From positions 1,054,001 through 1,118,000 of the forward strand of contig NZ_JAGRQC010000001.1 of assembly GCF_018122655.1 (NCBI RefSeq): 64,000 nucleotides of DNA, given 5' to 3'. Shown here piece after piece: positions 1-64,000 of the stretch (positions are counted from its first letter, which is position 1; each line of letters opens with the position of its first letter). A model generated the notes under the pieces. It searched no databases. It was not told where the DNA came from and saw only the letters and a program-made list of their open reading frames with translations. The position numbers were made by a program, and so were the translations under genes. The stretch comes from Stakelama marina. GTDB taxonomy: Bacteria; Pseudomonadota; Alphaproteobacteria; Sphingomonadales; Sphingomonadaceae.

Positions 1-229
1 CGCCGCGTGGCAGGCAAGCGCTGCCGCGGTTGAAGGCGCCGACAGCGCAGCCGACCTGTCGGAGCGCGGGTACAAGGGCGGCGTCACCGACCTCTCCGAT
101 CTGCTCTACGTCGATCGCCAGGCACTGGCTGCACGGCGCGAAGAAATAACCGCACGCGTGGCTGCCCTCAGGGCAATCATGAAGCTGCGCGTCGATTCGC
201 ATGACATGTGGGCGCCCGACGAAGGCTAA
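1..229 (+). CDS. TolC-family outer membrane efflux protein, C-terminal fragment
   Basis: The open frame enters from the left edge at base 2 and stops with TAA at 227-229, giving the last 75 residues. The piece is helical and Ala-rich. It contains a G-Y-K-G-G-V-T-D-L-S-D-L-L segment followed by V-D-R-Q-A-L-A-A-R, the usual pattern of the second periplasmic helix hairpin of outer membrane factors (a turn, then LDVLxAQRxLxxAR). Such proteins form the outer membrane channel of RND or type I export machines. Partner genes would lie left of the window. It ends about 70 bp from the convergent secreted-protein operon. The family call is probable; the transported substrate is unknown. Confidence 0.7.
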   Translation, partial: AAWQASAAAVEGADSAADLSERGYKGGVTDLSDLLYVDRQALAARREEITARVAALRAIMKLRVDSHDMWAPDEG

Positions 230-298
230 GCATGTCTGCGCTTAAGGATTTCGCCTGCGGCCGGAGTTTCGGCGTCGAAGGCACGCCCTTTTTACGGA

Positions 299-898
299 TC
301 AGTTGAGTGCGCCGATAAGGCCTTGATCGACCGTTCTTGAAATTCCGGCAATCGCCGATGCGCTCACCACGTCGCTGCGGAACCCGTCATAGCCCGAAAT
401 GTCGAGCTGAAGGTCGGCTTCCTGTCGGATGTTGGCGTTGTTCGCCGTGTTGATGAGGATGTTCTGCAAGCCGCCGTCGGTCTTGTGCGCAAGCGCGGTC
501 TGCCCATCATTTGCGAGATACACAGACTGGTCGCCGACCTTCATCGTGATACTGCCGGTGTTGAGAAGCCCGGCCTGCAACTGCTCAGCGGTCGCCTTAG
601 ACAGCACCGCCGAGACCCATTCGGTGCGCTCGGGCGGGCCATCCTGCCAGTTTATCGTGGTCAACAGAGCGAGTTCGCCGTCGAGATAGGTGCGGAACTC
701 GGCACCGAGCGAAATGTCCATTCCGTCGACGGTGAATCCGCCGCGCTGCTCGGACAGCAGTTCGTCGTCGAGCGTCTGAAGCTGTTCGAGATCGAGTTCG
801 CCATCGGCGCGGGGGGCGGTCGCATTTCCCAGCGCCATCAAAGCAAGGAGCGAAAGCGCTGCTGCCCGGATTACGGGCGTCCTACCAACGGCGCGCAT
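299..898 (-). CDS. Secreted protein with double-glycine leader-like motif and Fap-type Asn motif
   Basis: A 199-residue protein with a Sec signal peptide ending near residue 28 (LALMALGNATA). Just after it, residues 43-54 read LDDELLSEQRGG. This looks like the D/E-E-L-x(n)-GG leader cut by C39 peptidases, although here it follows a signal peptide. Residues 146-159 (NILINTANNANIRQ) repeat the N-x2-I-N-T-x4-N core seen in the protein encoded at 1657-2034. It is the last gene of a reverse-strand operon, 10 bp after the C39 peptidase gene. I know no named family for the whole protein. By context I infer an exported fibre or surface component, or an accessory that the peptidase processes. Confidence 0.7.
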   Translation of the reverse strand: MRAVGRTPVIRAAALSLLALMALGNATAPRADGELDLEQLQTLDDELLSEQRGGFTVDGMDISLGAEFRTYLDGELALLTTINWQDGPPERTEWVSAVLSKATAEQLQAGLLNTGSITMKVGDQSVYLANDGQTALAHKTDGGLQNILINTANNANIRQEADLQLDISGYDGFRSDVVSASAIAGISRTVDQGLIGALN

Positions 899-908
899 GA
901 CATCCTCC

Positions 909-1646
909 TTAATTTACCGTGCCTACCCGCACGTCGAGCAGGAGCAGAGGTGTGATCTGGTATTGCGGTGGCAGATAGGTCGTCAGGTCGGCAATCGCCG
1001 TCGTAGTCCCCGCCTCCGCATCGAGTGGTGCACGCGCCCACGGGTTCCAGTCGCTCGGCAGGTTGTAGACCGGCCGATCCTTATAGGGGCCGGCGAGGAT
1101 CGCCAGAACGACGCCGTTCCAATAGCGCGCGAATTGCTTGCTGTCATATTTGGTCAGACCCAGCATGGGGTCGCCGGTCAGCACCTGCCCGTCGGCCATT
1201 CCCTTGACGACCGCGAAATGCTTGTAGCCGTGCAGGTCTAGCAGCACGATCACCGGTCGCTTGAGCTGCGAAAGCTGATCCATGGTCAGCTTGAACCCTT
1301 CGACGCGATAACCGATCGACTGCAGATAGGCGCGCATGTCGAAGAGCGAGAAACCCTTTTTGCGGATCATTTCGCGGTCGCCGACCTTCCACATCGCAGC
1401 GAAGCTCTCGCGCTCGGTCGTCGGGCGGTCATAGCCATAGGTCAGAAGCGTCGCGACCGCTGCCGAGCCGCAGCTGAAATCATATTGCTGGCGCACGACA
1501 GTCCGGAACGGGATCGCCCACCAGCTCATCACATGGACGGTCGAGGGCGCGCCGGTTTCGGGGCCAAGGCGAACCTGAGCGTGTGCAGGTGCCGCCGCCA
1601 GCATGGCGGAGCTGATCGCCAGAACAGTCGATTTTCTCCACCCCAT
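909..1646 (-). CDS. Secreted C39-family cysteine peptidase (FapD-like)
   Basis: A 245-residue protein with a signal peptide (cleavage probably after AHA-Q near residue 23), so the peptidase should act in the periplasm. The C39 catalytic set is visible: Gln53 as oxyanion residue and Cys59 in QQYDFSCGSAA, His143 in GYKHFAVVKG, and Asp159 in LTGDPMLG. There is no ABC or membrane domain, unlike bacteriocin transporters. Stand-alone C39 peptidases of this kind occur as FapD in the Pseudomonas functional-amyloid operon. The gene lies 10 bp after one small secreted-protein gene and 10 bp before another, so these products are its likely substrates or partners. The peptidase call is firm; the substrate is inferred. 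Confidence 0.85.
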   Translation of the reverse strand: MGWRKSTVLAISSAMLAAAPAHAQVRLGPETGAPSTVHVMSWWAIPFRTVVRQQYDFSCGSAAVATLLTYGYDRPTTERESFAAMWKVGDREMIRKKGFSLFDMRAYLQSIGYRVEGFKLTMDQLSQLKRPVIVLLDLHGYKHFAVVKGMADGQVLTGDPMLGLTKYDSKQFARYWNGVVLAILAGPYKDRPVYNLPSDWNPWARAPLDAEAGTTTAIADLTTYLPPQYQITPLLLLDVRVGTVN

Positions 1647-1656
1647 CTTTCGTCAC

Positions 1657-2034
1657 CTAGTCGGTAATGTTGACGGTGAGGATCATCGCGGTCTGCAGGT
1701 TGTTCTGCGCGCCGGTATTGATCGTGAAGTTGCCGATGCCGGAAAAGTTGGACAGGGCGTTGTCGGCAAAGTTCACATCGCCCGCGCTATAGTCGCCCAA
1801 CACATTGCCCGAGACGATCGCATTCAGCGTCTGCTGGTTGATGACGATCGACGTTCCACCGTCGCCGGTGCCGCGTGTCGTCCGCAATTCGTCCTCTGGG
1901 ATAAGGATTGGAAGCGGTCGCTCCGCCTGGACCTGGTTTCGCTCGGGATCGGAGGGCGTCGTTTGCGCGATCGCGGCTCCAGCGTTGAAGGCGGCTGCGA
2001 CAATCGCAGCGGCCGAAATGCTTTTGACGAACAT
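1657..2034 (-). CDS. Small secreted Asn/Gly-rich protein, Fap-like subunit candidate
   Basis: A 125-residue protein with a Sec signal (cleavage near AIA-Q24). Residues 47-60 (PEDELRTTRGTGDGG) again resemble a D-E-L...GG leader, and a short beta-prone domain follows. Residues 92-116 fit NA-x3-F-x-G-I-x-N-x3-N-x-G-x3-N-x-Q-x-A, which matches residues 122-146 of the protein encoded at 2118-2633 at every conserved position. The pattern recalls the N-x-A-A-G-x2-N-Q-Q repeats of FapB and FapC. It is translated 10 bp before the C39 peptidase gene. A fibre subunit or nucleator is the best guess. Confidence 0.7.
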   Translation of the reverse strand: MFVKSISAAAIVAAAFNAGAAIAQTTPSDPERNQVQAERPLPILIPEDELRTTRGTGDGGTSIVINQQTLNAIVSGNVLGDYSAGDVNFADNALSNFSGIGNFTINTGAQNNLQTAMILTVNITD

Positions 2035-2117
2035 TTTCCCCTCCTGTTGAACCGGACGTGGAGAGTGGGCCGGGACGCTTGGGGGTGTTGTCCCGGCCCC
2101 TCCCGCGGGAGTGTCGA

Positions 2118-2633
2118 TCAGTCGCCGCTGGTGGATCCGGCCGAGTCAGTTCCGCTTACGCCGAAGTTGATCGTGCCGCGCGCGGCGATGTTCGTGGCGG
2201 CTTGCGTGTTCGCATTGATGCCCGAATTCCAGGCGGCATTGGAAATGCCCGCGAACGCCGCGAAGGCATTATCGTTCACCGATTGCGAACCACTGTTATA
2301 GCCCACACTCGCACGCCTATCGTCAGCGCCGTCCATATCCACCACTTCATCGAGGTGATGGTTGATGTTCATCGCCTTCAGCTCCTGATAGGCGACGACC
2401 GGCGAGTTCGACCACGAGTTGTTGTTCGCCTGATAGGACATCGACGTGCTGTAGCTGTCGGCCGCATTGTCGACCGCAAAAACGTCGAGCAGATCGTTCA
2501 CGATCAGGTTGTGGTCGGAACCGTTGTTGAAGGTCCCGCCGACACCACCGCCCGTCGTCTGGGCGAAGGAAGGCGCGGCGATCAGGAGTCCGGCGGTGCT
2601 TGCGCAGGCCAGGATTAGGGTTTTGGTACGCAT
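2118..2633 (-). CDS. Secreted Asn/Ser/Gly-rich protein, Fap-like subunit candidate
   Basis: A 171-residue protein with a clear Sec signal (MRTKTLILACASTAGLLIAA, cleavage after SFA-Q25). The mature part is rich in Asn, Ser, Ala and Gly, has no cysteine, and contains the motif FAGISNAAWNSGINANTQAA at 127-146. That motif is shared with the next protein in the operon. It is the first gene of the operon and is preceded by an AGGAG-type site. Small size, bias toward amide residues and co-transcription with a C39 peptidase suggest a secreted amyloid-like or adhesive subunit. An ordinary hypothetical exported protein remains possible. Confidence 0.7.
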   Translation of the reverse strand: MRTKTLILACASTAGLLIAAPSFAQTTGGGVGGTFNNGSDHNLIVNDLLDVFAVDNAADSYSTSMSYQANNNSWSNSPVVAYQELKAMNINHHLDEVVDMDGADDRRASVGYNSGSQSVNDNAFAAFAGISNAAWNSGINANTQAATNIAARGTINFGVSGTDSAGSTSGD

Positions 2634-2788
2634 GAGTTCTTCTCCTCTTCATGGGCGCCAAGGCCTCGATCGAAGCTGCGGCGCTATCTCCCCCTGGTTG
2701 GTGAGGGCGAGGAGAACGGTACGCTAATGGCCCCGCCGCGCTGTGCCATTGGGCATGTTCGACGGTCCGTATCTGTCCGGGTTTGTAT

Positions 2789-2802
2789 TTGCCTTTTGGC
2801 AA
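2789..2802. promoter_or_regulatory. Fnr-type dyad TTGCC-N4-GGCAA
   Basis: A perfect 5-bp inverted repeat with a 4-base centre, lying between the Crp/Fnr-family gene (stop at 2886) and the secreted-protein operon (start 2633, about 155 bp downstream on the reverse strand). Its geometry, TTGxx-N4-xxCAA, is that of Crp/Fnr operators. It could bind the neighbouring regulator. The 252-bp gap shows no other clear signal. Confidence 0.4.
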
Positions 2803-2885
2803 GCGCGGACGAGTCGTTCGGCGATTTCCTACAATCGCGCTACCGAACGGCCGCGATGCCGGCACCCTAGCGTCGGCGGCCTAGA

Positions 2886-3647
2886 TCACGACACGCGTGT
2901 CTTGCCGAAGGGATATATCAATTCGCGATAGGTCGCTTCGGGGGAGCCGTATGAATCGCCGGCCGCCCTTTCGAGGCCCGCCCGGTTTCGAATAGCAACA
3001 CGGCCGCGCGTGCAATGTAGAATATGCTCACCTTCAAGAAGGTGCAGACAGTCGGTTACCGTCGCACGGCGGACGTTCAGCACGTCGCCGAGATCGGCAT
3101 GCGTGACCGATAGCTCGTCGCCTTCAATCCGGTCGTGCAGCATCAGCAGGCGGCGCGCGAGACGCGCTTCGACCTGATCGCGACGTTCGGACAATATCGT
3201 CCGCGCCATCTGTTCCTTCAGATAGAGCGTGTAACGCAGCAACAGATTGCGAAGCTCGTCATCCTGTTCGGCAAGTGCCTTTACGACATCGGATTTCGCG
3301 ACGAGCGCCGAGCCTCCGCTGATCTGAACCACCGTCCGGTGAGGAGAAAGTCGGGCGCCCAGCAGAGCGGAAACGCCGATCATGCCCTCGCGCCCGGCCA
3401 TCGCGACTTCGAAGCCGGAGTTTTTGCGATCCACCACGCACAGCGAAACAACGGCATTTTCGGGAAAATATATGTTCTGGCTCGATTGTCCGGCCTCGCT
3501 CAGCACATCGCCGGATGAAACTTCGATGCGCCGCACATGCGGTTTCAACAGCGCCGCGCCATGCGAGGAAAGCGCTCGCAGAAGTAAGTTAGGTGTTTCC
3601 AGACAATCGCGATTTTCAATCGGTTCGACAACGGCGCTCAACATCAA
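2886..3647 (-). CDS. Crp/Fnr-family transcriptional regulator
   Basis: A 253-residue protein with an N-terminal cyclic-nucleotide-binding fold (about 30-150; includes FPENAVVSLCVV and FEVAMAGREGMIG) and a C-terminal winged helix (about 160-235) whose recognition segment reads LSVTHADLGDVLNVRRATVTDCL. It lacks the Cys cluster of oxygen-sensing Fnr. The LGARLSP segment after EGMIG is common in the large sphingomonad and rhizobial group of Crp-like regulators of unknown ligand. The gene faces the same way as the secreted-protein operon and lies upstream of it, with an Fnr-like dyad between. Control of that operon is inferred. Confidence 0.9.
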   Translation of the reverse strand: MMLSAVVEPIENRDCLETPNLLLRALSSHGAALLKPHVRRIEVSSGDVLSEAGQSSQNIYFPENAVVSLCVVDRKNSGFEVAMAGREGMIGVSALLGARLSPHRTVVQISGGSALVAKSDVVKALAEQDDELRNLLLRYTLYLKEQMARTILSERRDQVEARLARRLLMLHDRIEGDELSVTHADLGDVLNVRRATVTDCLHLLEGEHILHCTRGRVAIRNRAGLERAAGDSYGSPEATYRELIYPFGKTRVS

Positions 3648-3797
3648 CCTCTCGATTCATAGAACTACGCTAGCAGCTTCGTTGCAAAGTCCCGATCGGA
3701 TGCATTGCAGTACGCGCGCGTACGTAACCCCCAGAAATTGAAACCGAAATTCTACGCGGACCGTTGCTCGACGTGCAAATATTTCAGGAGAGGCGCG

Positions 3798-4760
3798 ATG
3801 ACGGACGACACGATGCTTGCCGACGCTTTCGAAGCGAGAGAGAAGCGACGAGAGGAACGGCGCGGTTTCTTCAAGGCATTAGGCGTCGCGGCTGCGGTTG
3901 GCGGGACCACGGTGGCGGGCCTTCGTGCCACACCGGCGTCAGCGCAATCCGCCCCTAGTGACGGTGATGTTCTGAACTTTGCCCTCAATCTCGAATATCT
4001 TGAAGCTCAGTTCTACTATCACGCCGCATTCGGGCAGGCGCTGCCCGACAATCTGCTGACCGGCGCGGGTACGCAGGGAACCGTCAATGGCGGCCGAATG
4101 GTGAATTTCTCCGATGACGCAGTCCGCAAATATGCCCGTGAAATCGCGCGCGACGAAATGCACCATGTCGAGTTCCTCCGCTCCGCGATTGGCGGTACCG
4201 CGGTTGCGCAGCCCGACCTCGATATCAGCAGCGACCCGAACGGCGCCTTCTCATCCGCGGCACGCGCGGCGGGCCTGATAGGGGCAGGACAGTCGTTCGA
4301 TCCCTATGCCAATGACGAGAACTTCCTTCTCGGCGCGTTCATATTCGAGGATGTCGGCGTCACCGCCTACAAGGGTGCCTCGCCCCTTATTTCGGACAAG
4401 ACGTTCCTCGAAGCGGCTGCCGGAATTCTGGCCGTGGAGGGGTACCATGCCGCCATCGTTCGCAGCACCCTGTACGCGAAGGGCATCAACGCGCCTTCGC
4501 TCGTTCAGGCCACGCAGAAGATATCGGATGCGCGCGACAGCCTCGACGGCCCGTCGGATGACGACCAGGGTATCGCGCCGATGCAGATCGACGGGCAGAC
4601 GGCAAGCAACATCGCGCCTCTGAACGAAGACAGCATCGCCTATAGCCGGTCGACGGGACAGGTTCTGAACATCGTCTATCTGAACAATATGGCGGTCGAT
4701 CAGGGCGGCTTTTTCCCCAGCGGCGTGAACGGCGCCATCACCACCAGCGCCGCCAGCTAA
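3798..4760 (+). CDS. Ferritin-like domain protein, Tat-exported
   Basis: A 320-residue protein starting at the ATG 7 bp after AGGAG (3786-3790). The N-terminus has a Tat-like signal: ERRGFFKALGVAAAVGG, then cleavage near ASA-Q. The body is a Ferritin_2-type four-helix domain with E-Y-L-E-A-Q-F-Y near the start and R-D-E-M-H-H-V-E-F further on, both with the carboxylates and histidines expected of a di-iron or degenerate site. The next gene encodes a close paralogue. These desiccation- or stress-linked proteins are common in sphingomonads, but the reaction is unknown. Periplasmic location is inferred from the signal. Confidence 0.85.
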   Translation: MTDDTMLADAFEAREKRREERRGFFKALGVAAAVGGTTVAGLRATPASAQSAPSDGDVLNFALNLEYLEAQFYYHAAFGQALPDNLLTGAGTQGTVNGGRMVNFSDDAVRKYAREIARDEMHHVEFLRSAIGGTAVAQPDLDISSDPNGAFSSAARAAGLIGAGQSFDPYANDENFLLGAFIFEDVGVTAYKGASPLISDKTFLEAAAGILAVEGYHAAIVRSTLYAKGINAPSLVQATQKISDARDSLDGPSDDDQGIAPMQIDGQTASNIAPLNEDSIAYSRSTGQVLNIVYLNNMAVDQGGFFPSGVNGAITTSAAS

Positions 4761-4790
4761 ATCACTGCGCCGAGATCAGGGAGAACAGCC

Positions 4791-5798
4791 ATGAAACAAG
4801 ACGATATCATCGAAATCCTCGACGCATGCGATCAGCGTCGTGAGGCTCGCCGCTCATTTCTGCGCCTGGCAGGTAGCGCCGGTGCAGCGGTCGCAGGCGC
4901 AAGTGTCCTCGCGGCGTGCGACAGCAACAATGGCTATCCGCCTGTCAAGGCACCGCCGCCCCCGCCTCCCCCGCCGCCGCCACCGGCGGGCGTTACCGAC
5001 GAGGATGTGCTCAACTTCGCCCTCAATCTCGAATATCTCGAAGCGCAATTCTACGCCTATGCCGCAACCGGCACCGGTCTTCCGAACTCCATGCTTGGCG
5101 GAACGGGTACGCAGGGCGCTGTTTCCGGTGGCAAGAAGGTCAACTTCACCGATCCAGTCGTTGCCCAATATGCCCGCGAAATTGCTCGGGACGAGCAGAA
5201 CCACGTGGCCTTTCTTCGCGGTGCGCTGGGGTCGGCGGCGGTGGCGCAGCCTGCCCTCGACATCAGCGCCGATGCCAACGGCGCATTTTCGGCGGCAGCT
5301 CGCGCGGCTGGCCTAATCGGCGATGGGCAGTCATTCGATCCCTATGCCAGTGACGAGAATTTCCTACTCGGCGCTTTCATTTTCGAAGATGTCGGCGTCA
5401 CCGCCTACAAGGGCGCGTCCCCGCTGATCACCAACAGCACATTTCTGGAAGCAGCAGCGGGAATCCTAGCCGCAGAGGCCTATCATGCCGGTCTGGTTCG
5501 CACGACGCTGTATAGAAAGGGTCTGCAAGCGCCGAGCCTCATCCAGGCGACCGAAGATATCTCCGACGCGCGCGACAGCCTCGACGGTCGAGACGATGAC
5601 GACCAGGGCATTGCCGAGCGCGATAACGCTGCCAACCTGGTCCCGGCGGACGATAGCGGGCTCGCCTACAGTCGCACGACCGGACAGGTACTGAATATCG
5701 TCTATCTATCGGCTGCCCAGAGCACCAAGGGCGGATTCTTCCCCGACGGCGTAAACGGGACGATCATGGAGAGCGACGCCAACGGCGCCGCTGCCTGA
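4791..5798 (+). CDS. Ferritin-like domain lipoprotein with poly-proline linker
   Basis: A 335-residue paralogue of the upstream protein, starting 30 bp after its stop. The N-terminus [18 protein letters not shown] is Tat-like but leads to a lipobox (SVLAAC, Cys about residue 43), so this copy should be lipid-anchored. Eleven consecutive prolines then form a linker before the ferritin-like domain, which keeps [11 protein letters not shown] and the later [11 protein letters not shown] helix. In this second motif H-H of the first copy is N-H. The pair probably arose by tandem duplication followed by a change in anchoring. A terminator follows at 5826. Confidence 0.85.
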
Positions 5799-5825
5799 CC
5801 CCGCCCATCTCCAGATCCTCCGCGG

Positions 5826-5866
5826 AACGGCCCGTGTCTCAGACGACGCGGGCCGTTTCTCATTTT
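5826..5866 (+). terminator. Intrinsic terminator after ferritin-like pair
   Basis: A 9-bp perfect stem (AACGGCCCG 5826-5834 with CGGGCCGTT 5849-5857), a 14-base loop, and a T-rich tail TCTCATTTT. It lies 28 bp after the stop of the second ferritin-like gene. Confidence 0.7.
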
Positions 5867-5941
5867 CGCAACCCCAGCGGCGCTTGCTACGCGATCCGGG
5901 CTGAACCAGTGTGGGCATCAACCACAATATGGGAGGATTGC

Positions 5942-6466
5942 ATGGCGCTGTACGAGATCGAGGGAAACCGGCCTAAACTTGGCGACGGCGCATGGGTGGC
6001 ACCAAGCGCGGATCTGATCGGTGATGTACGCCTTGGCGAACAGGCCAGCGTCTGGTTCGGCGCTGTCATTCGCGGCGACAACACGCCGATGCTGGTCGGC
6101 GCTCGTTCGAATTTTCAGGACGGCGCCATGGGGCATTCGGATCATGATGCACCGCTCACCATCGGTGAAGACTGCACCATCGGCCACCACGCGATCCTGC
6201 ACGGCTGCACGCTCGGCAACCGCGTCCTGGTCGGAATGGGCGCAACGATCCTAAATAATGCCGTCATCCCGGACGACTGCATCATCGGCGCCGGCGCGCT
6301 GGTGACGGAGGGCAAGACGTTCGACGCCGGAAGCCTGATCCTCGGCAGCCCTGCCCGGGCAATCCGCAAGCTCGACGATCAGGCGCTCGCGCTGCTCAAA
6401 ATGTCGGCCGCGCATTATGTCGAAAAGGCGCGCCAGTTCGCCGCCGGGCTGAAGCGGATCGATTGA
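5942..6466 (+). CDS. Gamma-class carbonic anhydrase-like protein (LbH hexapeptide repeat)
   Basis: A 174-residue protein starting at ATG 5942 behind GGGAGG (5931-5936). It consists of left-handed beta-helix hexapeptide repeats (for example IGDVRLGEQASVWFGAVIRG and IGHHAILHGCTLGNRVLVGMG). Histidines that could bind metal occur in GHSDHD and in IGHHAILHG, as in the CamH/YrdA/PaaY group. Length is normal for that group, which either hydrates CO2 or acts as an acyl-CoA thioesterase; the sequence alone does not decide. It is encoded 49 bp before the oxidoreductase gene. Confidence 0.85.
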   Translation: MALYEIEGNRPKLGDGAWVAPSADLIGDVRLGEQASVWFGAVIRGDNTPMLVGARSNFQDGAMGHSDHDAPLTIGEDCTIGHHAILHGCTLGNRVLVGMGATILNNAVIPDDCIIGAGALVTEGKTFDAGSLILGSPARAIRKLDDQALALLKMSAAHYVEKARQFAAGLKRID

Positions 6467-6514
6467 TGAAGGCAGCGTGCTGGACACCGGGTTCAGTTGC
6501 GCTATGAAACGTAC

Positions 6515-7477
6515 ATGGCACTTCCACCGCTCTTCGATCGTCTGCGGCTGCCGGTCATCGGATCGCCGCTGTTCATCATCTCGGTTCCCGACCTTGTCAT
6601 CGCGCAGTGCAAGGCCGGGATCGTCGGATCGTTTCCGGCGCTCAATGCACGGCCACAGAGCCAGCTCGATGAATGGCTTCACCGGATTACCGAAGAACTC
6701 TCGGCCTGGAATCGCGACAATCCCGATCGACCGGCCGCGCCCTTTGCGGTCAACCAGATCGTGCATCGGTCGAACGACCGGCTGGAAGCCGATCTCGCGA
6801 CCTGCGCCAAATGGCAGGTGCCCATCGTCATCACCTCGCTAGGCGCGCGCGAGGACCTGAACGATGCGGTGCACGGCTGGGGCGGGATCACGCTTCACGA
6901 CGTCATCAACGACCGGTTCGCGCACAAGGCGGTGGAAAAAGGTGCCGATGGCCTGATCCTCGTATGCGCGGGCGCCGGTGGCCACGCCGGACAGCTCAAC
7001 CCGTTCGCATTCGTGCAGGAAACGAGAAGCTGGTTTGACGGGCCGATCATCCTGTCCGGCGCGATCGCCAATGGCGGAGCGGTGCTCGCGGCCAGGGCGA
7101 TGGGCGCCGACCTTGCCTATATCGGATCGCCCTTCATCGCGACGGCGGAAGCGAATGCCGGCGAAGCATATAAGCAGGCGATCGTCGATAGCGGAGCGTC
7201 GGACATCGTCTACACCAACCTGTTCACCGGGGTGCACGGCAATTACCTGCGCTCGTCGATCGAAGCAGCGGGCCTCGACCCCGACAATCTGCCCGACAGC
7301 GATCCGAGCAAGATGAATTTCGGATCGGGCGGGAACAGCAAGGCCAAGGCATGGCGCGATATATGGGGCTCGGGACAGGGCATCGGCGCAGTCCATGCGG
7401 TGGAGCCCGTCGCGGCCCGCGTCGACCGTCTCGAGAAGGAATATCGCGAGGCGCTGGCGCGCCTCAACGCGAAATAG
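6515..7477 (+). CDS. NAD(P)H-dependent flavin oxidoreductase / nitronate monooxygenase family
   Basis: A 320-residue TIM-barrel FMN enzyme. ATG 6515 (MALPPLFDRLRLPVIGSPLF) is preferred over the in-frame TTG at 6497 because family members begin at this point. The FMN-binding and catalytic loop is seen as LVCAGAGGHAG (histidine about residue 165), followed by GPIILSGAIANGGAVLAARAMGADLAYIGS. This family includes nitronate monooxygenases that oxidise alkyl nitronates and also quinone or enoyl reductases, so the substrate cannot be fixed. It ends 4 bp before the convergent rcdA stop. Confidence 0.85.
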   Translation: MALPPLFDRLRLPVIGSPLFIISVPDLVIAQCKAGIVGSFPALNARPQSQLDEWLHRITEELSAWNRDNPDRPAAPFAVNQIVHRSNDRLEADLATCAKWQVPIVITSLGAREDLNDAVHGWGGITLHDVINDRFAHKAVEKGADGLILVCAGAGGHAGQLNPFAFVQETRSWFDGPIILSGAIANGGAVLAARAMGADLAYIGSPFIATAEANAGEAYKQAIVDSGASDIVYTNLFTGVHGNYLRSSIEAAGLDPDNLPDSDPSKMNFGSGGNSKAKAWRDIWGSGQGIGAVHAVEPVAARVDRLEKEYREALARLNAK

Positions 7478-7481
7478 GCAG

Positions 7482-7943
7482 CTAGAACGCGCGGTTCAGC
7501 CGCGCCATCATGGCGCGAGCGGGACTTTCGACCTCGACTTCACCCGCCTGGGCGCGGTCGAGATGCGATGCCCGTCGGTGAAGATCGATGCTCGCATCGA
7601 TGATCGATCGCGCCTGTGCCGGCATCCGGCCGGTCAAATCCGCATCGCTTTCGGGCGCCTCTCCCAATCGGCGCGAAGGGTCGAGTGCTTCCCTCGCGGG
7701 CAGTTCGCCACAATCGATCGCGCGCTGGGTCAGGAGCCAGGCGATGACATGCATCAGGCGTGTGGTCACCTTCAGCGATTCGCACGAAAACGCCACCCGC
7801 GTTATCGCATCGAGCGTGCTGCGCTCCTCACGACCGGCCGCGTCGAAATAGCCGCGCGCCTCGTCGGCCAGAAGCATCGCTTCGGTATAGAGCGTGTCGA
7901 TCAACCGGCGATGGATTCGATTCATTTCGTCGCGCGCGTGCAT
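7482..7943 (-). CDS. rcdA: DUF1465 family protein, RcdA-type ClpXP adaptor
   Basis: A 153-residue all-helical protein matching the DUF1465/RcdA family of alphaproteobacteria: F/Y-x-EAMLLADEARGYFD near the N-terminus, then TRLMHVIAWLLTQRA with the conserved W-L-L-x-Q-R core. In Caulobacter, RcdA works with CpdR and PopA to present CtrA to ClpXP during the G1-S transition. A second in-frame Met is at 7925 and either may start the protein. The C-terminal third (after about residue 105) is less conserved. The CtrA phosphotransferase gene chpT is also in this window, at 37.8 kb. Confidence 0.8.
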   Translation of the reverse strand: MHARDEMNRIHRRLIDTLYTEAMLLADEARGYFDAAGREERSTLDAITRVAFSCESLKVTTRLMHVIAWLLTQRAIDCGELPAREALDPSRRLGEAPESDADLTGRMPAQARSIIDASIDLHRRASHLDRAQAGEVEVESPARAMMARLNRAF

Positions 7944-8044
7944 CCCGATGGAGTGCCAGAAAGCGCCAGCAAACGGAACGGCAAATTCGGCCCTCGCGCC
8001 AGCAGAACTTTCTCAAAACGGTTCACCGAACCGCGGCATTTGGT

Positions 8045-8254
8045 TCAAGCGATGATGTCGGGGATCAAACGATCTTCCAGATCCGCGATGCGGTCGCGAA
8101 GCCGCAGCTTCTGCCGCTTCAGGCGCGCGATGCGCAGTTGATCGGGATTGGCACCGCGAAGCAGCGCGTCAATCGCGGCGTCGAGATCGCGGTGCTCGAT
8201 CCGAACCTGCTCCAGCCGCGCCTCGATATCCTGATCGTCCAACCCTGCCCCCAT
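8045..8254 (-). CDS. YdcH family (DUF465) small coiled-coil protein
   Basis: A 69-residue protein. Nearly all of it is one amphipathic helix pair: RLEQVRIEHRDLDAAIDALL, then LRIARLKRQKLRLRDRIADLED. The L-K-R-x-K-L-x-L-R-D-x-I segment is the DUF465 signature. The function is unknown. It is divergently oriented from a second YdcH gene at 8374, with 119 bp between the start codons. Confidence 0.85.
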   Translation of the reverse strand: MGAGLDDQDIEARLEQVRIEHRDLDAAIDALLRGANPDQLRIARLKRQKLRLRDRIADLEDRLIPDIIA

Positions 8255-8373
8255 GGTCGCTAACTGGTGCCGAATACCGCACGCCCCGTCGAAAGCACAT
8301 CACAAGGATAGCGACAATCGGCCCGAAGCGTGGTTTATTATGTTCCCCCAAGCTCGAAAGGAGAAGCATTGCC

Positions 8374-8529
8374 ATGCAGAATGCGCATATCTCGTCACTC
8401 GAGGCCAAGCACCACAAGCTCGACCGCCGCATTTCCGACGAAATGCACCGGCCCCGCCCGGATCAGCTTCTGGTTGCGGAACTCAAGCGAGAGAAGTTGC
8501 GCGTGAAGGAGGAAATGCAGGCGCACTAG
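8374..8529 (+). CDS. YdcH family (DUF465) short protein
   Basis: A 51-residue gene (MQNAHISSLEAKHHKLDRRI...LKREKLRVKEEMQAH) with a strong AAAGGAG site at 8357-8363. It carries the DUF465 pattern of LEAKHHKLDRRI, then LLVAELKREKLRVKEEM. It is shorter than the divergent copy but has the same two-helix layout. Its function is unknown. The ribosome site and family match make it a real gene despite its size. Confidence 0.85.
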   Translation: MQNAHISSLEAKHHKLDRRISDEMHRPRPDQLLVAELKREKLRVKEEMQAH

Positions 8530-8556
8530 CGCCCTTCGCGCCCTGCCCCGCGCCGT

Positions 8557-8934
8557 TCAGCGGCGCGGGAGTATGGCTTTCGTGTAAACGGGCGACTTCG
8601 CCCCCTTGCCAACCGGTTTGCGGGCCAGTTTCGGATCGACCTGCCGATCAAAGGCAACCCCGACACGTTCATCGGTGCACCAGGCAACGCTGCCGGTAAC
8701 CTTGCCGATACCGCGAATCTCCACCGATACCGGCGTGCCCACCGCCAACCGCTCAGGATATTCCGCCATCAGGCCGCCCGCAGACAGATTGCGGATGCGA
8801 ACAACCTGCGCTTCCGAAAGCCCGTCATGGCAAAATTTCGCCGACAGAAACATGCTGTCGCGCGCATTCGACCGGCTATGCCCGCCAGCAGCGGTGGGCT
8901 TATCCCCAAACGCATCGGAACGGTGCTGATTCAT
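8557..8934 (-). CDS. PilZ domain protein
   Basis: About 125 residues from Met at 8934 (an alternative start lies 9 codons upstream). The c-di-GMP motif is complete: R-S-N-A-R (RxxxR, residues 21-25), then N-L-S-A-G-G (N/DxSxxG, 49-54). The remaining beta-barrel contains VEIRGIGKVTGSVAWCTDERVGVAFD. It is a stand-alone PilZ domain, so it probably acts as a c-di-GMP effector by protein contact. A GGDEF/EAL protein is encoded 11 kb away, but no direct partner is adjacent. Confidence 0.85.
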   Translation of the reverse strand: MNQHRSDAFGDKPTAAGGHSRSNARDSMFLSAKFCHDGLSEAQVVRIRNLSAGGLMAEYPERLAVGTPVSVEIRGIGKVTGSVAWCTDERVGVAFDRQVDPKLARKPVGKGAKSPVYTKAILPRR

Positions 8935-9027
8935 TGCTGCTCGGCTCGATCGAAAATCCACGTGGCCGACAATAGACCAGCAATCATTATCGAAACCGTT
9001 AACCGCCGGCGGGTTTCCGCAGTAACA

Positions 9028-9489
9028 TCAGTCCTCGCGCGACACCTTCTCGTTGCGCTCGTGCCGTTCCTGCGCTTCGACCGTCATCGTCGCGATCGGC
9101 CGCGCCTCGAGCCGTGCGAGCGAAATCGGCTCACCGGTCACTTCGCAATAGCCATATTCGCCTTCTTCGATGCGACGAAGTGCTGCATCGATCTTGGAAA
9201 TCAGCTTGCGCTGGCGGTCACGCGTCCGCAGTTCGATCGACCAGTCGGTTTCGCTCGATGCGCGGTCGGTAAGGTCCGCCTCGCGCAGCGGTTCGGACTG
9301 GAGTTGCGAAAGCGTACCCTCTGCCTCGCGACAGATCGCGTCCTTCCAATCGAGCAATTTGCGGCGGAAATATTCCTGCTGCCGCGGGTTCATGAACGGC
9401 TCGTTCGCGCGCGGCCGATACCCATCAAGGTCGTTGGCGGCACCGCGATGGCCCGAAGGTTCGTCGCGTAGATCCAGAACTGTTGCCAT
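9028..9489 (-). CDS. dksA: RNA polymerase-binding transcription factor DksA
   Basis: A 153-residue DksA/TraR-type protein starting at ATG 9489 (a GTG lies two codons upstream). A coiled-coil N-terminus (about 30-100) contains the D-x-x-D-x-A-S region as ADLTDRASSETD. The C-terminal globular part reads YGYCEVTGEPISLARLEARP. It has only one of the four cysteines of the E. coli zinc finger, as is usual in alphaproteobacteria. DksA binds the secondary channel of RNA polymerase and works with ppGpp in the stringent response. The call is firm. Confidence 0.93.
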   Translation of the reverse strand: MATVLDLRDEPSGHRGAANDLDGYRPRANEPFMNPRQQEYFRRKLLDWKDAICREAEGTLSQLQSEPLREADLTDRASSETDWSIELRTRDRQRKLISKIDAALRRIEEGEYGYCEVTGEPISLARLEARPIATMTVEAQERHERNEKVSRED

Positions 9490-9915
9490 CCCCACTCTCC
9501 ATACTAGCGATCCAGCCGGCTGTTACCCAGATGGACCGTCCTTCCCCTCGCCGGCCCTATACGTTCAAGCGGGCCGCTCGACAAGCATGCGAATCGGCAG
9601 AAATTCGCCATAAATCCCTAGTGACATGGGGGAAATTAGATGGCGCAGGTGGTCAGAACGACCTATCCCGGGACATGCGTTAACCATGTTGGCGAAGAAG
9701 TGCGGGCCGGAACGAGCGCAATTATGTCCCGAAATCGGACGTTATCCATATCGCGTTGCTGCCGCGGCGGCATTTTCCCAAAATAGACCAGCAGAGCATG
9801 GTTAACCGCGTTGCGCTTAATCTTTTCTTCTGACCTCCTAGGCCATCAGCGGCGAAAGGATCTGGCTCTCTTGCCTGTCCTTCGGGCCCGCGAAAAGAAG
9901 AGAATAGGACGCTTT
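9490..9915. other. Intergenic region with long-range inverted repeat
   Basis: This 426-bp gap between divergent genes has no convincing coding region. It holds GTTAACCATG (9679-9688) and its exact inverse CATGGTTAAC (9797-9806), 108 bp apart. The second copy is about 110 bp before the PEP-CTERM-like gene. The stretch 9800-9840 is T-rich and may hold that gene's promoter, but I see no clear -35/-10 pair. Confidence 0.5.
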
Positions 9916-10845
9916 ATGTCGGTACGGATGGCCTTGGCAAAATTGTGCGCCTGCGCTTGCGGCGGCGCAATCGTCGGCGGCGGCGCGGTACACGCTCTCG
10001 ACACGTCGCCCAAGCGCGTGCACGTGAAGCGGGTGGCGAGCAAGAACCACAGCTATCATCGCCCGGCGACCAAAGTCACGAAGCTGACCAAGGTCCACCG
10101 GACCAAGCGCATCGTCAAAACGGCGAAGCCGGTTGTGCCGAACTGCCAGCCGGCAGTCGTGACGGTGACGTCGCAAGGCGCGCCCATTCCGCTGCCTCCG
10201 CGCCGCGACGTCCCGGTCGTGTCGAGCAGCGGCGGCGGTGCGGTTCCGGTCGTCATCGGCGGCAGCGGCGGCTTTGGCGGCGGTTTTGGCGGAGGCTTTT
10301 TCGCCGGCGGGTTCTTCGGTGGCAGCAGCGGCGGCAGCAGCGGGATCGTCATCTCGTCGACGTCGAGCGGCAGCAATGTGAACATCGACAATTCGAACAG
10401 CAGCACCAACAACAACGATAATTCGGCCGATAATTCGAACACCAACAATCAGTCGAACGACAACAACAACAACAATTCGAGCAACAGCTCGTCCGAGAGC
10501 AACAACACCAACACGAACAACAATTCGAATTCGAATACGAACAACAACTCGAACGAGCAGTCGCAAAACCAGAACCAGGATCAGAACCAGCAGCAGAATC
10601 AGGACCAGAACCAAAATCAGGGTCAGGGCCAGAATCAGAACCAGGACAATCATGGCTGGGGTTCGAGCCACGGCTGGGGTTCGAGCGGCTGGAGCTCGAG
10701 CGGGCATCATCATGGCCATCATGGCGGATCGAGCGGAACGCCGACGCCGGTGCCCGCACCGCCGATGGTATTGTTGTTCGGCGGAGCCGCGGCAACGCTC
10801 GTCGCCCGCAAGCGACTGAAGCGCAAAAAAGAAAAGGCCGCCTGA
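9916..10845 (+). CDS. Asn/Gln-rich secreted protein with PEP-CTERM-like sorting signal
   Basis: About 309 residues from ATG 9916. An N-terminal signal-like segment (CACACGGAIVGGGAVHA) is followed by a basic His/Lys/Thr region (about 25-80), a Gly-rich stretch (about 110-145), then about 90 residues made mostly of Asn, Ser and Gln, with runs of five Asn and repeated DQNQ units. The C-terminus reads TPTPVPAPPMVLLFGGAAAT, then ends in a basic tail. That is a PEP-CTERM variant: Pro-rich motif, one TM helix, Arg/Lys tail, the type sorted by an exosortase. The low-complexity core suggests a prion-like or matrix protein. It may work with the XrtA-type amidotransferase gene at the window end. Confidence 0.75.
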   Translation: MSVRMALAKLCACACGGAIVGGGAVHALDTSPKRVHVKRVASKNHSYHRPATKVTKLTKVHRTKRIVKTAKPVVPNCQPAVVTVTSQGAPIPLPPRRDVPVVSSSGGGAVPVVIGGSGGFGGGFGGGFFAGGFFGGSSGGSSGIVISSTSSGSNVNIDNSNSSTNNNDNSADNSNTNNQSNDNNNNNSSNSSSESNNTNTNNNSNSNTNNNSNEQSQNQNQDQNQQQNQDQNQNQGQGQNQNQDNHGWGSSHGWGSSGWSSSGHHHGHHGGSSGTPTPVPAPPMVLLFGGAAATLVARKRLKRKKEKAA

Positions 10846-10876
10846 GCGACCCTTTGAATTCATGCGAGGTGGGGGA

Positions 10877-10910
10877 ATCGCCGCTTCGGCCGATGGGCCG
10901 GAGCGGCGAT
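10877..10910. terminator. Bidirectional hairpin between convergent genes
   Basis: A 15-bp stem with one G-U wobble: ATCGCCGCTTCGGCC (10877-10891), loop GATG, GGCCGGAGCGGCGAT (10896-10910). It lies between the PEP-CTERM-like gene and the convergent attachment-family gene. There is no T tract, so it is a barrier or 3'-end stabiliser rather than a textbook terminator. Confidence 0.5.
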
Positions 10911-10917
10911 CGTCATA

Positions 10918-11361
10918 TCAGGACGCTGCGATAAGCGACTTTTCGATTTCGGCAACAGGGTGGCCGGTCAGGTCTTTGTCGAGTTCGCCCTTCAGGCGGT
11001 CGAGAACCTCCTTGTGATAATGTTTGCGCAGCTCACCCAGCGTACGCGGCGGCGCGACGACGATCAGCGATTCAAAATCATTGTTATAGGCCCGCTTCTT
11101 CAGGATTTCCGCGGTCTCCGCGGCAAACCTGTCTTCTTCCAGCTGATGGAAGTCGGTTTCCTGATAGGAGCTCCGGCCGTTACCCTGACCCGAAAAGGTC
11201 GTGCCGGGTCCGTCGGTCGACTGTTCGCGGTCGGGTGGATTGTCCTGCTCGCGCACGCGGTCCACAACCAGATTGAGGTGCTCGGCATCACCTTCGTTCC
11301 TGAGGAAGAGCATTTTTCGTCCATCGGCGACCACCACAAAGCTGTCGTGGGGAACCTGCAT
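10918..11361 (-). CDS. Host attachment protein family (baeRF-like)
   Basis: A 147-residue protein starting at ATG 11361 behind AAAGGAG. It begins VPHDSFVVVADGRKMLFLRN, then has a polar variable middle and ends FESLIVVAPPRTLGELRKHY...LDRLKGELDKDLTGHPVAEIE. These are features of the family named for Agrobacterium attachment to host cells, which is related to the eRF1-like baeRF fold (VVVADGxxAxxF...LVVAPPxxLGxLR). The attachment role is known only from that system; a role in translation or stress is equally possible. A longer 450-codon reading of this frame runs antisense through serS and is spurious. Confidence 0.85.
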   Translation of the reverse strand: MQVPHDSFVVVADGRKMLFLRNEGDAEHLNLVVDRVREQDNPPDREQSTDGPGTTFSGQGNGRSSYQETDFHQLEEDRFAAETAEILKKRAYNNDFESLIVVAPPRTLGELRKHYHKEVLDRLKGELDKDLTGHPVAEIEKSLIAAS

Positions 11362-11458
11362 CGCGTTTCTCCTTTTCGTTGGCTCGATTGTGTAAGGAAA
11401 TAACGCGCGGACGCCTGACGGGTTGCGCCTTTCCGCCAGTGACGCCATAGCCCGCGTC

Positions 11459-12739
11459 ATGCACGATATTCGCACCATCCGCGACAATCCCGCCGCATTC
11501 GACGCAGCCCTTTCACGGCGCGGTTTCGATGCCGCCGCCGACCATCTGCTCGCGCTCGACGAAAAGCGCCGCTCGCTTATCAGCGAGGCGCAGGCCGGAC
11601 AGGCGCGGCGAAACGAAGCGTCGAAGGCGATCGGCGCCGCCAAGGCAAAGGGTGATGAGCAGGCCGCGCAAGCGCTGATGACCGAGGTGGCGGAGCTGAA
11701 ACAGCGCCTGCCCGCACTCGAAGCCGAAGAAAAAGCCGCGAGCGAGGAACTGAACGCAGCGCTTGCCACGATCCCCAACCTGCCCATGGGCGACGTTCCC
11801 GAAGGCGAGGACGAAGACGACAACGCGCTGATCGCGACGCATGGCGACAAGCCCGATTTCAGCTTCGCGCCCAAGGAGCATGACGAACTCGGCCCGCCGC
11901 TGGGCCTTGATTTCGAAACCGGGGCAGCGATGTCGGGCGCGCGGTTCACGCTGGTCCGCGGCGCTGCTGCGCGTCTGCACCGCGCGCTTGGCCAGTTCAT
12001 GCTCGATACGCTTGCCGGTGAGCATGGCTTCGAACAGGTCGTGCCGCCGCTGCTGGTCCGCGACGAGGCCGTTTTCGGCACCGGGCAGCTGCCCAAATTC
12101 TCCGAAGACCTGTTTCGCACTACCGATGGCCGGTGGCTGATCCCGACCGCCGAGGTCAGCCTGACCAATATCGTGCGCGACCATATCTGGGGCGAGGAGG
12201 AACTGCCTATGCGCTTCGCCGCGCTGACGCCGTGCTTCCGCTCCGAAGCGGGTGCCGCCGGGCGCGACACACGCGGCTATATCCGCCAGCACCAGTTCGA
12301 AAAGGTCGAAATGGTGTCGGTCGTCACGCCCGAGGCGTCCGAGGACGAGCACGAACGGATGACCGTTTGTGCAGAGGACATCCTGACCCGGCTCGACCTG
12401 CCCTTCCGGCGAATGAAGCTGTGCACGGGCGATATGGGCTTCACCGCCGCGCGAACCTATGACCTGGAAGTCTGGCTGCCCGGGCAGGATCGCTACCGCG
12501 AGATTTCGAGCGTATCGACCTGCACCGATTTTCAGGCGCGCCGCATGAACGCACGCTTCCGGCGCGAAGGGGAAAAGACGACACGCTTCGTCCATACGCT
12601 CAACGGCTCTGGTCTGGCGGTCGGGCGGACGCTCGTCGCGGTACTGGAAAACTATCAGCAGGCCGACGGTTCGGTATCGGTTCCGGTCGCGCTGCGCCCC
12701 TATCTCAAAGGGCTCGACCGGTTGGAGCCTGCTGCCTGA
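11459..12739 (+). CDS. serS: Serine-tRNA ligase
   Basis: A 426-residue class II synthetase that charges tRNA-Ser. ATG 11459 ([20 protein letters not shown]) matches the family start. An N-terminal two-helix arm (about 30-105) is followed by the catalytic domain with motif 2 [20 protein letters not shown] and motif 3 [19 protein letters not shown]. Length is standard. The stop overlaps the surE start (TGATG), and surE, an NlpD-like gene and a channel gene follow closely, so this is probably one operon. Confidence 0.98.
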
Positions 12740-13503
12740 TGCGCATTCTCTGCACCAATGACGACGGATACCACGCGCCGGGCCTGAAAGTTCTGGAGGA
12801 GATCGCAGCCAGGTTTTCCGACGATGTCTGGGTGGTCGCACCGGCGGAGGAACAATCGGGCGCCGGCCATTCGCTGACGATCACCCGCCCCTTGCGGCTG
12901 CGGCGCTTTGCCGAAAAGCGCTTTGCGGTGTCGGGCACGCCGACCGACGCGGTGATGATGGCGCTTGCCAAGATCATGAAGGACGATCCGCCCGATCTGA
13001 TCCTGTCTGGCGTCAACCGCGGGGCGAACCTTGCCGAGGACGTGACCTATTCGGGCACAGTGTCGGCGGCGATGGAAGGAGCGCTTGCCGGCGTTCGGTC
13101 GGTCGCGCTCAGCCAGGTCTATTCGCGTGAAGGGATGGGCGATACCGTACCATTCGAAGCGGCGGCGCGGTGGGGTGAACGTGCGCTGCGCCCGCTGCTC
13201 GACATGGACTGGGCGCCGCGAACACTCGTGAACGTCAACTTTCCCGCGCTTGCCGCCGATGCGGTAAAGGGCATCCGTGTCGCCGCCCAGGGCCTGCGCG
13301 ACTATGGCCGTCTGCAGATCGTCACCAACCGCGATCCGCGCGGATATGAATATCACTGGTTCGGCCTCGGACCGGCAGTGAGCACGCCGCAACATTCAAC
13401 CGATCTGGAGGCGGTAGCGGACGGTTTCGTCGCGGTGACGCCATTACATCTTGACCTTACACACCATAAATCGCTGAATAATCTAACCGAAATCTATCGC
13501 TAA
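12739..13503 (+). CDS. surE: 5'/3'-nucleotidase SurE
   Basis: A 254-residue nucleotidase that dephosphorylates nucleoside monophosphates with a divalent metal. The N-terminal [16 protein letters not shown] carries the metal-binding Asp pair, and SGVNRGANLAEDVTYSGTVS carries the Asn and Ser of the active site. It starts at the last base of serS, indicating translational coupling. The surE-nlpD pairing with the next gene is conserved in many proteobacteria and links it to stationary-phase survival. Confidence 0.96.
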   Translation: MRILCTNDDGYHAPGLKVLEEIAARFSDDVWVVAPAEEQSGAGHSLTITRPLRLRRFAEKRFAVSGTPTDAVMMALAKIMKDDPPDLILSGVNRGANLAEDVTYSGTVSAAMEGALAGVRSVALSQVYSREGMGDTVPFEAAARWGERALRPLLDMDWAPRTLVNVNFPALAADAVKGIRVAAQGLRDYGRLQIVTNRDPRGYEYHWFGLGPAVSTPQHSTDLEAVADGFVAVTPLHLDLTHHKSLNNLTEIYR

Positions 13504-13520
13504 CACGGTCAGGGGGGACC

Positions 13521-14561
13521 ATGGGGGGGCGAACGACGAAGCGCGCAGCGATCGCGGCGATGGCAATATCGCTAAGCGGATGCATTCCTGCGGGATATGC
13601 GCCTTATGATTACAGACCGGCGCCCAAGCGGAGCGACGCGCAGACGGTAAGCCGCCTGCCATCGACGCCGCCCGCCTGGGAATTGCGACCGGTTTCGGCC
13701 GATGCGAAGCTGGTTTCCGCCTCGACCTACACGGTCAGGCACGGCGATACGCTGCGCGGCATCGCCAACAAGACCGGTGCCGGATCGGAAGCGATTGCGC
13801 GCGCCAACCATCTCTCGGCCCCGTTCACCATCTATACGGGTCAGAAGCTGACAATCCCGGGGGGGCGCTATCACCGCGTCAAGCAGGGCGAAACGGGTAT
13901 CGCCATCGCCCGCGCCTATGGCGTGCCCTGGTCGCAGGTGATTGCGGCGAACGACCTAGAATCGCCCTATATCCTGCGCGTCGGTCAGCGCATTTTGATC
14001 CCCTCCACGGGACCGATGACGGTCGCCGAACGCGCTGCCGCCTTCAACCTCGACATCGAGGATATTGTCACCGGCGGCGAACCCGCCATCGGACGTGGCG
14101 ACCGACCCGCCAAGGCCACCGCATCGTCAGCGCGCGTCCTGCCGCCGACCGTTGCGGTCCAGCCCCCGGCTCGTCTCAGCGGCCCGTTCGCCTGGCCGGT
14201 CGAGGGTGCCGTCCTGAAAGGCTTCGGCCCGGGCAAGAGCGGTGAGCGCAACGACGGCATCACGATCGCGGTGCCGTTGGACACCCCGGTACGCGCTGCC
14301 GCCGACGGGGTGGTCGTGTATGTCGGCGATGACGTTCCTGCGCTGGGCGGCATCGTGATCCTGAAGCACGGCGACGACTATGCGACGGTCTATGGCCATG
14401 CCAGCCAGTTGCTCGTACAACGGGGCCAGTCGGTAAAGCGCGGGCAGGAAATCGCCCTTTCGGGCGACACCGGCTTTGCTGATCGTCCCGAACTTCATTT
14501 CGAGATCCGCAAGGGTCGCAAGCCGATCGATCCCATGACCAAGCTGCCCCACCGTTCATGA
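13521..14561 (+). CDS. NlpD/DipM-like LysM and LytM-domain lipoprotein
   Basis: A 346-residue protein with a lipobox (MAISLSGC, Cys about residue 21), two LysM repeats (about 70-160: YTVRHGDTLRGIANKTG and YHRVKQGETGIAIARAYG), then an M23/LytM domain (about 225-340). The later zinc ligands are present (YGHAS, LHFEIR), but the first His motif, normally H-x-G-I-D, reads N-D-G-I-T. This loss is like that of E. coli NlpD, so the protein is probably an activator of a cell-separation amidase rather than an enzyme. It is encoded after surE, and its stop overlaps the next gene by 4 bp. Confidence 0.9.
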   Translation: MGGRTTKRAAIAAMAISLSGCIPAGYAPYDYRPAPKRSDAQTVSRLPSTPPAWELRPVSADAKLVSASTYTVRHGDTLRGIANKTGAGSEAIARANHLSAPFTIYTGQKLTIPGGRYHRVKQGETGIAIARAYGVPWSQVIAANDLESPYILRVGQRILIPSTGPMTVAERAAAFNLDIEDIVTGGEPAIGRGDRPAKATASSARVLPPTVAVQPPARLSGPFAWPVEGAVLKGFGPGKSGERNDGITIAVPLDTPVRAAADGVVVYVGDDVPALGGIVILKHGDDYATVYGHASQLLVQRGQSVKRGQEIALSGDTGFADRPELHFEIRKGRKPIDPMTKLPHRS

Positions 14562-15583
14562 CCGAGCAGAGGCGACCGGCAACGCTCCGGCGCCAATCCT
14601 CGCTGCCCGTCTGGCTGTCGATCGGGTGGCGTGTCGCGGGCGTGTTCGCGCTGCTGGCGCTGGCGGTCGGCGTCCACTGGTTCGACCGAGCGGGGTTGCG
14701 CGACACCTATGACGGCCATGTCAGCTTTCTCGACGTCATCTATTTCACGATGATTTCGATCACGACGACGGGCTATGGCGACATCGCCCCAGTCAGCGAA
14801 CGCGCGCGGATGTTCGATGCGCTGGTGGTCACTCCGATCCGCGTGTTCGTGGTGCTGCTGTTCCTCGGCACCGCCTATAATTTCGTCCTCAGACGGACAT
14901 GGGAGAAATGGCGCATGGCGCTCATCCAGAAGAATCTTCACGACCATGTCATCGTCGCCGGGTTCGGCACGACTGGATCGGAAGCCGTCGATGAACTGAT
15001 CGCGCGCGGCACCGAACCGCGCGACATCGTCGTGATCGAATGCGACGCCGATGCGCTCGGCCGCGCAGAAGCACTCGGCTGCAACGTCCTTCTGGGCGAC
15101 GCCACGCGCGATGCGACCCTCGAAGACGTGAAGCTGACTCGCGCCAGGTCGATGATCGTGTCGGCGGGACGCGACGATACCTCGATCCTCATCACGCTGA
15201 CCGCACGCCACCTTTCGGCGGACCTGCCGATCAGCGTGATCGTAAAGGCCGAAGACAATGAGGTACCGGCACGCGCGGCGGGCGCGAGCACGGTCATCAA
15301 CCCGGTCAGCTTTGCCGGGCTGTTGCTGGCGGGATCGTCTTCGCATCAGCACATCGCCGATTACATGATGGATCTCGCGTCGATCCGCGGACGCGTGTCG
15401 CTGCGCGAAAGAGCCGTTACCGATGCTGAGATCGGGCAACCGTTACGAACGATCGACACCGGGCTTGGCGTTCGTATCTATCGCGACGGCCAGCCGCATG
15501 CCTTTTGCGACTCCGAATGCGATATGCTGCAGTCTGGCGACACGATCGTCGAGATCGTTCGCCGCAACGGCGACGCCATCTAG
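14558..15583 (+). CDS. Two-TM potassium channel with TrkA-N domain
   Basis: A 341-residue protein overlapping the previous gene by ATGA. TM1 is about 24-43, a pore loop carries the selectivity filter TTTGYGD (69-75), TM2 is about 90-108, and then a cytoplasmic RCK/TrkA-N Rossmann domain begins IVAGFGTTGSEAVDEL. A TrkA-C-like region (about 270-340) completes it. This is the MthK/Kch-type layout of ligand-gated K+ channels. It ends 4 bp inside the convergent response-regulator gene. Confidence 0.92.
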   Translation: MTEQRRPATLRRQSSLPVWLSIGWRVAGVFALLALAVGVHWFDRAGLRDTYDGHVSFLDVIYFTMISITTTGYGDIAPVSERARMFDALVVTPIRVFVVLLFLGTAYNFVLRRTWEKWRMALIQKNLHDHVIVAGFGTTGSEAVDELIARGTEPRDIVVIECDADALGRAEALGCNVLLGDATRDATLEDVKLTRARSMIVSAGRDDTSILITLTARHLSADLPISVIVKAEDNEVPARAAGASTVINPVSFAGLLLAGSSSHQHIADYMMDLASIRGRVSLRERAVTDAEIGQPLRTIDTGLGVRIYRDGQPHAFCDSECDMLQSGDTIVEIVRRNGDAI

Positions 15584-16011
15584 GCGTCGGCGGCAAACAG
15601 GCTGAAATTGCGCGGCAGTTTCTTGTGTTTCTTTCCATCGGCGACCGCTTCGATCGCATCGATGGCCGCCAGAAGGTCGCGCGGCGAATAGGGTTTGGCG
15701 AGACAACCGGAAGCCAGTTCCCTCGCCTCTGTCGGGCAGTTTCCGGTGACGAAGAGGACGCGCATGCCGGCATCGTGCGCCGCCTTCGCCACGTCGATAC
15801 CGCTGCCGTCCTTCAGCTTCACATCGACCAGCACCAGATCGACGGGCATGTCGCCATCGATCACCGCGATGGCTTCTGTGACCGAATCGGTCGTGTCGAC
15901 GATTTCGAACCCCTCGTCGCCCAGCAGATGTTCGTTGTCGAAAGCGACCAGCGGTTCATCCTCGACGATCAGGATGTTGTGAATCCGTCGCTTCTTCTTA
16001 CCGAACAACAT
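15580..16011 (-). CDS. Single-domain response regulator (REC)
   Basis: A 143-residue protein with one receiver domain: acidic pocket V-E-D-E at 16-19, phosphoacceptor Asp63 in LVLVDVKLKDGSG, Thr in VLFVTGN, and Lys in LAKPYSPRDLL. The N-terminus is Lys/Arg-rich (MLFGKKKRRI) and there is no output domain. The L-x-D-V-K-L-x-D-G-S-G core is typical of alphaproteobacterial single-domain regulators tied to HWE or HisKA_2 kinases. No kinase gene is adjacent, so the pathway is unknown. Confidence 0.9.
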   Translation of the reverse strand: MLFGKKKRRIHNILIVEDEPLVAFDNEHLLGDEGFEIVDTTDSVTEAIAVIDGDMPVDLVLVDVKLKDGSGIDVAKAAHDAGMRVLFVTGNCPTEARELASGCLAKPYSPRDLLAAIDAIEAVADGKKHKKLPRNFSLFAADA

Positions 16012-16141
16012 AAGCCGACCTGTACGCTCCCTCGACGCCCAACCGTTTCGCCTGCGATTGAATCAACGCCATAGCCGCATGATCGTTGCGCGCAGCAAAG
16101 TTTTTGCACCAACCGCCAAAAGCTCTACACGTGCCCGCGAT

Positions 16142-16969
16142 ATGTCCGCCGATCGCAAATCTCCGCCGCGCAAACGCCGCCCCGCTCGCCCGTCCCGCCC
16201 CGCGCAACCCAACCCCGGGTCGCGCGCGGAAAAAGAGGAGCAGCGCATCGCCAAATTGCTGGCGCGTGCCGGGGTCGCTTCGCGGCGAGAGGTCGAGCGG
16301 ATGATCGGCGAAGGTCGCGTCGCGATCGACGGCAAGGTGCTGGAAACGCCGGCGACACTCGTCGCATCGCTGCGCGGCGTCACGGTCGATGGCAAGCCGG
16401 TGGCAGAGCCGGCGCCCGCACGCCTGTTTCTCTTTCACAAGCCCACCGGCTGCCTGACCACCGAGCGCGACCCCAAGGGCCGCAAGACGATCTACGACGT
16501 GCTGCCCAAGGATTTACCGCGCCTGATGCCGGTCGGTCGCCTCGATTATAATACCGAGGGGCTGCTGCTGCTGACCACCGATGGCGAATTCAAGCGCCAG
16601 CTCGAACTCCCCGCAACGGGTGTCGAGCGCACTTATCGCGCGCGTGCATTCGGACAGATCAGCCAGGAACAGCTCGAGGAACTGATCGAAGGGGTAGAGA
16701 TCGACGGCATGCGCTATGGCCGGATCGACGCCAATCTGGAGCGGCGCACCGGCGCCAATACCTGGGTCGAACTAACCCTGACCGAGGGCAAGAACCGCGA
16801 GGTACGCCGCGTTCTCGAATATCTCGGCCTGGAGGTGAACCGGTTGATCCGCACACGCTATGGCCCGTTCGAGCTTGGCGACCTGCCATCGGGCGGGATC
16901 GGCGAAGTCCGGCGCCACGACCTGATCGTGTTTCGCAAGTCGCTTGAGCGCAAGCGGCCCGGCACATGA
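16142..16969 (+). CDS. rluB: RsuA/RluB-family rRNA pseudouridine synthase
   Basis: A 275-residue protein. ATG 16142 (MSADRKSPPRKRR) is chosen because the upstream in-frame part is unlike the family. A basic Pro-rich tail (1-35) leads into an S4 RNA-binding domain (about 38-85: IAKLLARAGVASRREVERMI), then the catalytic domain with Asp in GRLDYNTEGLLLLTTDG. This best fits RluB, which makes pseudouridine 2605 in 23S rRNA, but RsuA or RluE-type specificity cannot be excluded. The stop overlaps the rsmD start (ATGA). Confidence 0.88.
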   Translation: MSADRKSPPRKRRPARPSRPAQPNPGSRAEKEEQRIAKLLARAGVASRREVERMIGEGRVAIDGKVLETPATLVASLRGVTVDGKPVAEPAPARLFLFHKPTGCLTTERDPKGRKTIYDVLPKDLPRLMPVGRLDYNTEGLLLLTTDGEFKRQLELPATGVERTYRARAFGQISQEQLEELIEGVEIDGMRYGRIDANLERRTGANTWVELTLTEGKNREVRRVLEYLGLEVNRLIRTRYGPFELGDLPSGGIGEVRRHDLIVFRKSLERKRPGT

Positions 16970-17505
16970 GGATTATCGCCGGCCAATGGCGCGGCCGCCC
17001 GCTATCGGCGCCGCGCGGCGCAACGACACGCCCGACCGCCGACCGCACGCGCGAGGCATTGTTCTCGATGCTGGCGAGCAGGCTAGGCAGCTTCGAAGAT
17101 CTGCGCGTCGGAGACATGTTCGCGGGATCGGGCGCGCTCGGCCTGGAAGCACTGTCGCGAGGAGCGGCGACATGCCTGTTCGTCGATCAGGATCAGGCTG
17201 CGATCGAGGCGCTGCGTGATAATGTCTTGCGGCTGGGGGCACGCGGAGCGGACATCCGTGCGCAATCGGTCATGGCGCTCGGTCCCGCGCCGCAACCGCT
17301 CGACCTGATCCTTATGGACCCGCCCTATGGAACCGGTGCCGGCGCGGTCGCGCTCGACCGGCTCAACCGGCTTGGCTGGATCGGCGAGCATAGCTGGATC
17401 AGCATAGAGACCGAACGCGGCGAAGACGTGACGGTAACGGGCTTCGAGGCCGACGCCGTTCGCGCACACGGCAAGGCGCAGATATCGCTGCTGCGACCCG
17501 CCTAA
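16966..17505 (+). CDS. rsmD: 16S rRNA (guanine(966)-N(2))-methyltransferase RsmD
   Basis: A 179-residue SAM-dependent methyltransferase. It begins MRIIAGQWRGRPLSAP, as in RsmD. The SAM loop is DMFAGSGALGLEALSRGA and the N-methylation motif is DPPYGTG. It modifies G966 of 16S rRNA in the small subunit. It is translationally coupled to the pseudouridine synthase gene, so both rRNA modifications are made from one transcript. Its end overlaps convergent rimM by 4 bp. Confidence 0.95.
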   Translation: MRIIAGQWRGRPLSAPRGATTRPTADRTREALFSMLASRLGSFEDLRVGDMFAGSGALGLEALSRGAATCLFVDQDQAAIEALRDNVLRLGARGADIRAQSVMALGPAPQPLDLILMDPPYGTGAGAVALDRLNRLGWIGEHSWISIETERGEDVTVTGFEADAVRAHGKAQISLLRPA

Positions 17506-18023
17506 AACTCAGCGAACTCGGCCGACACCACGAGGCGGCCGCCATTCCATTCGGGAACCGCTTCGGGCCGCATCGGCACCATGAAGCGTTTGCCCGAGGG
17601 GCGTTCTATCTCGACCACGTCGCCGGCGCCGAAATCGTCGACCGCGACGACGCGGCCAAGCGCCTCTCCGTCTGCGGAGACCGCCGGCAAGCCGAGAAGA
17701 TCGACATGATAATATTCGCCGTCATCAAGCGGCGGCAGCGCCGAACGCGGCACTGTCAATTCGGTCCCGCGCAGCCGCTCGGCAGCGGTGCGGTCGCCGA
17801 TTTCGGCAAAGCGCGCAATCGCGCCGTTCGGCCCTTTGCGGACCGATTTCAGCGTCAGCGCGCCGCCGTTGAAGCTGCGATAGCGGCCGATGTCCTCGGC
17901 AAAGACCTTCAGCCGGACTTCCCCCGTCACGCCGTGCGCGCCGATAATGGCGGCCAGCGTGACGGCGAAATCGTCCTTTCCGCATTCCTGCGGCGCCGGG
18001 GGAGGGATTGTTTCAGACGGCAA
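17502..18023 (-). CDS. rimM: Ribosome maturation factor RimM
   Basis: A 173-residue protein. The N-terminal RimM domain starts VTLAAIIGAHGVTGEVRLKVF, and the PRC-barrel half contains YYHVDLLGLPAV and DVVEIERPSGKRFMVPM. It binds S19 and helps 30S maturation. The start appears to be TTG at 18023 (codons TTG-CCG-TCT), since no ATG occurs in frame before an upstream stop and GGGAGGG lies 7-8 bp upstream. It follows rpsP, as is usual, but the customary trmD and rplS do not follow; convergent rsmD does. Confidence 0.93.
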   Translation of the reverse strand: MPSETIPPPAPQECGKDDFAVTLAAIIGAHGVTGEVRLKVFAEDIGRYRSFNGGALTLKSVRKGPNGAIARFAEIGDRTAAERLRGTELTVPRSALPPLDDGEYYHVDLLGLPAVSADGEALGRVVAVDDFGAGDVVEIERPSGKRFMVPMRPEAVPEWNGGRLVVSAEFAEF

Positions 18024-18042
18024 GGTCGATGCCCTCCCCTGA

Positions 18043-18064
18043 TCCCTCCCGCAAGCGGGAGGGA
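18043..18064. repeat. Perfect palindromic hairpin between rpsP and rimM
   Basis: TCCCTCCCGC (18043-18052), loop AA, GCGGGAGGGA (18055-18064), a 10-bp perfect stem in the 49-bp spacer. It resembles the short palindromes dispersed in sphingomonad genomes. It could stabilise the rpsP message or partly terminate it, which would set the rpsP:rimM ratio. Confidence 0.6.
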
Positions 18065-18072
18065 TTCACCGA

Positions 18073-18537
18073 TCAGCCCTCGGCGGGCGGAGTTTCTTCG
18101 GCCGTCGCTTCGGCGACCTGCTCGGCTTCGGGCGTGGGCTCTTCGGTGGCCGCTTCGACCTCGGCCGCGACAACTGCCTCGGCTTCGGCTTCTTGCGCTG
18201 CCTTCAGCTTTTCCTCACGCTCCTCGGCGCGCTCCTTGGCCTTCTCGCCCGGCTCACCCTTTTTCGGGTTGCTGCGGGCAGCGCGTTCCTTGATGCCGGC
18301 GGCGTCGAGGAAGCGGAGAACGCGATCGGTCGGCTGCGCGCCAAGGCCCAGCCAGTGCTTCGCACGGTCGCCATCGAGCACGACGCGCTTTTCGTCGTCT
18401 TTCGCGAGGAGCGGGTTGTAGCTGCCGATCTTTTCGATGAAACGGCCGTCGCGCGGGCTGCGCGCATCGGCAACGACGATCCGGTAATAAGGACGCTTCT
18501 TCGAGCCGCCCCGCGACAAACGCATGCTGAGTGCCAT
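18073..18537 (-). CDS. rpsP: 30S ribosomal protein S16 with long acidic tail
   Basis: A 154-residue protein. Residues 1-85 are canonical S16 ([43 protein letters not shown]-type end). The remaining 70 residues are a Glu/Ala-rich tail ([20 protein letters not shown], then Ala-Glu-Pro repeats). Most S16 proteins are 75-90 residues, but tails of this sort occur in sphingomonads. It lies 81 bp after the ffh stop and 49 bp before rimM, so all three may be co-transcribed. Confidence 0.96.
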
Positions 18538-18618
18538 TTTCTACTTTCTTCCTTCTTCAATACCCATCCGGCCGGGCCGGGAGTTCGTTTTCAAAACCAA
18601 ACGCTTTCGACGGCAGCG

Positions 18619-20115
18619 TTATTTCTTCTTCTTGACCATATTTTCGAAACCGGGCGGGAGTTGCGGCATGCCGCCTTTGCCCGGGAGGCCGGGCATTCCG
18701 CCCATCTTGCCCATCGCATCGCCCAATTCGGGGCCGCCCATGGCGTTGCCGAGGCCGCCGAGCCCACCGCCCGGCCCGCCTTTTCCGAGCATTGCCATCA
18801 TGCCCTTGATGCCGCCCATCTTCTTGATCTTCTTCATGGCGGTGGACATTTCCTGGTGCATCTTGAGCAGCCGGTTGACGTCCTGCACCGTCGTGCCCGA
18901 ACCATTGGCGACGCGGCGCTTGCGCTTGGCGTTCAGGAGCGCGGGCTTGGCGCGCTCCTTCGGAGTCATCGAGGTGATCATCGCATCCATGCGGAGCAGC
19001 AGGCGTTCATCCACCGCGCCCGAAGCCATCGCCGCCTGCGCCTTCTTCATCCCCGGGATCATGCCGGCAAGCGCGCCGAGACCGCCCATCTTGCGCATCT
19101 GGGCAAGCTGCGAGCGCAGGTCGTTCATGTCGAACTGCCCCTTGGCGAGCCGCTGCGCCATGCGCTCGGCATCTTCCTGCTCGATCGACTGCGCCGCCTT
19201 TTCGACCAGGCTGACGACGTCGCCCATGCCCAGAATCCGTCCGGCGACGCGCTCGGGATGGAAAGGCTCGATCGCATCGAGCTTCTCACCGACGCCGGCG
19301 AACTTGATCGGCTTGCCGGTGACCTCGCGCATCGACAGCGCCGCGCCGCCGCGCGCATCGCCGTCCATCCGGGTCAGGATGACGCCCGTCAGCGGCACCT
19401 GTTCAGAGAAGTTCTGCGCGACATTGACCGCATCCTGACCGGTCAGCGAATCGACGACGAGCAGGATTTCGGCCGGGTTGGCGACCTCTGCCACCGCCTT
19501 CATCTCATCCATCAGCGCCTGATCGACGTGCAAGCGGCCCGCGGTATCGAGCATCAGAACGTCGTGGCCCTGAAGCTTCGCGGACTGAAGCGCACGCCGA
19601 GCGATATCGACCGGCTGCTGGCCCTCTATGATCGGCAAGGTCGCGACTTCGGTCTGCGTGCCGAGCGTCGCAAGTTGTTCCTGCGCCGCCGGGCGATTGA
19701 CGTCGAGCGACGCCATCAGAACCTTCTTGTTCTGCTTGCCCTTGAGCATCTTGGCCAGCTTGGCGGTGGTCGTCGTCTTACCCGAACCCTGAAGCCCGAC
19801 CAGCATGACGACCGCCGGTGGCGTCGTGCCGATGTCGAGTTCGGCCGTATCGGGGCCAAGCATCTCGACCAGCTCGTCATGGACGATCTTGACGACCTGC
19901 TGACCGGGCGTGACCGAACGCAACACGTTCTGACCGATCGCCTTTTCGGTCGCGCGCTCGACAAAGGCGCGCGCGACGGGAAGCGCCACGTCAGCCTCGA
20001 GCAGCGCCACGCGAACCTCGCGCATGGCGGTGCGGACATCGGCCTCTGTCAGCGCGCCGCGCCCACGAAGCCTGTCGAATACTCCGCCGAGCCGGTCGCT
20101 CAAACTATCGAACAT
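18619..20115 (-). CDS. ffh: Signal recognition particle GTPase Ffh
   Basis: About 498 residues from ATG 20115 (MFDSLSDRLGGVFDRLRGRG). An N-domain precedes the G-domain, with GLQGSGKTTTTAKLA, DTAGRLHVD and TRMDGDARGG. The C-terminal M-domain is Met/Gly-rich (GGMPGLPGKGGMPQLPPG) and binds 4.5S RNA and signal peptides. An in-frame start 8 codons upstream is less likely. The receptor FtsY is encoded at 23.8 kb and the SRP RNA at 45.8 kb, so the whole bacterial SRP is in this window. Confidence 0.97.
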   Translation of the reverse strand: MFDSLSDRLGGVFDRLRGRGALTEADVRTAMREVRVALLEADVALPVARAFVERATEKAIGQNVLRSVTPGQQVVKIVHDELVEMLGPDTAELDIGTTPPAVVMLVGLQGSGKTTTTAKLAKMLKGKQNKKVLMASLDVNRPAAQEQLATLGTQTEVATLPIIEGQQPVDIARRALQSAKLQGHDVLMLDTAGRLHVDQALMDEMKAVAEVANPAEILLVVDSLTGQDAVNVAQNFSEQVPLTGVILTRMDGDARGGAALSMREVTGKPIKFAGVGEKLDAIEPFHPERVAGRILGMGDVVSLVEKAAQSIEQEDAERMAQRLAKGQFDMNDLRSQLAQMRKMGGLGALAGMIPGMKKAQAAMASGAVDERLLLRMDAMITSMTPKERAKPALLNAKRKRRVANGSGTTVQDVNRLLKMHQEMSTAMKKIKKMGGIKGMMAMLGKGGPGGGLGGLGNAMGGPELGDAMGKMGGMPGLPGKGGMPQLPPGFENMVKKKK

Positions 20116-20340
20116 GCGCACTCCAATTTCCTGTCGCACCCGCGTAACGCAAAATGCGCCGGCGGACGAAACCTCGTCGGCCGGCGTCGCCCCATGGGAC
20201 GGTACAAATATACGTGTCGCGATTGCGAACGACGCGGCCTTTAGCGCCTTCCGGGCAAAAGCGCAAGTTCGACCGGCTTAACCCGATTTATACCGATCGA
20301 GTCGATGATCCCCCGATCGAAGGAAGGGGAAGAACCGACA

Positions 20341-21972
20341 ATGACGCCGGGTTCGGAACGAACGCCAGCAAAGGCGCGCCGCGCAAGCGGAGAACTGCTG
20401 AGCGGCGCTGTCGCCATCGCCGCGATCCTGCTGTTCGTCGGCACGGGCAGTTCGGTTCTGTCCGCTACCCTTGCCTATTATTTCGAGGGCGGCGAGCCTG
20501 CCGACCGCACGATCGTGATCGCCCTGCTGCTCAATGTCGCGCTGATCCTGATCGGCTGGCGTCGCCATCATTACCTGTCAGAGGAAATCTCGCTTCGCAC
20601 TGCCGCCGAGGAGCGCGCGCAGTTGCTGGCATCGCGCGATCCGCTGACCGGATTTCTCAACCGCCGCAGCATGGCCGAAGAAGGCGCAGCGCTGCTTTCA
20701 CGCGGGACGAAGCGCGGCAAGGCAACCGCACTCCTGCTGCTCGATCTCGATCATTTCAAGAGCGTCAACGACATGCACGGCCATACCGTCGGCGATGCGT
20801 TGCTGCGCGCGGTTGCCGAGGAAATGACCCATATCCTGCCGCAAAGCGCGCTGATCGCCCGTTTCGGCGGCGACGAGTTCGCCTGCGCGATGCTGTTCGA
20901 TCCCGAACATCCCGGCACCGTCGACCGGATTGCCGACCGGCTCGTCAGCCGGATGGCACAGCCGTTCACGGTCGAAGGGATCGGCTGCCATATTTCCTGC
21001 TCGCTGGGCCTGGCCCGGTCCGATTTCGGCTGCCCAAGCATCGATGCGCTGATGCGCTCGGCCGATATCGCGATGTATTCTGCGAAGAAATCGGGCCGCA
21101 ATCGCTTCGCCTGGTTCGACCGGTCGATGGAGCGCGAGCTGGAAGCGCGCAACGAACTGGAAAACGGGCTGCGTTCCGCGATTCCCCGGCAGGAGATCGT
21201 TCCCTATTTCGAACAGCAGATCGACCTAGCCACGATGCGCCTGCAGGGGTTCGAGGTATTGGCGCGCTGGGAACACCCGACACGCGGCCTGATCTCGCCC
21301 GAAGAATTCATCCCCGTGGCCGAAGAAACCGGCATGATCGCCGAATTGTCGATGTCGATCATGCGTCAGGCCTTTGCCAGCGCGCGCGATTGGGACAGCT
21401 CGATCTCGCTCGCGGTCAATATCTCGCCCTGGCAGCTCCGCGATGCGTGGCTTGCCCAGAAGATCATCAAGCTGCTCACCGAAACGCGCTTTCCGGCAGA
21501 GCGGCTGGAGGTGGAAATCACCGAAAGCGCCCTGTTCGACAATATGGCGCTGGCGCAGTCGATCATCGGCAGCCTGAAAAACCAGGGTATTCGCCTGGCG
21601 CTCGACGATTTCGGTACGGGATACAGCTCGCTCGCGCATTTGCGTGCGCTGCCGTTCGACAGGATCAAGATCGACCGAAGCTTCATCGTGTCGATGTCCG
21701 AAAATCCCGATAGCGCGGCAATCGTCACGGCGATCACCAAGCTCGGCGAAAGCCTGAACCTGCCGGTCACCGCCGAGGGGATCGAGGACGAGGCGGTCGC
21801 CGCCCGGCTGCTCGCGATGGGCTGTTCAAAGGGGCAAGGCTGGCATTTCGGCAAACCGCTGTCGATGACGGGCGCGCGCCGGTTGCTCGCTGAAAAGCGC
21901 CTGCTCACGGCAGCACCCAACCCCGATCAACCTCCCGTCCGCGTAGCTACCAACCAGCGTCTGGCTGGCTGA
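20341..21972 (+). CDS. Membrane GGDEF-EAL protein (c-di-GMP metabolism)
   Basis: A 543-residue protein from ATG 20341, preceded by GGAAGGGG. Two TM helices (about 19-46 and 57-73) precede a GGDEF domain with intact GGDEF at 176-180 but no RxxD inhibitory site. An EAL domain follows with motif GFEVLARWEHP (EVL for EAL), ITESALFD and LDDFGTGYSSL, the last being the metal and loop-6 region. It could make or degrade c-di-GMP; the intact EAL residues suggest phosphodiesterase activity. It overlaps the convergent DUF924 gene by 26 bp. Confidence 0.93.
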   Translation: MTPGSERTPAKARRASGELLSGAVAIAAILLFVGTGSSVLSATLAYYFEGGEPADRTIVIALLLNVALILIGWRRHHYLSEEISLRTAAEERAQLLASRDPLTGFLNRRSMAEEGAALLSRGTKRGKATALLLLDLDHFKSVNDMHGHTVGDALLRAVAEEMTHILPQSALIARFGGDEFACAMLFDPEHPGTVDRIADRLVSRMAQPFTVEGIGCHISCSLGLARSDFGCPSIDALMRSADIAMYSAKKSGRNRFAWFDRSMERELEARNELENGLRSAIPRQEIVPYFEQQIDLATMRLQGFEVLARWEHPTRGLISPEEFIPVAEETGMIAELSMSIMRQAFASARDWDSSISLAVNISPWQLRDAWLAQKIIKLLTETRFPAERLEVEITESALFDNMALAQSIIGSLKNQGIRLALDDFGTGYSSLAHLRALPFDRIKIDRSFIVSMSENPDSAAIVTAITKLGESLNLPVTAEGIEDEAVAARLLAMGCSKGQGWHFGKPLSMTGARRLLAEKRLLTAAPNPDQPPVRVATNQRLAG

Positions 21973-22525
21973 GATATTCCTGTTCCTCGGGCGTCGATGC
22001 ACGTCCCAGCGCAGCATTACGGCTTGGGAATCGCCCGAACCGTTCGATGACGGAATGGTGATCGCGCGCGAACCGAGCCGCCTGCTCAAGACCCAAGCTT
22101 TCGAACAGGCTGACGCTGCGATTCTGCAAGGCCATATCCTCGGCATGCATCAACGGCATGTAGAGAAACTGGCGCTGGTGGTCGGTCATCTGCCGGTCCC
22201 ACCCCCGATCGAGCGCGAGCAGCGTCAATTGCCGGGCAAGCTCGTCGCCGGCATAGGCCGCAGCCGCGCCGCGATGAATGTTGCGCGAAAACTGGTCGAT
22301 CGCGATCACCGCGGCGAGCAGGGTTTCGGGGTTGTCGCGCCACGAGGCGGCACCTCCCGCAATCAGCATGTCGCGCGTCGCGGCGAAACGGCGAGCGATG
22401 GCCGCGTCGATCTCGGCGTCCTTGGCGAACCACTGTTCGGGCGACAATTCCTTGAACCAGAAGTCGAGGATATCGCGCGCGACTGCGTGGACTTCCGCCC
22501 CTGCGCGCCCTAGATCACCGGCCAT
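21947..22525 (-). CDS. DUF924 family protein
   Basis: A 192-residue helical protein with family marks: ILDFWFKELSPEQWFAKDAE at the start, IDQFSRNIHRG in the middle, and FLYMPLMHAEDMALQNRSV. Family members look like TPR-type helical bundles and have no proven function. It overlaps the 3' end of the GGDEF/EAL gene (convergent), and its start lies 34 bp from the divergent mtaB. Confidence 0.88.
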   Translation of the reverse strand: MAGDLGRAGAEVHAVARDILDFWFKELSPEQWFAKDAEIDAAIARRFAATRDMLIAGGAASWRDNPETLLAAVIAIDQFSRNIHRGAAAAYAGDELARQLTLLALDRGWDRQMTDHQRQFLYMPLMHAEDMALQNRSVSLFESLGLEQAARFARDHHSVIERFGRFPSRNAALGRASTPEEQEYLSQPDAGW

Positions 22526-22559
22526 GTCGTTCCTTTCCGTTCAGACTGCGCTGTAACGC

Positions 22560-23792
22560 ATGGCAGAGATTATCAGCCTGGGCTGCCGCCTCAACATCGC
22601 GGAAAGCGAAGGCGTCCGCGCACTGATCGGGGACCGCGATGCGGTCGTTGTGAATAGCTGCGCGGTCACCAACGAAGCGGTGCGCCGAACCCGCCAGGCG
22701 ATCCGGCGAGCGAAGCGCGAGCGCCCGGATGTCGAGGTGATCGTCACCGGATGCGCGGCGCAAATCGACCCGCAATCCTTTTCCGCCATGCCCGAAGTCG
22801 ACCGAGTGATCGGCAACAGCGACAAGCTCTCGCCCGCAGCGTGGCGTTCGGACGATGCCGTTGTGGTGCGCGACATCATGGCGCTGGAGACGACGGCTCC
22901 GCAATTCGCCGCAAGCTTCGCCGCACATGCCCGCGCCTTTGTCGAAGTGCAGAATGGCTGCGACCATCGCTGCACCTTCTGCGCGATCCCCTATGGCCGC
23001 GGCAACAGCCGCTCGGTACCGGCGGGCATCGTGGTCGATCGCATCGCGGCACTTGTCGACGCAGGGCACCGAGAAGTCGTGCTGACCGGCGTAGATCTGA
23101 CGAGCTATGGCCCCGACCTTCCCGGTGCGCCGTCGCTGGGAATGCTCGTCGAACGCATTCTGCATCATGTGCCCGCGCTCGAACGGCTGCGTCTCTCGTC
23201 GCTCGATTCGATCGAGATCGACGACCGGCTGTTCTCGCTGCTGACGCAAGAACGGCGGATGATGCCGCATGTCCACCTGTCGCTTCAGGCCGGCGACGAC
23301 ATGATCCTCAAGCGGATGAAACGCCGGCATTCGCGGCGCGATGCAGTGGCGATCGTCGAACGGCTGAAATCAGCCCGGCCGGAAATCGCCATCGGCGCCG
23401 ACATCATCGCCGGCTTCCCGACCGAAACCGACGCGATGGCGGCGAATACGTTGGCGATGATCGACGATTGCGACATCGTCCATCCGCATATCTTTCCCTA
23501 TTCGGCCAGGGACGGCACCCCGGCTGCGCGAATGCCGCAGGTGCCCGGTGACCGGATCAAGGTCCGTGCGGCGTCGCTGCGAGAGGCCGGGTCGCGGCGC
23601 AGGTCGCGGTGGCTGGCTGCGCAACATGGCACCGTTCAGCAAATGCTGGTGGAAAGACCGGGCGACCGGGGCCATGTGGGAAACTTCGCAGAGGTCGTCC
23701 TCGAACGGCCGGCACGACTGGAAATTGGGAGTATCGCCAACGTGGCCATTACCGGCACGACCGACGGCAAGCTGACAGGCACCGCGGCATGA
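22560..23792 (+). CDS. mtaB: tRNA t6A37 methylthiotransferase MtaB
   Basis: A 410-residue radical-SAM enzyme that converts t6A37 to ms2t6A37 in tRNA. The N-terminal UPF0004 domain has three cysteines for the auxiliary cluster (SLGCRLN, NSCAVTNEA, VTGCAA). The radical-SAM cluster is CDHRCTFC. A TRAM-like region ends the protein. The CRLN motif, where MiaB has CQMN, points to MtaB. The stop overlaps ftsY by ATGA. Confidence 0.93.
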   Translation: MAEIISLGCRLNIAESEGVRALIGDRDAVVVNSCAVTNEAVRRTRQAIRRAKRERPDVEVIVTGCAAQIDPQSFSAMPEVDRVIGNSDKLSPAAWRSDDAVVVRDIMALETTAPQFAASFAAHARAFVEVQNGCDHRCTFCAIPYGRGNSRSVPAGIVVDRIAALVDAGHREVVLTGVDLTSYGPDLPGAPSLGMLVERILHHVPALERLRLSSLDSIEIDDRLFSLLTQERRMMPHVHLSLQAGDDMILKRMKRRHSRRDAVAIVERLKSARPEIAIGADIIAGFPTETDAMAANTLAMIDDCDIVHPHIFPYSARDGTPAARMPQVPGDRIKVRAASLREAGSRRRSRWLAAQHGTVQQMLVERPGDRGHVGNFAEVVLERPARLEIGSIANVAITGTTDGKLTGTAA

Positions 23793-24718
23793 GCAACGGA
23801 AGCTGGCACGACCGCCTGATGGGCGGATTCAAGCGCACGTCAGACCGCCTGATGGGCAATCTTGCCGGCCTTTCGGGGGCGCGCCTCGACGACGAAACGC
23901 TCGACGAGATCGAAGAAGCGCTTATCGCATCGGACCTCGGCCCCGAAATGGCCGCGCGCGTTCGCAAGCGGCTCGCCGAAGGTCAGTTCGAACGCAACAT
24001 GGAAGAACTCGGCATCCGGCTGGTCGTCGCCGAAGAGGTCGAAAAAAGCCTCACCCCGGTAGCCGAACCGCTGGAAATCGACGCCTTTCCCCGGCCGCAG
24101 GTTATCCTCGTCATCGGGGTCAACGGATCGGGCAAGACGACCACGATCGCAAAGCTCGCCAATCTGTTCCTCGAACAGGACTACAACGTCCTGCTCGCGG
24201 CAGGCGACACGTTCCGGGCAGCCGCGATCGGCCAGCTCAAGACATGGGCCGACCGTATCGGCGTGCCCATCGTGTCCGGCCCCGAGGGCGGCGACGCGGC
24301 CGGAATTGTCTATGACGCGGTAAAACAGGCCACCGCCATCGGCACCGACGTGCTGATCGTCGACACGGCGGGGCGCCTGCAGAACAAGCGCGAGCTGATG
24401 GACGAACTCGCCAAGATCCGCCGCGTGCTGGGCCGCCTGAACCCCGAAGCACCGCACGATGTCGTTCTGGTGCTCGACGCCACGACCGGACAGAATGCGC
24501 TCAACCAGATCGAGGTGTTCAAGGAAGTGGCGGGCGTGACAGGACTGGTAATGACGAAACTCGATGGCACCGCACGCGGCGGTGTTCTCGTCAATGCGGC
24601 GGAGAAATACGGGCTACCGATTCACGCGATCGGCGTCGGCGAAAAAGTCGATGATCTGCGTCCTTTCGATGCCAATGAGGTTGCGCGCATCATCGCCGGC
24701 GTGGACAAGGCGGTCTGA
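23789..24718 (+). CDS. ftsY: Signal recognition particle receptor FtsY
   Basis: A 309-residue SRP receptor. It begins MSNGSWHDRLMGGFKRTSDR, has a short N-domain with a membrane-targeting amphipathic helix and little acidic A-domain. The G-domain shows GVNGSGKTTTIAKLA, AAGDTFRAAAIGQL, DTAGRLQNK and TKLDGTARGG. It is translationally coupled to mtaB and is 2 bp before yciB. It pairs with Ffh, encoded on the opposite strand about 4 kb away. Confidence 0.97.
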   Translation: MSNGSWHDRLMGGFKRTSDRLMGNLAGLSGARLDDETLDEIEEALIASDLGPEMAARVRKRLAEGQFERNMEELGIRLVVAEEVEKSLTPVAEPLEIDAFPRPQVILVIGVNGSGKTTTIAKLANLFLEQDYNVLLAAGDTFRAAAIGQLKTWADRIGVPIVSGPEGGDAAGIVYDAVKQATAIGTDVLIVDTAGRLQNKRELMDELAKIRRVLGRLNPEAPHDVVLVLDATTGQNALNQIEVFKEVAGVTGLVMTKLDGTARGGVLVNAAEKYGLPIHAIGVGEKVDDLRPFDANEVARIIAGVDKAV

Positions 24719-24720
24719 CG

Positions 24721-25359
24721 ATGGCGAAGGAACAGACGCCCGCTTCGCCCGGGCTCCGCATGGCGATCGATTTCGGCCCGCTGGTCATATTCTTCGCGGT
24801 CAATTTCCTCGCCAAATATATCCCGCTGCCCGGGCCGGTCGAAAGCATCGGACGGCTGCTGCTGGCCACCGCCGCGTTCATGATCGCAACGCTGGTCGCG
24901 ATGCTCGTTTCGCAGATCAAGACTCGGCATATCTCGCCGATGCTCTGGATATCGGGCGTACTCGTGATCGTGTTCGGCGGGCTGACGCTCTATTTTCACG
25001 ACGAGAACTTCATCAAGATGAAGCCGACGATCGTCTATGCGATCTTCGCCGTCGTGCTCGGCTATGGCCTTATCAGCGACAAGCCGGTGCTCCAGATGCT
25101 GCTCGAAACCGCATATCCGGGCCTGAACGCGCGTGGCTGGCGCCTGCTGACGATCAACTGGACGCTGTTCTTCATCGGCATGGCGATTCTCAACGAAGTC
25201 GTCTGGCGCACCCAAAGCACCGATTTCTGGGTCGCGTTCAAATTATGGGGTGCGGTGCCGCTGACACTGATCTTCGCCGCAGCGAACATCCCGATGCTGC
25301 TGAAACACGGCATGGGCGAGGAAAAAAGCGAGGACCCGCCGATCCCGCCCGAAGGCTGA
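24721..25359 (+). CDS. yciB: Septation protein / inner membrane-spanning protein YciB (IspZ)
   Basis: A 212-residue membrane protein with about five TM helices. The IspZ/YciB start is recognisable as IDFGPLVIFFAVNF, and the conserved end contains GWRLLTINWTLFFIGMAILNE-type sequence followed by W-x-x-F-K-L-W-G. It is involved in septation and envelope synthesis in enterics. It starts 2 bp after ftsY, so it is the third gene of an mtaB-ftsY-yciB operon, which ends at the terminator at 25368. Confidence 0.92.
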   Translation: MAKEQTPASPGLRMAIDFGPLVIFFAVNFLAKYIPLPGPVESIGRLLLATAAFMIATLVAMLVSQIKTRHISPMLWISGVLVIVFGGLTLYFHDENFIKMKPTIVYAIFAVVLGYGLISDKPVLQMLLETAYPGLNARGWRLLTINWTLFFIGMAILNEVVWRTQSTDFWVAFKLWGAVPLTLIFAAANIPMLLKHGMGEEKSEDPPIPPEG

Positions 25360-25367
25360 GGCCGAAG

Positions 25368-25400
25368 AAAAAGGGCCCCGGTCGCCCGGAGCCCCTTTAT
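25368..25400. terminator. Bidirectional terminator between yciB and sodB
   Basis: AAAAGGGCCCCGG pairs with CCGGAGCCCCTTT across a TCGC loop, with two mismatches. It has A-rich sequence on the left and a T-containing right side, so it can end transcripts from both convergent genes. Confidence 0.65.
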
Positions 25401-25420
25401 TTGCAGGTGAACCGCAAGGC

Positions 25421-26026
25421 TTAGCCAAGCGCGGCTTCGTAATTCTTGTTCGCCTGGTCCCAGTTCACGACATCCCACCACGCCTTTAGATAGGCGCCGC
25501 GGTCGTTGCGATAGGTCAGGTAATAGGCGTGCTCCCACACGTCGTTGCCGAGTACCGGCGTTCCCGAAACATCGGTGATGTCCATCAGCGGGTTGTCCTG
25601 ATTGGGCGTGCTGGTGACGGACAGCTTGCCGCTCTTGTCGGCGACGAGCCATGCCCAGCCGGAACCGAACTGGCCGGCGCCCTTGTTGTTAAATTCGTCC
25701 TTCAGCTTGTCGAGACCGCCGAATTCGGCGACCGCATCGGCAAGCTTGCCCGACGGCTGACTGCCGCCCGGGGTCATGATTTCCCAGAAGAAGGCGTGGT
25801 TCCAGAAACCGCCACCATTGTTGCGCGCCTTGGTCGAATATTTCGAAATCTGCGCAAGCACGTCTTCGGCGGACTGGCCGTCGAAGCCCTCTTCCTTGGC
25901 GGCCTCGTTGAACTTGGTCGTATAGGCATTGTGGTGCTTGTCGTGGTGGAGCTTCATCGTCTCTTCGTTGATGGTCGGCTCCAGCGCGTCGTAAGCGTAG
26001 GGAAGCGGCGGAAGTTCGAAGGCCAT
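25421..26026 (-). CDS. sodB: Fe/Mn superoxide dismutase
   Basis: A 201-residue enzyme that dismutates superoxide in the cytoplasm. ATG 26026 follows CCAAAGGAG. Metal ligands: His in KLHHDKHHNAY, His in NNGGGFWNHAFFW, and the D-x-W-E-H set in VLGNDVWEHAYYLTYRNDRG. The GAGQFGSGWAWL segment favours iron-type SodB. Length is normal. It is monocistronic, with a terminator behind it. Confidence 0.96.
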   Translation of the reverse strand: MAFELPPLPYAYDALEPTINEETMKLHHDKHHNAYTTKFNEAAKEEGFDGQSAEDVLAQISKYSTKARNNGGGFWNHAFFWEIMTPGGSQPSGKLADAVAEFGGLDKLKDEFNNKGAGQFGSGWAWLVADKSGKLSVTSTPNQDNPLMDITDVSGTPVLGNDVWEHAYYLTYRNDRGAYLKAWWDVVNWDQANKNYEAALG

Positions 26027-26133
26027 CTTTATCTCCTTTGGCGTAAGGGTTGGGGTTCTGTCTGACGAACGTCGCAGAGCCCAGATGGGTCCGGAACAAT
26101 CGTTACGCAAGCGAACGATTCAGCGCAGTCGCG

Positions 26134-27153
26134 CTACAGCAGATCGTGTTTGCGGAGCGCGTGACGGAGCTGATCGTAGCTCAGCCCCAATGCTTCCGCC
26201 GTCGCGCGCTGGTTGTAGCGATGATCGGCCATCGCCTGGGTAAGCAGCCTGCGTTCGAAGCGCGCGACGCGCTCCTTGAAATCATAGGCGCCGGGCTCCG
26301 AAAGCGTCACGGTTTCCGGATCTTCCTGCGGAGTGCCTCCAGCATCGCCCGGCGCATCCTCCGCAGCACGATTCTCTGGGCGATAAGGAGAGGCGAACGG
26401 GTCGATCTGAATTTCGTCAACAGGCCCTTCGCGTTCCCAGCGATACACGGCGCGTTCCACGACATTGCGCAATTCTCGGACATTGCCCGGCCACGAGTAG
26501 CTCGTCAGCATGTCGACGGCGTTGGGCCCGAAACCGGGCCATTCCTCATAGCCGATCTCTGCCGCCATCCGCCGAGCGAAATGGTTTGCGAGCACCATCA
26601 CATCCTCGCCCCGCGCGCGGAGCGGCGGCAGCGTGACCACCTCGAACGACAGCCGGTCGAGCAGGTCGGCACGGAACGTGCCCTTTCCCACTTCGTCGGG
26701 CAGGTGAACATTGGTCGCGGCGACGATTCGGACATCGACATTGATCGGTCGCGACGAACCGATGCGCGAGACTTCGCCATATTCGACGACGCGCAGCAGG
26801 CGTTCCTGCGCGGCCATCGAAAGCGTACCCAGCTCGTCGAGGAACAGCGTACCGCCATCGGCCTCTTCGAACCGACCGGCGCGCGCCTTGGTGGCGCCGG
26901 TAAAGGCCCCGGCCTCGTGCCCGAACAGCTCTGCCTCGATCAGCGTTTCGGGAAGCGCGGCACAATTCATGATGACGAGCGGCTGGTCCCAGCGCGAGCT
27001 GAGCCGGTGGAGGCGCTCGGCGACCAGTTCCTTGCCGGTGCCGCGCTCGCCGATCACGAGCACCGGCCGGTCGAGCCCCGCCGCCCGGCTGGCGCGTTCC
27101 AGCACGTCCAGAAAGGCGCTCGATTCCCCGATGACCTGCGATACCCGCTCCAT
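26134..27153 (-). CDS. pspF: PspF, sigma-54 activator of the phage shock operon
   Basis: A 339-residue enhancer-binding protein without an N-terminal receiver, as in PspF. The AAA+ domain starts at the N-terminus with Walker A GERGTGKE, the sigma-54 contact motif GAFTGA, and Walker B GGTLFLDELG. A C-terminal Fis-type helix-turn-helix reads NQRATAEALGLSYDQLRHAL. It is encoded divergently from the psp genes, with a 178-bp shared control region that includes a sigma-54 promoter. PspA normally binds and silences it until envelope stress. Confidence 0.94.
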   Translation of the reverse strand: MERVSQVIGESSAFLDVLERASRAAGLDRPVLVIGERGTGKELVAERLHRLSSRWDQPLVIMNCAALPETLIEAELFGHEAGAFTGATKARAGRFEEADGGTLFLDELGTLSMAAQERLLRVVEYGEVSRIGSSRPINVDVRIVAATNVHLPDEVGKGTFRADLLDRLSFEVVTLPPLRARGEDVMVLANHFARRMAAEIGYEEWPGFGPNAVDMLTSYSWPGNVRELRNVVERAVYRWEREGPVDEIQIDPFASPYRPENRAAEDAPGDAGGTPQEDPETVTLSEPGAYDFKERVARFERRLLTQAMADHRYNQRATAEALGLSYDQLRHALRKHDLL

Positions 27154-27177
27154 GGGCGAGAGGTTTGGCGTATTTTA

Positions 27178-27216
27178 CCAACAGTTGGCAACAATAAACG
27201 TCGCCACCCTGTTGCC
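27178..27216. promoter_or_regulatory. Candidate PspF enhancer sites
   Basis: A palindrome CCAACAGTTGG (27178-27188) overlaps GGCAAC (27187-27192), which is repeated inverted as GTTGCC at 27211-27216. They lie 40-80 bp before the sigma-54 promoter, the right place for a PspF upstream activating sequence, and just behind the pspF start codon. Confidence 0.5.
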
Positions 27217-27255
27217 TCACCCAAAAATCAACGCATTTCTGCCAAAACTGAAAAC

Positions 27256-27271
27256 TGGCACGCCCCATGCA
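27256..27271 (+). promoter_or_regulatory. Sigma-54 promoter of the psp operon
   Basis: TGGCACGCCCCATGCA has the invariant GG (27257-27258) and GC (27269-27270) at the required 10-base spacing and fits TGGCAC-N5-TTGCA with one mismatch. It is about 60 bp before the first small gene and faces the psp genes. Confidence 0.85.
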
Positions 27272-27331
27272 AAGCTAAGGGCAAACGCCCAAAGCGGCGC
27301 GACACACCACCAGGGTTCAGGGAGAACCGAC

Positions 27332-27499
27332 ATGAATATGAACGCAAACACCGCAGTCCGCTCGCTCTCCAACGTCGCGCTTGCTGCAATGTGTTGCTCC
27401 ATCCTCGTGATGGGCGCAGTCTCGCCGGCGATGGCCGTAAAGGTTCCGGCGGCTCAGCACATGACGGTGGACGGCGATAGTCATGTCGCACTGCGTTGA
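27332..27499 (+). CDS. Small exported peptide, first gene of the psp operon
   Basis: A 55-residue frame starting at ATG 27332 after AGGGAGA. It encodes a signal peptide (LSNVALAAMCCSILVMGAVS, cleavage near AMA-V35) and a mature part of only about 20 residues ending HVALR. It sits between the sigma-54 promoter and pspA, about 100 bp before pspA. I recognise no family. Such a peptide could act in the periplasm or be a decoy for the export path that the Psp system monitors. It could also be a chance frame, but the signal, ribosome site and position argue for a gene. Confidence 0.6.
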   Translation: MNMNANTAVRSLSNVALAAMCCSILVMGAVSPAMAVKVPAAQHMTVDGDSHVALR

Positions 27500-27602
27500 A
27501 CTTTACCGGCCGCTGTCTCCGGACGGCGGCACACCGACCGGGGCGGAGCCGCCCCACCCGCCCCGGTCGCCCCGATACGAGATTGCACGAAGGAGTAATT
27601 TG

Positions 27603-28271
27603 ATGGGTATCTTCTCACGAACGCGGGACATCATTGCCGCCAACGTCACCGACCTGCTCGACAAGGCGGAAGACCCGGCGAAGATGATCCGCATGATCAT
27701 CCTCGAAATGGAGGAGACGCTGGTCGAGGTACGTGCGTCCGCCGCGCGTACCATTGCCGACCAGAAAGAAATGCGCCGTCACATCGCGAAGCTGGAAAAG
27801 CTTCAGGACAACTGGACCGAAAAGGCCGAACTGGCGCTGTCGAAGGACCGCGAGGATCTGGCCAAGGCCGCGCTGATCGAGCGCCAGAAGGCTGCCGACA
27901 TGGCCGACCAGCTCAACGAGGAAATCGCCGTGCTCGACGATACGCTCAAGAGCTCGGAAGCGGACATCCAGAAGCTGCAGAACAAGCTGCGCGAAGCGCG
28001 CACGCGGCAGAACTCGATCATGACGCGCCTCGAATCGGCGAACAACCGTACCCGGATGCGCGAAGTCTATTCGGGATCGCGCACGCAGGACGCCTTTTCG
28101 CGGTTCGACGTTCTCGAACGCCGCGTCGATATGGCCGAAGGCCGCGCCGATGCCGCCGGAATGGGCGAGAGCCCGAAGAGCCTCGAAGAGGAAATCGCCG
28201 AGCTGAAATCGTCGGAAAAGGTCGAAGCCGATCTCGCCGAACTGAAGGCCCGGCTGAACAAGGAGGGCTGA
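27603..28271 (+). CDS. pspA: Phage shock protein A
   Basis: A 222-residue coiled-coil protein of the PspA/Vipp1/ESCRT-III family, starting at ATG 27603 after GAAGGAG. It begins MGIFSRTRDIIAANVTDLLD with the membrane-binding amphipathic helix, then has long helices (about 25-185). PspA binds damaged membranes and, when free, represses PspF. It is followed by pspB after 4 bp. Confidence 0.95.
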   Translation: MGIFSRTRDIIAANVTDLLDKAEDPAKMIRMIILEMEETLVEVRASAARTIADQKEMRRHIAKLEKLQDNWTEKAELALSKDREDLAKAALIERQKAADMADQLNEEIAVLDDTLKSSEADIQKLQNKLREARTRQNSIMTRLESANNRTRMREVYSGSRTQDAFSRFDVLERRVDMAEGRADAAGMGESPKSLEEEIAELKSSEKVEADLAELKARLNKEG

Positions 28272-28275
28272 TCCG

Positions 28276-28548
28276 ATGGAAGACGTCTTTCTGCCCATCA
28301 TCATTGTCGGGATGCTGTTCATCGGCCTTCCCTGGGTGGTCATGCACTATGTCACCAAGTGGAAGCAGTCGGCGACGCTGACCGGCGAGGACGAGAAGCT
28401 GCTCGACGAACTGCACTATACCGCCCGCCGACTGGAGGACCGGTTGCAGACGATCGAACGCATCATCGCCGCCGACAATCCCGACTTCCGGCCGCAGGTC
28501 CCCACAGCGCCGGAAATGCCCGAAATCGATTATTCCCGGAGGAACTGA
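28276..28548 (+). CDS. pspB: Phage shock protein B
   Basis: A 90-residue inner membrane protein. One N-terminal TM helix (about 5-25: FLPIIIVGMLFIGLPWVV) is followed by the PspB H-Y-V-T-K-W-K region and a cytoplasmic coiled coil with LHYTARRLEDRLQTIERIIA. PspB and PspC sense membrane stress and draw PspA away from PspF. Four further small genes in this operon share the TM-plus-coil layout and the L-x-x-I/L-E-R-I motif. Confidence 0.93.
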   Translation: MEDVFLPIIIVGMLFIGLPWVVMHYVTKWKQSATLTGEDEKLLDELHYTARRLEDRLQTIERIIAADNPDFRPQVPTAPEMPEIDYSRRN

Positions 28549-28551
28549 GCC

Positions 28552-28932
28552 ATGTCCGCCAGCCGCACCAAACTCTATCTCGACAAGCAACATGGCAAAT
28601 GGTCGGGCGTCTGCGCAGGCATCGCCGACTATACCGGGGTCGACGTGATGTGGATCCGCATCGGTGCCGTCATCCTGACGCTCGCCGGTGGCTTCCCCTG
28701 GACTGTCATCGCCTATTTCATGATTGCATGGATGGCGCCGACCAAGCCGATCGGCCTGTACGAAACGGCCGAGGACGCGAAGTTCTGGCAGGGCGTGCGC
28801 TCCAATCCGAAGCGCTCGACCGGCGAAGTCCGCTCCAAGATGCGCGACATCGACCGCCGGCTTGCCGACATCGAGACCTATTACACCAGCCGCAATACGC
28901 GCCTCGCCAACGAGATCGACAGCCTGCGCTGA
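28552..28932 (+). CDS. pspC: Phage shock protein C
   Basis: A 126-residue protein. The PspC domain is clear: KLYLDKQHGKWSGVCAGIAD, then VDVMWIRIGAVILTLAGGFP, and a second hydrophobic stretch ending WMAPTKP. A helical C-terminal tail (MRDIDRRLADIETYYTSRN) resembles the leucine-rich tail of enteric PspC that contacts PspB. It starts 3 bp after pspB. Confidence 0.94.
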   Translation: MSASRTKLYLDKQHGKWSGVCAGIADYTGVDVMWIRIGAVILTLAGGFPWTVIAYFMIAWMAPTKPIGLYETAEDAKFWQGVRSNPKRSTGEVRSKMRDIDRRLADIETYYTSRNTRLANEIDSLR

Positions 28933-28960
28933 GGCGAGCCCGCTCTGAGGAGATAACGCC

Positions 28961-29272
28961 ATGTTTCCGTTTGGAGAATTCGCCCCCGTCGTCGCCATCG
29001 TCGGCATCTGCGCAGTCGCCGGTTGGGTTCTGACCACCTGGATGCGCATTAAGAACGGCTATCCACTCGACGGCGCCTGGGGTCAGGCGGTCTATCCTCG
29101 CAAGAACGACGAAACGGTCGAACGCGTAAAATTGCTGAGCCAGGAGAATGCGCAACTTCGCGCCGAACTGGGCGCGGTAAAGGATCGCCTGGCCACCGTA
29201 GAACGAATTGTCACCGACAGCGGCAGCCTGCTCGATCGTGAAATCGAACAGCTGCGCGGCAAGACCAACTGA
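28961..29272 (+). CDS. PspB-like membrane coiled-coil protein 1
   Basis: A 103-residue protein behind TGAGGAG. An N-terminal TM helix (about 9-29: VVAIVGICAVAGWVLTTW) is followed by a polar linker and a coiled coil, VERVKLLSQENAQLRAELGA. It ends with RLATVERIVTD, then LLDREIEQLR. This V/L-E-R-I-x-T-D plus D-x-E-I-E-x-L-R ending recurs in the next two genes and is related to the PspB tail. Function is not established. By operon position it is probably a sensor or PspA-binding partner. Confidence 0.8.
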   Translation: MFPFGEFAPVVAIVGICAVAGWVLTTWMRIKNGYPLDGAWGQAVYPRKNDETVERVKLLSQENAQLRAELGAVKDRLATVERIVTDSGSLLDREIEQLRGKTN

Positions 29273-29282
29273 GGAGCGGACC

Positions 29283-29561
29283 ATGCTTAGCCCAGTCCTG
29301 ATACCGATTATCGCCGTCACGCTCGGTACGCTGATCCCGATCATCGTCCTTGTCGCCAAACTGATCGTGCAACCCTGGTTGCAACACCGCGAAAAGCGAC
29401 TGGAGATCGAGGCGAAGCTGATCGCCGAGAAATCGGCGCAATATGCGGCGCACACCGAACGGCTGGAACAGCGCGTCCGGGTCCTAGAGCGCATCGCGAC
29501 CGACAAGGGGGTCGATCTGTCCGATGAGATCGAAAGTCTGCGCGACCAGCCGCTCAACTGA
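29283..29561 (+). CDS. PspB-like membrane coiled-coil protein 2
   Basis: A 92-residue protein starting at ATG 29283 after GAGGAG, 10 bp past the previous stop. One TM helix (about 4-30: LIPIIAVTLGTLIPIIVLVA), a basic HREKRLEIEAKL segment, then a coiled coil with RLEQRVRVLERIATD, then LSDEIESLR. It is the second of four PspB-like paralogues behind pspC. No function is known for this variant. Confidence 0.8.
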   Translation: MLSPVLIPIIAVTLGTLIPIIVLVAKLIVQPWLQHREKRLEIEAKLIAEKSAQYAAHTERLEQRVRVLERIATDKGVDLSDEIESLRDQPLN

Positions 29562-29602
29562 CAAATCAAGAATAACAAGAACAAGACAAGAGGGAGTTTG
29601 AG

Positions 29603-29854
29603 ATGAATCCGTTCGAAATGGTCGTAGCCATCATCATTGTGGTGACCATCGGCAAGGTGTTGCAGGCCCGGTTCAAGGCCGACGCAGACCGCGGTGCACG
29701 CGGCGCCGACACCGCCGAAGCGATGCGGGCTCGCGAAGAAATCCGTTCGCTCAAGGAACGCATCGCCGTCCTCGAACGGGTCATCACCGACAATCACAGC
29801 AGCGTGAATCTCGACCGCGAGATCGAACGCCTGCGCGACAGCGATCGCGTCTGA
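29603..29854 (+). CDS. PspB-like membrane coiled-coil protein 3
   Basis: An 83-residue protein after a good AGGGAG site. A short TM helix (about 4-20: FEMVVAIIIVVTIGKVL) precedes a charged region and a coiled coil, EEIRSLKERIAVLERVITD, then LDREIERLR. It has the tightest match to the shared tail motif. It has no polar loop, so nearly the whole cytoplasmic part is helix. Confidence 0.8.
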   Translation: MNPFEMVVAIIIVVTIGKVLQARFKADADRGARGADTAEAMRAREEIRSLKERIAVLERVITDNHSSVNLDREIERLRDSDRV

Positions 29855-29871
29855 CGACAGGGAGACGACGC

Positions 29872-30117
29872 ATGACCGAAGCAACCTTCTATCTGATCCT
29901 GGCATCGGCGTCGCTGGCCGGTCTGGCGATGCTCGTTGCAGCCTCGCTGATCGGCTGGCGCGGGTGGCTCTCGCTCAAGCAGCAGGAGCTTTCGTTGGCC
30001 GGGCGCCATCACGACGGGGACATGCCGTCCTCCTCCGCCGGTGCGCGCATCGAGATCGCCGATCTGAAAGAGCGCATCCGCAAGCTGGAAGCCATCGCAG
30101 CGGGCGTGGACCTCTGA
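29872..30117 (+). CDS. PspB-like membrane coiled-coil protein 4
   Basis: An 81-residue protein, last gene of the psp operon. A TM helix (about 6-28: FYLILASASLAGLAMLVAAS) is followed by W-R-G-W and a shorter coil, IADLKERIRKLEAIAAGV. The D-x-E-I-E-x-L-R tail of the other copies is missing, so it is the most divergent of the set. Confidence 0.75.
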   Translation: MTEATFYLILASASLAGLAMLVAASLIGWRGWLSLKQQELSLAGRHHDGDMPSSSAGARIEIADLKERIRKLEAIAAGVDL

Positions 30118-30183
30118 GAGGTCCCGCCCCGCCCCTCGCGGCGCGCGGTTTCATTATAGGCCAGGCTCGCTATATCGCTGCCC

Positions 30184-30591
30184 ATGCAAAGCCTGAGCGA
30201 CCTGCAAGACGAATATGAATTCCTCGAACCCGACGACCGTTATCGGCTGCTGATCGAACTGGGCCGCGAGCTGGAGCCGATGCCCGATGCGCTGAAGACC
30301 GATGCCACGCTCGTCCGTGGATGCTCCGCCGCCGTCTGGGTTTACCCGACCACTCGCGACGACGGTACGCTGCATTTCCTCGCCGACAGCAATGCGGCGA
30401 TCACCAAGGGGATCATCGCGCTGGTGTTGCTGACGGTTCAGGACCAGCAGCCGGATGCCATCCTCGACACCGATATCGAAGCCGCGCTGGCGCCGTTCGA
30501 CCTGAGGAACCAGCTCAGTTCCAACCGCACACAGGGCATCCCCAACATGATCGCCCTGATCCGCGAAACAGCGCGCCGCTACGCAGACTAG
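30184..30591 (+). CDS. sufE: SufE family sulfur-acceptor protein
   Basis: A 135-residue protein. Conserved pieces are L-E-P-D-D-R-Y-R-L-L-I-E-L-G and the sulfur-accepting cysteine in VRGCSAAVWV (about residue 47). SufE takes persulfide sulfur from a SufS-type cysteine desulfurase and passes it to the SufBCD scaffold. Two desulfurase genes lie at 52-54 kb but are not linked to it. It overlaps the convergent ferredoxin-like gene by 4 bp. Confidence 0.93.
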   Translation: MQSLSDLQDEYEFLEPDDRYRLLIELGRELEPMPDALKTDATLVRGCSAAVWVYPTTRDDGTLHFLADSNAAITKGIIALVLLTVQDQQPDAILDTDIEAALAPFDLRNQLSSNRTQGIPNMIALIRETARRYAD

Positions 30592-30917
30592 CCGCCCGCT
30601 GTCACCTGCAGATCAAGCTGGTCAACAACTTCATCCAGATCGGCGCCCGCGGGCACCAGATGCCAATGGCGGCTGTCCGCGGCATTGATGACGGTAACAG
30701 CTCCCTTTGGGCAAACCCCGAGGCACTTGACCTCGACGATCCCGAGCTCGCTCTTACGCCCCTTTTTCAGCCGGAGATGCTTGCGCAGCGCCTTGGCCAA
30801 CGGCTTCTTTCCCTTGGCGCCGAAGCCGCCGCCGATCTTCTTCGAACATTTCGCGCAAACCATAACATGGTTCGACCAGCCTGCACGAACGCCCGTCGTC
30901 ACTCCTCGGGGCGCCAT
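30588..30917 (-). CDS. (2Fe-2S) ferredoxin-like protein, thioredoxin fold
   Basis: About 109 residues. Cysteines occur as CAKC near the start and CLGVC later (EVKCLGVCPKGAV), the spacing of thioredoxin-like 2Fe-2S ferredoxins. The middle is very basic (KALRKHLRLKKGRK). The start is unsure: ATG 30917 lies inside the J-domain gene, while a GTG at 30902 overlaps that gene's stop as GTGA. An electron-transfer role is inferred from the family. Confidence 0.75.
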   Translation of the reverse strand: MAPRGVTTGVRAGWSNHVMVCAKCSKKIGGGFGAKGKKPLAKALRKHLRLKKGRKSELGIVEVKCLGVCPKGAVTVINAADSRHWHLVPAGADLDEVVDQLDLQVTAGG

Positions 30918-31438
30918 TGGCGACGTTCTTCGGCGCTTTTCAACACGTCGAATGCGGCCTGGATCGCGTGAAAGCGCTTCGCGGCCTCCTCATCACCCGG
31001 CTTGACGTCAGGGTGGTTTTCCTTGGCCAGCTTGCGCCACGCGACACGCACCGCCGAAAAATCCGCATCGGCCTCTAGCTCGAGAATTTCGAGCGCGTGC
31101 ATCTCGTCGCGCGACCGGCTGCCATCGCCTGGCCCCGCCCAGCCATGGTGGCTGGACTGCGCATAGCCGCTGGCGTCGCGCATCTCTTCGGCGGCGCGGC
31201 GCTTCGCTTCCTCGTCCGACAGTCCTTCGAAATAGTTCCAGTTGCGATTATATTCCGCCGCGTGGGTTTCGCAGAAATACCAGCGTTCCGAACTATTGGG
31301 CGATTTCGGGGCGGGCCGGTCGCCCGGTTCGTCGCATCCCGCCCGGTCGCAGATGCGCACCTTCACGGCGTCGCGCTCGCTGCCATAGCCGCGCCAGCGC
31401 GGAAATCCCCAATCAACTGATCGCTTAGAACGTGCCAT
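30899..31438 (-). CDS. J-domain protein
   Basis: A 179-residue protein from ATG 31438 (MARSKRSVDWGFPRWRGYGS). An N-terminal half of unknown fold contains two cysteine pairs (ICDRAGCD; FCETHAAEYN) that could bind metal. The C-terminal J domain (about 125-178) carries HPD in AKENHPDVKPGD. It would stimulate an Hsp70 partner. This layout (N-terminal Cys region, J domain at the end) is common in alphaproteobacteria and its client is unknown. Confidence 0.88.
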   Translation of the reverse strand: MARSKRSVDWGFPRWRGYGSERDAVKVRICDRAGCDEPGDRPAPKSPNSSERWYFCETHAAEYNRNWNYFEGLSDEEAKRRAAEEMRDASGYAQSSHHGWAGPGDGSRSRDEMHALEILELEADADFSAVRVAWRKLAKENHPDVKPGDEEAAKRFHAIQAAFDVLKSAEERRQWRPEE

Positions 31439-31503
31439 AGCGTTTCCAGATAGTGGCCCAAACGGCCAAAGGCCAGTTTGCCGGAACATTATGACGTCAA
31501 GAA

Positions 31504-31866
31504 TTCGCCAGAGGGCCTGTAAGCCGGGTTCTGTCCACGCCCTTGCGGGCGCTGTGCGGCCATTCCTCTAGGACGGTGCTTGCGCACCGCCTCAAGCAAC
31601 CAACCCGGGCGACGGGCCGGAAAGATGCCCATATGCCGCCCCTATTCGGTCTTGCTCCCGGTGGGGTTTGCCGTGCCGCTTCCGTTACCGGTCGCGCGGT
31701 GCGCTCTTACCGCACCCTTTCACCATGACCGGGCGAGTTCCCGGCCGTCTGCTCTCTGTGGCACTTTCCCTGGGGTCGCCCCCGCCGGGCGTTACCCGGC
31801 ACCGTCATTTCCGTGGAGCCCGGACTTTCCTCGTGTTTCCACGCGGCCGCCCGGCCCTCTGGCGCG
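31504..31866 (-). ncRNA. rnpB: RNase P RNA (type A)
   Basis: Read on the reverse strand, the region has GAGGAAAGTCCGGGCTCC near the 5' end (31815-31832) and ACAGAACCCGGCTTACAGG near the 3' end (about 31517-31535), the two hallmarks of bacterial RNase P RNA. The ends pair exactly: CGCCAGAGGGCC with GGCCCTCTGGCG (31853-31864 and 31506-31517), forming P1. Length of about 360 nt is normal. It cleaves tRNA 5' leaders. Forward-strand reading frames across it are spurious. Confidence 0.95.
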
Positions 31867-31872
31867 ACCTAT

Positions 31873-32562
31873 CTAGTCGTCGCCCTGCGGTTTGGGAAGC
31901 AGCAAGGCAAGCAGGATCGAACGCAATTCGCCGTCGATCACGCCGTCGATCCGTTCGGGCCGGAAACGCCGCTGAAACGCAATCACCGCAGCCTCGGCGT
32001 CGGACACATCGTAGCCGAAGCGTTCGAGCGCGAGCATGAACCCGCCATCGGTCCAGTGCGGGTCGGCAAGATTGCGCGTCGGGCGCGGCAGCGCCAGGCG
32101 CAGGCGCGCAAGCTTGCTCCACGGGAACAACTCGCCGGGGTCCTGCTTGCGCGCAGGTGCGACATCGGAATGACCAACCACATTCCCGCGTGTGATCTCG
32201 TGCCGTTCGACAATATCGGAAACGAGAGGAATCAACGCAGAGATCTGTTCCGGCGGAAAGGGACGATAGCCGAATTCATGGCCGGGATTGACGATCTCTA
32301 TCCCCACGCTTGCGCTGTTCACGTCAGAAATACCGCGCCAGTGCGAGCGGCCCGCGTGCCAGGCGCGCTTGTCCTCATCGACCATCCGCAAAACGGTGCC
32401 GTCCTCCGCCACCAGATAATGCGCAGATACCTTGGCCTCCGCATCGGTGAGCCGCGCTATTGCCGACTCCGCATCCTGCATCCCGGTATAGTGCAGCACC
32501 AGCATGGAAACCGGCAACGAGCGATCGTCGAAATTCGGCGATGGCGTGTCGATGATCTGCAT
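31873..32562 (-). CDS. N-acetylmuramoyl-L-alanine amidase (AmpD-like)
   Basis: A 229-residue Amidase_2 enzyme that cleaves the MurNAc-L-Ala bond. Zinc ligands are seen in LVLHYTGM, and in VVGHSDVAPARKQDPGELFPW (His and Asp); SAHYLVAEDG is the third conserved block. The C-terminal 50 residues (AVIAFQRRFRPERIDGVID) look like a peptidoglycan-binding domain. No signal peptide is visible, so a cytoplasmic recycling role like AmpD is likely. It ends 7 bp from the 5' end of RNase P RNA. Confidence 0.9.
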   Translation of the reverse strand: MQIIDTPSPNFDDRSLPVSMLVLHYTGMQDAESAIARLTDAEAKVSAHYLVAEDGTVLRMVDEDKRAWHAGRSHWRGISDVNSASVGIEIVNPGHEFGYRPFPPEQISALIPLVSDIVERHEITRGNVVGHSDVAPARKQDPGELFPWSKLARLRLALPRPTRNLADPHWTDGGFMLALERFGYDVSDAEAAVIAFQRRFRPERIDGVIDGELRSILLALLLPKPQGDD

Positions 32563-32623
32563 GCCGCTCCGCTTTGCTCCGGTCGCTCAATCGATGGGAC
32601 GAAGCGCGCGGAAAGGCAACCGA

Positions 32624-33487
32624 TTATGCGACGCAGTGAGAGGCGGCATCCTTCGCGGGTGCCAGGGTGTACATGCCGCGAAACTGCTGGCTGGGCTTCA
32701 GGAGCTCGGTCTGCCCGATAACCGTCTCGCCCGCGCCAAGCACCAGCAATCCTTCGGGCCGGATCGATTCGGCTAGCTGGCAAAAGACCCGCCGCCGCAG
32801 CGCTGCCGAGAAATACATGAGTACGTTGCGGCAAAGAATCACGTCGAACCGGCCCGGCGGCGGCTGGTCGCCGACCAGGTTTGCCTTCCTGAACTGGATA
32901 AGCCGGGTGAGCTCGGCCTTGGTCTGCCACTCCTCGCCTTCGGCGTCGAACCAGCGGATCATGCGCCGGATCGGCATTCCGCGCTGAATTTCGAATTGCG
33001 AATATCGTCCGTTACGGGCGCGCGAGATCGCCGCTGCGGAAATGTCGGTCGCGACGATTTCGGGAAAGGTCGGCGATGCATCGCCCAACCGTTCGGACAG
33101 CAGGATCGCCAGCGAATACGGCTCTTGTCCGGTCGAACAGCCTGCGCACCAGATTCGAAGGCGGCGGCCACCGACCGTCTGCTGGAGCGCCACGACCGCG
33201 TCGGCTATCTGGTCGAGCACGGCGGCATCGCGGAAGAATGAGGTTTCCTGATTCAGCATTGCATCCACGACCGTCTCCGCGAGGTTGCCGTTCTGACCCG
33301 CCATCAGCGCCGCCACCAGTTCGTCGAGCGTTTCGAGCCGGTGCTTGCGCAGGATCGGCTTGAGCGCGGTTTCGATCCGCCAGCTTCGGTTGGCAGCGAT
33401 CTGCTGCCCCGTGCGCTGCTCGAGCATCGCTGCGATTACGCCCATGGCGCTGGTCGATGCGACCTGGGGTTGATTGCCAAGCATCAT
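32624..33487 (-). CDS. cheR: Chemotaxis protein methyltransferase CheR
   Basis: A 287-residue SAM-dependent enzyme that methylates glutamates of chemoreceptors. The N-terminal helical domain has LLxKHRL-type text (ALKPILRKHRLETLDEL). The catalytic domain has IWCAGCSTGQEPYSLAILL and FDVILCRNVLMYF. ATG overlaps the cheB stop as ATGA. It is the last gene of cheA-W-Y-B-R. No receptor gene is in this window. Confidence 0.95.
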   Translation of the reverse strand: MMLGNQPQVASTSAMGVIAAMLEQRTGQQIAANRSWRIETALKPILRKHRLETLDELVAALMAGQNGNLAETVVDAMLNQETSFFRDAAVLDQIADAVVALQQTVGGRRLRIWCAGCSTGQEPYSLAILLSERLGDASPTFPEIVATDISAAAISRARNGRYSQFEIQRGMPIRRMIRWFDAEGEEWQTKAELTRLIQFRKANLVGDQPPPGRFDVILCRNVLMYFSAALRRRVFCQLAESIRPEGLLVLGAGETVIGQTELLKPSQQFRGMYTLAPAKDAASHCVA

Positions 33488-34557
33488 GCGGGCCTGCGCC
33501 GATGTGCGATCAGCGCGCCGATCTCTTCGGGCGGCAATATGGCGGATGCGTCGCCGCGCGAAGCGATCGTCCCGGGCATTCCCCAGACCACCGAACTCGC
33601 CTGGTCCTGAACAACCACCGCGCCGCCTGCATGGCGAATGGCGGCCGCTCCGACGCTGCCGTCACGCCCCATGCCGCTGAGCACAACCGCAAGCGCACGC
33701 TCGCCGTAAATTTCGGCGACCGATTCGAGCATCGGGTCGACAGAGGGCATGCAGCCGCTGACCGCCGCCTGCGCATTCAGCCGGATCGATGTGCCGTCCG
33801 ACATGCGCGTACAGCGCAGATGGGCATTGCCGGGCGCGATGATGATACGCCCGGGCAGGATACGGGTGTGATCGCGCGCAACCTCGCAAGGCCGGTTGGC
33901 GAGCAACGCCAACTGCGTCGCGAAATAGCTCATGAAAGACGCGGGAAGGTGCTGGGTGACCAGGATCGGCACGTCGCAGTCGTCCGGTACCGCACGCAAC
34001 AATTTGGTGAGGGCGTGAATGCCCCCGGTCGACGCGCCGATCGCCACGATATCGAAATCATGTACCGGCGCATCGTTGATCTTCGCCGGAACGTCGGTCG
34101 GCTCGGCGATTTCGGCGGGGCCTACCAGGCGGCCGAGGCGTTCTTCGAGAACTCGGGAAAACTTGCCGGCAAAATTTCCCATGCCTGGCTTCACGAGCGT
34201 GTCGGCCGCACCGAGCGCAAGTGCCTGGACCATCGATGCGCCACCGGTGTCGCAGGACGAGGACACGATCAAGATCTTGGCTCCGTTTCCGACACGAACA
34301 AGATCGGGAAGCGCGGTCAGGCCATCGACACCGGGCATCTCTATATCCAGCAGGATGACTTCGACCGTGTTGACGGCGAGGAAATCGAGCGCGGCCCGCG
34401 CATCGGCGACCGCGGCGGCAACCGTAAAGCCGTGCGTGGCGGAAACCATGCGAGTGAGCACGGTCCGCGCGACCATCGAATCATCGACGATCAGCACCCT
34501 GGCCGGTGCCGGCCTGGTCCTTTTGAAGGGACCGAAAAGTTTGTCAGGAGCGCCCAT
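33484..34557 (-). CDS. cheB: Protein-glutamate methylesterase CheB
   Basis: A 357-residue protein. The receiver domain (about 18-140) has Asp in ILLDIEMPGVDG. The esterase domain has the Ser-His-Asp triad as IGASTGG, VTQHLPASF and SGMGRDG. It removes methyl groups from chemoreceptors when phosphorylated by CheA. Length is normal. It sits between cheY and cheR. Confidence 0.96.
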   Translation of the reverse strand: MGAPDKLFGPFKRTRPAPARVLIVDDSMVARTVLTRMVSATHGFTVAAAVADARAALDFLAVNTVEVILLDIEMPGVDGLTALPDLVRVGNGAKILIVSSSCDTGGASMVQALALGAADTLVKPGMGNFAGKFSRVLEERLGRLVGPAEIAEPTDVPAKINDAPVHDFDIVAIGASTGGIHALTKLLRAVPDDCDVPILVTQHLPASFMSYFATQLALLANRPCEVARDHTRILPGRIIIAPGNAHLRCTRMSDGTSIRLNAQAAVSGCMPSVDPMLESVAEIYGERALAVVLSGMGRDGSVGAAAIRHAGGAVVVQDQASSVVWGMPGTIASRGDASAILPPEEIGALIAHRRRPA

Positions 34558-34570
34558 CGCCGACAGGCGT

Positions 34571-34936
34571 TCAGGCCATGCCGACGATCTGGAGCTTGCT
34601 TTCCAGCGTTTCCCTGTCGAACGGTTTCATCACATATTCGTCGGCGCCGGCTTCGATGGCAGCGCGGATGTGACCCATGCCGTTTTCGGTCGTGCAGAAC
34701 ACCACCTTCGGCTTGTTCTCGATTCCGCTGTCGCCAAGCGCGCGCAGGAAATCCATTCCGCTCATTACCGGCATGTTCCAGTCGAGCAGCACGACATCGG
34801 GCACCGCCGCCATGCAGCTTTCCAGTGCCTCGCGACCGTCGCCGGCTTCACGCACCTCGAACTCGAGCGTTTCGAGAATATGGCGGGCAACCTTTCGGAT
34901 CACCTTGGAGTCATCGACGACGAGGCAGGTCTTCAT
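34571..34936 (-). CDS. cheY: Chemotaxis response regulator CheY
   Basis: A 121-residue single receiver domain from ATG 34936. It shows CLVVDDSKVIRKVA, phosphoacceptor Asp in VVLLDWNMPVMSG, Thr in VVFCTTEN and Lys in YVMKPFD. It belongs to the alphaproteobacterial type with Trp after the Asp. It would carry the signal to the flagellar motor or another output. Confidence 0.95.
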   Translation of the reverse strand: MKTCLVVDDSKVIRKVARHILETLEFEVREAGDGREALESCMAAVPDVVLLDWNMPVMSGMDFLRALGDSGIENKPKVVFCTTENGMGHIRAAIEAGADEYVMKPFDRETLESKLQIVGMA

Positions 34937-35006
34937 AAAATACACCCTGTTGGAAGCACCGATTCGTTCTGGCACAAAGTTCGTAAGCTTCGCGTTAATT
35001 GCCGGA

Positions 35007-35435
35007 CTATGCAGCGATCTCCGACGGCCCCGGGATCAGCGCGGCGGCGTTGACGATCAGAATCGGCTCGCCGTCACGCTCCACGACGCCTTCAGCAACC
35101 GCGTCCCAGCGTTCATCCAGCGTCACGCCATTGGCGAGCGGCTGGCGATCGAACGGCGTTACGTCATCAAGCGCCTCCACGAGGACGGCGTAATAGTGAT
35201 TGTCGACCTGCGTGATGACCGCGCGCGTCGCCGAAACGCTCTTGCCAAGGCCGAGCGCCGCCACCGCGTCGATCACGGTGACCACGCGGCTGCGCAGCGC
35301 GGCCAGGCCCCGGATATGCGAGGCGGCCCGCGGCACCGCAGTCACCTCGCTGATATCGACGACCGATTCGACCTGATCGGATGGAATGGCGACCGGCCGT
35401 CCGCTGATCATCGCGATCAAGAAAAGCTCACTCAT
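35007..35435 (-). CDS. cheW: Chemotaxis coupling protein CheW
   Basis: A 142-residue CheW-domain protein from ATG 35435, overlapping the cheA stop by ATGA. It begins MSELFLIAMISGRPVAIPSD, then contains IRGLAALRSRVVTVIDAVAAL, the typical G-L-x-x-L-R-x-x-x-V-x-V-I/D loop. It links receptors to CheA. The next gene, cheY, starts about 70 bp downstream. Confidence 0.92.
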   Translation of the reverse strand: MSELFLIAMISGRPVAIPSDQVESVVDISEVTAVPRAASHIRGLAALRSRVVTVIDAVAALGLGKSVSATRAVITQVDNHYYAVLVEALDDVTPFDRQPLANGVTLDERWDAVAEGVVERDGEPILIVNAAALIPGPSEIAA

Positions 35436-37756
35436 GCCGCATCTCCGGAAATACGTGCCGCGATGGCGGACAGGAGTTCCTTGCGATCGTAGCGGAAGAC
35501 GCTGCCATCGGCCGATCCCGTGCGGCTGTCGCGCAGCCTTATGACAGAGGCGCCGTCGGTGACGGAGCCGGGCGAATCGTCTTCGGTCAGCACGATCGCT
35601 GCGCGTTCGCCTTCCTTCAGAGTATTGACGACGCGGTAGCCCGCCTGTTCGAGAAGCGGACGGACGAACGTCCGCATCCAGCCATCCCGGTTGGAGGCGA
35701 GCAGGCAGGTCGGCGCCGTCGCCTGGTCGGCATCGGCACATTCAGCGTGCGTGTCGAACATCCAGTTCGCATCGATCAGCTCGATATGTTCATCGTTGAG
35801 TAGCACGGCGCCTGCAACGGGTCCGTATTCGGGCGCCGGCACGACATCTTCCGTGATGGTGACGATATCCATGGCCTCCGCCACCGCATAGGCCACCTCG
35901 CTGTCGCCGGAATGCAGGCGAAGCAGTGCGATCTCGGTGCGGTCGCCAATGTCTCCCAGCGCCGCGACGGGCAGGATCTCGCCGTCGATTGCGATGCGCA
36001 GCCGCCCGGCGGAGTAGCGAATGGCGTCAGCACCGACCTTCTCGATACGATCGACGACCGCCAGCGGCACGGCACGGTGAGCGCCATCGAGGTCGGCGAC
36101 CATCAGCGCCGCAAGGCCCTGCGATGCCGCGGCCTCGGCTTCCTCTTCTTCTTCATCGGCAAACATGTCGCCCAGGCCGAAGCGCAGACCCGCGGTGCTC
36201 GCAACGCCGGCACAATCGAGCACCAGCATCGGCATTCCCGTGTCGGGAAGCGTCTGTCCGCCATAAACGCCGGTCGCCATCACGCTGGGTGCCGCGGGCT
36301 TGATAACCAGTTCCTCGTTGTCGATCACGCTGTCCACCGCAAGGCAGAAGCTGCCCGTTCCGGTGCTGACGATGACCAGCATGGCGCAGTGATCGTTACG
36401 CGCGCTCGGCACGCCGAGCAGTTCGCCCAGATCCACCATCGCGAGCTTGCGATCGCGAACGGTAGCAACGCTGCCCTTGCCCAGAACATCGACGCGAACA
36501 TTGCCGGCCCGCTCGCTGACGATCTCCTCGACCGCCTGCCGCGGAATGGCGAAACGCTGCTCCCCGATGCCGACGACCACCGCCGAGATAATCGACAGGG
36601 TCAGCGGGACGTGAATGGCGATCCGCAACCCCTTGCCCGGCGCATTGTCGAGTTCGATGCGACCGCCGATCTGATCGATCGACGAACGCACCACGTCCAT
36701 GCCGACGCCGCGACCGGAAATATTGGTCACCTCGTCCTTGGTACTAAGACCCGGTTCGAAGATCAGGCCCAGCTTGGCGCGGTCGGACAGACTACGAAGT
36801 TCCTGCTCATCGCGTCCGGTATTGCCGGCAAGCTTGCGTATCACCTTGGCGACATCGATCCCGCGCCCATCGTCGACGATTTCGATCACGATCTGGTTGC
36901 CCGACTGGCGGGCGGCGACAGTCAGGCGGCCGTTTTCGGGTTTGCCGGCGCGGCGCCGATCGTCCGGCGTTTCGATGCCATGGTCGATCGCGTTGCGAAT
37001 GATGTGGACCAGCGGGTCGCGCATCGCCTCGATCATCTCACGATCGAGTTCGACGTCGGCGCCTTCGACGCTCAACTTGACCTGTTTGCCGACGCCGGCC
37101 GCCGTATCGCGCACGACGCGCGGCAGGACCGAGAACAGCGTGTCGAGCTTTTGCATGCGGGTTCGGGTGACGGTTTCGCGCATATCGGCCACGCTTGCCG
37201 ACATGCGTTCGAGCGCCGCTTCGACCTGCGGATCGATGTCGTCCTCGCGCAACCGGCGAGCGAGTTCGTTTCGAGCGAGCACCATGTCGGACATGCCGCT
37301 CATCATCCGGTCGAGCAGTTCGACATTCAGCCGAACGCTGCGCGAAGTGGTGCGAGTAGCAGGCGCCGTAGTCTGCACCACGGCCTCCGCTCCCTCTTCG
37401 AGTGCTGCGATCAACAACTCCTCGCCCGAATCGGGAAGCGCGTTGCCGGCATCGATCGCCTCGACGATTTCACCGATCCGGTCGACGATCGCCAGCACCG
37501 CGTTGACGAGCGCGGGATCGGGCACGCGAGCACCGTCGCGGACCTGTGCCAGCACGTCTTCGGCAGCATGGCTCAACCGTTCGAGACGCGGCAAGTCAAG
37601 GAAACCGCAGCTTCCCTTGACCGTGTGCACGAAACGGAAAATGGCATCGAGCCGCGCCCGATCACCCGGCGCAGCTTCCCACGCAACGATCTCACCCGCC
37701 AGGGTTTCGAGCGTCTCGCGCGTTTCGGCAATGAATTCCTGAAGCAGATCGTCCAT
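35432..37756 (-). CDS. cheA: Chemotaxis histidine kinase CheA with extra C-terminal domains
   Basis: A 774-residue kinase. The Hpt domain has phospho-His44 in HTVKGSC. There is no clear P2 CheY-binding domain, only about 30 residues before the dimerisation helices. The ATPase shows HIIRNAIDHGIETPDDR, IEIVDDGRGID, a G-L-S-T-K-D box and GRGVGMDVV. A CheW domain (about 385-520) follows. A second CheW-like region (about 550-660) and a C-terminal receiver-like segment (about 680-774, LLASNRDGWMRTFVRPLLEQ) follow. The receiver-like part lacks an obvious D-x-x-x-P phosphoacceptor. It heads the che operon, with a CtrA-like box 45 bp upstream. Confidence 0.95.
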   Translation of the reverse strand: MDDLLQEFIAETRETLETLAGEIVAWEAAPGDRARLDAIFRFVHTVKGSCGFLDLPRLERLSHAAEDVLAQVRDGARVPDPALVNAVLAIVDRIGEIVEAIDAGNALPDSGEELLIAALEEGAEAVVQTTAPATRTTSRSVRLNVELLDRMMSGMSDMVLARNELARRLREDDIDPQVEAALERMSASVADMRETVTRTRMQKLDTLFSVLPRVVRDTAAGVGKQVKLSVEGADVELDREMIEAMRDPLVHIIRNAIDHGIETPDDRRRAGKPENGRLTVAARQSGNQIVIEIVDDGRGIDVAKVIRKLAGNTGRDEQELRSLSDRAKLGLIFEPGLSTKDEVTNISGRGVGMDVVRSSIDQIGGRIELDNAPGKGLRIAIHVPLTLSIISAVVVGIGEQRFAIPRQAVEEIVSERAGNVRVDVLGKGSVATVRDRKLAMVDLGELLGVPSARNDHCAMLVIVSTGTGSFCLAVDSVIDNEELVIKPAAPSVMATGVYGGQTLPDTGMPMLVLDCAGVASTAGLRFGLGDMFADEEEEEAEAAASQGLAALMVADLDGAHRAVPLAVVDRIEKVGADAIRYSAGRLRIAIDGEILPVAALGDIGDRTEIALLRLHSGDSEVAYAVAEAMDIVTITEDVVPAPEYGPVAGAVLLNDEHIELIDANWMFDTHAECADADQATAPTCLLASNRDGWMRTFVRPLLEQAGYRVVNTLKEGERAAIVLTEDDSPGSVTDGASVIRLRDSRTGSADGSVFRYDRKELLSAIAARISGDAA

Positions 37757-37798
37757 GGGTCCCCGCGACTTGGCCGCGAACGACCATGGCCGCGAGAC

Positions 37799-37817
37799 GG
37801 TTAAAGCTAGGTTTACC
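37799..37817 (-). promoter_or_regulatory. Candidate CtrA box before cheA
   Basis: On the reverse strand the sequence is TAAA-N7-TTAAC, one mismatch from the CtrA consensus TTAA-N7-TTAAC. It overlaps the chpT stop codon and lies 43-61 bp before the cheA start. Confidence 0.45.
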
Positions 37818-38463
37818 CGGCGCGGAACGACGCTCCGAACACCAGCATCTCTGCCTCGGGTGGCGAAACCTGCAAGCTGCCCTCTGCATCGTCGACCAGT
37901 TCGCGAACGAGATGTGCGGCCACCGAGCGCGGCGTCACCGGCGCTTCGCCACCGTCACCGGTCAGCGCGTTGCGCAATTCGGGGTCGAGCATGATCCGCT
38001 GACCTTCGGCGCGCACGCCTATCTCCAGCATGCCGTCCACCGCCTCGGCGCCGATATCGAGCTGCCCGCCGCGCACGAGCGCATCGCCGCCGATCAGTGC
38101 GAGATTGAGAAGAACCTTGATCGCCTGTTTGGGCAGCACCGCCTCGCTGACCATCCAGCCGACCTTGATCCTGGGATTATCGACGAACAGCCCTTCGATC
38201 GCCGCCTGCGCCTCGCGCGCATCGACCGTCTCGCCGAAACCGCCCGCCGCGCCGAAGGCGAGACGGAAGAATTTCAGCTTGTTGGCAGAGGCGCGTGCGC
38301 TCTCGCCGAGAAGCTCCAGGCACCGCGCCCGCATCTCCGGATCATGTTCGTCCGCCAGCAGCTCGAGGCCGTTGTTGAGCGCACCGACAGGACTGAGCAG
38401 ATCATGGCATAGCCGCGAACAGAGCAGGCTGGCGAAATCAGTCGGGGAAATGGTCAAATTCAA
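37813..38463 (-). CDS. chpT: Histidine phosphotransferase ChpT
   Basis: A 216-residue protein. The phospho-His motif is LCSRLCHDLLSPVGALNNGL (His20), in a DHp-like two-helix region, followed by a degenerate ATPase-like domain. ChpT passes phosphate from CckA to CtrA and CpdR, the core alphaproteobacterial cell-cycle relay. The Met start is at 38463, inside the last codons of the upstream JAMM gene, and cheA follows 57 bp after the stop. With rcdA in the same window, both arms of CtrA control are seen. Confidence 0.92.
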   Translation of the reverse strand: MNLTISPTDFASLLCSRLCHDLLSPVGALNNGLELLADEHDPEMRARCLELLGESARASANKLKFFRLAFGAAGGFGETVDAREAQAAIEGLFVDNPRIKVGWMVSEAVLPKQAIKVLLNLALIGGDALVRGGQLDIGAEAVDGMLEIGVRAEGQRIMLDPELRNALTGDGGEAPVTPRSVAAHLVRELVDDAEGSLQVSPPEAEMLVFGASFRAG

Positions 38464-38935
38464 GGCTCCACCGCTTTTGCGCGCCGAGCAGCCGAACGCT
38501 CGCCACGGATCGTGTCACCCGCTTACCAGTCACGATATCGAAAGCAACCGGATCGAAGCGGCCATGGACCGCGCCATTCGACACGGCGCGCCACATCCGC
38601 GCCGTGTCGTGCGTCGCGATCAGCCACAGCCTGCCATCAGCCACCGCATGTTCGGCGTCGCGCGGCGAAGGATCGGGGCTGCCGGCAGGATGCGAGTGAA
38701 AATAGCCGAGCAGTTCGAGGCCGTTCGGCTGTCTCGCCTGCCGATAGGCGGCGATCAGCCGCGACGGGTCGATCTCGAAGAAGCCCGACGGATCGGCCGC
38801 GCAGTTAGCCGTCGATTCCGCGCTGCGGATAACGGCTCCGCGCCCTCTCAAAAGCCCGCAAATCTCGGCGTTGGGAGACCCCCTCGCCTCCTGCATTATT
38901 TTGCGCAGCAGCACGCTTGATATTTGCGGGGTCAT
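38438..38935 (-). CDS. JAMM/MPN-type metalloprotease (Mov34/PAD-1 family)
   Basis: A 165-residue protein with the zinc motif complete: Glu in NAEICGLLRG, then HSHPAGSPDPSPRD (H-x-H-P-x7-S-x2-D pattern). Bacterial JAMM proteins cut isopeptide-like or sulfur-carrier fusions; the substrate here is unknown. It overlaps chpT by 26 bp, so they are co-translated. It is divergent from rluD, starting 20 bp away. Confidence 0.88.
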   Translation of the reverse strand: MTPQISSVLLRKIMQEARGSPNAEICGLLRGRGAVIRSAESTANCAADPSGFFEIDPSRLIAAYRQARQPNGLELLGYFHSHPAGSPDPSPRDAEHAVADGRLWLIATHDTARMWRAVSNGAVHGRFDPVAFDIVTGKRVTRSVASVRLLGAQKRWSLEFDHFPD

Positions 38936-38955
38936 TACCCATCTCGCCTACCAGA

Positions 38956-39906
38956 ATGGACCGGGGGGTTTCCACCATAGAAGCGCAGATTTCGGAGGGC
39001 GCACATGGCTGGCGGCTCGACCGTGCGCTGGCCCAGGCCCTTCCCAGTATTTCACGAGAACGCCTGAAGGCGCTGATCGCCAGCGGGCAGGTCGTCGATC
39101 CGAAGGGCGTCCCGACGCGCGATCCGTCGAAAAAGGCAAGCGCGGGAACGATCTTCAGCATCACGATTCCCGCGCCAGAGCCCGCGCACAACGAACCGCA
39201 GCAGATCGCGCTTGATATCGTGTACGAAGACGAGGATCTGATCGTTGTCGACAAGCCCGCGGGCATGGTCGTCCATCCTGCGGCAGGCAATCCGGACGGC
39301 ACGCTCGTCAACGCGCTACTGCACCACTGCGCGGGGCAACTGTCGGGAATCGGCGGCGTTGCGCGACCGGGCATCGTCCACAGGATCGACAAGGACACAT
39401 CGGGCCTGATCGTCGCTGCAAAGCACGACCGCGCGCATGAAGGGCTCGCCCGCCAGTTCAAGGCGCATACGATCGACCGGCGCTATATCGCCATCGTCAA
39501 TGGCCAACTGACCCAGGGCGAAGGCGTTATAGAGGCGTCACTGGCGCGGTCGCCGGCCAATCGCAAGAAGGTCGCGATCGTACCCGGCGGCAAACACGCG
39601 GTCACACGTTACCGCCTGTTGTCACCGCTGAAAGAAGCGGCAATGGTCGAATGCCGGCTGGAAACCGGGCGGACGCATCAGATCCGCGTTCATATGGCGT
39701 CGATCGGCCATCCGCTGCTTGGCGACCCGGTTTATGGACGGCCCCGTCCGGCGCACCGTGCGTTGTTGGAAACACTGGGTTTCCGCCGCCAGGCCTTGCA
39801 CGCGGCCCGGCTGGGGTTCATCCATCCCATAAATAGTAACGCTTTGGCGTTCGATAGCGAAATTCCTGCGGATATGCAGGAACTGTTCAACCAACTTCAC
39901 GTATAA
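38956..39906 (+). CDS. rluD: RluA-family pseudouridine synthase (RluD-type)
   Basis: A 316-residue enzyme from ATG 38956 (an in-frame upstream start is less likely). An S4 domain (about 15-65: LDRALAQALPSISRERLKAL) is followed by the catalytic domain with IVHRIDKDTSGLIVAAK (catalytic Asp), RRYIAIVNG and GRTHQIRVHMASIGHPLLGD. RluD modifies helix 69 of 23S rRNA. It is encoded 53 bp before rpoH. Confidence 0.92.
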   Translation: MDRGVSTIEAQISEGAHGWRLDRALAQALPSISRERLKALIASGQVVDPKGVPTRDPSKKASAGTIFSITIPAPEPAHNEPQQIALDIVYEDEDLIVVDKPAGMVVHPAAGNPDGTLVNALLHHCAGQLSGIGGVARPGIVHRIDKDTSGLIVAAKHDRAHEGLARQFKAHTIDRRYIAIVNGQLTQGEGVIEASLARSPANRKKVAIVPGGKHAVTRYRLLSPLKEAAMVECRLETGRTHQIRVHMASIGHPLLGDPVYGRPRPAHRALLETLGFRRQALHAARLGFIHPINSNALAFDSEIPADMQELFNQLHV

Positions 39907-39959
39907 GTTTAGGCAGGGTCGATCCGAATCGACCGACCGCCTCAAAGGGAGAAACGATC

Positions 39960-40865
39960 ATGGCCAGCGGTAGCAACGTCCCTGCGACGATCCCCGCGCT
40001 CGGCGGCGAGGCGAGCCTCAACCGCTATCTCGCCGAGATCAAGAAATTCCCCATCCTGAAACCCGAGCAGGAATATATGCTCGCCAAGCGGTTTCAGGAG
40101 CATGGCGATACGGAGGCTGCCGCCCAGCTGGTTACGTCGCATCTGCGCCTCGTGGCGAAGATCGCGATGGGCTATCGCGGTTATGGCCTGCCCGTTTCCG
40201 AACTGATCTCGGAAGGCAATATCGGCCTGATGCAGGGCGTGAAGAAGTTCGAGCCCGATCGCGGATTCCGCCTTGCGACCTATGCGATGTGGTGGATTCG
40301 CGCGTCGATCCAGGAATTCATCCTGCGCTCGTGGAGCCTGGTGAAGATGGGCACGACCGCTGCCCAGAAAAAGCTGTTCTTCAACCTCCGCCGGATGAAG
40401 GCCAAGCTCGATGCGTTCGAGGACGGCGACCTGAAGCCCGAGGACGTCGCCAAGATCGCCACCGATCTCGGCGTGACCGAGGAAGAGGTCACGAGTATGA
40501 ACCGGCGAATGGCGATGGGCGGTGACACGTCGCTCAACGTTCCGATGCGCGAGGATAGCGAGGGCCAGTGGCAGGATTGGCTTCAGGATGACGAGCCGCT
40601 GCAGGATCATGTCGTCGCCGAGGCGCAGGAAGCCGATGTTCGCCACGAGATGCTCGTCGAAGCGATGGACGATCTCAACGAGCGCGAGCGCCACATTCTG
40701 ACCGAGCGTCGCCTGACCGATAATCCGCAGACGCTCGAGGAACTGAGCCAGGTATATGGAGTCAGCCGCGAACGTGTTCGCCAGATCGAGGTGCGCGCGT
40801 TCGAGAAGCTGCAGAAGGCGATGATGCGCATCGCCGGCGAGAAACGGTTGCTCGCCACCTCCTGA
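39960..40865 (+). CDS. rpoH: Heat-shock sigma factor RpoH
   Basis: A 301-residue sigma-32. Region 2 shows NIGLMQGVKKFEPDRGFRLA and TYAMWWIRASIQEFILRSWS. The RpoH box is QKKLFFNLR. Region 4 ends GVSRERVRQIEVRAFEKLQ. It directs RNA polymerase to heat-shock promoters. The AAGGGAGAAAC site is a good ribosome site. A terminator-like hairpin 50 bp after its stop overlaps mtgA. Confidence 0.96.
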   Translation: MASGSNVPATIPALGGEASLNRYLAEIKKFPILKPEQEYMLAKRFQEHGDTEAAAQLVTSHLRLVAKIAMGYRGYGLPVSELISEGNIGLMQGVKKFEPDRGFRLATYAMWWIRASIQEFILRSWSLVKMGTTAAQKKLFFNLRRMKAKLDAFEDGDLKPEDVAKIATDLGVTEEEVTSMNRRMAMGGDTSLNVPMREDSEGQWQDWLQDDEPLQDHVVAEAQEADVRHEMLVEAMDDLNERERHILTERRLTDNPQTLEELSQVYGVSRERVRQIEVRAFEKLQKAMMRIAGEKRLLATS

Positions 40866-40884
40866 TCCGCTTATCCGGTCTGCC

Positions 40885-41613
40885 ATGGGCAAGCCGAAAA
40901 GACGAAAGCCGAATACGCGCCGCCGGCAGAGCCTGCCGGGGCGCGTTTTTCGTTTGCTGGCGATGGCGTTTGTCTGGTTCGTCCTCATTTCGGTGGCATG
41001 GGTAGGCATCTACCGCTTCGTCCCGCCGCCGATCACCGCGACGATGATCGGCGATATCGTCGCCGGCCGCGGCGCCGCGCGGCACTGGATGTCGTTGTCG
41101 AAGATGGACCCGGACATGGCGCGCGCCGCGATGGCGGGCGAGGATTCGGGATTCTGCGAACATCACGGCTTCGATTACGAGGCGATCAAGAAAGCCTTCG
41201 AGCGCAACCAGAAGCGCGGTCACGTAATCCGCGGCGGATCGACGATCAGCCAGCAGACCGCGAAGAATGTCTTTCTGTGGCAGGGCGGCGGATATTTTCG
41301 CAAAGGCCTGGAGGCGTGGTTCACGGTCCTGATCGAGGGGCTCTGGGGCAAGCGCCGGATCATGGAAGTGTATCTGAACGTCGCGGAAACCGGCATCGGG
41401 ACCTATGGCGCGGATGCCGGCGCACGGCGGTATTTCGGGCACGGGGCCGATCACTTGACCACACATGAAGCCGCCCAGATCGCGGCGGTTCTTCCCCTGC
41501 CGAAACAGCGCCCGGGAACATCCCCGACGGGATTTACCCGCCGTTACGGAAATACCATCGCAAGACGGATGGCCACGATCCGTAACGACGGGCTGGATAG
41601 TTGCCTGAACTGA
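40885..41613 (+). CDS. mtgA: Monofunctional peptidoglycan glycosyltransferase MtgA
   Basis: A 242-residue GT51 enzyme that polymerises lipid II. A basic N-terminus and TM helix (about 24-46: LLAMAFVWFVLISVAWVGIY) precede the catalytic region with AGEDSGFCEHHGFD (Glu) and GGSTISQQTAKNVFLW. It has no transpeptidase domain. The start may be ATG 40885 or Met at 40963; a strong hairpin with a T tract lies between them, which is odd for the longer form. Confidence 0.93.
   Translation: MGKPKRRKPNTRRRQSLPGRVFRLLAMAFVWFVLISVAWVGIYRFVPPPITATMIGDIVAGRGAARHWMSLSKMDPDMARAAMAGEDSGFCEHHGFDYEAIKKAFERNQKRGHVIRGGSTISQQTAKNVFLWQGGGYFRKGLEAWFTVLIEGLWGKRRIMEVYLNVAETGIGTYGADAGARRYFGHGADHLTTHEAAQIAAVLPLPKQRPGTSPTGFTRRYGNTIARRMATIRNDGLDSCLN
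40916..40950 (+). terminator. Intrinsic terminator-like hairpin behind rpoH, inside mtgA 5' end
   Basis: CGCGCC-g-CCGGCAG pairs with CTGCCGG-GGCGCG around an AGC loop (13 pairs, one bulged G), followed by TTTTT at 40946-40950. It starts 50 bp after the rpoH stop. Confidence 0.7.
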
Positions 41614-41614
41614 C

Positions 41615-41890
41615 TCAGTTCTGGACGGCGTCGCCCGCCTTTTTCGCGGTATCGCCGACCTGATCGGCGGCACCGCTGACGCTCTTGGCGGCACCGACCA
41701 CGGCATCGGTCTTCATATTGTCGTTCTTGCTCTGATTGAGCAGGAAAAAGGCGCCGACAACGACGAGGATCAGGACCGCCAGCCCGATCAACAGGCCGCC
41801 GCCACCGCCGCTGCGGCGCTCGATCACCGTCGTGTGACCATTGCCGTCATTGGTGTGGGTTTCGGTCTCGGTTACGCGTTCGTCACTCAT
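41615..41890 (-). CDS. Small membrane-anchored protein, likely general-stress induced
   Basis: A 91-residue protein. The first 30 residues are polar (SDERVTETETHTNDGNGH), then GGGGG leads to one TM helix (about 32-52: LLIGLAVLILVVVGAFFLLN), and the tail is an amphipathic helix with repeated A-K-x-V-x-G-A-A-D-Q-V text, somewhat like LEA/YtxH tails. No catalytic family is recognised. An EcfG-type promoter lies just upstream, so it is probably part of the general stress response. Confidence 0.8.
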   Translation of the reverse strand: MSDERVTETETHTNDGNGHTTVIERRSGGGGGLLIGLAVLILVVVGAFFLLNQSKNDNMKTDAVVGAAKSVSGAADQVGDTAKKAGDAVQN

Positions 41891-41921
41891 TGCAGTCCCT
41901 CCGATTAAAGACTGGCGTCTA

Positions 41922-41947
41922 AACGGAGGGCCGCAAAAAATTGTTCC
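41922..41947 (-). promoter_or_regulatory. EcfG (general stress) promoter
   Basis: On the reverse strand GGAAC (41947-41943), a 17-base spacer, then CGTT (41925-41922). This matches the alphaproteobacterial EcfG promoter (GGAAC-N16/17-CGTT) exactly. It is 32 bp before the start of the small membrane protein gene. Confidence 0.75.
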
Positions 41948-41960
41948 CGTTGTGTAATGT

Positions 41961-42284
41961 TCAGAAGGGGAGCTTGAATCCCGGCGGCAGCTCCATGCCG
42001 CTCGTCATCTTCGACATTTCCTCCTGAGAGGCCGCATCGGCCTTGGCCCGCGCGTCATTGAACGCAGCGATCACCAGATCCTCCAGCATGCCCTTTTCGG
42101 AAGGCTGGAGCAGCGATTCGTCGATATCGAGCCCAACGATACGGCCCTTGGCCGAGGCGGTAACCTTTACCATGCCCCCGCCCGACTGGCCTTCGACCTG
42201 TATATTGTCGAGATTGGCCTGCGCATCCTGCAGTTGCTTCTGCACATTCTGCGCCATCGCCATGATGTCTTCGAGCTTGTCCAT
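41961..42284 (-). CDS. ybaB: YbaB/EbfC nucleoid-associated protein
   Basis: A 107-residue DNA-binding protein from ATG 42284. It begins MDKLEDIMAMAQNVQKQLQD, then has the G-G-G-M-V-K-V-T-A-S-A-K-G strand region and ends MELPPGFKLPF. It forms dimers with tweezer-like helices. It starts 1 bp after dnaX, the conserved dnaX-ybaB arrangement. Confidence 0.95.
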   Translation of the reverse strand: MDKLEDIMAMAQNVQKQLQDAQANLDNIQVEGQSGGGMVKVTASAKGRIVGLDIDESLLQPSEKGMLEDLVIAAFNDARAKADAASQEEMSKMTSGMELPPGFKLPF

Positions 42285-42285
42285 T

Positions 42286-43944
42286 TTACATACTCCGCTT
42301 GGTCTTTTCCCAATCGATCGCAGCATCGGGAAACGCCTCGAACGCTGCGGATACGACGGGATCGGCGCGTACCTGCGCCTTGAAATCGTCGTCATCCTGC
42401 TTCTCGCGCTCACGCAAGCTCGGCTCGCCCGGCGCGTTGGCAGTGGTTATCTTCCAGTTGGTATCGGTTATCGCGCGCAACTCGTTCCCGAGATCGCGGG
42501 CAAAATCGGCAGGCAGCGGCCGCAACGCGCTGATTTCCAGCTCGGGCGGTTCGAACCGTATGGGGCGCAGATGATTGCGCACCTGCGCCTGCAGTTCGTT
42601 GCGGCCATGGTCGCCGAGCAGCTTCCACAGCGCGCGGACATCGCCCGGAAGCGGCACCACCTCCGGCTGCGGTTGCTGAAGTTCGGCAGTCGCCCCGGAC
42701 GGTGCGGGAGCGCCGACCTGCTGCGGCCGCGAAAGCCCCTCGCCTCCTTCGGCCAGCCGTTTCGCCAGATCGCCCGGATCGGGCAATGTCGCGGCATGGA
42801 CGACGCGCAGCAGCGCCATTTCGCACGCCTCGATCGGAAGCGCCGCGCGCGACACTTCCTCATGCCCCTTCAACAGCAACTGCCAAAGCCGGTGGAGCAT
42901 CGGAAAGGACAGGAGCGTGCCCCAGTGCTGAAGCGCCTCACGCTCCTCGGTCGATTGCGCGGCCTCGGGCGGCGTACCGACTTTGGCGAGCGTAGCGCCG
43001 TGCACCGTCTCCAGCAGCGTCTTCAGCACCGCCTGCGGATCGACACCATAATCATATTGCCGCCGCAGCGCCTTGAGCGCGCCTTCGGCATCACCACCAA
43101 GCAGCAAGCCGAACAGTTCACGAATGGCACCACGATCGGACAGGCCGAGCATGTCGCGCACCGCACCTGCGCGCACGCCGCCGCCTTCCATCCCGGCATG
43201 CGCGATCGCCTGGTCGAGGATCGACAGCCCGTCGCGGGCCGATCCTTCGGCCGCGCGGGCAATCAGTGCCAGCGCCTCTGGCTCGGCATCGACGCCTTCC
43301 TTTTCGACCACGCCGGCAAAATGCTCGGCCAGCTGATCGGCGGAAATACGGCGCAGATCGAAACGCTGACAGCGCGACAACACCGTCACCGGTACTTTGT
43401 TCACTTCCGTGGTGGCGAACAGGAACTTCACATGCGCCGGCGGTTCCTCGAGTGTCTTGAGCAGGCCGTTGAAGGCCGGCTTCGACAGCATATGGACTTC
43501 GTCGATGATGTAGATCTTGTAGCGCGCCGAAACCGCCGCATAGCGAGACCCCTCGATGATCTCGCGAACGTCGTCGATACCGGTATGGCTGGCGGCGTCC
43601 ATTTCGATCACGTCGATATGGCGCCCCTCGGCAATGGCGCGGCATGGCTCGCACACGCCGCACGGATCGATCGTCGGCCCGCCCTCGCCGTCCGGCCCGA
43701 CGCAATTGAGCGCCTTGGCAATCAACCGCGCGGTCGAGGTCTTGCCCACGCCGCGAACGCCGGTGAGCAGAAAGGCGTGCGCCAGCCGGTCGCGCTTGAT
43801 CGCGTTGGCGAGCGTGGTCACCATCGCGTCCTGTCCGATCAGCTGCGAAAAGGTCTGCGGACGGTATTTGCGCGCCAGCACCTGATAGGCGTCGGCGCGT
43901 TCGGGCTGCGGCGGTTCGCCGAGGTCGAGCGCGGAATCGGTCAT
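42286..43944 (-). CDS. dnaX: DNA polymerase III subunit gamma/tau
   Basis: A 552-residue clamp-loader ATPase: Walker A in LLTGVRGVGKTSTARLIAK, zinc cysteines C...CGVCEPC, Walker B IIDEVHMLS, and sensor text FLFATTEVNKVP with SRCQRFDLRR. The tau-like C-terminus is about 180 residues with a Pro-rich linker. No obvious A-run frameshift slippage site was seen for a separate gamma form. It loads the sliding clamp. Confidence 0.96.
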   Translation of the reverse strand: MTDSALDLGEPPQPERADAYQVLARKYRPQTFSQLIGQDAMVTTLANAIKRDRLAHAFLLTGVRGVGKTSTARLIAKALNCVGPDGEGGPTIDPCGVCEPCRAIAEGRHIDVIEMDAASHTGIDDVREIIEGSRYAAVSARYKIYIIDEVHMLSKPAFNGLLKTLEEPPAHVKFLFATTEVNKVPVTVLSRCQRFDLRRISADQLAEHFAGVVEKEGVDAEPEALALIARAAEGSARDGLSILDQAIAHAGMEGGGVRAGAVRDMLGLSDRGAIRELFGLLLGGDAEGALKALRRQYDYGVDPQAVLKTLLETVHGATLAKVGTPPEAAQSTEEREALQHWGTLLSFPMLHRLWQLLLKGHEEVSRAALPIEACEMALLRVVHAATLPDPGDLAKRLAEGGEGLSRPQQVGAPAPSGATAELQQPQPEVVPLPGDVRALWKLLGDHGRNELQAQVRNHLRPIRFEPPELEISALRPLPADFARDLGNELRAITDTNWKITTANAPGEPSLREREKQDDDDFKAQVRADPVVSAAFEAFPDAAIDWEKTKRSM

Positions 43945-44284
43945 CGGGATCGGTTTAGCTCAACCATGCGGCGATGTCAGCGCCGTGCGGAAGTTAGCGA
44001 AGTTAGCGACACGTCCCCCTTCGATGCCCCTCCCCGCCAACGACGACGCTGTTCGGCCGAACTGCAGTCTGGCTCGTGACATTGGCAGGAGACCTCGTTT
44101 TGTTCTTCATCCGGGTGCCAGAAACCGACGCTGTAGGAAAGCGACGAGACGCGGCTCCTCCGCTAAAAGGGGCCGGCAACCGGCACTATCGATGTCGCTC
44201 TCCACCTGTTCGAGACGAGAAACGCCATGATTTTGTGGCGGCCCGACGTCCATCAGCTATTGTGCCTATCGGAGGGGAAAGACG
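43945..44284. other. Intergenic region, no gene seen
   Basis: 340 bp between divergent dnaX and the serine hydrolase gene. Frames here are short and lack family features. It probably holds both promoters, but no clear -35/-10 or operator was found. Confidence 0.5.
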
Positions 44285-45697
44285 ATGCGGCTGATGCTGA
44301 TATTGTTCGGGTTCCTGCTGGTGCCTGCATCGCAGGCCAGCATGGCGGATCGGTCGATCGACGCATTCATCGAACGCGAGCTGCCATCATCCGGCGCTCC
44401 AGGCGTCGCATATGCGATTGTCGATGGCGGCGCATTTCGCTCTGGCGGCCGGGGCACCATTCTGGCGGACAGCGGGCAATCCATTACGCCCGACACCCCA
44501 TTCCTGATCGGATCAATCTCGAAAAGCTTCACGGCCGTGGCGGTCATGCAGCTGGTCGAAGCGGGAAAAATAAGGCTAGACGCGAGCATAGCGACGTACC
44601 TTCGTGCCTTTCAGGGGCGCCCTTCGGGCGCAATCACCATTCGGCAATTGCTCAGCCACACCAGCGGTTTTTCAACCGTCCAGGGAAATCGCGCGCACAT
44701 GGACACGTCGCTGAGCGAGGGGAGCCTTGGCGATTATGCGTCGCGAGTTGCGAAATGGGAACCGGTCCATCCCCCTGGCAGCCGGTGGGAATATTCCAAT
44801 ACAAACTACCAAATTCTCGGCGCGCTGATCGAGGCGACGAGCGGGCAGCGCTATCCCGACTATGTGCAAGCACATATCCTTGCCCCGATCGGCATGAAGA
44901 ACAGTTTTGTCTCCGACGGCCAGACGCCGGGAAAAGTCGCCGTCGGCCATCGGCCCTGGTTCGGCGGCAAGCGCGCATATGAAATGCGGAGGACGAACCG
45001 CGTAAGCGCTCCCGCGGGCGGCATATTCGCAAGCGCCGACGATCTGGCGCTCTATCTCGCGATGATGCTGAACGGCAAAGACGATATTATCAGCGCCGCA
45101 AGCAAGGCGGCGATGCTGCGCCCGGCGAGCGAGACGTCGCCCTTTTACGGCTTTGGCTGGTTCCTCGATAGCCGAACCGGCACGGCCTATCATGATGGCC
45201 TGGTCCCGGGGACGGAAACGCTCGCCACCCTCTTGCCTTCCCAAGGGAAGGCGGTGGTCGTGCTGGTCAATGCGAACAGCGGTATCGGCTTCGGCGAAAC
45301 CCTGAAACTGCGCGAGGGCATCACCGCGAAGGCGCTGGGGCTCGATTATGCGGGCCACGGGTCAAGGCTCGTGCCGAAGATGACATATCTGCTGGTGATG
45401 CTGCTTCCGCTCTTCTTTCTGGCCAGCATCGTCTGGGCGTGGTGGCACCGCGAAAAGCTGCGGACCAAGTCCGGTGCGGCAGGCATGTTCAGCCTGTGGT
45501 TTCCGCTGGTCGCCATGCTCGCGGTAGCGGGACTTTTGACGGTAGTCATACCGGCGATGTTCGGAGGATCGATCCGGACGCTTTTGCTGTTCCAGCCCGA
45601 TTTTGCCGGGGCAATGGTGGCAGCCGCAGTCATGGGGCCGATATGGGCGATCGTCAGGCTGGCGCTGGCGTATAGTCGCCGAGCCAATCCAGTCTGA
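44285..45697 (+). CDS. Membrane-bound serine hydrolase (class C beta-lactamase fold)
   Basis: A 470-residue protein. A signal peptide (LMLILFGFLLVPASQA) is followed by a beta-lactamase-type catalytic domain with S-I-S-K (Ser about residue 79), the Y-S-N motif in EYSNTNYQILG, and HDG in AYHDGLVPG in place of KTG. The last 110 residues have three TM helices. This layout (esterase/DD-peptidase-like domain plus TM tail) occurs in pbpX or AmpH-like groups. The substrate is not predictable; it need not be a true beta-lactamase. Confidence 0.88.
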   Translation: MRLMLILFGFLLVPASQASMADRSIDAFIERELPSSGAPGVAYAIVDGGAFRSGGRGTILADSGQSITPDTPFLIGSISKSFTAVAVMQLVEAGKIRLDASIATYLRAFQGRPSGAITIRQLLSHTSGFSTVQGNRAHMDTSLSEGSLGDYASRVAKWEPVHPPGSRWEYSNTNYQILGALIEATSGQRYPDYVQAHILAPIGMKNSFVSDGQTPGKVAVGHRPWFGGKRAYEMRRTNRVSAPAGGIFASADDLALYLAMMLNGKDDIISAASKAAMLRPASETSPFYGFGWFLDSRTGTAYHDGLVPGTETLATLLPSQGKAVVVLVNANSGIGFGETLKLREGITAKALGLDYAGHGSRLVPKMTYLLVMLLPLFFLASIVWAWWHREKLRTKSGAAGMFSLWFPLVAMLAVAGLLTVVIPAMFGGSIRTLLLFQPDFAGAMVAAAVMGPIWAIVRLALAYSRRANPV

Positions 45698-45759
45698 AGC
45701 GCGTGCCCGCAATCACCGCGGACCGGAAAACCGCCGCTCTTCGCTATTACATATTGCTG

Positions 45760-45858
45760 GTGGTGGGAGCCGGAACGACCCGCAGCGAAATCGTTACGGC
45801 TGCTTCCTTCCGGACCTGACCGGGTTGGCGACGGCTACGTCCGCCCGACTCCCGCGCG
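45760..45858 (-). ncRNA. ffs: Signal recognition particle RNA (4.5S, small type)
   Basis: Reverse-strand sequence contains GGTCAGGTCCGGAAGGAAGC followed by AGCC (45798-45821), the universally conserved SRP domain IV loop that binds Ffh. Flanking arms pair (GGGAGTCGG with CCGGCTCCC), giving a hairpin of about 95 nt. Ends are approximate. Confidence 0.93.
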
Positions 45859-45910
45859 GGCATATGGTCGATCGGCGCGGCCGACGCAAGAGGCGGCTGC
45901 GCCCGCCCCC

Positions 45911-46510
45911 TTAATCGCGCAGCGGCAGCAGCACCTCGTTCCGGCGCAGCCGCGCGGGTACCATCGGCGAATTGTAATAGGCGTGCTCGACCGGGCCGAC
46001 AGGAATATAGCCCTTCATCGCGAGCCAGCTTCGCAGTTCGCGTTCCTTGTCGCGCAAAAGCTCGTCGGTCGGCTTGCCGTTGAAGCGGATCGCGGCGACG
46101 CGACGCGCGGGGATGCGTTCGAACTGCACATCGGCATCGGTCGGCGGCACCGATCCGCGGCGCAGCTTCGCCGGCATGATGAACCGCGTCCGCCATCGCC
46201 TGCTGTCGTCATGATTGTCCGACAGTACCGGCGCCGTCATCGCGATCTTGTCGCCGTCGCGGTCCTTGGCGAAGATATAGCTGGCGAGCCGGCGAAACCC
46301 CTGACGAAGGCTCTGCTCGCGGGCACCGGTGACGGTGGTTTCGGCGACGAGCAGTTCGGGATAATCGCGAATTTCGATCGCCTTGTCCTTGTCGCGCGTG
46401 CGATAGGATGGCTGTTCGACCGAGCGTTCGCGCGCAACCAGATATCCGCCGATCCCGGCCACTGCCGCGACACCGGCGCCGAGCAGCGCCCATCCCGTAT
46501 TCTTGCGCAT
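45911..46510 (-). CDS. SOUL-family heme-binding protein
   Basis: A 199-residue protein from ATG 46510. It has one N-terminal TM or signal helix (about 5-25). The SOUL domain shows the IEIRDYPELLVAETTVTG start, the FRRLASYIFAKDRDGDKIAM block and TAPVLS. Bacterial members are membrane-anchored and of unclear role, possibly heme or tetrapyrrole binding. A weak EcfG-like pair (GGAAC-N18-CGTT) lies upstream but the spacing is off by one. Confidence 0.88.
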   Translation of the reverse strand: MRKNTGWALLGAGVAAVAGIGGYLVARERSVEQPSYRTRDKDKAIEIRDYPELLVAETTVTGAREQSLRQGFRRLASYIFAKDRDGDKIAMTAPVLSDNHDDSRRWRTRFIMPAKLRRGSVPPTDADVQFERIPARRVAAIRFNGKPTDELLRDKERELRSWLAMKGYIPVGPVEHAYYNSPMVPARLRRNEVLLPLRD

Positions 46511-46583
46511 TCTTTCTCTCCCCAATTCGAAGTTGGCGTATCAACGCATCGACCCGCCCGCGATGTTCCGCCGCCGATGACGA

Positions 46584-47666
46584 TCACCCGCCGCCGGAAA
46601 AGAAGTCCCGGAGCCAGCCGGCGGCCTGCTCGACACTCCAGTTATCGCTACCGTCGCCGATATTGATTTCGGCGAGCGCATGCCCGGCAATCGGCGCCGG
46701 CTGAAAGGCATTGAACAACCACACTTTATGGTCCTCGGCAAAGCGACGGTTGCGATCGGTCAAATCGGCGGGATCGCCCGGCACGATAATCTGAAAGGCA
46801 TGTGCATGCGGCTTGGCGGGATTTACCATCACGCCCGGCATGTCGCGCAGCGCGGCGGCGAGTTCGCGCGCCCGGGCGACGAATTCGGGCATGCGCGGCA
46901 GATAGCGGTCGAGACCGTCCAGCGCCGACAGCGCATAGGGATGGACCGTGTAGAGATTGCCGAAATAGCGTTGCTGCCAGATCGCGGTCGCGTCGATCAA
47001 CCGCTCGGGGCCAGCCAGCATCGCACCACCGAGCCCGCCCAGCCCCTTGTAGAAGGAGACATAGATGCTGTCGGCGAGCGTCGCCAGCGCCTCGAGCGGC
47101 ATGTCGTATCCGGCCGCCGCCTCCCACAGCCGCGCGCCGTCGAAATGAAGCGGCACCTTGTTCTCGCGGCACCAGGCGGAGATCGCGCGCAGTTCGGCCA
47201 GCGGGGGTAGGAGAAAGCCCGCACGGCGCAGCGGCAGCTCGACCACCACCGCGGCGAGCGGCTCAGTAATGCGGCGAAGGTCCTCGACACCGAAAGGCAT
47301 TGTCGTGCCGAGCCGGATCGACCGCAGTCCGCATGCGCGCTCGATAGCGTCGCCTTCGTCGAGATTGATATGGCTCATCCGGTGGACCGCGACGTTTCGC
47401 GTGCCGCGGTCATCGGCATAGACGGTGAGCGCCGCCGCCTGCGCCATCATGCCCTTGATGAAAAACCGCGCCGCCGACGTGCCGAGCAGCCCGGCGCAGC
47501 GTTTTTCGAGCAGCGTTACCGCGCCGCTGTCTCCATAGCTGTCCGCATCGACCTCGGCCGCATCCAGCGCCGCGAGGCGGCGTAGCGTGGCGGCCGGCGT
47601 TTCGGGCACATGCATCGGCAGAAAATGGGTGCAGCCGCGTTTCGCGGCACGATCTGCGTCGTTCAT
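46584..47666 (-). CDS. Threonine aldolase-like PLP enzyme (beta-eliminating lyase family)
   Basis: A 360-residue fold type I enzyme from ATG 47666 (GAGAGGAGAG before it). Motifs are MSHINLDEGDA, LHFDGARLWEAA and the PLP-lysine in SIYVSFYKGLGGLGG. Low-specificity threonine aldolases split threonine into glycine and acetaldehyde. The D-S-Y-G-D-S segment near the start also fits. Related enzymes act on phenylserine or as tryptophanase-like lyases, so the substrate is open. Confidence 0.85.
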   Translation of the reverse strand: MNDADRAAKRGCTHFLPMHVPETPAATLRRLAALDAAEVDADSYGDSGAVTLLEKRCAGLLGTSAARFFIKGMMAQAAALTVYADDRGTRNVAVHRMSHINLDEGDAIERACGLRSIRLGTTMPFGVEDLRRITEPLAAVVVELPLRRAGFLLPPLAELRAISAWCRENKVPLHFDGARLWEAAAGYDMPLEALATLADSIYVSFYKGLGGLGGAMLAGPERLIDATAIWQQRYFGNLYTVHPYALSALDGLDRYLPRMPEFVARARELAAALRDMPGVMVNPAKPHAHAFQIIVPGDPADLTDRNRRFAEDHKVWLFNAFQPAPIAGHALAEINIGDGSDNWSVEQAAGWLRDFFSGGG

Positions 47667-47796
47667 CGGCTCTCCTCTCCTGCCAGCGCGGTACGGCGGC
47701 GCAGCGGGCCGCGCAAGGCCGGCCAGCTTGTGTTCATTTGCGAACGGTACGGAAATGTGGTTTCCAGCGATACCACTTGCCAAGGACGACCACCGC

Positions 47797-49227
47797 ATGA
47801 CGACAGCCGAAGCGACGCCCGAACTCGACATACTGGAACATGGCGACAAGGCGTTCTTCGGACATCCCAAGGGGCTGGCCTACCTCGCCTTTACCGAGGC
47901 GTGGGAACGGTTTTCCTATTACGGGATGCAGACGCTGCTGGTGCTCTACATGGTCCAGTATCTGCTGAAGCCCGAGCATATCGACCATGTCGCGGCGTTC
48001 AGCGTCTTCCATTCGCTGCCCATGTATCGCGGTCTGCACGGCGAGGCGCTGGCATCGGCGATTTTCGGCACCTATGCCTCGCTCGTCTATCTGACGCCGA
48101 TTGCGGGCGGACTCATCGCCGACCGCTGGATCGGCAAACGGCTGGCGGTGCTGATCGGCGCGATCACGATGGCGCTTGGCCATTTCCTGATGGCGTTCGA
48201 AGCGAGCTTCCTGTTCGCGCTGCTGGCGCTGGTCATCGGCAGCGGGCTGATGAAGGGCAATATCGCCAGTCAGGTCGGCGCGCTCTACAAGCCGGAGGAT
48301 CTGCGCCGTGCCGATGCGTTCCAGATCTTCTATCTGGGCATCAATGCGGGCGTCATCCTGTCGCCGATCATCGTCGGCACGCTGGGCCAGGATGTCGGCT
48401 GGCACTGGGGGTTCGGCGCCGCCGGCGTCGGCATGCTGGTGTCGCTCGCTATTTATATTTCGGGCCAGAAATATCTGCCGCGCGAACATTTCCGGGCGCA
48501 GGGCAAGCGCACCGACGCCGCGCCGCGCGCCAAGCTGACGCGTGCCGACATCCCCGCGCTCGCCGCGGTGCTGCTGCTCATTCCGGTGATGGCGATTGCG
48601 CTGATTCCCAACATGCAGATTTTCAACATCTACCTGATCTGGGGAGATCAGCATTTCGCGCTGAGCCAATTCAACGTGCCAGCGCTCGATTTCCGATTTC
48701 TGTCCTCCTACCTCATCACGATCGACTCGATCGTTTCGGTATCGTTTCTGTTCCTCGTCTCGCTCTTCTACCGGTGGTACGCGAAGCACTGGCAGGAGCC
48801 CGACGAACTGACCAAGATCATCATCGGATCGCTGTTTTCGATCGGCGGGATGCTGTGCCTGTTCATGGCCGCCGCGACGACGCCCGCGGGGCACAAGATT
48901 AGCATGTTCTGGCCGATGATGTTCGAAATCATGAACTCGATCGGCTTCGCGCATATGCTTCCGGTCAGCCTGGCGCTGTTCGCGCGGCTGGCACCCAAGG
49001 CGCTGAATGCGACGGTGATCGGCTTCTATTACCTCGCCTTTACCGCCGCCAATTCGCTGATCGGCTGGCTCGGCGGCTTCTACGTGAAGATGCCGACAAC
49101 CGAATTCTGGCTGATCCACGGCGCCTGTGCGGCGGCGGCAGGCGTGGTGTTCCTGCTGTTCAAACTGTTCCTTTCGAAGCGGCTGATGGGCGAAGCGTCA
49201 ACCGAACCTGTCGGGGCGGATCACTGA
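47797..49227 (+). CDS. POT-family proton-coupled peptide transporter
   Basis: A 476-residue MFS protein with about 12-14 TM helices, from ATG 47797. The E-x-x-E-R-F-x-Y-Y-G motif is FTEAWERFSYYG. The PTR signature is FYLGINAGVILSPIIVG. These import di- and tripeptides with protons. It is convergent with the HerA-like gene, 10 bp apart. A longer in-frame extension upstream overlaps the aldolase promoter and is unlikely. Confidence 0.93.
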   Translation: MTTAEATPELDILEHGDKAFFGHPKGLAYLAFTEAWERFSYYGMQTLLVLYMVQYLLKPEHIDHVAAFSVFHSLPMYRGLHGEALASAIFGTYASLVYLTPIAGGLIADRWIGKRLAVLIGAITMALGHFLMAFEASFLFALLALVIGSGLMKGNIASQVGALYKPEDLRRADAFQIFYLGINAGVILSPIIVGTLGQDVGWHWGFGAAGVGMLVSLAIYISGQKYLPREHFRAQGKRTDAAPRAKLTRADIPALAAVLLLIPVMAIALIPNMQIFNIYLIWGDQHFALSQFNVPALDFRFLSSYLITIDSIVSVSFLFLVSLFYRWYAKHWQEPDELTKIIIGSLFSIGGMLCLFMAAATTPAGHKISMFWPMMFEIMNSIGFAHMLPVSLALFARLAPKALNATVIGFYYLAFTAANSLIGWLGGFYVKMPTTEFWLIHGACAAAAGVVFLLFKLFLSKRLMGEASTEPVGADH

Positions 49228-49237
49228 AGCCGCTTCG

Positions 49238-50689
49238 TCAAACCTCGGCAGGTTGCGTGGTCCAGCCGAGATGCGGGAGGCTGATCGAGCGTTTGCCCGC
49301 AAGATCGACGCGGGCGACGAACAGGTCGCGGCTCTCGATATAGCCGAGCAGGCGGCGCACGCGGCCGAGCGAGCTGGTGCCGTAGGTCTCGGCGATTTCG
49401 GAATCGCTCGGGCACGGCGCATTTTCGCGCGCGGCGCGTGCGACGAGGAGGAACGCGCCGAGCATGTCGTCGGGCAGGCTTTCGGCGAGATCGAGCGCGG
49501 GCGCCCAGTCCTCGCCCGGCGCGTCGAATATCCCGGCGCGCGCGCAGGCGAGGCGACGGGTGAAACCGGCGATGTCGAGCGGCGGCGGCGCTAGCCCCGC
49601 CATCCGGCAGCGGACCTGGAAATCCTGATAGAGCACTGCCGCCGAGCGCATTGAGGAATCGGCATCGCCGACGATCGCGCGCAGCACATCGGCAACGATC
49701 GTCTCGACCTCTTCGGGGTCCTTGTCGGGAAGCGCTGCGACCGGGCTCGGGACCGAAGCCGCGAGCTTTTCCATCAGCGCCTCCGACGGCGGGCGCTTGG
49801 GCGGTGCGGGCGGCGGCGGTGGCGGCGGCGCTTCGTCGGCGAAGGAAAACAGCAGCTCCTTCATGTCCTCGGGCGGCGCTTCGGGAAGCGGGGTCAGCTT
49901 GGGGCTGCCGCTGCGTGCCGAGGTTTCGACGTCGCCGATCTTCACCGCGACCGGACGGCGCGAGACCGCCGGGCCGAGCGCGAGAAACGTCCCGCGCTGG
50001 AGATCGCGGATCTGTTCCGCCTGTCGCCGCTCCATGCCGAGCAGGTCGGCGGCGCGCGCCATGTCGATGTCGAGAAAGGTACGCCCCATCAGGAAATTCG
50101 ACGCCTCGGCCGCGACGTTCTTGGCGAGCTTGGCAAGCCGCTGCGTGGCAATGATGCCTGCCAGACCGCGTTTGCGGCCGCGACACATCAGGTTGGTCAT
50201 CGCGCCGAGCGAGGCGCGGCGTACTTCCTCCGAAACCTCGCCGCCGCCGGTCGGGGCGAAAAGCTGCGCCTCGTCGACCACGACGAGCGCGGGATACCAG
50301 TGTTCGCGCGGGGCATCGAACATCCCAGACAGAAAAGCGGCGGCGCAGCGCATCTGCCCCTCCGCCTCGAGTCCTTCGAGGTTGAGCACGACCGAGGCGC
50401 GATGTTCGCGGATGCGCTCGGCGAGCCGCGTAACCTCGCGCTCGCTATGGTCGAGCCCGTCGATGACGACATGGCCGTACGGTTCGGAGAAGGTAACGAA
50501 ATCGCCTTCGGGGTCGATGATGACCTGCTGGACCTGTCCCGCGCTCTTTTCGAGCAGTCGGCGCAGCAGGTGCGACTTTCCCGAGCCCGAGTTGCCCTGC
50601 ACCAACAGCCGCGTCGCGAGCAGTTCCTCAAGGTCGATCGGAACCGACTTCCCGGTCCCGTCGGTGCCCATGTCCACCAGAATCGTCAT
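49238..50689 (-). CDS. HerA-like ATP-binding protein (DUF87 helicase fold)
   Basis: A 483-residue ATPase. Walker A GNSGSGKSHLL is near residue 33, Walker B is PALVVVDEAQLFAPTGGG, and GIIATQRLAKLAKNV follows, as in HerA/VirB4-type proteins. After about residue 260 comes a Pro-rich linker ([15 protein letters not shown]), then a C-terminal helical region of unknown fold. HerA-type proteins move DNA, often with nuclease NurA; no nuclease gene is adjacent. The function is open. Confidence 0.85.
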   Translation of the reverse strand: MTILVDMGTDGTGKSVPIDLEELLATRLLVQGNSGSGKSHLLRRLLEKSAGQVQQVIIDPEGDFVTFSEPYGHVVIDGLDHSEREVTRLAERIREHRASVVLNLEGLEAEGQMRCAAAFLSGMFDAPREHWYPALVVVDEAQLFAPTGGGEVSEEVRRASLGAMTNLMCRGRKRGLAGIIATQRLAKLAKNVAAEASNFLMGRTFLDIDMARAADLLGMERRQAEQIRDLQRGTFLALGPAVSRRPVAVKIGDVETSARSGSPKLTPLPEAPPEDMKELLFSFADEAPPPPPPPAPPKRPPSEALMEKLAASVPSPVAALPDKDPEEVETIVADVLRAIVGDADSSMRSAAVLYQDFQVRCRMAGLAPPPLDIAGFTRRLACARAGIFDAPGEDWAPALDLAESLPDDMLGAFLLVARAARENAPCPSDSEIAETYGTSSLGRVRRLLGYIESRDLFVARVDLAGKRSISLPHLGWTTQPAEV

Positions 50690-50763
50690 TGGATGCTTAT
50701 TGGCCGATCGGGGTGGGTAGCGGCAAGGGTGTGGTCATCGCCTTTGGTGTCAAATCGCCTTAA

Positions 50764-51639
50764 TCAGGCCTGTCCGAACAGCGTGCCGACCAGCGACCCT
50801 ACACGCTGGTGAATCTTGTTCGCCGCATCGCCGCCGAGGCCCGGAGCATCGAGATAGCAGGCGATCAGGATCGGCTTGCGCCCCGGTGGGAAGGCGATGG
50901 CGATATCGTTGAACTTGCCATCGCCGCTGGTCCCGGTCTTGTCGCCGACGCGCCAGTCCTGCGGCAGGCCAGCGCGCAGGCGCTGCAACCCGGTCTTGCT
51001 GTCGACCATCCATCCGATCAGCTTCTCGCGCGACTTGGGACCCAGGATGTTGCCGATCAGCAGGTCCTGCATCAGCGCAACCATCGCGCCGGGCGTCGTC
51101 GTATCGCGTTCGTCATCGCGCGCGACATGGTTCAGATCGGGTTCGGTCCGGTCGAGCCGCGTCACCTGATCGCCCTGTTCGCGCAGAAACCGCGTCAGCC
51201 CGCTCGGCCCGCCGATCTGCGCGAGGAGCAGGTTCGCCGCGCTATTGTCGCTCTGCTCCACCGCAGCTTTCGCCAATTGCTCGACGGTCATCGATCCGCT
51301 CGCAAGATTGGCCTTCACCACCGGCGCATAATCGAGCACGTCGCGCTGGCTGAAATTGATCCTACGGTCGAGCGGCAGGTTGCCGCGTTCCGATTTCAGC
51401 AGAACATCGGCGGCAAGCGGCACCTTGAACGTCGAACACAGCGCGAAACGTTCCTCGCCGTGCCAGAACAGCCGGTGGCCGTTGCTGGTGTCGAGCACGG
51501 CAAGGCCCAAGCGGCCCTTTGCGTCGCGTTCGAGCACATCGAAGATCGACGACTTGCCCTGGAAGGCGGCAGCCGGTGCCGCCAGCGCGGCAAGGCCAAG
51601 CGTACCCGAAGCGGCGATCAGCGTGCGGCGGTTCATCAT
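50764..51639 (-). CDS. bla: Class A beta-lactamase
   Basis: A 291-residue enzyme with all class A motifs at near-standard numbers: S69-T-F-K (Ambler 70), S130-D-N132, E166-P-D-L-N170 and K234-T-G236. The N-terminus NRRTLIAASGTLGLAALAA is Tat-like with AAA-F cleavage. It hydrolyses beta-lactam rings in the periplasm; spectrum cannot be read. The start codon overlaps the stop of the ferredoxin gene, so it is translated from the ISC-like operon. No ampR-type regulator gene is adjacent. Confidence 0.95.
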   Translation of the reverse strand: MMNRRTLIAASGTLGLAALAAPAAAFQGKSSIFDVLERDAKGRLGLAVLDTSNGHRLFWHGEERFALCSTFKVPLAADVLLKSERGNLPLDRRINFSQRDVLDYAPVVKANLASGSMTVEQLAKAAVEQSDNSAANLLLAQIGGPSGLTRFLREQGDQVTRLDRTEPDLNHVARDDERDTTTPGAMVALMQDLLIGNILGPKSREKLIGWMVDSKTGLQRLRAGLPQDWRVGDKTGTSGDGKFNDIAIAFPPGRKPILIACYLDAPGLGGDAANKIHQRVGSLVGTLFGQA

Positions 51640-51977
51640 CAGACTTTTCCCTGCATGTCATGGGCCTCCACGGGGATGCGTACCGTGAGCCCGTCGAGTT
51701 CGTCGGTAAGGCATATCTGGCAGGCGAGCCGACTGGTACGCCCCGCGCCGGCCGCGAGATCGAGCATATCCTCTTCCTCCTCGCTCGCGGGGGGAAGCTT
51801 GTCGAAATCCTCGGGCGCGACGAGGACGTGGCAGGTCGAACACGCCATCTGGCCTTCGCATGTTCCTTCAAGCGGCTGGCCGTCGGCCTGCGCCACATCC
51901 AGCAGCACATCGCCGGGGCGGGCCTCCACCTCGCGCACATGCTCGCCCTCGCGGTCTATGAAGCGGACGCGGATCAT
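51639..51977 (-). CDS. fdx: 2Fe-2S ferredoxin (adrenodoxin type)
   Basis: A 112-residue protein from ATG 51977. Cysteines in CEGQMACSTCHV and CQICLTDEL give C-x5-C-x2-C...C of ISC-type ferredoxins. It would give electrons for Fe-S cluster assembly. It overlaps the upstream cysteine desulfurase by 4 bp (ATGA) and the downstream beta-lactamase start by one base. Confidence 0.93.
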   Translation of the reverse strand: MIRVRFIDREGEHVREVEARPGDVLLDVAQADGQPLEGTCEGQMACSTCHVLVAPEDFDKLPPASEEEEDMLDLAAGAGRTSRLACQICLTDELDGLTVRIPVEAHDMQGKV

Positions 51978-53068
51978 GCCGCGGCCCGCTGAGCGCCCGC
52001 CGCCCGGTCGATCCGTTCGAGTGCTTCCAGCAATTCGCCCTTCTCCGTGTAACGCCCGAATCCGAGGCGGATGCTCGACTTCGCCTCGGCATCGGTCAAC
52101 CCGATCGCGCGCAGCACATGGCTCGACCGGCCCGACCCGCTGGCGCATGCCGAACCGGCCGAAAAGGCGATGTCGCGCAATTCGCTCATCAGCCGGTTCA
52201 CATCGAGTCCCTCGCGGCGGATGTTCAGGTTGCCGCGATAGCGATGTTCGGTTGAACCGTTGATGACCCATGCCTCGTCAAGCTGCGCAACGGCTGCGGC
52301 AAACAGGTCGGCGACATGCGCTGCATCGGCGTCGCGGCGTTCGGCCGCCAGCGCCGCGGCCGCCCCGAAGCCGGCACAAAGCGCGGGCGACAGCGTGCCC
52401 GAACGGCCACCCTTTTCCTGCCCGCCGCCGTGGAGCAGCGGCGTGAGCGTCACCCCATCGCGAATCCACAGCGCGCCGATGCCCTTGGGCCCGTGTATCT
52501 TGTGCGCGGACAGCGCGATCAGATCGCAGCCGTCCGGGATCGGTACGCGGCCATAGCCCTGTACCGCATCGCACAGCATCAGCGCGCCCGCTCGGTGCGC
52601 GAGGTCGGCAAGTTCGGCGACGGGCTGGATCGTGCCGATCTCATTGTTGACGAGCATAGCCTCGACCAGCGCGGTACCCGGCATGATCGCGGCGCGGGCG
52701 GCATCCATGTCGACCAGGCCGTCACGATCGACGGGGAGTATGACGACATCACGGCCGCCGGCACGCAGCGCCTCGACGGTGTCGAGAACCGCGGCATGTT
52801 CGGTGGCGATGGTGACGATGCGTCCCTGGCCCACGCCTTTCAGCGCCCAGTTGAGCGACTCGGTCGCGCCGCTGGTGAAGCTGACGCTGCCGCCTTGAGG
52901 AAGGAGCGCCGCGACCTGTTCGCGCGCGACCTCAACCGCGGCATGCGCGGCACGGCCGGCCTTGTGCGGCGAATGCGGGTTGGCGTGCTGGCTCTCGAGC
53001 CAGGGCAGCATTGCTGCAAGCGCTTCAGGGGCGAGCGGCGTCGTCGCCTGATAATCGAGATAGATCAC
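51974..53068 (-). CDS. Cysteine desulfurase (IscS/NifS type), second copy
   Basis: A 364-residue PLP enzyme starting at GTG 53068, which overlaps the stop of the upstream desulfurase gene (GTGA). It has VNNEIGTIQPV, PLP-Lys190 in LSAHKIHGPKG and the persulfide Cys308 in FSAGSACASGS. It frees sulfur from cysteine for Fe-S clusters. The neighbouring ferredoxin gene suggests an ISC-like role. Confidence 0.93.
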   Translation of the reverse strand: MIYLDYQATTPLAPEALAAMLPWLESQHANPHSPHKAGRAAHAAVEVAREQVAALLPQGGSVSFTSGATESLNWALKGVGQGRIVTIATEHAAVLDTVEALRAGGRDVVILPVDRDGLVDMDAARAAIMPGTALVEAMLVNNEIGTIQPVAELADLAHRAGALMLCDAVQGYGRVPIPDGCDLIALSAHKIHGPKGIGALWIRDGVTLTPLLHGGGQEKGGRSGTLSPALCAGFGAAAALAAERRDADAAHVADLFAAAVAQLDEAWVINGSTEHRYRGNLNIRREGLDVNRLMSELRDIAFSAGSACASGSGRSSHVLRAIGLTDAEAKSSIRLGFGRYTEKGELLEALERIDRAAGAQRAAA

Positions 53069-54153
53069 GCGGCGCGGCTCCGCGCCCTTTGCGCGATCTG
53101 CTGCCAGGCCCCGGCAAAACGGGCGATGTCTTCGGCCATCGTGTTCCAGCCGACGCTGACGCGGATCGTGCTTTCGGCGACCTCGGGCGGGGTCCGGATC
53201 GCTTCGAGCACATGACTGGTCTTGAGCGAACCCGACGAACAGGCGCTGCCAGCCGAAACCGCAAACCCCATCGAATCGAGCTGGATGAGCTGCGCGGCTG
53301 CCTTCACGCCCGGCATCGCTATCGCCGCGATCGCGGTTCCCGCCCCATCCCCGCCAATGAAATTGCCACCGGCATCGGCCACCTTCATCCTGAGGCCGAG
53401 CAGCGCAGGTTGCAGGTCCGCCAGCCACCTGGCGGCGCCATCGCCCATGCGTTCGGTCGCATCGAGAGCAGCCGCCATTCCAAGCGCGCCGGGCAGATTC
53501 TCGGTACCGCCGCGATAGCCGAACTCCTGACCGCCGCTCGGATCGAGCATGGCGAAATCGCGCACGAGCAGCGCACCAATGCCGATCGGGCCACCGAATT
53601 TGTGCGCCGACAGGGCGATCAGGTCCGCCTTTGGCAGCGGATGCTTGCCCGCCGACTGGCTCGCATCGCAGAAAAACAAACCGTCGCGGGCGGCGACCAT
53701 CGCGCGGATGGCAGCGGCATCCTGAAACGCGCCAAGTTCCGAATTGACGTGCTGTACGGCGACCAGCGGCGATTGCGCGCGCTCGATCAGCGCCTGCAGA
53801 ATATCGAGGTCGATCGTACCATTGGGCCTGACTGGAATGCGCGCCGCATCGCCTGCCACTCGCAGCACCGAATCATGCTCGATGGCGCTCACCAGCCGGG
53901 AACCGGCCTTGGCCCGCGCCATCGCGATCGCGATCGCTTCGCTGGCGCCGCTGGTGAAGATCAGTTCGCCGTCCCAGCCCAGCGCGGCCTTGATGCGCGC
54001 ACGCGCGTCTTCGAGTGCGGCGCGCGCGGCGCGGCCTTCGGCGTGCGGCGAAGACGGATTGGCCCAGCGGCGCATCCCTTCCTCCACCGCTGCGATGGCT
54101 TCGGGCCGCATCGGCGTCGTCGCGGCATGATCGAGATAGATGCGCTGAGCCAA
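53065..54153 (-). CDS. Cysteine desulfurase (NifS-like), first copy
   Basis: A 362-residue paralogue of the downstream enzyme. PLP-Lys185 is in LSAHKFGGPIG and Cys305 in SAGSACSSGSL. The segment that is VNNEIGTIQ in the other copy is changed to VNSELGAFQ, and the protein is clearly divergent. Paired desulfurases in one operon are usual in sphingomonads. It starts the operon of two desulfurases, ferredoxin and beta-lactamase. Confidence 0.92.
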   Translation of the reverse strand: MAQRIYLDHAATTPMRPEAIAAVEEGMRRWANPSSPHAEGRAARAALEDARARIKAALGWDGELIFTSGASEAIAIAMARAKAGSRLVSAIEHDSVLRVAGDAARIPVRPNGTIDLDILQALIERAQSPLVAVQHVNSELGAFQDAAAIRAMVAARDGLFFCDASQSAGKHPLPKADLIALSAHKFGGPIGIGALLVRDFAMLDPSGGQEFGYRGGTENLPGALGMAAALDATERMGDGAARWLADLQPALLGLRMKVADAGGNFIGGDGAGTAIAAIAMPGVKAAAQLIQLDSMGFAVSAGSACSSGSLKTSHVLEAIRTPPEVAESTIRVSVGWNTMAEDIARFAGAWQQIAQRARSRAA

Positions 54154-54249
54154 GATGGTTTCCGATGATTGCGCGGATCGTCACCGGGCCTATATAGCCT
54201 CCACGTCTCATCGCGCCACCGCGCGCGCTCCATCACTTGCAGGTCGCCA

Positions 54250-54906
54250 ATGCCCGAAGTCATTTTCCCCGGTCCCGAAGGTCGCCTCGAAGGCCGCTTC
54301 GCCCCTGCGCCGAAGCCACGCGCGCCGGTCGCCCTGATCCTCCACCCGCATCCAGCGTCGGGCGGCACGATGAACAACCACATCGTCCAGGCGCTCTACA
54401 AGACGTTCCAGCAGCGCGGATTCGCGACGCTGCGCTTCAATTTCCGTGGCGTGGGCCGCAGCCAGGGCACGTTCGACAACGGCATCGGCGAGCTGTCCGA
54501 CGCGGCGAGCGCGCTCGACTGGGTGCAGAGCTTCCATCCCGAAGCATCGACGACCTGGGTCGCAGCGCCCAGCTTCGGCGCATGGATCGGCATGCAGCTA
54601 TTGATGCGCCGGCCCGAGATTCGCGGCTTCATCTCGATCGCGCCGCCGGCGAACCTCTACGATTTCAGCTTCCTCGCCCCCTGCCCCTCCTCGGGCATCA
54701 TCATCAATGGCGAGGCCGACGAGGTGGTTACCCCGTCGGGCGTGCAGCGTCTGGTCGACAAGCTGCGCACGCAAAAGCACATCACGATCCACCACGACAC
54801 GATTCCCGGCGCCAACCATTTCTTCGAAAACGAGATGGATGCGCTGATGAAGAGCGTCGACGATTATCTCGACATGCGGCTCGACCCGAACTCGCCGATC
54901 AAATAG
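54250..54906 (+). CDS. Alpha/beta hydrolase
   Basis: A 218-residue protein from ATG 54250. LILHPHPASGGTMNNHIV is the family's oxyanion-hole region, and the fold follows with FNFRGVGRSQGTFD. The nucleophile elbow reads A-P-S-F-G-A rather than G-x-S-x-G. His is in GANHFFE and Asp in EADEVV. It looks like the short dienelactone-hydrolase-like group of unknown substrate. It is encoded alone, divergent from the desulfurase operon. Confidence 0.85.
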   Translation: MPEVIFPGPEGRLEGRFAPAPKPRAPVALILHPHPASGGTMNNHIVQALYKTFQQRGFATLRFNFRGVGRSQGTFDNGIGELSDAASALDWVQSFHPEASTTWVAAPSFGAWIGMQLLMRRPEIRGFISIAPPANLYDFSFLAPCPSSGIIINGEADEVVTPSGVQRLVDKLRTQKHITIHHDTIPGANHFFENEMDALMKSVDDYLDMRLDPNSPIK

Positions 54907-54918
54907 CATGAGCGGGGA

Positions 54919-55530
54919 TCACCTGGCCTGTTCAAGGTCCGCCGAATAGAGGTGCCAGCGCCGCTGTTCGGCGGTCGATCCCGGAACGTCGTTGACGCGG
55001 CGCAGGACATAGCTGCCGGTAAAGCGCTGATGCGTACCGTTCCGCAACTGCGCTCGGACCGTGACGGGCACGGTTATGTAGATCGATCCGGCGGCGCCTT
55101 CGCTCCTTCCAGGGTCGCCGGTTGAAACGTCGGTCGATTCGGTATTCGCGAAGCCGTCGCGAAACTGTTCGAGGGTCTGCTTGCTGTCCTTGCCGCCATC
55201 GCCCCACAGCGCATAGGCCGCGCGGTAGTCGCCACTGTCGATGTCGGCGTAATAACGCTTCACGACATCGGCCGCCGCCTTTGGCGCATCCGCATCCCCG
55301 GCTTCGTCCTGAACGGGCGATTTCGGCGTCGGGCGCGACACCGGTTCGGTGTTCGTCTCACCGGCGCTGTTGGTCTCAACGTCGTCAGCGCTGTTGATAG
55401 TTGGGGTGGTGGCGTAAGCGTTGCCCGTTGACACCGAATTGCTATCGGCCGCTTGCGACCCGGTCTGGCCGCAGGCCGTCAGTGCCAACGGCGAAAGCGC
55501 GCCGATCAGCCAGAGTTTCGCGATACGCAT
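54919..55530 (-). CDS. Hypothetical lipoprotein
   Basis: A 203-residue protein from ATG 55530. Its lipobox is LALTAC (Cys about residue 20). A long polar Ser/Thr/Asp/Pro stretch (about 25-90) precedes a globular half with VVKRYYADIDSGDYRAAYAL, resembling an NTF2-like or DUF4878-type fold, and ends WHLYSADLEQAR. No enzyme motif is seen. It is probably an envelope protein. Confidence 0.75.
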   Translation of the reverse strand: MRIAKLWLIGALSPLALTACGQTGSQAADSNSVSTGNAYATTPTINSADDVETNSAGETNTEPVSRPTPKSPVQDEAGDADAPKAAADVVKRYYADIDSGDYRAAYALWGDGGKDSKQTLEQFRDGFANTESTDVSTGDPGRSEGAAGSIYITVPVTVRAQLRNGTHQRFTGSYVLRRVNDVPGSTAEQRRWHLYSADLEQAR

Positions 55531-55593
55531 GAGGTAAATCCCTTCCAACGGTGGAGCCAGCCAACGCTCGCACCGCCGACGGAGTTCACTGCG

Positions 55594-55776
55594 TCAGATC
55601 GTCCAGATCAGCACATTCGCCAGAACGACTGCGGCGCAGACGAGCATCAGGATGCCCTTCTGACGGTTCTGCGCGCCCCGGCGCACCAGCGTTATGCCGC
55701 CGATGACAAGCGCGAACACCGCGACCATGGCGATTGCGGGCGCCGCCTGCCCTATCGCGGTCAGACCGCTACCCAT
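55594..55776 (-). CDS. Small membrane protein
   Basis: About 60 residues from ATG 55776, overlapping the threonine dehydratase stop by 8 bp. It has two TM helices (APAIAMVAVFALVIGGITLV; ILMLVCAAVVLANVLIW) joined by a basic RRGAQNRQKG loop. Alternative starts lie 6 and 12 codons upstream. No family is recognised; co-translation with the dehydratase gene suggests the same transcript. Confidence 0.7.
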   Translation of the reverse strand: MGSGLTAIGQAAPAIAMVAVFALVIGGITLVRRGAQNRQKGILMLVCAAVVLANVLIWTI

Positions 55777-56734
55777 CGGCGAGAACCTTTGCATATTGGT
55801 CGATATCGACATTGCCGCCGGACAGAATCACCACCAGTCCCGGTTCGGGCGCGACCTTCCCGGTCAGCAGCGCGGCAAGCGCGACCGCGCCGCCGGGTTC
55901 GACCACCAGCCGCAGCTTCGCCGCCGCCCAGCGCTGCGCCATGCGGATATCGGACTCGCTGACGGCGAGGCCGTGCGCATCGCGCTTGGCGAGAACGTTG
56001 AACGTGCGCTCGCTGACGCGCTTCGTCATCAGTGCATCGCACGCGGTCGGCGGAGCGTCGTCGGGAACCGATTCGATCCAGCCGGCCTCCAGACTGCGGC
56101 GCATATCGTCCCATCCTTCCGGCTCGACTAGCGTGATGCGCGCGTCGGGAAGCGCCAGCGCCAGCCCTGCGCCCAGCCCGCCGCCGCCGCACGGCGTAAC
56201 GACATGCACCGGGTCGGGAAGCCCGCGCTCGACGAGCTGGCTCATCGCCTCGATCCCCGCGGTTCCCTGCCCTTCGATGATCCACGGATCGTCGAAGCTC
56301 GGCACGAGCACGGCGCCCCTTGCATGGGCGAGGTGCGCGGCGATCTTTTCCCGGCTTTCGGTCGCCCGGTCATAGCTGACGACCTCTGCCCCCAGTGCGA
56401 GCGTCGCGTCGCGTTTCACCTTGGGCGCATCGGACGGCATCACGATGACCGCCGGCATTCCCAACCGTTTCGCGGCCCACGCGACTCCCTGCGCATGGTT
56501 GCCCGACGAAAAGGCGACGACCCCGCGTTCGCGTTCCTTGGGATCGATCGCGGTGAGTCGGTGCCAGGCTCCGCGCAGCTTGAATGCGCCGATCGGTTGC
56601 AGACACTCGGCCTTGAACGCAACGGTCGTTCCGTCCATGTCATGGGTCAAAAGCGGTGTTCGGGGAAGGATTTCCGCCAATTTGGCTGCTGCATCGCGCA
56701 CGCCGGCGCGGGTTGGCTGTCTTACTATGGTCAC
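55769..56734 (-). CDS. Threonine/serine dehydratase, short form
   Basis: A 321-residue fold type II PLP enzyme. PLP-Lys is in IGAFKLRGAW, and SSGNHAQGVA and the GGGGLGAGL phosphate loop are clear. It lacks the C-terminal ACT domains of IlvA, so it is TdcB/serine racemase-like, making 2-oxobutyrate or pyruvate without isoleucine feedback. It is divergent from the ornithine decarboxylase gene. Confidence 0.9.
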   Translation of the reverse strand: MTIVRQPTRAGVRDAAAKLAEILPRTPLLTHDMDGTTVAFKAECLQPIGAFKLRGAWHRLTAIDPKERERGVVAFSSGNHAQGVAWAAKRLGMPAVIVMPSDAPKVKRDATLALGAEVVSYDRATESREKIAAHLAHARGAVLVPSFDDPWIIEGQGTAGIEAMSQLVERGLPDPVHVVTPCGGGGLGAGLALALPDARITLVEPEGWDDMRRSLEAGWIESVPDDAPPTACDALMTKRVSERTFNVLAKRDAHGLAVSESDIRMAQRWAAAKLRLVVEPGGAVALAALLTGKVAPEPGLVVILSGGNVDIDQYAKVLADG

Positions 56735-56790
56735 AAATCCTCCCGGCTTTGGAACGGTGTGTATCCGAAACGCTTTACATAGGAATAGCT

Positions 56791-56875
56791 GGTCCCTATG
56801 TGGGCGCTCCGCTGCCCCAGGGGACTTCCTAACCGCAAGGCAGCACGTCGTGTCGAACTACCCTGTGGAGGTCCC
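56791..56875 (+). promoter_or_regulatory. Candidate switching leader of the decarboxylase gene
   Basis: Three mutually exclusive segments: GGTCCC (56791-56796), GGGACTTCC (56821-56829) and GGAGGTCCC (56867-56875), the last holding the ribosome site. The middle one can pair with either neighbour: about 5 pairs with the first, or 9 with the third (one G-T wobble), which would hide the ribosome site. Alphaproteobacterial speF-type leaders are known before such genes; whether this is one was not checked. Confidence 0.45.
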
Positions 56876-56880
56876 TTGAA

Positions 56881-58104
56881 TTGGCCGAACATAATAGCGC
56901 GCTGGGGCTAGCAACCGCCCCCATTCATGTCACCCGTGGCATGGACATCGCTAAAAGCGCGCCGGTCCAGCCGGTCACGCTTATTCGTCCCCATGCCGCA
57001 CAGCGGGCTGCCCAGTATTTCGTGAGGAATTTCCCGGGCCGTTCGATGTACGCGGTGAAGGCGAACCCTTCGCCCGAGCTGATCCAGACCCTCTGGGAAG
57101 CCGGCATCACCCATTATGACGTCGCTTCGATCGGCGAAGTACGCATGGTCGCGCGGACGATTCCGCAGGCGACGATGTGCTTCATGCATCCGGTCAAGGC
57201 GGAAGAGGCTATCGCCGAGGCGTATCACACGCACGGCGTGCGCACCTTTTCGCTCGACACGATGGAAGAGCTCGACAAGATTCTGCGCGCGACCAACAAC
57301 GCCAAGGATCTGACGCTGTGCGTGCGTCTGCGCGTCTCGTCCGACCTGTCGCGGTTGAGCCTTGCTTCGAAGTTCGGCGCGCATCCGCATGAAAGCAAAC
57401 AGCTTCTGTTCGCAGCCCGCCAGGCGGCGGACGCGCTGGGCATCTGCTTTCATGTCGGCAGCCAGGCGATGAGCCCGGAGGCCTATGGCAACGCGATGGA
57501 GCTGGTCCGCCAGGCAATCGTCGAGGCGTCGGTGACGGTCGACGTCGTCGATGTCGGCGGCGGATTTCCGTCGAGCTATCCGGGCATGGAACCGCCTGCG
57601 CTCGAAAGCTATTTCGAAACGATCTACCGTGCGTTCGAAAGCCTGCCGATTTCCTATTCGGCCGAACTGTGGGCAGAACCCGGCCGCGCGCTGTGCGCCG
57701 AGTACAGCTCGCTGATCGTGCGCGTCGAAAAGCGCCGCGGGGACGAACTCTACATCAACGACGGCGCGTACGGCGCGCTGTTCGACGCGGCGCATATCGG
57801 CTGGCGGTTTCCGGTGCGGCTGCTCCGCGAGACGCCGTCCGACGTGCGCGACATGGAGTTCAGCTTCTACGGTCCTACCTGCGACGATCTCGATCATATG
57901 GCAGGTCCGTTCGAACTGCCGGGCGACGTGCAGGCGGGCGATTATATCGAGATCGGTATGCTGGGCGCATACGGATCGGCGATGCGCACCGCATTCAACG
58001 GCTTCGGTTCGGACGAGACGGTGATCGTCGACGACGAGCCGATGGCGAGCCTCTATCTGTCCGATGAGGATCGCCGCATTCCGTCGAACGTCGTAACGCT
58101 GTAA
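56881..58104 (+). CDS. Ornithine/lysine decarboxylase, PLP type III fold
   Basis: A 407-residue enzyme making putrescine or cadaverine. TTG 56881 is chosen because GGAGG is 9 bp upstream; ATG 56941 lacks a ribosome site. PLP-Lys is in YAVKANPSPE. Further motifs are VDVGGGFPSSYPG, AEPGRALCA and the catalytic Cys in GPTCDDLDHM. The deoxyhypusine-synthase-like gene follows 110 bp downstream, so the product probably feeds homospermidine-type synthesis. Confidence 0.92.
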   Translation: MAEHNSALGLATAPIHVTRGMDIAKSAPVQPVTLIRPHAAQRAAQYFVRNFPGRSMYAVKANPSPELIQTLWEAGITHYDVASIGEVRMVARTIPQATMCFMHPVKAEEAIAEAYHTHGVRTFSLDTMEELDKILRATNNAKDLTLCVRLRVSSDLSRLSLASKFGAHPHESKQLLFAARQAADALGICFHVGSQAMSPEAYGNAMELVRQAIVEASVTVDVVDVGGGFPSSYPGMEPPALESYFETIYRAFESLPISYSAELWAEPGRALCAEYSSLIVRVEKRRGDELYINDGAYGALFDAAHIGWRFPVRLLRETPSDVRDMEFSFYGPTCDDLDHMAGPFELPGDVQAGDYIEIGMLGAYGSAMRTAFNGFGSDETVIVDDEPMASLYLSDEDRRIPSNVVTL

Positions 58105-58130
58105 CGCCTCTCGACAACGACTTTGACGGC

Positions 58131-58148
58131 GGCGGGTCTTTGCCCGCC
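58131..58148. other. Hairpin between decarboxylase and DHS-like genes
   Basis: GGCGGG-tctttg-CCCGCC, extendable with ACGG and CCGT after a one-base bulge each side. There is no T tract. It could act as an mRNA stabiliser or attenuator in the polyamine operon. Confidence 0.45.
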
Positions 58149-58214
58149 TCCGTTCGACGGGTTATCCGCGTCCCCCTTAACGACTGCGGACCTTCCTGGA
58201 CGATGGGAGCACCC

Positions 58215-59273
58215 ATGACCGACACGCAAATCAACGACACCCGCAAGAAGGAACTGCTCTCGAAGCAGGTCGAACACATCGACATCACCAGCTTCGACGC
58301 GCGCCCGATCATCGATTCGATGGGCAAGATGAGCTTCACCAGCCGCGACCTCGCGCGCGCGACCGGCATCTACAACCAGATGCTGAAGGACAAGGACTGC
58401 ACGATCTTCCTTGTCATCGCGGGATCGACGAGCGCGGGCGGGTGCATGGACCTTTATGCCGAGCTGGTGCGCAACAACATGGTCGATTGCGTCGTTGCGA
58501 CGGGCGCTTCGATCGTCGACATGGATTTCTTTGAAGGGCTTGGCCACAAACACTATCAGGCCCTTGAAATCCCCGATGATAACACGCTTCGCTCGCTCTA
58601 TATCGACCGCATCTACGACACCTATATCGACGAGGAGCAGCTTCAGGACTGCGACCACACGATCGGCAAGATCGCCGACGAGCAGCCGGCCAAGGGCATG
58701 TCGAGCCGCGAGTTCATCCGCGCGATGGGCAAATATCTTTCCGAGCACGGCAAGAAGGAGAACAGCCTCGTCAAGCTCGCCTATGAGCATGACGTTCCGA
58801 TCTTCTGCCCGGCATTCGTCGACAGCTCGGCGGGCTTCGGCCTCGTCAAGCATCAGGTCGACCGGATGAAGGAAGGCAAGCCGTACCTGATGATCGACGC
58901 GGTCGCGGACTTCCGCGAACTGACCGACATCAAGATCGAGGCCGGCGCATCCGGCCTGCTGATGATCGGCGGCGGCGTGCCCAAGAACTTCATCCAGGAT
59001 ACCGTCGTGTGTGCTGAGATCCTTGGCCATGACGATGTCGAGATGCACAAATACGCCGTGCAGATCACCGTCGCCGACGTCCGCGACGGCGCCTGCTCGT
59101 CCTCGACGCTGCAGGAAGCGGCGAGCTGGGGCAAGGTCCAGACCACCGAGGAACAGATGGTCTTCGCGGAGGCCGGCAGCGTGATGCCGCTCCTCGCCTC
59201 CGACGCCTATCACCGCGGATACTGGAAGGACCGTGAAAAGCGTCGCTGGGCGAAGCTGTTCGCGGAAGACTAA
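58215..59273 (+). CDS. Deoxyhypusine synthase-like polyamine enzyme
   Basis: A 352-residue protein from ATG 58215. It has the DHS-family signature FLVIAGSTSAGG, HKHYQALEIPDD, and the catalytic lysine region EAASWGKVQT. Bacterial relatives do not modify eIF5A; they build homospermidine or the agmatine-derived 1,9-bis(guanidino)-5-aza-nonane. With the decarboxylase gene upstream, homospermidine synthesis from putrescine is the simpler guess. A terminator follows at 59304. Confidence 0.9.
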   Translation: MTDTQINDTRKKELLSKQVEHIDITSFDARPIIDSMGKMSFTSRDLARATGIYNQMLKDKDCTIFLVIAGSTSAGGCMDLYAELVRNNMVDCVVATGASIVDMDFFEGLGHKHYQALEIPDDNTLRSLYIDRIYDTYIDEEQLQDCDHTIGKIADEQPAKGMSSREFIRAMGKYLSEHGKKENSLVKLAYEHDVPIFCPAFVDSSAGFGLVKHQVDRMKEGKPYLMIDAVADFRELTDIKIEAGASGLLMIGGGVPKNFIQDTVVCAEILGHDDVEMHKYAVQITVADVRDGACSSSTLQEAASWGKVQTTEEQMVFAEAGSVMPLLASDAYHRGYWKDREKRRWAKLFAED

Positions 59274-59303
59274 TTCCGTTGCACATCCGAACCGATTGAT
59301 GCA

Positions 59304-59337
59304 GCCTCCCCGCACAATATGAGCGGGGAGGCTTTTT
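59304..59337 (+). terminator. Intrinsic terminator with the next gene's ribosome site inside it
   Basis: GCCTCCCCGC (59304-59313), 9-base loop, GCGGGGAGGC (59323-59332), then TTTTT. The stem is a perfect 10 bp. The right arm carries GGGGAGG, the only ribosome site for ATG 59339. Confidence 0.85.
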
Positions 59338-59338
59338 C

Positions 59339-59764
59339 ATGCACAGCGACATTCTGAAACCGGTGGTCGTGCTGATCGCATGGTCGCTGTTCATGCTGTT
59401 CTGGATGTTGATGACCCGGATGCCCGCGATGAAGGCGGCTGGCGTCGATCTGACCCGGCTGACGGGCAGCAAGGGTTCCGACGCCGATGGCATGCTTCCC
59501 GACCGGGCACAGTGGAAGGCGCATAATTACAACCATCTGATGGAACAGCCGACGCTGTTCTACGCGGTCTGCCTCGTGCTCGCGGTCGCCGGCTGGGGCG
59601 GTGGCATCAACGCAACGATCGCGTGGATCTATGTCGGCCTGCGCATCCTCCACAGCATCGTGCAGGCGACCTGGAACCGGGTCGCGGTCCGGTTCATGTT
59701 GTTCGGCCTGGCGACGATCGCGCTGCTTGCACTGACGGTGCATGCCGCGATGGCAGTTTTCTGA
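59339..59764 (+). CDS. MAPEG family membrane protein
   Basis: A 141-residue protein with four TM helices. It shows the MAPEG region as QWKAHNYNHLMEQPTLFYAV, then YVGLRILHSIVQATWNRVAVR (the R-x-x-H-x-x-V-x-x-T-x-N-R pattern). These are glutathione- or eicosanoid-related membrane enzymes; bacterial roles are mostly unknown. Its ribosome site lies in the terminator stem just upstream. Confidence 0.88.
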   Translation: MHSDILKPVVVLIAWSLFMLFWMLMTRMPAMKAAGVDLTRLTGSKGSDADGMLPDRAQWKAHNYNHLMEQPTLFYAVCLVLAVAGWGGGINATIAWIYVGLRILHSIVQATWNRVAVRFMLFGLATIALLALTVHAAMAVF

Positions 59765-59832
59765 GGCCCGAAACGTGCGGCAACCGGAAGCAACGGGCGC
59801 CTTCGGGATCAGCCCGAAGCGCCCCGCCCGCC

Positions 59833-61404
59833 TCATTTCAGATACGGCCAGCCATCGCCATCGAAAGCGAGATCGTTGAGCCCGAGCTTCGGCGCCCCGT
59901 TCGCGCGTGCATCGTAGAAGTGATAAACGAGCTTCAGCTTGCCGTTCACATCGCGCACGCTCTCGCCACCCGGCCCGACGACATAGTCGTGCGTGCTGAC
60001 AAGGATCGTTCCGCCGCCGTCGCGCAGGTCGAGGCCGCCGCGATCGAGATACGGCCCGGTCGGATTTTCGGAACGGCCCATGACGACACGGTAGGTGCTG
60101 TCGGCCGAACAGCACGGATTGATCGACGCGAAATAATAGTACCACTGCTTTCCGTTGACGACGCGCGGAAGGATGAACGAGCCCTCCTCACCCGCGCCGC
60201 GCGCGGCAATCGAAACGGGGGTGGCGTCGGGGTGCAGGCGCAACCCGGTCGCGGGATCAAGCTCGAGGACATGGATGCCGTCCTGCCATGAACCGAACGA
60301 CATCCACCAGCGCCCGTTCGCGTCGATAAACGGCGCGGGGTCGATGGCGTTGAACGTCGTCGTGCATCCTGCGGCGTCGCCACATGATTCGATGATCTTG
60401 CCCGCATCGGCCCATGGGCCATTGGGGCTTGTGCTCGTCGCCAGCGCGATCAGTGCCTGGGCACCCTGATTGGTCGTCGGATCGGACGGCGTCTGATAGA
60501 TCGGGATCGAATAATAGAGATAATAGATGCCATTGGCGTGCAGGATGCTCGGCGCCCAGATATCGGTCCTGCCCTGCCATGTCGTGTTCTTCGACGCCCA
60601 CCACGGGAAATCGGGCGATATGATCGGCGATCCCGTCGATGTGAAATGCTGCCCGTCTGTCGAGGTCGCCAGCGTGTTGTGCGTGCCGTAGAGCCAAATC
60701 TTGCCGCTGGTGTCCTGGATCAGATCCGGGTCATGAACATCGATCCCCGAGCCGGTGAGCGCAGGCGGCATCGAATACACCGGATCGGTCCCCTGAACGA
60801 GCGACCATTCCTGACAGGCGCACCCTGTTCCGCTCGTCGCACGCTCGCCCTGATCGATCACCGCCTTGCCGCTGCTATCGGTATCGGCCTGCAGGTACAG
60901 GCCGCTATTGGCGTTCTTGATGAGGTAGTTGCCGTTCTGGAGCTTGTAGAAGGTCCAGAGATGGTCGCTCGTACCATTGTCGGCCCATTGCACCGCCGCC
61001 GCGCCGGCCGTTTTGGCGGCCGCGCTTATTCCCATCACCTGATGGCTGAGCATGTTTTCGATATTATACTGGCGATTGGGCATGGGAATGGCGTGCCAGC
61101 CCGTGGCGCTGCTGCTTGTCCCTCCGGCCTGCGCGATCGCCGCACCTGCCGTCTGGCTGTCGCCGTCAATCGTCAGATACTGACCCGTATCGGCATTCTG
61201 GATGCGGATCGCGACGCTGTCATCGACGGTCGCGACGGTACCGGCGTCGGGCGTCTGCGTACCGCCGGTGGGTGGCGGCGTCGGGCTCGGCGCCGGAGAG
61301 CTGACGCTCCCCGACCCGCCTGCACCTCCGCACGATGCCAGGCTTGCGGTTGCGATCGCCAGCGCGCAGGCGCGCGTTACGGCAACGATCTTGTTGCGAC
61401 TCAT
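59833..61404 (-). CDS. GH43 arabinanase-like lipoprotein with RICIN domain
   Basis: A 523-residue exported protein. The lipobox is SLASC (Cys about 25), followed by a Ser/Pro linker. A RICIN-type CBM13-like domain (about 60-200) has repeated Q-x-W and the motifs YLTIDGDSQT and YLQADTDSSG. A five-bladed GH43 domain (about 215-523) follows, with HDPDLIQD (general base Asp), WAPSILHANGIYYLYYS and FNAIDPAPFID. It probably cuts 1,5-alpha-arabinan. The cluster also has two esterase-like genes, divergent. Confidence 0.9.
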   Translation of the reverse strand: MSRNKIVAVTRACALAIATASLASCGGAGGSGSVSSPAPSPTPPPTGGTQTPDAGTVATVDDSVAIRIQNADTGQYLTIDGDSQTAGAAIAQAGGTSSSATGWHAIPMPNRQYNIENMLSHQVMGISAAAKTAGAAAVQWADNGTSDHLWTFYKLQNGNYLIKNANSGLYLQADTDSSGKAVIDQGERATSGTGCACQEWSLVQGTDPVYSMPPALTGSGIDVHDPDLIQDTSGKIWLYGTHNTLATSTDGQHFTSTGSPIISPDFPWWASKNTTWQGRTDIWAPSILHANGIYYLYYSIPIYQTPSDPTTNQGAQALIALATSTSPNGPWADAGKIIESCGDAAGCTTTFNAIDPAPFIDANGRWWMSFGSWQDGIHVLELDPATGLRLHPDATPVSIAARGAGEEGSFILPRVVNGKQWYYYFASINPCCSADSTYRVVMGRSENPTGPYLDRGGLDLRDGGGTILVSTHDYVVGPGGESVRDVNGKLKLVYHFYDARANGAPKLGLNDLAFDGDGWPYLK

Positions 61405-61438
61405 GACCTCTCCCCATGTCGTTCTTGTATTTTGACCA

Positions 61439-61460
61439 GTCTGAGACTCATTTGTCTGAG
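61439..61460. promoter_or_regulatory. Candidate operator repeats
   Basis: Direct repeats GTCTGAG at 61439-61445 and 61454-61460, and a 9-bp palindrome TGAGACTCA at 61442-61450. They lie 35-56 bp before the GH43 start codon (reverse strand) and about 205 bp before the first esterase gene, so a shared regulator site is possible. Confidence 0.4.
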
Positions 61461-61663
61461 TTTCAACCCCTTCAAAATATACGGCAGGACTCCGTTTTAC
61501 AGGACTATAAGGAATATCGTTATCGAAACACGGATAGCCTCGCCGATTTCATCTGACATATAGGCAGCCCGACCAGCGCGCCGAACATCGCCCTTTTCTT
61601 GTCGCAAGCGGCGGTTAGAAGGGGCAGCGATGCATCGGGACCAGATCTTCGCCGTGCCGCACC

Positions 61664-62503
61664 GTGGCTAACGCTCCTCTATCGACAGAACGGTTCCGGC
61701 TTTGGCCCGAAACGCCGCCGGGCGGCCCGCCCGCGGCCAACCGCAAGGGTACGGCGGAGCCGACCGTTTCGGTCTATCGCCCTCCCCGGCCCGATGGACG
61801 AGGCGTCGTCGTATTCCCGGGCGGTGGATATGTCTTCGTGTCGCAGGTTGGCGAAGGCGCGAACATTGCGCGGGCGCTGGCGCCGTTCGGCATCACCACC
61901 TTTGTCGTCGATTACAGGTTGCCGGTCGATGGCTGGAACCGACGCTATGATGTGCCGCTGCAGGATGCCCAACGGGCGATCCGACTGGTTCGACGCCATG
62001 CCGACCGATACCGTATCGACCCGAAAAAGCTGGGGATCATGGGGTTCAGCGCGGGCGGCCATCTGGGGTCGGTTGCGGTCACAGCCTATGACGACGAGGT
62101 CTATAAGCCGGTCGATTTCGCCGATACGCTATCGGCACGGCCTGCATTTGGCGGGCTGTTCTACCCCGTAACGACGCTGACGGTCGTGCCGCCGCGCAGC
62201 CAGTCGCGCAGGAACCTGCTGGGGCCGGACCCGGCGCCGTCGCTGATTACCAGATACAGCGCGGTCGAACGCGTGACCGTGCGCACGCCGCCCCTTTTTC
62301 TGTGCCATGCCATGGACGATCCGATCGTACCCTATTGGATGAGCACCGGCCTGGCCAAGGCAGCGCGAGCCAGGGGTGTGGCGGTGGAAATGCACCTGCT
62401 GGAAACCGGTGGTCACGGCTTCGGAGCATCGCTCCCGCCCGATCTGACCGGATCGCGCTGGCCCGAGATGTTTGCGCTCTGGACAAAACGCCATACCCGA
62501 TAA
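61664..62503 (+). CDS. Alpha/beta hydrolase, acetyl-xylan-esterase-like
   Basis: A 279-residue protein. The best start is GTG 61664; a 13-codon frame from ATG 61630 in another register ends at a TAA overlapping this start. The oxyanion region is VVVFPGGGYVFV, the nucleophile Ser is in GFSAGGHLG, Asp in MDDPIVP and His in TGGHGFG. It has no signal peptide, unlike its paralogue. It probably removes acetyl groups from plant sugars. Confidence 0.85.
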   Translation: MANAPLSTERFRLWPETPPGGPPAANRKGTAEPTVSVYRPPRPDGRGVVVFPGGGYVFVSQVGEGANIARALAPFGITTFVVDYRLPVDGWNRRYDVPLQDAQRAIRLVRRHADRYRIDPKKLGIMGFSAGGHLGSVAVTAYDDEVYKPVDFADTLSARPAFGGLFYPVTTLTVVPPRSQSRRNLLGPDPAPSLITRYSAVERVTVRTPPLFLCHAMDDPIVPYWMSTGLAKAARARGVAVEMHLLETGGHGFGASLPPDLTGSRWPEMFALWTKRHTR

Positions 62504-62519
62504 CGAAGGAGAGACAGCC

Positions 62520-63530
62520 ATGAGGATCGACCGCCGGACGCTGATTGGAAGCGCGCTCGCAATGACGCTCGCCAGCCGCGCCAATGCGCAGGAATGGGGC
62601 AAGCCGACCCCCGCTGCCACCTCCGTCGACCGCCCCGACTGGCCACCGCCCGAACATTTCCCGCTCTGGCCGAACGGCGCGCCGGGAACGCCCGATACGC
62701 TGCCCGTTCCACACAATACGATGAACGGCCCGGCCGGTGACCGCCAGCTCTGGCTGTACGGCGTGCCGGAGGCGTTCGTCGCGGTCTATCGACCCAAGAC
62801 GCCCAACGGGCACGGGCTGATGTCGATTCCGGGCGGCGGATATGGATTCCTGTCGGTGCAGAATGAAGGGATGGATATCGCGCGCTATTACACCCAGCGC
62901 GGCTATACCGTTTTCGTGCTGATCTACCGCTTGCCGGGCGAAGGATGGGCGCAGCGCTGGGACGTTCCGCTTCAGGATGCGCAGCGCGCCATGCGGCTGA
63001 TCCGCGCGCGCGCATCGACCTGGGGCATCGATCCAGAGACGCTGGGCATCGTCGGATTTTCGGCGGGCGGGCATCTGGGTGCATCGCTGGCGACGCTATA
63101 CGACACGAAGGTGTACGAGCCGGTCGATGCCGATGACGAACGGTCGGCGCGCCCCGCCTTTGCCGGGCTGTGCTATCCGGTCATCGACCTGTCGATCGAC
63201 AAGAGCCATTCCTCGCAGAACCTGCTCGGCCCCAACCCGCCCGCCGACGCGGTGGCGCGCTACGACACGAGCAGGCAGGTCACGGCGAAGACGCCGCCGC
63301 TGTTCCTGGTGCAGGCGCTCGACGATCCGCTGGTCAATCCCGACAATTCACTGGCGATGCTCGCTTCCGCGCGCGAGGCGAAGGTGCCGGTCGAAGCGCA
63401 TTTCTTCGAAGAGGGCGGGCACGGCTTCGGCATCGAGCATCTTGCCGAGGGGCTGCCGGCCAATCTGTGGCCCGAACTGTTCGCGCTGTGGATGGCAAAA
63501 CATGGCGGAGGCGCCGCCACACCGGCTTAG
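62520..63530 (+). CDS. Tat-exported alpha/beta hydrolase, acetyl-xylan-esterase-like
   Basis: A 336-residue paralogue from ATG 62520 after GAAGGAG. The N-terminus DRRTLIGSALAMTLASRANA is a Tat signal (cleavage after ANA-Q). The same catalytic text is present: SIPGGGYGFL, GFSAGGHLGAS, LDDPLVNP and EGGHGFG. Both copies keep W-D-V-P-L-Q-D-A-Q-R-A-type sequence. It is 16 bp after the other copy, so they form an operon working with the divergent GH43 enzyme. Confidence 0.9.
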   Translation: MRIDRRTLIGSALAMTLASRANAQEWGKPTPAATSVDRPDWPPPEHFPLWPNGAPGTPDTLPVPHNTMNGPAGDRQLWLYGVPEAFVAVYRPKTPNGHGLMSIPGGGYGFLSVQNEGMDIARYYTQRGYTVFVLIYRLPGEGWAQRWDVPLQDAQRAMRLIRARASTWGIDPETLGIVGFSAGGHLGASLATLYDTKVYEPVDADDERSARPAFAGLCYPVIDLSIDKSHSSQNLLGPNPPADAVARYDTSRQVTAKTPPLFLVQALDDPLVNPDNSLAMLASAREAKVPVEAHFFEEGGHGFGIEHLAEGLPANLWPELFALWMAKHGGGAATPA

Positions 63531-63566
63531 AGTACCGCCAGAAAATCCTGGTCTCAATCGCAGCTT

Positions 63567-63632
63567 GTTTCGAGCCTAGCCGAGAAACGGAAGCTGGCGA
63601 TTGCGGGGCGGTTTCTCGACTGCGCTCGAAAC
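63567..63632. repeat. Pair of REP-like palindromes
   Basis: GTTTCGAGCCTAGCCGAGAAAC (63567-63588) is itself nearly palindromic and is repeated inverted as GTTTCTCGAC...GCTCGAAAC (63611-63632). They fill much of the 141-bp gap between the hydrolase gene and the convergent amidotransferase gene, and look like dispersed extragenic palindromes. Confidence 0.6.
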
Positions 63633-63671
63633 CAGCGGGGTGGGTATGCGCTTGTGTAGTGGTGGTGTGCC

Positions 63672-64000
63672 TTAGCCGAACAGCCGGCGCGCCGAGCGTT
63701 CGAGCATCATCAGTTGCCACAAGGTGCGACCGTGATCGGCGCGGCCTGCCTTGTGGTCGGTCGCGATCCGCTCGATCGCCTTGCGGTCGAACCAGGCGGT
63801 CAGCATCGGCGACTGCGCGAGCGCCATCGCCTCGCCGGCGAGCGCCTTGCGGAACCACGCGCTTACCGGTGTCACGAACCCCATTTTGGGGCGGTAGAGC
63901 ACGTCTTTGGGAAGCCAGGGTTCCATCGCCTTCTTCATCAGCCACTTGCCCTCGCCGCCCCTCAGCCGCATCGACACCGGCAGCGTGGCGGCGAATTCGA
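63672..64000 (-). CDS. Asparagine synthase-type amidotransferase, C-terminal part (XrtA system)
   Basis: The frame runs out of the right edge; about 109 C-terminal residues are present, including MRLRGGEGKWLMKKAMEPWL, then RPKMGFVTPVSAWFRKALAG and ADHGRTLWQLMMLERS. This is the end of the asparagine synthase domain, with wording close to the XrtA/PEP-CTERM amidotransferases of exopolysaccharide loci. The N-terminal glutaminase domain is beyond the window. Its presence fits the PEP-CTERM-like protein at 9.9 kb. Confidence 0.85.
   Translation of the reverse strand, partial: EFAATLPVSMRLRGGEGKWLMKKAMEPWLPKDVLYRPKMGFVTPVSAWFRKALAGEAMALAQSPMLTAWFDRKAIERIATDHKAGRADHGRTLWQLMMLERSARRLFG

Follow-up and report, generated by a model that had tools for sequence, protein, structure and literature searches.

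Four consecutive genes of Stakelama marina (A, B, a C39 peptidase gene and D), together with an unlinked gene F for a FapF-like barrel in the same genome, probably encode a Fap-like secretion system for surface proteins that is a sister to Fap. The window, i.e. the whole stretch of DNA that was analysed, comprises 64,000 nucleotides (contig NZ_JAGRQC010000001.1, positions 1,054,001 to 1,118,000), and the features are listed in Table 1. Our reading draws on gene content, homologies, conserved leader sites and co-occurrence, all of them established by sequence comparison.

We infer the following course for cleavage, for export via F and for the assembly of fibres, whether amyloid or not. A, B, the C39 peptidase, D and F would pass the inner membrane via Sec, and F would fold into a barrel in the outer membrane, its coiled coil lying in the periplasm. 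There the peptidase would remove the double-glycine leader of D and would also cut B, at a variant site; in many relatives the F linker might likewise be a substrate. Once matured, the Asn-rich subunits would pass out through F and join at the cell surface via their shared core.

The four-gene block and an unlinked FapF-like gene

The sequence-only reading had described four minus-strand genes in a row, with 10-bp gaps on both sides of the peptidase gene, and its coordinates, strand and order agree with the ORFs, as do the measured intergenic gaps (A-B 83 bp, B-C39 10 bp, C39-D 10 bp). All four proteins start with an apparent Sec signal (judged by eye), and the presumed mature A, B and D are acidic, with Asn+Gln shares of 16, 23 and 12%, respectively. 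A, B and D matched no Pfam family, and no NCBIfam family above its cut-off. A double-glycine leader of the B and D kind was not seen in A, which presumably serves as a fibre or surface subunit. Upstream of B, some relatives have a gene for a long repeat protein rich in Asp, Asn and Ser.

Table 1. Features of the block (window positions) and the unlinked F gene (G000 is the window genome)
Feature	Position	Strand	Description	Basis
Gene A	2118..2633	minus	171-aa presumed secreted Asn/Ser/Gly-rich acidic protein	ORF
Shared core motif in A	2196..2270	minus	residues 122-146	pattern and A-B core profile match
Gene B	1657..2034	minus	125-aa presumed secreted protein, variant leader and shared core	ORF
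Variant leader site of B	1855..1887	minus	residues 50-60, LRTTRGTGDGG; most relatives L-x3-R/S-G-G	
Shared core motif in B	1687..1761	minus	residues 92-116	pattern and profile match
C39 peptidase	909..1646	minus	245 aa, FapD-like, presumed periplasmic	Pfam, NCBIfam, invariant residues, tree
Gene D	299..898	minus	199-aa FapE-family protein, canonical double-glycine leader	hhalign, D model
Double-glycine leader site of D	737..757	minus	residues 48-54, LSEQRGG, ahead of F55	
Short core motif in D	431..463	minus	residues 146-156	pattern and D tail-B core match
F gene	G000:C1:972734-974029		same genome, FapF-like barrel	homology, FapF model

Both motifs of that reading were recovered: NA-x3-F-x-G-I-x-N-x3-N-x-G-x3-N-x-Q-x-A is common to A and B, and the short core N-x2-I-N-T-x4-N of the third small protein starts at D146 and also at B102. 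In the window, 385 ORFs reach 60 aa or more across the six frames, and each pattern occurs in just two of them, both from the block. In hhalign comparisons the A core aligns with the B core over 59 columns (Prob 95.5, E 1.6e-8) and the tail of D with the B core over 32 columns (Prob 85.7, E 5.5e-6), and a 48-row HMM of the B family matches gene A of the window at E 2.5e-4. Judged by these profiles, the cores of A, B and D are truly related, beyond a single motif.

Promoter and terminator scans gave no greater signal than in shuffled sequences. A gene for a Crp-type regulator upstream of A (2886-3647) was considered as part of the block and dropped, because a YkuD gene (L041) and a thioesterase gene (L042) stand upstream in two relatives instead.

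An F gene was not found in the block or its immediate surroundings, where a TolC-family gene occupies the place after D. In Sphingomonas sp. AX6 (L041), a convergent gene that encodes a FapF-like barrel of 424 aa comes after the A-B-C39-D block, and a search with this protein yields a homologue of 68% identity in the window genome (G000:C1:972770-974026, E 1.9e-178). The FapF model matches the latter with 136 bits over positions 24-420 of 420 (equivalog cut-off 700). It lies about 80 kb from the block, so that the five genes do not form one contiguous operon, and stands directly behind a gene for a Crp-family regulator, as in L048 and L054. In near relatives F is close to D, and in many it is convergent; its distance to the peptidase gene reads 8.8 kb in L043 and 6.7 kb in L045.

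Co-occurrence was followed in the window genome and 60 relatives. At an author-set threshold of E < 1e-30 the C39 peptidase is present in 15 of these 61 genomes, with weaker matches in seven more; B and D were each found in exactly these 15 (one match of each in the window genome), and so was F at E < 1e-100, besides a fragment at a contig start in G016 (E 5e-48) and weak matches in G054, G041 and G030. The agreement among B, C39 and D is partly linkage, because they travel as a block; the window genome's F is unlinked. Among 398 genomes of the phylum, C39 matches at E <= 1e-20 occur in 38, of which 16 are window-type by an author-set cut (worst inside 3.5e-62, next best genome 1.2e-56). All 16 possess both B and D. 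D is found in 24 genomes, namely the 16 and eight in which the match falls at a FapE gene, and B in 18, the additional two being marginal (G080 and G363).

A further set of 96 loci consists of the best 80 of 567 relatives plus 16 more; it includes the window and two duplicate pairs (L026/L062, L028/L073). With locus HMMs of 9 to 13 seeds each, which match themselves by construction, B was found in 88 loci, D in 89 and F in 89, and relatives of A stand upstream of B in 40; these counts are not independent of the window, because its own family was used to choose seeds and loci.

A peptidase beside FapD and a relative of FapE

That the third gene encodes a C39 peptidase, as previously proposed, is supported by 68.7 bits on Pfam Peptidase_C39 (gathering score 22) and by residues Q53, C59, H143 and D159, which are invariant in 15 aligned sequences and which we take to be the catalytic residues. 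The likeness to Fap claimed in the same reading holds as well: C39_FapD is the top NCBIfam match (149.4 bits), short of the equivalog cut-off of 330, followed by FilB (114.4 bits, cut-off 475). The FapD cut-off is strict: the peptidase of the Pseudomonas-like locus L148 reaches 420 bits, and those of three loci with canonical Fap order outside Pseudomonas (L151, L155 and L157), at 208-260 bits, likewise remain below it. In the PDB the best-matching sequences (lowest E 5.8e-4) are the C39 domains of ABC transporters for bacteriocins and for competence, and neither Pfam nor NCBIfam finds an ABC transporter part in the window's enzyme.

In an unrooted tree of 106 rows chosen by likeness to the window, the ten C39 sequences from FapE-selected loci form one group (support 97/94), and the window peptidase with 94 others is separated from it by a branch supported at 98/90. 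The nearest sequence to the window's is that of Sphingomonas sp. AX6; the L040 peptidase has a long branch and joins the FapD side. By the NCBIfam ranking and these branches, the peptidase is FapD-like and is placed beside, not inside, the FapD clade, as in a sister variant of Fap. The sequence-only reading had named two things that would count against it: a peptidase outside the FapD clade, which is what the tree gives, and small genes in genomes without such a peptidase, of which none were found bar the two marginal B matches, both inside 749-aa ORFs.

A FapE-like gene had been called absent. Against this, the D family aligns with FapE in hhalign (Prob 93.6, E 2.1e-7, 43 columns; with a larger D set Prob 96.8, E 3e-10, 66 columns), and the D model matches FapE genes, some up to model position 134-175 of 200; the absence of FapE is therefore rejected. 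The FapE equivalog model itself gives no match to the window's D up to E 1. On the profile evidence D is a FapE-family protein, and the likeness is greatest in the leader and first strand, so that recognition by a shared protease could account for some of it.

The FapE model has matches in 20 of the 398 phylum genomes, seven of them over its cut-off. In 20 of 22 genes matched by this model, the place corresponding to the D leader reads L-x3-R/H-G-R/K, followed by F or Y; the exceptions are L145 (L-x3-T-G-K-Y) and L147, a weak match without the site that reads like FapB. In the Fap locus L151, which belongs to a member of Sphingomonadaceae, the site of FapE is PIADEELGSIRGKF. FapE thus appears to carry a degenerate form (R-G-R/K) of the leader site of D. 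In the part of the 2017 study considered here, the first ~70 residues of FapE yielded no peptides in mass spectrometry, and residues 60-100 of FapF are described as potentially processed (PMC5557850). These data fit the site, but trypsin would also cut at the FapE site.

Leader sites of D, B and the F linker

D, and B in most relatives, possess a bacteriocin-type leader L-x3-R-G-G behind the presumed Sec signal. The leader of the window's D reads TLDDELLSEQRGG, then FTVDGM, and has both marks of double-glycine leaders, a hydrophobic residue at -7 and, before the mature part begins, GG at -2/-1; the window's B has the variant ELRTTRGTGDGG, with the altered site RGTGDGG. Neither leader, nor the FapF-like gene elsewhere in the genome, had been noted in the sequence-only reading. 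We infer that the C39 peptidase cuts the D leader after GG.

Leaders were counted by family-model alignment in the 96 loci (the best 80 of 567 relatives plus 16 others), because a strict pattern, E or D at -8 and GG, undercounts them. By alignment, 84 of 89 D loci show GG, two GR and one AG, with two unaligned; position -7 is L or M in all 87 aligned sequences, and position -3 is R in 84. For B, 55 of 88 loci show GG and 15 show GR, the remainder being mixed or unaligned, and 82 of 86 have L or M at -7. The strict pattern is found in 45 of 89 D and 30 of 88 B sequences (shuffles 3.8 and 1.2), elsewhere in 10 of 96 C39, five of 91 F and three of 41 A sequences, and in 29 of 1030 other genes (shuffles 20.9).

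In the AlphaFold model of D (mean pLDDT 78.6, pTM 0.58), residues 45-51 form a helix just ahead of GG, followed by beta strands from 55 to 168 and a C-terminal helix; ten-residue pLDDT means are 79-96 from residue 61 onwards, except 56 at 111-120. A fold search with this model gave no match at E <= 0.001 and, at a second look, none at Z >= 5; the poor model of B (mean pLDDT 63) likewise found none.

A related site is frequent in F-like proteins, in the linker that joins the coiled coil to the barrel. Among 98 F proteins examined, 39 were without the landmark and nine had a short N-terminus; of the 50 left, 24 have the site (shuffles 2.1, reversed pattern 1), and another pattern gave 23 of 92 (shuffles 3.3). 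The FapF of L151 has the linker site PLAPDDLVTMRGRYR, and none was seen by eye in the FapF of seven other canonical loci. Against the proposed mechanism speak the altered site in the window's B, GG in just 55 of 88 B sequences, the window genome's own F, which has no linker site, and the window proteins, none of which matches the FapB/C repeats.

The presumed exported product and the relation to known systems

Known from Pseudomonas and others, Fap (fapABCDEF) likewise has a periplasmic C39 peptidase, flanked by small Asn-rich proteins on one side and a protein of the FapE type on the other, the order subunit-subunit-C39-FapE and a FapF-type barrel with a coiled coil. The block differs in the neighbouring clade of its peptidase, in canonical double-glycine leaders where Fap has R-G-R/K, and in F, which is convergent in many relatives and unlinked in the window genome. 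FapA had been reported absent, and indeed the four block genes give no NCBIfam match to it. The FapA chaperone is often missing in Fap operons.

That the block is a true, diverged Fap, in which A and B correspond to FapB and FapC and build amyloid fibrils of the FapC type, seems unlikely to us. FapE- and FapF-type partners are present, and A, B and D are rich in Asn/Gln. With a set of FapB/C repeats that was cut by a regular expression and holds some pieces out of register, so that positive and negative results are both weakened, the B core aligns at E 6e-4 (score 20.3; 20 column-permuted controls at most 10.4), the A core has no match, and the repeat HMM reaches three B relatives at E 0.001-0.005 but no window protein. 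The B model also matches FapB of the canonical-order Fap locus L151 with 25.6 bits, and the resemblance of the B core to FapB/C repeats is weak and suggestive. Against a diverged Fap speak also the place of the peptidase outside the FapD clade and the unlinked F. Alternatively, the same machinery may build a non-amyloid adhesive coat or a pilus-like structure, as proposed for Fil, the putative pilus of Acinetobacter; we regard this as quite possible without preferring it. Fil has a C39 peptidase and a barrel of the same wider families: FilB is the second-best match of the window's peptidase, and the F of relatives match FilC at 46-86 bits. However, the latter are far below the cut-off of 630, as the former is below its own, and FapD and FapF outscore FilB and FilC in every protein scanned. 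A non-amyloid product would also fit the compact beta domain in the D model and the model of B, which has no strands within the monomer, but the low confidence of the latter excludes nothing.

A reduced system that stands alone, with no channel in the outer membrane, was the view taken in the sequence-only reading, and it would agree with the surroundings of the block, in which F is missing. It is very improbable and was rejected: a FapF-like gene, which that reading had taken to be absent, is present in the genome, strong F matches track the C39 peptidase in 15 of 15 block-bearing relatives, and D is FapE-related, so that the system is not a minimal one. Least credible of all is that B and D are secreted toxic peptides of bacteriocin type, matured by the C39 peptidase. 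Double-glycine leaders do stand beside a C39 peptidase, as in double-glycine bacteriocin and ComA-type transporters, and one D relative has a weak Lactococcin match below cut-off (E 0.051). But the peptidase is a free, presumably Sec-exported enzyme without ABC parts, the leaders themselves follow a presumed Sec signal, mature D has ~145 aa with a FapE-like start, and a FapF-like barrel is the regular partner.

The sister relationship of the block to Fap bears on the substrates of FapD itself. In the part of the 2017 study considered here, FapC secretion requires the FapD active site, the target of FapD is left unclear and Fap proteins are said to have no canonical C39 sequences (PMC5557850); according to the portion of a 2025 review used here, FapD is thought to process the N-terminus of FapE and FapF (PMC12822426). 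The leaders suggest a rule by which periplasmic C39 peptidases of the FapD type recognise their substrates, and the D leader together with the R-G-R/K site in 20 of 22 FapE genes amounts to a residue-level prediction of the FapD cut. We lean slightly towards a broader view, in which Fap is one branch of a wider two-step export pathway: Sec, removal of leaders by a periplasmic C39 peptidase under a rule L-x3-R-G-[G/R/K/x], and release through a FapF-type channel. If true, B, D/FapE and, in many cases, the linker of FapF would follow the same rule, so that a single enzyme would both mature the subunits and trim the channel, and the site in Pseudomonas FapE would have gone unrecognised as a C39 site because it is degenerate.

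Within titles and abstract openings of the open-licence literature, preprints aside, double-glycine leaders on partners of FapD-type peptidases were not found. The wider association of FapD and FapF has been noticed before: the excerpts considered of a 2013 survey assign FapD and FapF to larger families and confine Fap to Beta-, Gamma- and Deltaproteobacteria, with Alphaproteobacteria not among them (PMC3792158), and those of a 2018 review place fapD-fapF neighbours in five further phyla (PMC6173800). New here are the leaders, the relation of D to FapE with its site, and the block with its unlinked F. According to the consulted section of the 2025 review, more than 90% of 1602 clusters that were selected by FapB/C repeats show canonical synteny (PMC12822426). 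Export of the FapD/FapF type may extend more widely than surveys based on these repeats would see, Alphaproteobacteria included; hosts of relatives are Sphingomonas, Sphingopyxis, Brevundimonas, Phenylobacterium and Marinobacter, as well as Ectothiorhodospira, Lysobacter, Pandoraea and Geotalea, among others.

Fap systems within Sphingomonadaceae, and a tandem set of matches in another genome

Genes of the FapE and FapD types are present in G146 and G186, both genomes from the family to which the window belongs (loci L151 and L152), and at L151 they form part of a Fap operon in canonical order. Both genuine Fap and the sister variant found in the window can therefore occur in sphingomonads. 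In another genome, two tandem sets of matches to B (the small, presumably secreted protein), the C39 peptidase and D (the FapE-family protein) lie about 2.9 kb apart (G197:C11:1028938-1033369).

Phylum labels of single MAGs

In the peptidase tree, the peptidase of a MAG filed as Anaerolineae is nearly identical to that of an alphaproteobacterial MAG (L101/L111). The Anaerolineae label is probably a binning error, and phylum labels that depend on a single MAG are thus not to be relied on.

Neighbouring and other genes in the window

The position held in close relatives by the FapF-like gene, beside D, is taken in the window by a TolC-family efflux gene, on whose other side a 1026-aa gene follows that by eye appears RND-like. 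Elsewhere, the 344-aa ORF ends in a C-terminal hydrophobic segment and a basic end, by eye resembling a PEP-CTERM-type anchor.

Features in the window and in loci L025 and L151
Feature	Location	Strand	Basis or note
TolC-family efflux gene	window 1-229; L025 6991-8229	+ (window)	family assignment
Ferritin-like (Ferritin_2) gene pair, adjoining	window 3705-4760; 4791-5798	+	Pfam, 152 and 153 bits
344-aa ORF	window 9811-10845	+	long Asn/Gln/Ser-rich low-complexity stretch
ffh sRNA	window 20149-20201	-	Rfam match
RNase P class A RNA	window 31504-31862	-	Rfam match
Small SRP RNA	window 45760-45855	-	Rfam match
Fap operon, canonical order	L151 4092-9500		gene order
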